Source of the DNA: a virus
DNA length: 23,247 nucleotides
IMG/VR virus record: IMGVR_UViG_3300046689_000943
Span: 1 to 23,247 of that record
Direction: 5' to 3' (one strand)
Position numbers and translations under genes: made by a program. Position 1 is the first letter of the stretch, and each line of letters begins with the position of its first letter. The notes under the pieces were generated by a model. That model was not told where the DNA came from. It searched no databases and was given only the letters and a program-made list of their open reading frames with translations. Shown here in pieces: positions 1 through 23,247 of the stretch.

Positions 1-768
1 CCCGGGACCGGTCGGCCCGGTGCCGGGCGGACCCGTCATGCCGGTCGGACCGATCAGGCCAGGCCCACCGGTCGGGCCGGTGCGACCGGTCGGCCCCGTC
101 GATCCGGTCGGCCCATCGATGCCATTGTAGCCTGCAGCGCCGGTCGGCCCGGTCGCCCCGACACCCGGACCGGTCGGTCCAGTCGACCCGGTGGTCGACG
201 CAAACCCTGCCGGACCGGTCGCTCCGAAGCCTGTAGGACCCGTTGCACCGGCCGATCCCACTGCACCCGTCGGCCCCGTTGCTCCCGACGCCCCCGCAAT
301 GCCGGCAATCCCCTGCGGCCCCATCGGCCCGAGCAAGCCCGCTGCCCCAGGAGAACCGGACGCGCCCGTCACACCAGCTGGTCCCGGCCCCCCAGCCGGA
401 CCGGTCGCCCCAATGGGACCGTTCGCCCCAATGGCACCCACTGCCCCTTGCGGCCCTGGCTGCCCGGTCGGCCCAGTCGCGCCCGCAAGCGCAGCCTGCC
501 CTGGAATGCCAGTCGGTCCAGTCGCTCCAGACGGCCCGGCTGCACCGGTGGGTCCGGTATTGGCAGCAGAGCCGGGAGACCCGGTCGGCCCGATCGGACC
601 CACATTGCCAAGCAAACCCTGTGCTCCGGTCGCTCCGGTCGCTCCGGCGGGGCCGCCACCAGGACCGGTCGGCCCGGTTGAACCAGCGCCACCAGACGAC
701 CCGGTCGGACCAGACGTCACCACCACGGGGCGCGTCATGATCGGAGCTGCGGGGGCCGGGTTGTTCAT
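1..768 (-). CDS. Collagen-like fibre protein, C-terminus cut by the window edge
   Basis: The reading frame is open from an ATG at 768 to the left edge (256 codons, no stop). After a short head ([17 protein letters not shown]) the protein is an almost uninterrupted Gly-X-Y array, mostly GPTG, GATG and GPAG units, as in phage collagen-like tail fibres that form triple-helical stalks. The head resembles those of the genes at 768-1244 and 3614-4423 (API-x-x-x-PVVV followed by GPTG), so the three are paralogs. The start overlaps the upstream stop as TGATG, which implies translational coupling. The C-terminal tip, usually the receptor-binding part, lies outside the window. A virion fibre role is inferred from composition and neighbours. 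Confidence 0.85.
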
Positions 769-1244
769 CAGCCGATCTTCCAATTCGTCCCATCGGAATA
801 AACCGGCACGACATGAGTGCCGCCGCCAACCACAGTCGCACCAAAATTACCAGCCCCCGCAACAGTCGAGTCGGTCACGATCATCCGTTGACCCGAAGAC
901 GCGCTCGCGGAAGGAAGACCGGCAACGCCGGACTGGCTATCCGCAGCCCCGGTCGGACCGGCCGGACCTGTTGGCCCGAGCAATCCTGCCGGTCCGGGAG
1001 AACCGCCTCCAGGCGGACCCGTGAAACCGGTCGGCCCGGTGAACGCCCCGGCACCGGGAGCGCCCGTTGCGCCAGTCGGACCCGTCCGGCCTGTCGAGCC
1101 GAACGGCCCAGTCGCGCCCGTAACGGAAGCAGAGCCTTGCGCACCGGTCGGTCCGGTCGGTCCGCCCGAAGGCCCGGTCGGTCCGCCAACAACGACAACC
1201 GGCTGAGCCATGATTGGAGCAGGGACACTGGATTGTGATGCCAT
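768..1244 (-). CDS. Collagen-like protein with short C-terminal head
   Basis: This 158-residue protein has an N-terminal segment with [14 protein letters not shown], a Gly-X-Y block of roughly 75 residues, and a non-repetitive C-terminal part of about 45 residues ending in [10 protein letters not shown]. The VYSDGTNWK ending resembles the small C-terminal modules of phage fibre and tail proteins. It starts 3 bp after the stop of the 597-residue tail protein, and its own stop overlaps the next collagen-like start (TGATG). It is the shortest complete collagen-like paralog here. It is probably a virion appendage. The receptor is unknown. An alternative start at [10 protein letters not shown] would remove the first residues. 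Confidence 0.82.
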
Positions 1245-1247
1245 TGG

Positions 1248-3041
1248 TCAGCTCAAAGTGATCTGTGGATCGATATACCAGGTCGTGCTCGGCTTGGCGG
1301 CGCGCACCCGCACATGGATATAGCCAGCCATGCCGGGCTGCGGGCTAGAGAGCGTGGCGGTCAGTTTGAAAGGCGACCAGCCGGCACCGGAACCGCCGCC
1401 GTTCCAGGTCGATCCGTCCGAAGCCACTGCGGCATTGGCAGAAAGCAAGGTAGCCTTGGTGGTGGTCTTGATCGTGCCGAGCGGAAAAGTCGACGATCCG
1501 AGATATTCGACCTCCAACCACAAATCATCGTTGTTAGGCAGCGAAGCGGAATTGATCGTGCCGCACACCGTCACCGTGACGTTGGTCGCTGTTCTCGGGT
1601 TCCATTGGGCATAGGGCTCGGCCTTGAACGGCCGCAGCCACTGTGCGTTCGCCGTCGTGACGATCTTGCGCGACTGCGCCTGCCCGGTCGGATCGCTCGC
1701 GCCGCCGACACGCGTAATCGAAGTCTCGGTGGTCTCGGTGCCCTCCACTGCATAGCGGGCGGACTTGTAAGCCGTGGCCCCACCGTCGGCGCGGATGACT
1801 TGGATGACTTGGCCAGTATTGATGGGAGTCGGAAATGTCGCAGAAGCGTTGAGCTTGCAGTCTTTGACAACCCAATTACCGATCGAAGTCTGGATCGACT
1901 GAAAAATGGAAGCCCACTGGCTGAGGTCAAGCGTTTCGAGAATGACGTTACCAAGGTTGCCGGTAGTTTGACCCAAGAGAATCGTCGGCACCGTCGATCC
2001 GGTAGCCAGCACCTGCGCCGTGTTCTGCCAAGTAAAACTATCAGTTCCAATGGTGATGCTTTGCCCGATGGCACCAAAACTGACCTGACAATTATTCCAT
2101 GTCAAAACGCCGCCGGTGCTCGTGCCCAGATTGATGACCGCACTTGAGCCGGTGGTGGCCAGCTTGAAAACGCAGGCTTCAAACAGGCAATAAGCCATGT
2201 TCAGAGCAAAGTTCACAGCCGGGATAGTGGATGATTGCCCGACCCCGGCGATGAACGTCAGCCCGTAAACATAGATTGCCCCAGCGGTCATATTGAGATT
2301 GATGGCCACTGCCGCCGTCGTCGAGATCGTTGCCGTCGTTGCCAGATCGGATGCCGTCGGCGGATAACTGCCGGAATGATTATGGCATATGATCTTGGTT
2401 ACCGTCGTTTGGCTCAATGTTGGCTGTATAGCGATAGCCGTCGTTTGCGACTCGGCGTGGTTGTCGCCGACATAGATCGTGTTGCCGGCGGTGGCGCTCA
2501 AATTGGTGGCGCCCAGTCGCGCGAACGCAGCGCCGCCACCAGTAAAATTTCCTACCACACCGAGACACGTCCACGTCACCGTGTTGTCGGTTTGCGTCGT
2601 CCCGGCCGTGTTGTTTGCCCAAGCTGGTTCTGAAGCACCAAGCGTGCCCGCCGTGCTGCATATCCAGTAGCTTGCACCGTTGTTGCGCTGGATGATCGCC
2701 CCAAGCGTAGGATTGCCGATTGCTTTAGCCTGCGTCCACGTCGGCGTGTTGGTCAGATCACCATTGACCGCGCTAGCGCCAGTGCACTCTTGCCACGTTG
2801 CAGTGCCGTCCGTCGTCTTGGCGCCGCGCGTGATCACCCAGGTCGCGTCGGTGACGTTCGCGGTCGTTCCCGCAATAATGCAAATAAAGCATCTTTCGCT
2901 TCCCACAGCGGGAGCAGTGAATTGTCTAACTATTTGACCTGCCGCGACAGCCGTGTTCTGAGGCCGCTTGGCTACACTGTAATAGCCCGTCGTGGACTGA
3001 TCGCCCGCGTTTGCGTAGAAAACCTGATCGTAGAAGGCCAT
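1248..3041 (-). CDS. Tail or tailspike-like structural protein (597 aa)
   Basis: This 597-residue protein is rich in Thr, Ser, Ala, Gly and Asn with few charged residues, typical of beta-rich phage tail proteins. Two copies of a tail module are visible at about residues 63-87 and 134-161, each with a TDGTATW or TDNTVTW core followed by x-x-C-x-G. The middle (about 165-400) has repeated short beta-type stretches ending in Asn, compatible with a right-handed beta-helix. The last 150 residues look like a separate beta-sandwich domain. The ATG follows the upstream stop directly (TAAATG). It lies between collagen-like genes, so it is probably a distal tail or receptor-binding protein. No depolymerase catalytic motif was recognised. 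Confidence 0.72.
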   Translation of the reverse strand: MAFYDQVFYANAGDQSTTGYYSVAKRPQNTAVAAGQIVRQFTAPAVGSERCFICIIAGTTANVTDATWVITRGAKTTDGTATWQECTGASAVNGDLTNTPTWTQAKAIGNPTLGAIIQRNNGASYWICSTAGTLGASEPAWANNTAGTTQTDNTVTWTCLGVVGNFTGGGAAFARLGATNLSATAGNTIYVGDNHAESQTTAIAIQPTLSQTTVTKIICHNHSGSYPPTASDLATTATISTTAAVAINLNMTAGAIYVYGLTFIAGVGQSSTIPAVNFALNMAYCLFEACVFKLATTGSSAVINLGTSTGGVLTWNNCQVSFGAIGQSITIGTDSFTWQNTAQVLATGSTVPTILLGQTTGNLGNVILETLDLSQWASIFQSIQTSIGNWVVKDCKLNASATFPTPINTGQVIQVIRADGGATAYKSARYAVEGTETTETSITRVGGASDPTGQAQSRKIVTTANAQWLRPFKAEPYAQWNPRTATNVTVTVCGTINSASLPNNDDLWLEVEYLGSSTFPLGTIKTTTKATLLSANAAVASDGSTWNGGGSGAGWSPFKLTATLSSPQPGMAGYIHVRVRAAKPSTTWYIDPQITLS

Positions 3042-3614
3042 TTAGAAAATGCCTCCAGCCACGAGCATCGTTGAATAAGGCCCCGTCATACCCGTCGGCC
3101 CAGTCGCCCCAACCCCACCAACGCCGCCCGCCGCTCCGGTCATGCCGGTAGGACCTGTCGCCCCCTGGGCGCCCGCTCCGCCGGCTGACCCTGCCGCGCC
3201 TGTCGATCCGGTCGGCCCCGTGCTGCCTGCCGCCCCTGCACCGCCGACACTACCTGCGGCGCCGGTCGAACCTGTCGCCCCCGTGCTACCCGTCGGCCCG
3301 AGCGATCCGGCGCCACCCGCACCAGTCGATCCGGTCGGCCCGGTAAATGCACCTGCTCCCGTCGGACCCGTACTACCCGCCCCCGGTGCGCCCGTCGGCC
3401 CAGTAACCCCTGCCGACCCAGTCGCCCCGGCACCCGGCGGGCCCGTGGCACCCGTCACACCCGTCACACCCGACACACCGGTCGGCCCTACCGGCCCCGC
3501 CGGACCCGTCGTGACGCCGACCACCCACACCCCTTGCGCCGTCCAGGTGTACGTAATTCCACCGTACGTGTAGACCTGGCCGACGGACGGAGAGCTGGGA
3601 AAATCGATCGCCAT
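3042..3614 (-). CDS. Collagen-like protein with N-terminal tail-associated module
   Basis: The protein has 190 residues. The ATG at 3614 is preferred because it overlaps the upstream stop as TGATG and begins [13 protein letters not shown]; an upstream in-frame ATG at 3626 would add four residues. The first 35 residues (FPSSPSVGQ, then [12 protein letters not shown]) form a small module common at the N-termini of phage collagen-like fibres, where it is thought to attach the fibre. Residues of about 40-175 are Gly-X-Y repeats with GPTG and GSTG units. The protein ends in MLVAGGIF, similar to the LLLAGGWVV end of its upstream neighbour, which suggests a shared terminal element. Confidence 0.83.
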
Positions 3615-4423
3615 CAGACCACCCATCCCCCGGCAAGAAGCAGCGTCGTAGTCCCGCCGCTACCGCCACCGCCAGGACCGGTCGGCCCCGCCAGCGGCGG
3701 CGCCACCTGCACCCACTGGGTGGAATTACCGTCGTCGATCCAGATCGACAGAATGCCGGTCGTCAAATCGTACCAGAGATAACCCGGCGTCGGTGACGCC
3801 GGCGGCGTGCTCGAACCCGTGTAGCCACCACCGCTCCCGCCAGTCCCGCCGCCACTGCCCGCGGCTCCCGTCGGCCCGGTGGCGCCGGTGAAAGCCGCCG
3901 CGCCGGCTGGACCGGCAGGGCCTACGACCCCCTGCGGCCCCGCTGCTCCTGGAAGACCCGTCGGACCGGCAGGCCCGGCAAGCCCCGACGGTCCGGTCGC
4001 ACCCGTATTGACGGCAGATCCGGGTGTACCGGTTGGCCCAGTTTGACCAACACGACCGGTCGGACCCGTTGTTCCGGTGGCACCGGTCGACGAAGCAGCT
4101 CCGGCGGGGCCGGTCGGCCCCGACAAGCCTGGATCGCCGGTCGGCCCGGTCGCCCCTACCCCGGTCGGGCCAAGACCCCCAACCCCAGGAGGGCCAGTCG
4201 ATCCAATCGACCCGGTCGGGCCTGTCGATGCCGCGCCTACCGGCCCAGTGAACCCCGTCGGTCCGGTGAATGCTCCTGCACCCGTCGCCCCAGTGCTCGC
4301 CGCACCCGTCGGTCCCGTCGGTCCGGTGGTTCCTGTCGGCCCGCCGGACGGCCCGGTATGACCGCCCACAACAACAACCGGTCGGGTAGCGATAGGCGCG
4401 GGCTCATTCGTGCGAAGCGGCAT
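3614..4423 (-). CDS. Collagen-like fibre protein with C-terminal module
   Basis: This 269-residue protein has a short head containing [10 protein letters not shown], close to those of the other two paralogs, then a Gly-X-Y array to about residue 190 and a Gly/Ser linker. A compact module follows with [13 protein letters not shown] and [16 protein letters not shown]. This PP-x-P-x-G-x-LW-x-D ... DG-x-S-x-QWV pattern recurs in phage tail and fibre proteins. The tail ends LLLAGGWVV. The stop overlaps the next start, and the start lies 9 bp below the upstream stop with a GAAGG-type ribosome site. A tail-fibre role is inferred. Confidence 0.84.
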
Positions 4424-4432
4424 CGGTCACCT

Positions 4433-4828
4433 TCAGGGGTAGGTGACCCCTTGCTGGATCGTCAAGGCGCCGTGCATTAGAGGAGTTCGAACCCCATTGG
4501 CGTCCAGCATAATCAAATCGTAGCAATAAGTGCCGGGATGCAGCGCGAGCTGGATATCGGCAGCCAGAACATCGAAATGAATCACCCGCTGTATGACGTC
4601 GTCGATGATGATCCGCCCGTTGCCGGTGTTCAGCTGCAACAGGGGCACGGTGTCATACGGATTGCGTTGAATGTCGAGCTCGAAGCTGCAGCCCGTCAAG
4701 GTCCAGCTCAAATCGTCCGGATCACCGAACTGGAACGCCTCCGACCAACTGCCGTTATTATCGACCGCCGTGTCGTACTTCGCCGACGTGACGCTGTGCC
4801 TGCTCCATGTTGTGGCCATCTGGTTCAT
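4433..4828 (-). CDS. Phage Ig-like / baseplate-type structural protein
   Basis: This protein of 131 residues starts MNQMATTWSRHS; MATTWS at 4819 is an alternative start. From about residue 40 it has the layout of a small beta-sandwich domain seen in phage baseplate and head-decoration proteins: a DLSWTLTG-type strand, an NGRIIIDD strand, a TYCYDLIMLDANG strand and a final LTIQQGVTYP strand. The GTYxYDL ... DxxG ... GxLTIxxGVT pattern is typical. The start is 2 bp after the stop of the preceding connector-like gene. A structural role is probable, but the exact position in the virion cannot be read from the sequence. Confidence 0.7.
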   Translation of the reverse strand: MNQMATTWSRHSVTSAKYDTAVDNNGSWSEAFQFGDPDDLSWTLTGCSFELDIQRNPYDTVPLLQLNTGNGRIIIDDVIQRVIHFDVLAADIQLALHPGTYCYDLIMLDANGVRTPLMHGALTIQQGVTYP

Positions 4829-4830
4829 GA

Positions 4831-5472
4831 CTATCGCAGCGTGTTCGGGTTGACGTTGGCCGTGCTCACGCCGCCGCGCTGGCCGTGGGTCCGGAAAGCT
4901 TGCGGAAACGCCCAGTTCTGCGACCCCACCGTATTGGCGCGCGTCATGGCGGTCCGCGCCTTGGCGATCGCAGCCGCGAATTTCGCCAGATGAAATTGCG
5001 CCAGCCCCATATTGGAGTAGCCGAACCCCGGCTGCAGCATCATGTTGCCGAGGATGCCGTCCAGGATGCCAATGCCGTGCGCCGGCAATACCCATTCGGG
5101 AATGTGCGGCGGATAGCATTCGAACGGATCGGCCACGTTCTTGACGACCACTGCGGTCATCGGCTGCGTGTTGGTGTAGGGATACAGGAACTGCACCGTC
5201 CCGATCACCGGCATGACGGCCTGCTGCGCCACGTTGTTCTGATCGACCACCCCGTAAAGCCGCAGGATGCGCCCCGTCAGCGGACGCAGCGGATATTCGA
5301 GGGTGTTGGGAATGACCGTGAAGTTGATGGCCTCCTGCCAGCAATTCGAGCGGTCGAAGAATTCCTGCAGGACGTCGAACAGCTGCACCTGCAGCGCGGC
5401 GCGCGACGCGCCGCTCAGCGCCACATTGGCTTGGCCGATAAGTTTTTGCCAATATCCCTCACCTTTATCCAT
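4831..5472 (-). CDS. Head-tail connector / tail-tube-like protein
   Basis: This is a 213-residue protein. The ATG at 5472 overlaps the endonuclease stop as TGATG and has an AAGGAG site 8 bases upstream, inside the end of that gene; a TTG one codon earlier is not needed. It begins MDKGEGYWQKLIGQANVAL, continues with an FDVLQEFFDRSNCWQE segment and a beta-rich middle (FTVIPNTLEYPL), and ends in a helical part (FHLAKFAAAIAKARTAM). This layout and the position after the capsid resemble the small connector or adaptor proteins of podovirus-like phages. No catalytic motif was seen. Confidence 0.62.
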   Translation of the reverse strand: MDKGEGYWQKLIGQANVALSGASRAALQVQLFDVLQEFFDRSNCWQEAINFTVIPNTLEYPLRPLTGRILRLYGVVDQNNVAQQAVMPVIGTVQFLYPYTNTQPMTAVVVKNVADPFECYPPHIPEWVLPAHGIGILDGILGNMMLQPGFGYSNMGLAQFHLAKFAAAIAKARTAMTRANTVGSQNWAFPQAFRTHGQRGGVSTANVNPNTLR

Positions 5473-6068
5473 CAATTTGGCTCCTTATGAGCCGCGATAT
5501 AGGCTACCGCAGCCAGAAGCATGTTTAGATCATCTCTAAAATGACCAATCCCAACATTGCAGTTATAACAAAGCAGCCCACGGTTTTTATTTGTTTTGTG
5601 GTCATGATCAACATACAGATGTTTATGTCGCGCATGAGTCTGCATCTGCCCACAGATGGCACATCTGCCATCTTGCGCTGCTAGCATCGCTTCGTACTGT
5701 TCAAGTGTAAGGCCATACAAATTCTTATAATTGTTCGCACGCCGTTTATTGTAGAAATAATGCGGTTCATCTTTTCGTTTCTCAGCAGCCCACGTTTTCC
5801 AGCTCAGCCGCCTATTCTCACGGTTTTTAGCATTACTCTTCAGCGTGGACTCTCGAATAAATTGCGCGTATTCCGGATCAGTTTCACACCGCTGTTTACG
5901 CCGCTCAGCTTGAAGTTTTACCTTTTCTGGATTGGCTGCCCGCCAAGAGCGCGCTTTAGCTGCCGCTATGCGTCGAGCGTTTATTTTCTCATATTCATCC
6001 ATACCGATACTTGTAACAAATACTGGTATGGCGTCAATGGCAATATAACGTGCAGCATCTAAGCTCAT
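5472..6068 (-). CDS. Endonuclease VII-type HNH endonuclease
   Basis: This 198-residue protein has a basic helical N-terminal half (about 25-115) and a C-terminal recombination-endonuclease-VII domain: YGLTLEQYEAML, a CAIC pair at 136/139, the VDHDH catalytic motif at 153-157, and a CYNC pair at 167/170 followed by GIGHFRDD. The cysteines should bind zinc. The start overlaps the upstream stop (ATGA) and the stop overlaps the connector start (TGATG), so it fits exactly between two structural genes. Its DNA is visibly AT-richer than theirs, which points to transfer. A free-standing homing endonuclease is likeliest, and a Holliday-junction-resolving role like T4 gp49 is the alternative. MDEYEK at codon 23 is a later start without a clear ribosome site. 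Confidence 0.88.
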   Translation of the reverse strand: MSLDAARYIAIDAIPVFVTSIGMDEYEKINARRIAAAKARSWRAANPEKVKLQAERRKQRCETDPEYAQFIRESTLKSNAKNRENRRLSWKTWAAEKRKDEPHYFYNKRRANNYKNLYGLTLEQYEAMLAAQDGRCAICGQMQTHARHKHLYVDHDHKTNKNRGLLCYNCNVGIGHFRDDLNMLLAAVAYIAAHKEPN

Positions 6069-6511
6069 TGTCCTGGCCTCCCCGGACCGGAGCCGCCGGC
6101 AACGCCGCCCAGCGTGCGGCCAACCAGCCCGGCGTTGAACTGCGCCATGAGCGACGACGCCCGCACGTCCTGCACGTCCTCCTGATCGCGCTCGAGCGCG
6201 TGAGCGCACAGCCCGTGCAGGATGGCCAGCCGGAACTGCGGCTCCATGGCGACGTAGGTTTCGTCGACTTCCGTGAAGGACTGCGTCTGCCCCTTGGTCT
6301 CCAGGTTGAAGACGAAAAGGTCGGGGCGCAGCCGGCGGGCTTCGAGCAGCGTGATGTTCAGCGCGGTGAGGAGGGAAGGATCGTCGTAGCGATAGGGCGG
6401 GATGGTGTCCTGCAGCAGCGTTCTGGCGTCCGCCATGTAGTCGGCGACCGTGTTGAGCGTCGGCTGGTCGCGGTCGCTGTAGTTCCCATAATAGGACGGC
6501 GACGTCGCCAT
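6065..6511 (-). CDS. Phage adaptor-like protein (148 aa)
   Basis: This is a soluble, mainly helical protein with VADYMADARTLLQDTIPPYRYDD, LLTALNITLLEARRLRPDLF and a final FRLAILHGLCAHALERDQED segment. The DARTLLQD-x-x-x-PYRY-x-D ... ALN-x-x-LLEARRLRPDLF pattern recurs in proteins encoded beside the capsid and connector genes of podovirus-like phages. This suggests an adaptor or connector, and the assignment is by family resemblance only. The ATG has a GAGGGAG site. A TTAA-N7-TTAA dyad lies 39-53 bp upstream, so this is probably the first gene of the left-hand tail operon. Confidence 0.66.
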   Translation of the reverse strand: MATSPSYYGNYSDRDQPTLNTVADYMADARTLLQDTIPPYRYDDPSLLTALNITLLEARRLRPDLFVFNLETKGQTQSFTEVDETYVAMEPQFRLAILHGLCAHALERDQEDVQDVRASSLMAQFNAGLVGRTLGGVAGGSGPGRPGQ

Positions 6512-6549
6512 GGGCTCCCTCGTGCCGGGCCGAGCCTACCCGGGAAGTG

Positions 6550-6564
6550 TTAAGGAAATCTTAA
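6550..6564. promoter_or_regulatory. Putative CtrA box upstream of the tail operon
   Basis: A perfect TTAA-N7-TTAA dyad is present. On the minus strand it reads TTAAGATTTCCTTAAC, matching the CtrA consensus TTAA-N7-TTAAC. It ends 39 bp upstream of the ATG at 6511, where an activator overlapping a -35 region could act. No convincing -10 was identified. The match to the CtrA site is established consensus, and control by host CtrA is inferred. Confidence 0.6.
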
Positions 6565-6629
6565 TCGGCAGCGTCGATGCTATGCTGGGTTTGGCGGGCA
6601 CGAGGCGAAGCGCCGGGCCAGCGGCGCCA

Positions 6630-6653
6630 CCGGGAGGACTAGGCACCTCCCGG
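6630..6653. other. Inverted repeat (8-bp perfect stem)
   Basis: CCGGGAGG at 6630-6637 and CCTCCCGG at 6646-6653 flank an 8-nt loop. There is no T-tract on either side, so intrinsic termination is not indicated. It is the first of four successive hairpins in the capsid-to-tail gap. Confidence 0.5.
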
Positions 6654-6699
6654 CGCGATGAGCGGCCGTGCCGTGTCCGCTGAAGTCGGAGGAATCGCA

Positions 6700-6786
6700 A
6701 TGGCTGTACCCATAGCGATTGCCGTGACGATTAGGAAAACTAGAACCGGCTGGTCGATCCGGTTCTGGATAAGCTTCCTGATCTAA
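6700..6786 (+). CDS. Possible 28-aa peptide on the plus strand
   Basis: An ATG at 6700 is preceded by GGAGGAATCGCA, a strong ribosome site at good spacing, and opens a frame of 28 codons ending in TAA at 6784. The peptide MAVPIAIAVTIRKTRTGWSI (first 20 residues) ends RFWISFLI and is hydrophobic and basic. It is antiparallel to all neighbouring genes and overlaps the hairpin at 6740-6768. It could be a small membrane-active peptide, a leader peptide or chance. Only the ribosome site supports it. Confidence 0.25.
   Translation: MAVPIAIAVTIRKTRTGWSIRFWISFLI
6740..6768. other. Inverted repeat (10-bp stem)
   Basis: AGAACCGG at 6742-6749 pairs with CCGGTTCT at 6759-6766. Two outer pairs, one of them a G-T wobble, extend the stem to 10 bp around a 9-nt loop. 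No T-tract follows on either strand. Confidence 0.5.
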
Positions 6787-6791
6787 GCGGC

Positions 6792-6821
6792 GGAGGGGGG
6801 TGGCGCGAACCATCCCCCTCC
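6792..6821 (-). terminator. Strong GC-rich hairpin after the capsid gene
   Basis: GGAGGGGGGTGG at 6792-6803 pairs with CCATCCCCCTCC at 6810-6821 across a 6-nt loop, giving a 12-bp stem with a single wobble pair. It lies about 110 bp downstream of the capsid stop and before the tail-operon promoter region, so it could end or attenuate capsid transcription. There is no clear U-tract, so a classic intrinsic terminator is not proven. Confidence 0.4.
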
Positions 6822-6929
6822 TACTCCGGTTTATAGTCCTGACGCGACGGCGCGTCCATGGGGCAAAGCCGGCTTCTCTTTCATGCTGTAAAGGCCTCCT
6901 GTTGAACAGTGTGTATGTCCTGGTATCAG

Positions 6930-7541
6930 TTACCCGCCTGAGATGACCTGGGCTTGGCAAATCGCAGTGTTATCAAGGACTTGGTAGCCGTACACCTGTA
7001 GGCCTCTCAAAATTTGCCCGAAGGTCAGCTCACTCCTCAACGTTTCGATTTTACTCACCTGCGACGCGAACGTCAGGGCATGGGCATGCCCTGCGAAGAT
7101 CGGGTATTCGCCAGCCGCAAAATGCGTCGCGTCCTGAACCGACGTCGGCAACAAGTTAGAGATGTATATTGTGAACCTATCAACCATTCCGAGCCGGCCG
7201 TTGCGCAGCATCGACACCGGATCGCCCGACAGATAGGCTTGCCGGAGCTCGCTCTGCTTGATCTGCCGCCCGGCCCAGGACGGCATCACCACCCACCGGC
7301 CGATCTCCGGGATGTTGAACTCGTCGAGGCACTGCCCCATCCGCAGCAGACAATCCAGGATCGTTATCTGCCCGGTCGTAGGCGTCGCCCCCACCAGGGT
7401 GAGCGGCGTGCCCTTGATGCCGAGGTTCAGGTTCCCGGAAACGTTGCCCGCCGTCGCGCCCATGTTGAGCGCGTTGGCCTTGGCAACAATCCCGCCGAGC
7501 ACGTCTTTGTCGACCGTGATCTTTAACTGCTGGGCTGCATC
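6930..7541 (-). CDS. Major capsid protein, exon 3 (C-terminal 203 residues)
   Basis: This is the C-terminal part of the major capsid (coat) protein. It begins at the 3' splice site with DAAQQLKITVDKDVLGG, includes LTLVGATPTTGQITILDCLLRMGQCLDEFNIPE (about residues 35-68 of the exon), a WVVMPSWAGRQIKQSEL stretch and FTIYISNLLP, and ends GYQVLDNTAICQAQVISGG before TAA. The pattern PE-x-GRWVV-x-P followed by an SDL-like region and an RFTIY-x-SN loop is characteristic of coat proteins of the HK97-related fold in podovirus-like phages. No acceptable start codon precedes the first residues, which fits an exon rather than a gene. Joined to exons 1 and 2 it gives a 315-residue protein, a normal coat size. 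Confidence 0.85.
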   Translation of the reverse strand, partial: DAAQQLKITVDKDVLGGIVAKANALNMGATAGNVSGNLNLGIKGTPLTLVGATPTTGQITILDCLLRMGQCLDEFNIPEIGRWVVMPSWAGRQIKQSELRQAYLSGDPVSMLRNGRLGMVDRFTIYISNLLPTSVQDATHFAAGEYPIFAGHAHALTFASQVSKIETLRSELTFGQILRGLQVYGYQVLDNTAICQAQVISGG

Positions 7542-7792
7542 CCTTGATCTTCGTAACGAGACGCAACTCTCGTCACCGCCGTTTTGGCTGCTGCATATTC
7601 CTATGCAGAGGAGACTATATCATCACCCCTTTCGGGGGCCGGGCGCTTCGGGCCGCTTGGCCCTACGAGCTTTCGCTCTAGTCGTTGCACCTTCCGCTTT
7701 CGCGGCTTGGCTCAGGATTGGCCGTTCTGGCGTTCCCCTGAATTCACCCGGATTTGTTCAATGCAGATTGCTCTGCAAGGGGACTATAATTA
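7542..7792 (-). ncRNA. Group I self-splicing intron in the capsid gene
   Basis: This is a 251-nt ORF-less intron. P1 forms from exon GGAU and the intron's first 12 nt (loop AUUA, guide GUCC), placing a U·G wobble at the 5' splice site. P2 is TGCAGA/TCTGCA. A Q-type element AATCCTGAGCCAAGC pairs back to CAGG as P4. P6 is CCGC-GAAA-GCGG, and P8 begins with GAGC-GAAA-GCTC. P7 pairs GACTA with TAGTC of the S element GATATAGTC. P9 is CTGCATA/TATGCAG, followed by a 9-bp stem. The last intron base is G. Removing it joins GGTCGGAT to GATGCAGCC in frame. The intron's first codon is a stop (TAA), so splicing is required for a full coat protein. Confidence 0.9.
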
Positions 7793-8083
7793 ATCCGACC
7801 AAATGCTCAGCAGATTGAGATCCGACTGGATCTCCATCACGTCGTCGAGGATCAGGCTGAAGTAGTAGCCGTTTCCGATATACAGTTCGACCGAGCCGCC
7901 GGACGGGCGATCAAGCCCAAGCAAACCGTCGGCAAGGTAGGGTCGAATCGTGATCGTGGGTTTTGTCCGGATTTTCACCCGGTCGCCCATATTCTGTATC
8001 TCGCCCTCGTAATCGGTATTCGATATCGCGGACAAGCAGGTACTCGCATAAAATTTTTCGACCAACTTTGCCGACCAGATTTC
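7793..8083 (-). CDS. Major capsid protein, exon 2 (97 codons)
   Basis: This is the N-terminal arm and first domain of the coat protein: EIWSAKLVEKFYAST, ISNTDYEGEIQNMGDRVKIR, TITIRPYLADGLLGLDRPSG, GNGYYFSLILDDVMEIQSDLNLLSIWSD. The EIWS-x-KL-x-x-KFY-x-ST and NTDYEGEI-x-x-xGD-x-V-x-IR motifs are hallmarks of this coat family. The frame has a stop just upstream (TGA, 9 codons before GAA) and no ATG, so translation cannot begin here normally. The 5' boundary at 8083 was chosen because joining exon 1 (ending FIP) gives FIPEIWSAKL, the family consensus. The exact junction could differ by a few bases. Confidence 0.82.
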
Positions 8084-8697
8084 CGTTCTGTTACTACGCG
8101 ACGGTCAATCGCGTTTAACTTACAGCCGCCCTAGACCGCAAGCGGGATGGCCATTTCTCCCATCCTCCCCATGTCGCCATGGGGGTCGGACTGTCGCATC
8201 AACGAAGCAATGCGCTCCGCCGCCCTCTCGCTCAGTCTCTGCGGGTCCACCTTCATAGCGCGCAACTCTTCAACAAAAGCCGCGCGCGCCTGTTCCATCC
8301 CCGCGAAGCAAGCATTCTGACCAAAACGAGTGTCTTTGGTTTGCCGGCCAGACGCATTATCCAGCCACCAGAGAACAAGTTTGGCCTGCTCCGCTTTCAG
8401 GATCAGGTGGGGAAGGATCAAGTTCAGAATGCGACGCATATCGTCGCCATTCAGCCACTCAAGCGACCAGCTGTTTTGCTGGTTCGCCTTCCCGGCCTTA
8501 CGGCCGACAAGGTGGCCTCCAAACCTGGCACGCAGCAGCTCCATCATCGAACGAGCGCTATCAGCCATGCACATGCGAACGCGAGGTCGCACATACAGTC
8601 TGTTTCTGCCCGTCTTCGGATACATCCGCTGCACGTCGATACACCCTTCACCGTCGAAGAGCCCAGCCAGGTATTCCGGAGTCACTGTCTGCTCCTA
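8084..8697 (-). mobile_element. LAGLIDADG-bearing insertion splitting the capsid gene
   Basis: This is a 614-nt element between coat codons 15 and 16. The boundaries are inferred from the coat consensus. It starts with an amber codon in frame with exon 1, then 9 further nt, then the endonuclease GTG start. After the endonuclease stop only 47 nt remain before exon 2, including a CGCGA/TCGCG stem. Under 60 nt lies outside the ORF, which is too little for a normal group I core. No Q, R or S elements were recognised, unlike the intron at 7542-7792. Either ribozyme sequence overlaps the ORF, or removal occurs by another route, or the coat gene is broken in this genome. Confidence 0.6.
8131..8685 (-). 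CDS. LAGLIDADG homing endonuclease
   Basis: This 184-residue protein starts at GTG 8685, with AGGAG about 7 bases upstream. Residues 5-14 (YLAGLFDGEG) are the LAGLIDADG helix with its catalytic acidic residue. The following DVQR strand, a LRARFGGHLVGRK segment, WSLEWLNGDDMRRILN and LPHLILKAEQAKLVLWW match the single-motif family, which acts as a dimer cutting a long specific DNA site. The site is presumably the uninterrupted coat gene. It is in frame with exon 1 apart from one amber codon, but not with exon 2. The last 60 residues are polar and probably not part of the core. Confidence 0.9.
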   Translation of the reverse strand: MTPEYLAGLFDGEGCIDVQRMYPKTGRNRLYVRPRVRMCMADSARSMMELLRARFGGHLVGRKAGKANQQNSWSLEWLNGDDMRRILNLILPHLILKAEQAKLVLWWLDNASGRQTKDTRFGQNACFAGMEQARAAFVEELRAMKVDPQRLSERAAERIASLMRQSDPHGDMGRMGEMAIPLAV

Positions 8698-8742
8698 TGG
8701 AATAAACCCATGCTGGATAGTGGTTCCCTCGGGTGACGTCAA
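8698..8742 (-). CDS. Major capsid protein, exon 1 (first 15 codons)
   Basis: Fifteen codons read MTSPEGTTIQHGFIP if the TTG at 8742 is the start, followed at once by an amber codon at 8697. The FIP ending continues as EIWSAKL in exon 2, matching the conserved coat N-terminus. TTG is an unusual start for the most abundant virion protein. A GGGA element lies 8 bases upstream. An ATG at 8776 lies in a different frame and stops after five codons. Assignment is by consensus at the junction, so the start is uncertain. Confidence 0.6.
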
Positions 8743-8784
8743 TGACGCGTTCCCGGAATCAGAGAGGGTTTAACATCCCCAAAA

Positions 8785-9036
8785 TTAGTAACGGCTAGGG
8801 ATGAACCCGGTCGATTGCAGCGTGTTGGCGGTAGAGCCGACGGGGGTTAGGGGAGGCGTCGTGCCTGATGTTGCGACGCCAAAGCCCGCAGTGGGGATAG
8901 CCATGAAGTCCCTCATTGCCTGGGGGACTGTCAGCACTCTGGCTTGAGCAGCCCCCGGTTTATCGGATGCGCCCTTCGCGGCCTGCAGCAATGATGTCGG
9001 CGTCCTGCCGAGCCCACTCGGCTTCGCGTCCGACAT
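8785..9036 (-). CDS. Small phage protein overlapping the scaffold gene end
   Basis: This 83-residue protein starts MSDAKPSGLGRTPTSLL and ends STGFIPSRY. It is rich in Pro, Thr, Ala and Gly, with no motif recognised. The ATG at 9036 has an AAAGGG ribosome-site-like sequence and lies inside the scaffold gene, overlapping it by 77 bp in another frame. Internal Met codons at 8916 and 8904 would avoid the overlap but lack ribosome sites. It lies between scaffold and coat, where small head proteins often occur. Function unknown. Confidence 0.55.
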   Translation of the reverse strand: MSDAKPSGLGRTPTSLLQAAKGASDKPGAAQARVLTVPQAMRDFMAIPTAGFGVATSGTTPPLTPVGSTANTLQSTGFIPSRY

Positions 9037-10009
9037 ACGCACCCTTTCGGTGCGCACTGTAGAGCTGCGCGATCTGGGCGCGCGTGTAGGTGGGTTTCTC
9101 GGGGGGCAACGAGGCATCGCCTCCAGTCGCCGGCCTTGCCCTGCCAGGGGCCGCAAGTGAGGCCAGTGGTATCGCCGGCTCCCGTGGAGGCGCTGCCTGG
9201 TGGGAGACGGGCGCTGGTTCGCTGTGGCCGGTAGCTACTTCCTCTTGTTGGAAGCCTCTGAAGAACGAGATTGCGCGTGGAGCATCAGCTGAAGCGATAG
9301 CCTCGTTCAACAATTGCTGTCTAACACGTCCGGAGTAGAGGTCAACACCCAAGAGCCAGTTATGCCAGCGCGGATCGCGGTCGATCTCGCGGTAGTTTGG
9401 CACTGCGAGCTCGACGCGCTGATCCATGGTGCGCCGGGCTTCGAGCGCCAGACGGCGCTGCAGCTCGGCGTTCTGCTGTTCGATCTGTTGGATCGTCGGC
9501 GCCAGCGCCTGGGCGGCGGCGCGCTGCGTGAAGTCCACCAGGTCGGCGCCGTAGTTCTGCACATCCTGCTCGGTCAGATACGACGGCGGCGGCGTGGGCG
9601 GACGGGGCGGCGAGCGCGGCTGCGTCACCACCTGCTGGACCGCCAGCAGCTCGCTGCCGAGCTGGGCCATCTGCTCCTGCATTTCGCCGATGGTCTTCTG
9701 GGCCGCGTTATAGCGGCCGTGCATTCGCTCATAGCGAAGCTTCCAGTCGGCCTCGTCCTCGGGCGACGGCGGCGGCGCAGTTTCAGGGGGGGCGGGGGGC
9801 GGCGGCGGAGCGGTGGCCTCGGCCGGCGCGGGGGGGGGCTCCGGTTGGGGCGGCGGCGGTTCCGCCTGCGCGGCATTGCCGTTCGCCGGCGGCTGGGCGG
9901 CATAGAGCGCATCCACCGCGGCGGCGCGCTTCCTGACCGCTTCCGGGATGGTGTCCGGATCGATCGGCAGATGCGGCATCGGCTTGGCGTCGACAGTCAC
10001 GTCAACCAT
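8960..10009 (-). CDS. Capsid scaffold-like protein
   Basis: The 349-residue protein directly precedes the coat gene, the usual place for the internal scaffold. It has a Pro/Ala-rich disordered region (about 38-80), a coiled-coil-like helical segment (about 85-125) with YERMHGRYNAAQKTIGEMQE, a second Gln-rich helix (QQIEQQNAELQRRLALEA), the acidic-aromatic stretch VPNYREIDRDPRWHNWL and a basic C-terminus ending REGRIR. A helical, charged protein with a basic C-terminal end is expected for a scaffold that binds coat and is lost on maturation. The ATG has AGGAGG at 8-9 bases. Assignment rests on layout and position. Confidence 0.68.
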   Translation of the reverse strand: MVDVTVDAKPMPHLPIDPDTIPEAVRKRAAAVDALYAAQPPANGNAAQAEPPPPQPEPPPAPAEATAPPPPPAPPETAPPPSPEDEADWKLRYERMHGRYNAAQKTIGEMQEQMAQLGSELLAVQQVVTQPRSPPRPPTPPPSYLTEQDVQNYGADLVDFTQRAAAQALAPTIQQIEQQNAELQRRLALEARRTMDQRVELAVPNYREIDRDPRWHNWLLGVDLYSGRVRQQLLNEAIASADAPRAISFFRGFQQEEVATGHSEPAPVSHQAAPPREPAIPLASLAAPGRARPATGGDASLPPEKPTYTRAQIAQLYSAHRKGAYVGREAEWARQDADIIAAGREGRIR

Positions 10010-10217
10010 GGTCCCTGGCCTCCTGGAGGGCTTGCAGGATTTTCACGCATTGCTGCGCTCGTCCCTGCGCCACCGGCAAATCCGTGGTCGTATTGACCAG
10101 GTTGTCGGTGGCCTGCGCGGTGTATTGCGCGAATGCGACAATGAATTTATCGAATGCCTGCGGCGACGCATTACGCAAAAACCGAGCGTTGTCGATGATC
10201 TCCTTGGTCGAGCTCAT
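10002..10217 (-). CDS. Small helical phage protein (71 aa)
   Basis: The protein MSSTKEIIDNARFLRNASPQ... is mostly amphipathic helix, with AFDKFIVAFAQYTAQATDNLV and a C-terminal QQCVKILQALQEARDHG. Its ATG overlaps the upstream stop (ATGA) and its end overlaps the scaffold start by 8 bp, so it is translated as part of the head operon. No domain was recognised. A small head-assembly role is possible on position alone. Confidence 0.7.
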   Translation of the reverse strand: MSSTKEIIDNARFLRNASPQAFDKFIVAFAQYTAQATDNLVNTTTDLPVAQGRAQQCVKILQALQEARDHG

Positions 10218-10615
10218 GCCGCGTCGTCTGGAATTCCTGTGCCGAGCGGCCCTGCCGGCGGCGCTGAGCCCAGTGCTGGACCGCCCAGCGGGGGCGCGCT
10301 GGTTGGGGGCGCCGTCGGCTGTGGTGCCGCCGGATAGCGATTGGTCATGGCCGCCATCGGGTCCGGCGTCAGGCGCGACGAGCCCTTGCCCTGGTGCTTG
10401 ATGACGCGGCCGTGCTTCGACAGCGCACTGAGGTCTTTCTTGAACACCATCTCTATTTTCCTCCGCATATCGTCACGGCGTTCCATCGCCTCGCGTTCCT
10501 GCTGCGACAGGGTGTCGAGCCACTTGGCCCACAGGAACCCCGGGTCGCCATATGGTCCCTCGTCGGCAACGAAACTGGTTCGCAGGTCTGTCATCCCTAC
10601 GAGATTGGGCGGCAT
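10214..10615 (-). CDS. Head-operon protein, function unknown (133 aa)
   Basis: The start is the ATG at 10615 (MPPNLVGMTDLRTSFVADEG), with GGAG six bases upstream and 1 bp after the previous stop; a TTG four codons earlier would overlap the neighbour. The N-terminal half has WAKWLDTLSQQEREAMERRDDMRRKIEMVFKK as a charged helix (about residues 32-64). The last 50 residues are Pro/Ala/Gly-rich and probably disordered. It couples to the next gene by ATGA. No family was recognised. Confidence 0.7.
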   Translation of the reverse strand: MPPNLVGMTDLRTSFVADEGPYGDPGFLWAKWLDTLSQQEREAMERRDDMRRKIEMVFKKDLSALSKHGRVIKHQGKGSSRLTPDPMAAMTNRYPAAPQPTAPPTSAPPLGGPALGSAPPAGPLGTGIPDDAA

Positions 10616-10616
10616 C

Positions 10617-10826
10617 TCAAACTCCAAATGGTTTCGGCCCTCCGTAACCGATCCCAGCGCCGCGGACGCCGAGGTCGGGGGCGCCCGACAGCGGCGTGGA
10701 GCCTTTCGAATACTCCCTGGTCGAGATCGGCTTGAGCCGTGGCGGCTTGGTCACGGCCTTGGCCGGATCGACCGGCTTGGGCGGGCGCATCATGGGCATC
10801 GTCCGCAGCCCCATCCCGCGCGCCAT
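10617..10826 (-). CDS. Small basic Pro-rich protein (69 aa)
   Basis: This is a short basic protein (MARGMGLRTMPMMRPPKPVD...) with repeated RPPKP/KPPRLKP segments and a Gly-rich end (GIGYGGPKPFGV). Its ATG is 2 bp after the previous stop, and it ends 1 bp before the next gene's ATG. It resembles short disordered proteins of phage head operons that could contact DNA or other head proteins. Function unknown. Confidence 0.65.
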   Translation of the reverse strand: MARGMGLRTMPMMRPPKPVDPAKAVTKPPRLKPISTREYSKGSTPLSGAPDLGVRGAGIGYGGPKPFGV

Positions 10827-10828
10827 GG

Positions 10829-11080
10829 TCAGCGGGCACCTGTCTGCCCGGCCGTAGCCGGCACCGACGGCGAGAATCCGAACATCTTACCACTGCCGCC
10901 GGAGGCGAATTTCTGCTTAGCGCCGCCCGAGGTCTTGTGGGCGGTGCCGCCCGGCGTCTGCTCGCCGGCGGCGTCGGAAGATGCAGTAGTCGTATGGTCC
11001 CCAGGCCCACCAAACATTGGGGTATCGCCGCCTTCTGCAAACGTCACGTCATGCTCCGACTCCTGCTTGCCCTTTGCCAT
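10829..11080 (-). CDS. Small phage protein with duplicated FAxGGxxxMFG motif
   Basis: This 83-residue protein carries the same element twice: FAEGGDTPMFG at 14-24 and FASGGSGKMFG at 58-68, joined by a polar Ser/Thr/Gly linker. This element recurs in small proteins encoded near phage portal and capsid genes. It starts with AAGGAGG upstream and leads the block of small head genes after the HNH insertion. The role is unknown. The two copies may be short peptide ligands for another head protein. Confidence 0.72.
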   Translation of the reverse strand: MAKGKQESEHDVTFAEGGDTPMFGGPGDHTTTASSDAAGEQTPGGTAHKTSGGAKQKFASGGSGKMFGFSPSVPATAGQTGAR

Positions 11081-11120
11081 AACCTGCCTCCTTCGATTCT
11101 GATGCCAATTGCCAATAAAA

Positions 11121-11147
11121 CTAGCGCTTTTTAGTCATTTGCGCTAG
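11121..11147. other. Inverted repeat between head operon and HNH gene
   Basis: CTAGCGC at 11121-11127 and GCGCTAG at 11141-11147 enclose a 13-nt AT-rich loop. It lies in the divergent gap and could be part of a promoter, an operator or the boundary of the HNH insertion. Confidence 0.4.
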
Positions 11148-11155
11148 AGTGCGCA

Positions 11156-11185
11156 GCAGGATCAGTGCGCTAACACCGATCCTGC
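11156..11185. other. Inverted repeat in the HNH gene leader
   Basis: GCAGGATC at 11156-11163 and GATCCTGC at 11178-11185 form a perfect 8-bp stem with a 14-nt loop, ending 30 bp upstream of the HNH ATG. In the HNH mRNA it could fold in the leader and affect translation. There is no T-tract. Confidence 0.45.
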
Positions 11186-11214
11186 CACTTGCCTCAAACC
11201 GTAGGAGCGGTCTA

Positions 11215-11775
11215 ATGGCCAAGCTAAAAGATATCACAGGTCAAAAATTTGGCTACCTGACAGCAATCCAGCCAACCAATAGACGAGCTGGACGCAACGT
11301 AATCTGGCTTTGCCAATGCGATTGCGGCAACACTCATTCCATCCCCGCAGGCGACCTTCAACGACCTAGAGATAATTCCTGCGGCTGTAGACGCGGCACA
11401 TTAGAACATGGCTATGCCAAAAGAGGGAAAAAACATCCGCTTTACAAAACCTGGATAGGCATACGCGATCGATGCAACAATCCAAGCAATAAACGCTACC
11501 ACGACTATGGTGGCCGAGGCATCAAACTTCGCGACCCATGGAATGAGCCTACCGTTTTCATAAACGGCATCCTTACCAGTATTGGAGATCGTCCACCCGG
11601 CATGTCTCTCGATCGCATCAACAACGACGGTGACTATGAACCTGGCAATGTTAAATGGTCTACTCATAGTGAACAAATGAAAAACAGGCGCCCGCGTAAA
11701 GAATGGCGTCATACGCTTGCACAATTCACCACCGCAGAACTAGAAGCCGAAATAGCTCGAAGGCAACTTGCTTAG
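11215..11775 (+). CDS. HNH-type endonuclease on the opposite strand
   Basis: This 186-residue protein starts at ATG 11215 with TAGGAG upstream; an extra 22 upstream codons are open but lack a ribosome site. It has an N-terminal GYLTAI strand, WLCQCDCG (31-38) with SCGC (55-58) forming a Cys-rich metal-binding knuckle, YKTWIGIRDRCNNP (77-90), YGGRGI (98-103) and the active-site region LDRINNDGDYEPGNVKW (132-148) before an HSEQMKNRR ending. This order is typical of phage His-Me-finger homing endonucleases. It is the only plus-strand gene inside the minus-strand block and is AT-richer, so it looks inserted. Confidence 0.85.
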   Translation: MAKLKDITGQKFGYLTAIQPTNRRAGRNVIWLCQCDCGNTHSIPAGDLQRPRDNSCGCRRGTLEHGYAKRGKKHPLYKTWIGIRDRCNNPSNKRYHDYGGRGIKLRDPWNEPTVFINGILTSIGDRPPGMSLDRINNDGDYEPGNVKWSTHSEQMKNRRPRKEWRHTLAQFTTAELEAEIARRQLA

Positions 11776-11819
11776 CGCATGCGCCCGTCAAGCAAAAACC
11801 AATCCCAGCGTAACTTCAT

Positions 11820-12899
11820 TCAGCGCACCCGGCGCGCGCTGATGTAACCCGTCACCGTCACGGTGCCGCCCCCGAAGGTCGCCAGCGCCACCAGATAGAC
11901 CGACTTCGACGTACTGGTGCTGACCCGGATCAGGCTGGTCGGCGTGGTCTGGGTCTTGCCCGACGGCATGCTGGACGCCCAGATCTGCTGCATGATGCCC
12001 TTGCCGGTCGCCACGTCGTTATCGGACGGCAGCGTCGCGGCAGTCTGGCTAAGCGCCGCAATCACACTGTTTGGGCCGGTGCTGACCGGCGTGAAAATCA
12101 CCACCCCGCCGACCGTCCAATCACCGGGGGTCAAGGTGATGGTCGTGACGTTCATGGCCACGTTCGTGGTCAACCCGACGCCTGCGAAATTACTGCCCGA
12201 TATGACCTCACCGATCGTCCCTGGCGCCGCATCGCTTCCGTCGGTGACGCCCTTGAGGTTGAACGTCCCGGTCGGTCCGACGACACCTGCCGGACCGGTC
12301 GGGCCGGCTATACCCTGCGGACCGAGCGTGCCTTGCGCACCTTGTGGACCCACTGATCCCGACGCCCCAGTGGCTCCGGTAGCGCCCTGAGTGCCGATCG
12401 CCCCCGACATGCCGGTCGGTCCCATCGGGCCTGCTGCCCCTGCGGGTCCTGCCGGTCCCTGCGGGCCTGCCGCCCCTGCCGGTCCTACCGCACCGGTCGG
12501 CCCCACCGTGCCAGCCCCACCACCACCTGTCGCTGCATCCGGCATCTCCAGCACAACAGAAAAAGTCCGGTCCGCGCTCTGCTTTGTCTGCGCCGTGAAC
12601 GTGCCGGAGCGAAACCGCAGCCAGGAGATGCCGTAGCCGGTATTGGGCGGCATGGTGACGGCTGCCCCCGGCGTCACGACCGGAATCGTCGCCGGATAAG
12701 TCGTGAAGTCCCCGATCGGGGCCGCAAGATGCAAGTTGTTGTAGACCACGCCGTCTACGGATGTTTGAAATGTCAGCGGCGCCGCGTCCCAATCCGGCGG
12801 CATGATGATGCGCAGGATCCTGGTGCTGCCCGAGCAGTCGACCCCGCCCGACATTGAGTGCCCGGCAGGGATCGTCAGCGACAGGGTCTGCAACGACAC
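11820..12899 (-). CDS. Collagen-like tail fibre protein with head and tip domains
   Basis: The 359-residue protein starts at GTG 12899 with AGGAGG upstream. Residues 1-120 are a beta-rich head (LTIPAGHSMSGGVDCSG, MPPDWDAAPLTFQTSVDG) of the type found in phage fibre proteins. About 130-215 are Gly-X-Y repeats (GPTG, GPAG, GPQG). The last 140 residues form a tip domain (DWTVGGVVIFTP ... TVTVTGYISARRVR). The DW-x-V-x-G ... GYISARR pattern recurs at fibre C-termini. It lies next to the lysis genes, away from the other collagen-like cluster, and its head is unrelated to theirs. Confidence 0.82.
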   Translation of the reverse strand: MSLQTLSLTIPAGHSMSGGVDCSGSTRILRIIMPPDWDAAPLTFQTSVDGVVYNNLHLAAPIGDFTTYPATIPVVTPGAAVTMPPNTGYGISWLRFRSGTFTAQTKQSADRTFSVVLEMPDAATGGGGAGTVGPTGAVGPAGAAGPQGPAGPAGAAGPMGPTGMSGAIGTQGATGATGASGSVGPQGAQGTLGPQGIAGPTGPAGVVGPTGTFNLKGVTDGSDAAPGTIGEVISGSNFAGVGLTTNVAMNVTTITLTPGDWTVGGVVIFTPVSTGPNSVIAALSQTAATLPSDNDVATGKGIMQQIWASSMPSGKTQTTPTSLIRVSTSTSKSVYLVALATFGGGTVTVTGYISARRVR

Positions 12900-12900
12900 G

Positions 12901-12912
12901 ACAGCCTCCTAT
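12901..12912. repeat. Repeated translation-initiation element, copy 1
   Basis: ATAGGAGGCTGT (minus strand) lies just upstream of the GTG at 12899 and recurs exactly at 13129-13140 before the ATG at 13127. The two adjacent genes thus share an identical strong ribosome site and probably similar initiation rates. Confidence 0.55.
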
Positions 12913-13127
12913 CGGATGGCAGGAAAATGAAACGTACCGCCGCCCATCAGCACACCGATCAATGCGATCAGCGCAAGCAGCAGCACGATCACCCAAACAC
13001 CCTTCTTGACCTGCGCCGGGAGCGGATAAATGAACGATTCGATAACCCAAATTGCCAGATAGATGACACCGGCCAAGACGATCAGACCGATGAGGAACCA
13101 GAGCACATTCACCGCCATGGCAGCCAT
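12909..13127 (-). CDS. Two-TM small membrane protein, candidate holin
   Basis: The 72-residue protein has two hydrophobic segments, at about 6-32 (VNVLWFLIGLIVLAGVIYLA and on) and about 42-62 (WVIVLLLALIALIGVLM), separated by a short polar turn with lysines (PAQVKKG). The ATG at 13127 follows AGGAGG with 5 bp spacing; a GTG one codon earlier is less likely. It follows the amidase in the same direction, so a holin or lysis-accessory membrane role is inferred from size, topology and neighbour. Confidence 0.6.
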   Translation of the reverse strand: MAAMAVNVLWFLIGLIVLAGVIYLAIWVIESFIYPLPAQVKKGVWVIVLLLALIALIGVLMGGGTFHFPAIR

Positions 13128-13128
13128 C

Positions 13129-13140
13129 ACAGCCTCCTAT
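13129..13140. repeat. Repeated translation-initiation element, copy 2
   Basis: This is an exact second copy of ATAGGAGGCTGT (minus strand), supplying the ribosome site of the two-TM protein gene. Confidence 0.55.
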
Positions 13141-13157
13141 TTGGCCCTCGGTTGACG

Positions 13158-14243
13158 TTATGTGACCGGCACCCCGTTGACGAGCACCGTAACCTCGCCC
13201 ACCACGTCAATATCGACTCGCACCGTCGCCGGCCGCGCTGGCGGCAGCGGGCGCGGTGGCCGCTCGCCGCCGGCCGGCGGCGGCCGCTCGGCCGTTTGCG
13301 GAGGCCCGCCGAGCACCTGGGCGATGGACTCGCAGATCACGTCGAAGTGCTTCTCGTAGAGCGCGGCGTCCGCCGTCGAGTCGACGAAGCATGTCTCGAT
13401 CAGAACGGCCGGCATGTCGGTGCCGTTGAGAAACGCGAGGTCCATCCGCTTCTTGCCGCCGCGATCGATGAAGTCGCCGGCGTCCGCGATGGCGGCCGAC
13501 ATCTCGCCCGCGAGCGCTCCTTGCGTGAGGTACAGCACCTCGGTCCCCATCGGCTTCGTGGTCTCGACGTAGGCGTTGAAGTGGACGCTCACGTCCAGCT
13601 CGCGGTCCTGCTTGTTGTGCCACGACACGATGGCGTCGAGGTTCTGGCTCTGCGTGGTTGAGGTGTCATCGTGGAATGTCACGACGTCGACGCCGCGCGC
13701 GGCCAATTTGTCGGCTACAGCCTCGACCACGCGCCGCGCTTCGTCGACCTCGTCGAGAACGCCGCTGGCGCCGCGCACCAGCTTGCCGTGGCCGGAAGAA
13801 ATGGCAACGCGATCATAGGGCATAGCGGCGGTTTCCCCTTGTTCGAACGGAAATACGACCTCGACCTCCTCGTCGGTGGTGAGATCGAGCGCATCCATCA
13901 GGCCGGGCGAGATATCGGCGACGCGGTCGGTCTCGTCGTGCGGTCCCCAGTCGGACGGCCGCGCCACCAGCGCTTTGCCGGTTTTGATGTTGCGCACTAG
14001 CACCCGGACGTCGAGCAGGTCTTCTTTGGACAGGCCGGGGGCGTCGTAGTCCCAGCGGCACGCGATGTAGTATTCGTCGGGGTCCAATCGCCGCGCCAAA
14101 CCGGTGGTGCCCGCTGGCTGGTAGTCCAGAAACAGGTCGGGTGCCATGTCGACCGAGTAGATGAAAGCAAGACCTTCACTGGGAGAAACGCCTTCATCAT
14201 CCGGGCCTCCGAACCAAGACACCTTGCCGCGCAAAGTGGTCAT
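13158..14243 (-). CDS. Endolysin: N-acetylmuramoyl-L-alanine amidase (amidase_3 type)
   Basis: This 361-residue enzyme should cleave the amide bond between N-acetylmuramic acid and L-alanine in peptidoglycan to release progeny. The start at 14243 overlaps the upstream stop (ATGA). Residues 1-132 form an extra N-terminal domain with YYIACRWDY, VRNIKTGKALVARPSDWGPH and VADISPGLMDAL, similar to double-psi beta-barrel-like modules. Residues 145-312 are the zinc amidase: ISSGHG (H152), E165, SVHFNA (H221) and IETCFVD (catalytic E283). A Pro/Arg-rich linker (about 315-340) leads to a short C-terminal strand pair. No signal peptide is visible, so a holin is needed for access. Confidence 0.9.
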   Translation of the reverse strand: MTTLRGKVSWFGGPDDEGVSPSEGLAFIYSVDMAPDLFLDYQPAGTTGLARRLDPDEYYIACRWDYDAPGLSKEDLLDVRVLVRNIKTGKALVARPSDWGPHDETDRVADISPGLMDALDLTTDEEVEVVFPFEQGETAAMPYDRVAISSGHGKLVRGASGVLDEVDEARRVVEAVADKLAARGVDVVTFHDDTSTTQSQNLDAIVSWHNKQDRELDVSVHFNAYVETTKPMGTEVLYLTQGALAGEMSAAIADAGDFIDRGGKKRMDLAFLNGTDMPAVLIETCFVDSTADAALYEKHFDVICESIAQVLGGPPQTAERPPPAGGERPPRPLPPARPATVRVDIDVVGEVTVLVNGVPVT

Positions 14244-14545
14244 GGCTTGACCTGCTCGATCGAGCCGGACGGCACCACGGGCGGCAGCATCCACATTTCC
14301 AGGCTGCCGCGTCGCTCTTGCGGCACCACGCATTCCGCCAGCAGCTTCTGCGAATCTCCGGTCAGGTTGATCATCATCTTCATCAGCTCGAGCTGGTTGG
14401 CGCGGAAATCTTTGCTGCCGAGGAACACTAATGTCGAAAACAAGAGATTGAAAGCGAGCAAGCTGAGCGTAACAGGTTGCGACTTCATCGAGTCGATCAA
14501 CGTGTTCGCAACCTTAGCGCCCTGCTCAGCGATCCCAGGACTCAA
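14240..14545 (-). CDS. One-TM lysis-associated protein (holin or spanin candidate)
   Basis: This 101-residue protein starts at TTG 14545, with AGGAG six bases upstream. A single hydrophobic segment (about 27-43, LSLLAFNLLFSTLVFLG) follows an amphipathic N-terminus (VANTLIDSMKSQP) and precedes a charged helix (NQLELMKMMINLTGDSQKLLAECV). The layout resembles small proteins encoded with endolysins in rhizobial-type phages. It couples to the amidase by ATGA. Holin, pinholin or inner-membrane spanin are the options, and no lipobox gene for an outer spanin was found. Confidence 0.6.
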   Translation of the reverse strand: MSPGIAEQGAKVANTLIDSMKSQPVTLSLLAFNLLFSTLVFLGSKDFRANQLELMKMMINLTGDSQKLLAECVVPQERRGSLEMWMLPPVVPSGSIEQVKP

Positions 14546-14582
14546 ATCTGTTCTCCTGTGCTATGATGCGCAGCGGGATCGG

Positions 14583-14846
14583 TCACTGGTCTCTGTCTGC
14601 CAGATAAACTGCAATCCATTCCTGTTTCAGAATTTCCAGCCGGCCGATGGCTTCCGTGAACTTGATTGTCTCGCTCGCTCTATCTGACCAGTCTCCGTCG
14701 GAATGTTGAAGGATCATGATAACCGACGTAATTTCTCCATTCCTCGCTTCTTTCAAGGCCGTGGCCAGGATGGCGACGATGCTCTCCCGGACTTGGTCTT
14801 CCGCCTTGGGCCTGGGAGCGAGCGAGAGGACAGCGGGATCGGTCAT
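14583..14846 (-). CDS. Conserved-looking small helical protein (87 aa)
   Basis: The protein MTDPAVLSLAPRPKAEDQVR... has ESIVAILATALKEARNGEITSVIMIL, then HSDGDWSDRASE, and a final helix ETIKFTEAIGRLEILKQEWIA. It is soluble and probably an alpha-beta-alpha fold. Its ATG overlaps the stop of the upstream 56-residue gene (ATGA). Small proteins with an ARNGEI-x-xV-style strand are frequent in phage and proteobacterial operons, but no function is known to me. Confidence 0.65.
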   Translation of the reverse strand: MTDPAVLSLAPRPKAEDQVRESIVAILATALKEARNGEITSVIMILQHSDGDWSDRASETIKFTEAIGRLEILKQEWIAVYLADRDQ

Positions 14847-15013
14847 TTTTTCTTGGCGCCCATTTTGGCCTGTCCCTTGCGGTCCTCGGCCTTGTCCTGC
14901 GCGGTTTCTTCGTAGTCTTTCAGCGACACGCCGCGCTTCTTGGCGCCGCGCCGGTCTTCAGCAAGGTCTTTCCTCGAGTTCTCGTAGAGGGGCGCCTTGT
15001 TTTTCGCGGCCAT
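14843..15013 (-). CDS. Small Lys-rich protein (56 aa)
   Basis: This 56-codon gene runs from ATG 15013, with GGAGG six bases upstream, to a TGA overlapping the next start. The protein (MAAKNKAPLYENSRKDLAED...) is highly charged, with RRGAKKRGVSLKDYEE and a Lys-rich end GQAKMGAKKK. It begins inside the last 56 bp of the upstream glycosyltransferase-like gene in another frame. The ribosome site and both tight junctions support it. Its lysine richness suggests nucleic-acid contact, but function is unknown. Confidence 0.68.
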   Translation of the reverse strand: MAAKNKAPLYENSRKDLAEDRRGAKKRGVSLKDYEETAQDKAEDRKGQAKMGAKKK

Positions 15014-15704
15014 TGTCATCCTCCGTGGTCTGATAACTGGTGAAAATGCTGGAGTCGTGATTGGCGCGGAACCACCAGATCGGGAGATCGGGGCAGCGCT
15101 GCTCTACACGTGCAAGTATATTGACCTCCCAGGTCAGCAGCTTGTCTTCCTTGAGGCACCGCATGTATTCGGTTTTGACGGCGCTATCGAGCTTCCTGAC
15201 ATAACGGCATGGCACCACCACGACGCCGCCGCAAAACCGCCAGTTGGGCTGCCGGTCGTCGTGGTTGCGCTGCTTGTCCCAGCATCCCGGGATGGCGATG
15301 GCGCGCTCGTTCTCGGCGCGCCGCAGGAAATCCCGGACGATTTGCTCCGTGACCCCCGGGATATGGAAGATGCCGAAGTCGATCCAGCACGCCACGTCGT
15401 GCGAGGACAGCGCAAACCGCTCGGCCACCTGCACCAGACACTCGATCTTCTGCGCCATCACGATGTGATACTGGACCGAGTTCTTGCGCGGATTGTCCGC
15501 CACCGCATGATCGAACCCGTCCAGGTCGGGGTTCATACACAGATAGTCCCACAGCCAGCAGTCGCTCACCTCGCCCTCGAGCTTGATGAGCGGGTGAGAA
15601 GAAGCGCCAATCGCCATGTGCAGCCTGGCGCCGAGCGCGCGGTACTCCGCTTCCGGGCGCGGGTGCCCTGGGATCGGGACAAAGCCGGTGACCGCGACGA
15701 TCAT
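14958..15704 (-). CDS. Putative glycosyltransferase-like protein (HtrL/YibB-like)
   Basis: The protein is 248 residues from an ATG at 15704 that overlaps the upstream stop (ATGA). It starts with a MIVAVTGFVPIPGHPR strand and has SVQYHIVMAQKIECLVQVAE, the motif CWIDFGIFHIPG (about 108-119), then RFCGGVVVVPCRYV and a final WWFRANHDSSIF. A WxDFGI-x-HI stretch within a GT-A-like alternation of strands and helices resembles the HtrL/YibB family of glycosyltransferase-like proteins. Resemblance is partial, so the enzyme class is tentative. It is co-transcribed with the large GT2 fusion protein. Confidence 0.45.
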   Translation of the reverse strand: MIVAVTGFVPIPGHPRPEAEYRALGARLHMAIGASSHPLIKLEGEVSDCWLWDYLCMNPDLDGFDHAVADNPRKNSVQYHIVMAQKIECLVQVAERFALSSHDVACWIDFGIFHIPGVTEQIVRDFLRRAENERAIAIPGCWDKQRNHDDRQPNWRFCGGVVVVPCRYVRKLDSAVKTEYMRCLKEDKLLTWEVNILARVEQRCPDLPIWWFRANHDSSIFTSYQTTEDDNGREKQGAPLRELEERPC

Positions 15705-17698
15705 GGCGGCACTCCCATGAACGTCAGCACCTCGTCTACGCTCATCACAGCGGTCCACGCCTCGGCATCCCGTACGCCATATGAGACCATGAGCTGCTTC
15801 TCGGCCGGGAAATACGCCAGGCCGGCGGCGAACTCTATCTGGCGGTCGTGAAACACGAATGGCCGTGAGATATGCGTCAGCAGGCTGGCGCGACCGAAGG
15901 CGACGAAGCGGTGCTGGTAGTAGCGGTTGCCGGGACGGCCCGGGATGGTGCGGGCTTCGTGCACCAGCGCGAGATAGCGGCGGGGTGCGACACGGATGAC
16001 CTGCGAGCCGCCGCTGATGTGGCCGGTCTCGATGTCGAGGTCGTAGTGCGCGATCACCTCGCCCTCGGTGTTGACCAGCGTATCGAGCCGATAGACAAAC
16101 ACCAGCTCGCCGTCGATGACCCACGGCATCCAATTCTTCTCGTGGCGGCGCTCGGCGGGCAGCACCTGCTTCCAGCCGACACCATACTGATCCCCCGAAA
16201 TCGGTGCGATGACCTGCTCGCACCATCCCTCCGGGGTGCGCTCGCGCACGCACGAGGAGGTCCACAGCGTGCCCTTCCATTCAAACAGCCTCGAGTCCTC
16301 AAACCCGCGCACCAGCTGATATTGCGGCTCGGGCCAGTCTGGCGGCAACGCCAATTCATGAACCGATCGTTCCTGCCCATGATATGACACCAGATAATTC
16401 CTGGTCCGTATGCAATCCGGGCCGGCGCCGGTTCCGTTGGGGGTGCGGGCGACGTAGTGTCCTTCGCTCGTGATGGCGTAGTTGACCGCGCGCACCAGCA
16501 CGGTGATGCGGCCCAGATGAATGACCACCGACGGGTTGGTGGCGGCGTAGCCGTCGGCCACCGGAATCTCGATCTGTTGTGGCTTGAATGACGGCACGTG
16601 CTCCTTGAGCGGCTGCAGATACCAATACTGGTTGGCGCGCGCCTGCTCGCGCGAGGGCGCCGATGCGGTGCGTGACAGCACAATCTCGTCGCACACTTGC
16701 GCGCCGCGTGAGCGCAGTTGCGGTTCGTACCAGGCGCAGATCGAGAACTCGTCCCTCGCGCCATGCCGGTTCGCGTGGTCATCGACGAACAGCAGGTCGT
16801 CCTTTGGGTATGGCAGCGCCAGCGCGGCGGTCGAGAACAGCAGGCTGGCGTGGTTGTCGCCGCGCTCGCGGTAGTGCTTGGCGAGCGCGACCAGCGGCTC
16901 GGCGCGCGTCGGGCGCATCTGATAAGCCGCCAGCATGTTGAACACGAAGGCGTGGGTCTGGTCCATGTGCTGGCAGCACAGCGCCCGCCGGAACTGGGCG
17001 TACCAGCGTTCCTCTGGAAAGCCGCCCAGCGCGACACGCTCGCGATACGCTTTGATGGCCTCCGTGAAGCGGCCGAGGTCGTAAAGCGTCTGGGCGAGAT
17101 AGAAGGTGTAGCGCTCGACGAGCCCCGGTCTTTTTTCGGTGCGCAGCGCCTTCTCGAGGAGGGCGAGGTCGCGATGTAGTTTTTCTGGCCGGTTGGCGCC
17201 GTCGGCATGGTCTATAAACGCGGCGCCCTCGATTCGGCCAGCGGAGTCCACCTGAAGAAATTCATGCGTGACCCCGACGAACTTGCCGGTGGCGGAGCGG
17301 TGCACGAGGCGGCGGTTGTAGTAGCTCAGGGCGCCGCCGCTGGTCTGGCGCATGTCGTAGGCCGGTCCTCCATTGAGTTTCTTCACCCAATCGGGGTCGG
17401 AAACATTCAGAGACATATCGGCATCACATAAAATCAACCACTCCCATTCGAGCGGGCTCGCGCGCGCGGCCTTGAGGGCGGCGTTGCGGGCCTGCTCGAA
17501 ATTGACGAAGGGCGCCTTCACCAGCTCCAGCGGCTTGCCGGCGTCGGCGAACAGCCTCGTCAGCAGCTCGGGGGTTCCGTCCGTCGAGCCGGTGTCGACC
17601 ACTACGGCGGCGTCGATGTGCGGCAGCAGGCTGGCGACGCAGCGCGGCAGGATGGCGCTTTCGTTCTTTACTATAGCCGACCAGGCGACGACGACCAT
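15701..17698 (-). CDS. GT2 glycosyltransferase - TPR - GH130-like propeller fusion
   Basis: This is a 665-residue three-part protein. Residues 1-190 are a family-2 GT-A domain: SAIVKNES, DTGSTDGT (35-42), an aromatic/acidic region, the metal-binding DAD (92-94) and a THEFLQ segment. About 195-330 are helical repeats (YTFYLAQTLYDLGRFTEAIKAYRERV) of TPR type. About 380-660 resemble the GH130 five-bladed propeller: RGFEDSRLFEW, EKNWMPW, YYQHRFVAF, FAAGLAYFP, MVSYGVRDAEAW. GH130 enzymes act on beta-mannosides. The EDSRL and ENW-type motifs are visible, but catalysis is not proven. It would add, and perhaps recognise, sugars on virion fibres or the host surface. The start lies 1 bp after the previous stop. 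Confidence 0.75.
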   Translation of the reverse strand: MVVVAWSAIVKNESAILPRCVASLLPHIDAAVVVDTGSTDGTPELLTRLFADAGKPLELVKAPFVNFEQARNAALKAARASPLEWEWLILCDADMSLNVSDPDWVKKLNGGPAYDMRQTSGGALSYYNRRLVHRSATGKFVGVTHEFLQVDSAGRIEGAAFIDHADGANRPEKLHRDLALLEKALRTEKRPGLVERYTFYLAQTLYDLGRFTEAIKAYRERVALGGFPEERWYAQFRRALCCQHMDQTHAFVFNMLAAYQMRPTRAEPLVALAKHYRERGDNHASLLFSTAALALPYPKDDLLFVDDHANRHGARDEFSICAWYEPQLRSRGAQVCDEIVLSRTASAPSREQARANQYWYLQPLKEHVPSFKPQQIEIPVADGYAATNPSVVIHLGRITVLVRAVNYAITSEGHYVARTPNGTGAGPDCIRTRNYLVSYHGQERSVHELALPPDWPEPQYQLVRGFEDSRLFEWKGTLWTSSCVRERTPEGWCEQVIAPISGDQYGVGWKQVLPAERRHEKNWMPWVIDGELVFVYRLDTLVNTEGEVIAHYDLDIETGHISGGSQVIRVAPRRYLALVHEARTIPGRPGNRYYQHRFVAFGRASLLTHISRPFVFHDRQIEFAAGLAYFPAEKQLMVSYGVRDAEAWTAVMSVDEVLTFMGVPP

Positions 17699-17699
17699 A

Positions 17700-17954
17700 T
17701 CACCAGCTACCGGTGGGTCCGCTCGCGCCGGTTACGCCGGTTGCGCCGGTTGGACCGCCTGCCGTGCCACTGATGTCCTCCTTGGCATCCATGACCTCGA
17801 TTTCTTCGCCAACGGCTGCCGTTTTCACCAACTGCGCGATCGCTTCCTCGCGACTGGTAGCGGTAACGGTCGTAAGAACGATCGGTAAGGTCTTGCGTGA
17901 TTTAACGACAAAAGTGGACGTCGCAGACCCCGTAGCTCCCGTGGTTCCTGTCAT
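17700..17954 (-). CDS. Small Gly-rich flanked protein (84 aa)
   Basis: The start is the ATG at 17954, with AAAGGAG upstream; an in-frame ATG 12 codons earlier lacks a ribosome site. The protein has short collagen-like stretches at both ends (GTTGATGSAT and GGPTGATGVTGASGPTG) around a 50-residue core, TFVVKSRKTLPIVLTTVTAT then SREEAIAQLVK and EEIEVMDAKE. It lies directly between the portal and the glycosyltransferases and shares the GPTG idiom of the fibre proteins. It might be a minor fibre or decoration subunit or a glycosylation substrate; this is inference. Confidence 0.65.
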   Translation of the reverse strand: MTGTTGATGSATSTFVVKSRKTLPIVLTTVTATSREEAIAQLVKTAAVGEEIEVMDAKEDISGTAGGPTGATGVTGASGPTGSW

Positions 17955-18008
17955 GGTCGTCTCCTTTGGTTTATGGTATGCAGCGTGCAATCGATTACCT
18001 GAACGAAT

Positions 18009-20321
18009 TTATCCTGGCGGGCCGCCAACAGGCACGGGTGGACGCGCACCGGGGCCAGGCGGAGCCGATTGGTTCCCTACCAAGTTGGTCTGCAGCGACT
18101 TTGCTTGAGACATAGAAGACGGCTGGTTGCCCTGTGCCTGCCTGGCGGCTTGGTCCATCGGGCCGCCTGGGGCGGGGCTTCCAGGCGGCCCTGCGGGTGC
18201 GCCGCCGGGAGGAGGGGGCGGTGCGCCCGATTGGGGCCCATTGCCGGGCTGGCCGGCGCCGTGAGCCGCCAGCAGCCCTGCGGTGAGTTCGGATGCGATC
18301 TTCTGGGTGCCGAGCTGGACGCCCATCTGGACGCCCGCCTCGACGCGCTTGTCGAGCGCCTGCTGCTCGGCGCCCTGCTGTTGGGCGGCCTGCTGCTTCT
18401 CCAGCTCGTCGTCGGACGGCACGATGGCGTCGCCGTCGAGCCCGATGGTCTGCGACACGCTGCGCAATATTGAACCTCGTCCTTTGATTCCGATGATTCC
18501 CATATCGATTGGATTAGCTGTGGATTGAAGAAATTCAACCTGTCGTTGGCGCTCGGTCTCACGCTGAATTGCAACGGAAACTCCCTCGACCGAGACGTCT
18601 TCTTCGCCAGTCAAAAGCCCCGTTGTGTCCGTCAGCATCACCAAGTCGATGAGTTGCTGCAATGCCGGCTCGAATATTTCGCGATCAACATTGGCGGCCA
18701 CGCTTTGATGCACCTTGCTCGCATTATTCATCAGCATGGCTAATCCCGACGCGGTGCGGCCGGCGCCGCCACCGGGTTGGCCGCCAATATATTTTGGAAT
18801 GGCGCTGACGTCGTCGGAGAGGTCTACGAAGGCTTTAAAGACCGTGAGCAGGTCCTGGGCATTGCTCTGCGGCTGGAAGAACTCGATCGGCGGCTTGGCG
18901 TTGTTGCCGACCGGGTCGTTGCGTACATGAAAGCGCTTCCAGGGATACAGTTCCTCGCCCGTCTCCTCTGGCGCGAGGCGATCGTCATTAATGACAACCA
19001 TGGGCCCACTTGAAATGGAGAGATTGTTGACGAGGCTGCGCAGCGTGGCGTTGGCAACGTCCTGGAGGTCGGCAATCATGTCGACGAGGCCGTTGCCAAC
19101 GGGCGTGCCGGGAACTTTCTCGAAGCTGGTTATAAAATAGGGCGGTCGTGCGCGCGGCGAGGGAGACAGGTTGGCCTTGATGATGTGCGAGCCGATCACG
19201 AAGACGTCGACGCGGTAGTCGCGCTCGGGGTCGGAGATGCCGGGCATGCCGTAGTCCTGCAGGGTCTCGCCCCAGACGTTGCCGTGGAATTCCATCTGGG
19301 TAATCAAGCCGGAGCGGTTCCAGGCGGGGTTCTCGCGGCTCTCGAGCACGGCGCGCTCGGCGTCGGTGGTGTCCCAGTTGTCGTAGAGGCCGCCGCGTCC
19401 GTACTCGCTCAGCACGGCGCGGACCTCGTCGTGGTCGAAGCCCGGCAGGTCGAGCAGGTCGTTGATCTCGGCGCGGGTGAGGCGCGACTTCTCGATCACG
19501 TTGGCGCTTTCGATGTCGGCGACGCCCGGAGTCCACCACAGGTCGAAGGGCGACACCCGCGACCACATCATCTTCGGGACCTGCTGCACGGATGGCCGGC
19601 TGTTGATCCAGCGCACCTCCGGCATGATCTTGACGGTGGGGCCTTTGATGCAGGCAAACGGGAAGATCGGCAGGTCGACCAGGAATTCGGCAAGGGCGTG
19701 ATAGAACCTGCCCTCGCGCAGGATTTCCTCGATCTTGTCCTGGGCGATGCCGGCTTGGTCGCGGGCCTTCTTCTTGGCGGCTTCGGAGGCGGATTCGAGG
19801 AGGGCCGCTCGGCGTTTGGTGATGTCTTGCGCGTCTGGCGCCTTGCCGGTGACCTGCATCACCATCTGCTGCTCGTGCGCCAGCAGGGCGTCGATCTTCG
19901 CGACGATGTCGGGCGGCACCTCGGGATCGGCGGGCGCGCGGATGCCATAGGGCAGGTCGGCACCGAGGTAGATGTCGCGCAGCAGCGAGGTGGCGGCGCG
20001 GCATTTCTGCGCGGTAAGGCGGGCATAGACTTGGGAGCCGCCGAACTTGGAGACCTCCTGGAACTTGGTGGGGTCGTACTGGCCGTTGAAGGTGCGCAGC
20101 GCGGCGAGCATGCGGTTCGACCAGCCGGCCGCAGTGTTGCGGTGGTTGCGCATGATTTCGAACTGGCCGCGCACGTAGCCGGCGAGCTCGGGGGGGGCGG
20201 GTTGCTGCTGGGGAGCCGCGGCGGCCGAGCGGGCGCGCGCCTGCTCCTGGAGGTGGGCTTCCAGCGCCGCCGGAGGCACGACCTGCAGGACGCTCTGCTG
20301 TCCGAGCGGATTGACGGCCAT
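18009..20321 (-). CDS. Portal protein (P22/podovirus-like, 770 aa)
   Basis: This protein forms the dodecameric ring at one capsid vertex through which DNA is packaged and ejected. Its 770 residues match the large podoviral portals. Visible features are an N-terminal helical region (LAGYVRGQFEIMRNHRNTAA), WSRVSPFDLWWTPGVADIE (about 240-258), FITSFEKVPGTPVGNGLVDM, LVNNLSISSGPMVVINDDRL in the wing/clip region, and the conserved GGGAGRTASGLAMLMNNASK followed by a long Gln-rich helix (LEKQQAAQQQGAEQQALDKR). The last 100 residues are Pro/Gly-rich and disordered. The ATG at 20321 lies 25 bp from the CtrA-like dyad. It is the first gene of the minus-strand block and diverges from the terminase operon. 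Confidence 0.92.
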   Translation of the reverse strand: MAVNPLGQQSVLQVVPPAALEAHLQEQARARSAAAAPQQQPAPPELAGYVRGQFEIMRNHRNTAAGWSNRMLAALRTFNGQYDPTKFQEVSKFGGSQVYARLTAQKCRAATSLLRDIYLGADLPYGIRAPADPEVPPDIVAKIDALLAHEQQMVMQVTGKAPDAQDITKRRAALLESASEAAKKKARDQAGIAQDKIEEILREGRFYHALAEFLVDLPIFPFACIKGPTVKIMPEVRWINSRPSVQQVPKMMWSRVSPFDLWWTPGVADIESANVIEKSRLTRAEINDLLDLPGFDHDEVRAVLSEYGRGGLYDNWDTTDAERAVLESRENPAWNRSGLITQMEFHGNVWGETLQDYGMPGISDPERDYRVDVFVIGSHIIKANLSPSPRARPPYFITSFEKVPGTPVGNGLVDMIADLQDVANATLRSLVNNLSISSGPMVVINDDRLAPEETGEELYPWKRFHVRNDPVGNNAKPPIEFFQPQSNAQDLLTVFKAFVDLSDDVSAIPKYIGGQPGGGAGRTASGLAMLMNNASKVHQSVAANVDREIFEPALQQLIDLVMLTDTTGLLTGEEDVSVEGVSVAIQRETERQRQVEFLQSTANPIDMGIIGIKGRGSILRSVSQTIGLDGDAIVPSDDELEKQQAAQQQGAEQQALDKRVEAGVQMGVQLGTQKIASELTAGLLAAHGAGQPGNGPQSGAPPPPPGGAPAGPPGSPAPGGPMDQAARQAQGNQPSSMSQAKSLQTNLVGNQSAPPGPGARPPVPVGGPPG

Positions 20322-20345
20322 GAGATTGCGTGTAACAGCAAACTG

Positions 20346-20360
20346 TTAAGAGTTTCTTAA
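20346..20360. promoter_or_regulatory. Putative CtrA box in the portal/terminase divergent promoter region
   Basis: A perfect TTAA-N7-TTAA dyad is followed by C on both strands, giving TTAAC at both ends. It sits in the 54-bp gap between the divergent portal (start 20321) and terminase-small (start 20376) genes. It is the only strong regulatory signature in the gap. One bound dimer could switch both operons. The distance to the portal ATG (about 25 bp) could equally mean repression. Confidence 0.65.
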
Positions 20361-20375
20361 CCTTTCGGGCAGAAA

Positions 20376-21026
20376 ATGGCCCAGCGCCCCGGGCGCCAGT
20401 CCTTGGCGGCCACGGAGACGAACTTGATGCCAGACATGCCCGACATGAACGAGGCCAGGCTGGCCGCGCTGGCGCGGGAAATGGCCATGCGGGTGCGTGA
20501 CGCCGCTGCGATCTTTGCGGATTACGGCATCGACGAGACGCAATATTACGAGCTGTCGACGCGCCACGAGTTCTTCAAGCGCGCCATGGAGCAGTTCGCC
20601 CTGGAATGGAACTCGACGCTCTCGACGGCCGACCGGGTGCGGGTGCTGTCCGCCGCGGCGCTCGAGGATGCGCTGCCGATGCTCGGCGCCAGGATGAAAA
20701 GCATGGAGCCCCTGGCCTCGGTCGCCGAGGTCGCCAAGCTGATGGCGCGCAACGCCGGCATCGGCGCCGAGGCCAAGGGCGATGCCAAGAGCAACGAGCG
20801 CTTCGTCATCACCATCAACCTCGGCGACAAGCAAGAAACGTACAACAAGTCGATCGAGGTCAAGCCAAACGACGTCGACCTCGGGGCCAGCGATACCGCC
20901 AACGCGGTCACGGTCGATCTCGGGGCGGCGGAGGCAATCCCGGCGCCGGTGCTCCCTCGGCCGAAGTGGAAAGGTGGAAAGAAGGGCAAGGTGCGCATTT
21001 ATTCGCGCGGCGTGGGAAAGGCATGA
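20376..21026 (+). CDS. Terminase small subunit-like protein
   Basis: This 216-residue protein lies three genes upstream of the large terminase on the same strand, the usual place for the DNA-recognition subunit. The N-terminal half (about 25-125) is helical: EARLAALAREMAMRVRDAAAIFADYG, YYELSTRHEFFKRAMEQFALEWNS, ADRVRVLSAAALEDALPML. This is typical of small terminases with helix-turn-helix and oligomerisation parts. The C-terminus has a beta stretch (RFVITINLGDKQETY) and a Lys-rich tail (KWKGGKKGKVRIYSR). No strong ribosome site precedes 20376. An ATG at 20427 with GGAG nine bases upstream is an alternative start. Confidence 0.66.
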   Translation: MAQRPGRQSLAATETNLMPDMPDMNEARLAALAREMAMRVRDAAAIFADYGIDETQYYELSTRHEFFKRAMEQFALEWNSTLSTADRVRVLSAAALEDALPMLGARMKSMEPLASVAEVAKLMARNAGIGAEAKGDAKSNERFVITINLGDKQETYNKSIEVKPNDVDLGASDTANAVTVDLGAAEAIPAPVLPRPKWKGGKKGKVRIYSRGVGKA

Positions 21027-21274
21027 GGGAGATGAAACCAAACAGGCGCGACTACGGCAAGAACGATCCCCGCTTCGACGACGGCAAATCGCCCGGCATC
21101 CGGCCGGATGATGATGAGGATGACGGGCCAACGTCCTTTCCAGCCCCCGAACCGCTAGAAAACCGCGGCGCTTTCGACACGCAGACCAGCAGACGAGTGC
21201 TGGGCCGAAAGACCGGCGACGACAGCGTCTATTCCCCCGACATTATGCCGCGCAACGACGAGACGGGGACCTGA
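21023..21274 (+). CDS. Small acidic phage protein (83 aa)
   Basis: The start overlaps the previous stop (ATGA). The protein MREMKPNRRDYGKNDPRF is followed by an Asp-rich stretch (RPDDDEDDGP) and a C-terminal region with RRVLGRKTGDDSVYSPDIMP. It is probably disordered. It lies between the small and large terminase genes. No family was recognised. An internal ATG at codon 4 is too close to its ribosome site to be preferred. Confidence 0.6.
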   Translation: MREMKPNRRDYGKNDPRFDDGKSPGIRPDDDEDDGPTSFPAPEPLENRGAFDTQTSRRVLGRKTGDDSVYSPDIMPRNDETGT

Positions 21275-21292
21275 AACGAGAGGAGGAACTCA

Positions 21293-21511
21293 ATGGCTCA
21301 TTCGATCATCTATGACCAATATACGCCGGGCGGCCCGCACAGCCAGATCACCACCGTTGCGGCCATCGTGCCGTCCACGCTCAGCCAGTACGCGGCGGGC
21401 GGGGTGGCCGAGCAGATGCGCGTGGGGGTGAGCGGCGCGCTGGTCTACAATCAGCGTGCGGCGGGCGGCTGCGCGGAGCAGCTGCGCCTCGCCGCCAATG
21501 CGCTGCCGTGA
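21293..21511 (+). CDS. Small protein with two AAGG-x-AEQ-x-R repeats (72 aa)
   Basis: The ATG at 21293 follows AGGAGG at good spacing. The 72-residue protein contains YTPGGPHSQITT, then SQYAAGGVAEQMRVG and NQRAAGGCAEQLRLA, three degenerate copies of a Y/N-x-x-GG-x-x-x-Q unit. The two best copies (about 32-46 and 53-67) match at AAGG-x-AEQ-x-R. The repeats suggest a small multivalent structural or binding protein. No known family was recognised. Confidence 0.65.
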   Translation: MAHSIIYDQYTPGGPHSQITTVAAIVPSTLSQYAAGGVAEQMRVGVSGALVYNQRAAGGCAEQLRLAANALP

Positions 21512-21540
21512 GGGGATCCCCCGTCTGCACGAGGGCAAGC

Positions 21541-21751
21541 ATGGCTAAACTGACCACAAAAGACCGCTCCCGGCTGCCGTCGAGTTCGTTCGCGCTGCCG
21601 GGCAAGGGCGAGGGCAAGAGCGGGAAGGGAAGCGGTTCATTTCCGATCCCGGATGCGAGCCAGGAACGCGCTCGCCCGCGCGTCCGGCAAACCGGTCGAG
21701 GCCGCGGTGCGCGCCAAGGTCAAGGCGAAGTTCCCCGGCATCGGGAAGTAG
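21541..21751 (+). pseudogene. Small phage protein gene disrupted by a frameshift
   Basis: From ATG 21541 the frame reads MAKLTTKDRSRLPSSSFALP ... SFPIPDAS. Near 21660 the coding sense moves by +1: the second frame reads ARNALARASGKPVEAAVRAK then VKAKFPGIGK and stops with TAG at 21749, immediately before the terminase ATG. Proteins with MAKLTTK-x-R-x-x-LP-x-x-FA at the start and YPIPD-x-x-HARNAL-x-RA ... V-x-x-KFP-x-I at the end are common small phage proteins, so both frames belong to one gene. The comparison suggests about five bases missing between DAS and ARN. A true mutation, an assembly error or programmed frameshifting are possible. The unshifted frame runs on into the terminase gene. 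Confidence 0.7.
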
Positions 21752-23206
21752 ATGTCCCTGCTCTATGACGCGCCGCCGACGCTGCGGCGGTTCATGCGGT
21801 CCGACAGTTTCGGGCGTATTGCGGCTGGACCTGTCGGCAGCGGGAAAACTACGGCGTGCGTCATCGAGCTGTTGCGACGGGCGATCCAGCAGGCGCCGGC
21901 GCCAGACGGATACCGCTGGAGCCGAGTCGCCATCGTGCGCCAGACCTTGAAGCAGCTCAAGGACACGGTTCTCAAGGATTGCAGCTTGTGGCTTGAGGGT
22001 TTGTCCCAGTGGCGAGTATCCGAGAATACGTTCCTGGTCGAGTTTGGCGACGTCAAGAGTGAGTGGATATTCATTCCGCTCGAGGACGCCTCCGATCAAG
22101 CGCGCTTGCTATCGATGCAATTGACGATGGCGTGGATCTCGGAGGCCATCGAGTGCAACTTCGACATCCTGGCGCCGATCTCGGGCCGCATCGGGCGCTA
22201 TCCATCGGGAGGGCGCGGCGTGCCCACCTTCTCGGGCATCATCGCCGACACCAACATGCCGGCCGAGGAGACCGACTGGCACCGCTTCATGGAGAACCTG
22301 CCGCCCGACTGGTCGCTGTTTCGCCAGCCGTCGGGGGTGAGCCCGCAGGCCGAGAACTTGGACTGGCTGCTACAGACAGATGCGACCATCAAGCTGCCGG
22401 TCGGGCATCCGGACAGGATTGCGCAGGGGCGGCGCTATTACGAGCGATTCCTCGAAATGTACGGCTCGGATCACCCTTGGGTGAAAAGATTCGTTTACGC
22501 CGAATATGGAAATGACCCATCGGGTGAGGCGGTGTTCCGGGCCACCTTCAATCGGGCGTTCCACGTGCGGGATACCATGGTGGTGCCGGGCTACAATCTG
22601 ATTTTGGCCCAGGACTTCGGCCGCAATCCGTGGACGCTGATTTGCCAGGTCGACCATCTGGGCCGGCTGCTGGTGCACGAGGAAATCGCCGCCACCAACA
22701 TCGGGCTGGAAAAGCACATCGAGCAGAACGTGCGGCCGCGGCTTTATTCGGGAAAGTATTCGGGATTGAAGGTCGTGGTGGTCGGGGACCCGTCGGGGGT
22801 CGCCAAAGGCACCATCTCGGAAGAAAGCTGCTTCGATGCCTTGAAGCGGCTTGGGCTGCCGGCTTTCCCGGCGCCGACCAACGATATCGACAAGCGGCTG
22901 CGGGCGGTGGAGCAGTTGCTCGGGCGCCAGGTCAACGGCGGCCCGGCGCTGGTCATCAATGGCGCGGGGTGCCCCATGCTGGTGCGCGCCATGAACGGGG
23001 GCTATCGGTTCAAGCGCCACCGCGAGGGCGCGCTGCGGGCGGTGCCGGAAAAGTTCGACGTGGAGGGCTTCTCACACGTTTGCGATGATTTGCAATACGC
23101 CTCTTTGATCGTCAGCGGCGGGCTGGTGCAGGAGATGGCGCGGCGGCTGGTGCCGCGCACCAGGAGGCAGGAACGGCCGCGGGTGAGCGCAGCAGGGTGG
23201 ACGTAA
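21752..23206 (+). CDS. terL: Terminase large subunit
   Basis: This is the 484-residue ATPase-nuclease that cuts concatemeric DNA and drives it into the capsid through the portal. The N-terminal ATPase has Walker A GPVGSGKTT (26-34), a RQTLKQLKDT adenine-side motif and Walker B TMAWISEA, with E131 as the catalytic glutamate, followed by DTNMP as motif C. The C-terminal RNase H-like nuclease has AQDFG (D288), VVGDPSG (D346) and HVCDDLQY (D445 or D446). Length and motifs are complete. It starts directly after the TAG of the preceding small gene. The portal is transcribed in the opposite direction. Confidence 0.95.
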   Translation: MSLLYDAPPTLRRFMRSDSFGRIAAGPVGSGKTTACVIELLRRAIQQAPAPDGYRWSRVAIVRQTLKQLKDTVLKDCSLWLEGLSQWRVSENTFLVEFGDVKSEWIFIPLEDASDQARLLSMQLTMAWISEAIECNFDILAPISGRIGRYPSGGRGVPTFSGIIADTNMPAEETDWHRFMENLPPDWSLFRQPSGVSPQAENLDWLLQTDATIKLPVGHPDRIAQGRRYYERFLEMYGSDHPWVKRFVYAEYGNDPSGEAVFRATFNRAFHVRDTMVVPGYNLILAQDFGRNPWTLICQVDHLGRLLVHEEIAATNIGLEKHIEQNVRPRLYSGKYSGLKVVVVGDPSGVAKGTISEESCFDALKRLGLPAFPAPTNDIDKRLRAVEQLLGRQVNGGPALVINGAGCPMLVRAMNGGYRFKRHREGALRAVPEKFDVEGFSHVCDDLQYASLIVSGGLVQEMARRLVPRTRRQERPRVSAAGWT

Positions 23207-23227
23207 ACGCGCGAAGGAGAAACGGTG

Positions 23228-23247
23228 ATGCCGACCAAGGACCCTCA
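23228..23247 (+). CDS. Start of a further gene, cut by the window edge
   Basis: Downstream of the terminase stop, GAAGGAG is followed after 8 bases by ATG (MPTKDP...), with a GTG one codon earlier as an alternative. Only six complete codons are visible. The ribosome site and orientation support a real gene continuing rightward. Nothing can be said about its product. Confidence 0.4.

Follow-up and report, generated by a model that had tools for sequence, protein, structure and literature searches.

The insert in the coat gene of the window (the whole stretch of viral DNA analyzed, 23,247 nt) is almost certainly a mobile group I intron, whose LAGLIDADG ORF occupies the P6 loop and extends over the P6'-P9.1 half of the core. 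This reading corrects a misleading gene model and illustrates how a group I intron can seem ribozyme-free, namely when part of the core doubles as endonuclease ORF and goes undetected by the standard model.

Boundaries of the insert in the coat gene

The host gene of the insert is of the phrog_267 type (major head protein) and the ORF inside it was assigned to PF00961 (24.9 bits, cut-off 23.1; motif LAGLFDGEG), so that the preliminary description was correct in having a LAGLIDADG ORF split the capsid gene. It had also placed the 3' boundary at 8084 correctly (...GAACG/GAAATCTGG, where the slash marks the junction and the exon reads EIW). Its upstream exon was misplaced: MTSPEGTTIQHGFIP had been joined to EIWSAKLVEKFY across 614 nt, but MTSPEGTTIQHGFIP is absent from the coat proteins of relatives, and the wrong junction looked right because of the FIP within it, a coincidence. 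Comparison with uninterrupted coat genes, as that description had proposed, told against its exon 1: dozens of intronless relatives read ...LTPVGSTANTLQSTGFIP/EIWSA, and the window carries a peptide identical to the pre-junction peptide of these relatives, which ends at 8797. The true intervening sequence is thus 713 nt long (8796-8084), and the coat protein starts elsewhere, in the true exon 1 (start ATG 8904, picked by similarity to MAIPTAGFG... of relatives), and never includes MTSPEGTTIQHGFIP.

Removal of intron 1 yields GFIP/EIWSA, an exact match to dozens of intronless relatives. A second intron interrupts the same gene at WSD/DAAQQ, a junction that was the same in 83 of the 84 relatives' rows, and the coat protein after removal of both introns is 336 aa long. 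By coat homology search, the closest named phages were Rhizobium phages (e.g., RHph_TM3_14A, 60.8%). Coordinates of all features are listed in Table 1.

Upon transcription, the RNA of intron 1 would fold (P1-P9) and excise itself, which would join ...GFIP to EIWSA... and restore the coat reading frame, with STGFIPEIWSAK as a predicted peptide of the coat protein. The LAGLIDADG enzyme would cut intronless coat genes at FIP/EIW, where the intron would then be copied in. Consistent with homing by the predicted endonuclease, many phages, similar to differing degrees, have the element at the same coat site, and dozens of others have an empty site with the exact fused peptide.

Further group I introns were seen at other positions in the coat-gene regions of relatives (L017, L028, L071, L082, L092 and L134), which makes the coat gene look like a hot spot for introns.

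Table 1. Features of the coat gene and intron 1 in the window
Feature	Position	Strand	Basis or remark
Coat exon 1	8797..8904	-	36 codons, ends …STANTLQSTGFIP, last codon CCT; matches intronless relatives
Group I intron 1	8084..8796, 713 nt	-	Boundary comparison, covariation, U.G at 5' splice site, terminal G at 8084
P10 strand and internal guide sequence GGGGATG	8784-8781 and 8780-8774	-	Guide pairs with exon CATCCCT (P1)
P3 5' strand CCCTCTC	8762..8768	-	Covariation alignment
P4	8755-8752 / 8733-8730	-	Covariation alignment
P5	8747-8744 / 8740-8737	-	Covariation alignment
Previously proposed exon 1, MTSPEGTTIQHGFIP	8698..8742	-	Chance frame from TTG across the intron P5-P4-P6 region and spacer
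P6 5' strand GGGAACCAC	8720..8728	-	CCAC/GTGG arm, compensatory changes in most introns
LAGLIDADG homing endonuclease ORF	8131..8685	-	184 aa, GTG start; in P6 loop, reads through 3' half of core
ORF/ribozyme overlap, 120 nt	8131..8250	-	Structure pairs and synonymous-codon conservation
P6'	8250-8243	-	Overlap element
P7	8237-8233	-	Overlap element
P3'	8229-8223	-	Overlap element
P8	8220-8202	-	Overlap element
P7'	8193-8189	-	Overlap element
P9	8184-8167	-	Overlap element
P9.1	8165-8145	-	Overlap element
Non-coding 3' end	8084..8130	-	P9.3-like hairpin 8114-8110 / 8100-8096, terminal G 8084; covariation alignment
Coat exon 2	7793..8083	-	EIWSAKL...SIWSD
Group I intron 2, no ORF	7542..7792, 251 nt	-	Rfam RF00028, 81.9 bits at 7801-7591
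Coat exon 3	6930..7541	-	DAAQQLKI... up to stop

Comparative structure of intron 1

Relatives were collected as LAGLIDADG copies in viral contigs and then via searches for the guide-sequence and P7 motifs. The structure was written by hand, and the alignment held 11 distinct introns with the ORF interior omitted. Over 59 pairs in these 11 introns, 96.0% of 605 cells were paired, a figure biased toward the window as the hand-drawn structure was counted on an alignment that includes it. Two-sided changes were present in 32 of the 59 pairs (18.8 under shuffling, sd 2.1) and the covariation score was 0.400 (0.130 in shuffles), while none of 500 shuffles reached the observed values on any of five measures. 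When partners were slid as a control, pairing was down to 38-48%.

The strongest case of covariation was P6, whose arms flank most of the ORF and were paired in every intron through the variants CCAC/GTGG, CCAT/ATGG, CCAG/CTGG, CCTG/CAGG, CGGC/GCCG and CTCG/CGAG. The other helices were as follows: i) P1 (CATCCCU/GGGGAUG) was 100% paired, and all 11 introns have U.G at the splice site; ii) P3 (CCCTCTC/GAGAGGG) carried double changes in two introns (L010 and L113), and P7 changed in a compensatory manner from GACTG/CAGTC to GACTA/TAGTC in another (L007), with the P3/P7 pseudoknot and its conserved P7 guanosine-site pair found in the aligned introns; iii) helices of the P4-P5-P6 domain, P8 and P9 were 94-100% paired (82% for P8), with two-sided changes in all; iv) P10 was paired in 42 of 42 cells and had one two-sided change, UUU/GAA to CUU/GAG (U-A to C-G) in two introns, yet controls slid by -1 to -3 were also 88-95% paired, so that P10 is consistent but statistically weak. 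All 11 introns end in G, and in the window every core pair was intact. Compared in this way, the structure of intron 1 points unambiguously to a group I fold.

The preliminary description had found no ribozyme core and suggested a structure search. Rfam indeed revealed none: scans in gathering and permissive mode detected no group I core at intron 1 and no match to any group II family, and RF00028 matched neither any LAGLIDADG-bearing copy nor the ORF-deleted copy (L136), and also missed those of L134, L126, L113, L123 and L120. However, the comparative fold contains a full group I core. RF00028 does detect intron 2 of the same coat gene, at 81.9 bits; recognition by this model is an aid to detection and no defining feature of group I introns. 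A 20-bit match to Bacilli-1 at 8183-8139, which sits on the P9/P9.1 hairpins, was rejected as chance.

An endonuclease ORF that runs into the ribozyme

The ribozyme had gone unseen because the endonuclease ORF contains half of the catalytic RNA: its last 40 codons double as P6', P7, P3', P8, P7', P9 and P9.1, and translation of the R/P3' element gives the peptide DPQRLSERA. Within intron 1, the ORF is preceded by 111 nt and followed by 47 nt, and 120 nt of its length also serve as ribozyme, in place of the under 60 non-coding nt counted previously. Core codons were nearly frozen at synonymous positions: where relatives have an amino acid in common, they used the same codon in 82% of comparisons in R/P3' and S, as compared with 44% in the part of the ORF that precedes the core; in P8, a helix that itself varies, the figure was 43%.

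Upstream of the ORF, a hairpin hiding the ribosome site (as in T4) was sought across relatives with inconsistent results, and only L136 was clearly better than shuffles. A copy resembling the homing site (TTTATNCC) was also sought upstream of the ORF, and reached p<0.05 against shuffles in only 2 of 17 loci. A recurrent TTTATNCCA / TTCATTCC-like motif precedes the endonuclease start in the window, L003, L005, L136, L149, L156 and L157, and resembles the coat exon, but at most loci it did not differ significantly from shuffles. In named phages no close copy of the endonuclease was found (all <60% identity), and the three matches in bacterial genomes, at only 28% identity, gave no host clue.

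Comparison with known systems

The layout in which an ORF overlaps the core is already known, and intron 1 adds a LAGLIDADG example in a coat gene. The T4 td intron is a close parallel: it too is of group I and interrupts a phage gene, and its ORF lies mainly in a loop and enters the core with its 3' end; the td endonuclease (I-TevI) is a GIY-YIG enzyme in a thymidylate synthase gene, whereas that of intron 1 is a LAGLIDADG enzyme in a coat gene. The overlap goes further than in td in two relatives (L113 and L123), where the last three bases of the intron form the ORF stop codon. According to the passage of PMC2988022 which cites Shub et al., the 3' end of the I-TevI ORF supplies key ribozyme nucleotides of the td intron; untimely translation harms its splicing (PMC2988022), and endonuclease ORFs that overlap the intron core have been described as a class (PMC3984707, Fig. 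2b). In mycobacteriophage LittleE (cluster J), splicing of a capsid intron was shown via RT-PCR and N-terminal sequencing of the coat protein (PMC3706429). As described, that intron resembles ours in being of group I type with a LAGLIDADG-like gene in the major capsid gene, but it measures about 819 bp and encodes its endonuclease on the opposite strand (PMC3706429).

Against the Rfam family RF00028 (Intron_gpI), the general fold is shared, and intron 2 is recognized as such, while intron 1 and its relatives are not, even with the ORF deleted. The ORF product weakly matched single-motif LAGLIDADG enzymes of the I-CvuI / I-CreI type (E 0.0066, residues 5-110); it differs from them in its low similarity and in its C-terminal 40 residues, which are ribozyme-encoded.

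Alternative explanations

Among the explanations offered by the preliminary description, an overlapping intron agrees with the ORF lying over the 3' half of the core, while a new compact element, a bypass and a disrupted gene found no support. A new compact element of 614 nt outside group I, or a translational bypass that links codon 15 to the exon downstream, would fit the failure of Rfam to detect a core, and HGFIP followed by EIWSAK is plausible by eye. But HGFIP is an intronic peptide that bears no relation to the N-terminus of the coat protein, the true exon 1 lies ~100 nt upstream and a full covarying group I fold is present; the comparison with intronless relatives refutes such a reading, whose probability we consider negligible. 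Equally far-fetched is a bulge-helix-bulge intron of archaeal type, a group II intron or an intein. Archaeal rRNA introns of similar size also bear LAGLIDADG ORFs; however, the fold here is that of group I, with the P3/P7 pseudoknot, the U.G splice site and the terminal G, Rfam offered no group II family, and an intein fails because the frame (CCT AGC CGT TAC TAA) meets a TAA a few codons into the intron, shortly after FIP.

Somewhat less remote, though still very improbable, is that the phage is defective and its coat gene is simply disrupted by a dead group I intron or a free-standing endonuclease. The whole analysis is DNA-based, and the source is a 23-kb virus record that may be incomplete, which leaves some room for that reading. 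Several lines of evidence argue against it: i) both junctions are clean and in frame; ii) every core pair of the window is intact; iii) the core is constrained at its synonymous sites; iv) the same insertion recurs across distant phages.

Intron-borne and free-standing endonucleases at the coat locus

At one locus the relatives range from an empty site through a full intron and an ORF-deleted intron to a free-standing endonuclease, a natural series in which to test how introns and homing endonucleases come together and separate. In L136 a natural deletion has removed almost the entire ORF (MNPEYLAGLL*) and left the core complete. L134 has a copy that lacks an ORF and lies at a different coat-gene site. 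In L126, elements P3-P7 are followed by a frame that by eye is GIY-YIG-like, not LAGLIDADG, and in L120 the first ATG of the endonuclease frame is already near P4. Elsewhere a free-standing endonuclease lies just upstream of an intact coat gene (L149 (=L009), L151-L153 and L156). A further free-standing copy upstream of the coat gene (L161) ends with its contig.

In the usual model of mobile-intron formation, free-standing endonucleases are the invading ancestors. At this locus, the tails of free-standing copies (KRDPSRDSE, KLDPLRAS and KKDTHRDS, from L149, L151 and L156) align with the ribozyme-encoded DPQRLSER, and nearly all distant outgroup proteins are without a ribozyme-like tail. The alignment suggests that these tails are decayed ribozyme-encoded peptide, as would follow from escape from introns. 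A tree of intron-borne and free-standing endonucleases did not resolve the direction of exchange. That the endonuclease has taken in a peptide translated from the ribozyme core, with the free-standing copies as intron escapees and not invading ancestors, is put forward tentatively, its chances being a little short of even.

Other genes in the window

Two genes of HNH/endonuclease VII type were seen at 6209-5472 (-) and 11149-11775 (+), the second antisense to its neighbors. Proteins with collagen-like Gly-X-Y repeats, recognized by eye, are encoded at 768-1244, 3042-4423 and 11820-12899 (-), and are probably tail or virion surface proteins.
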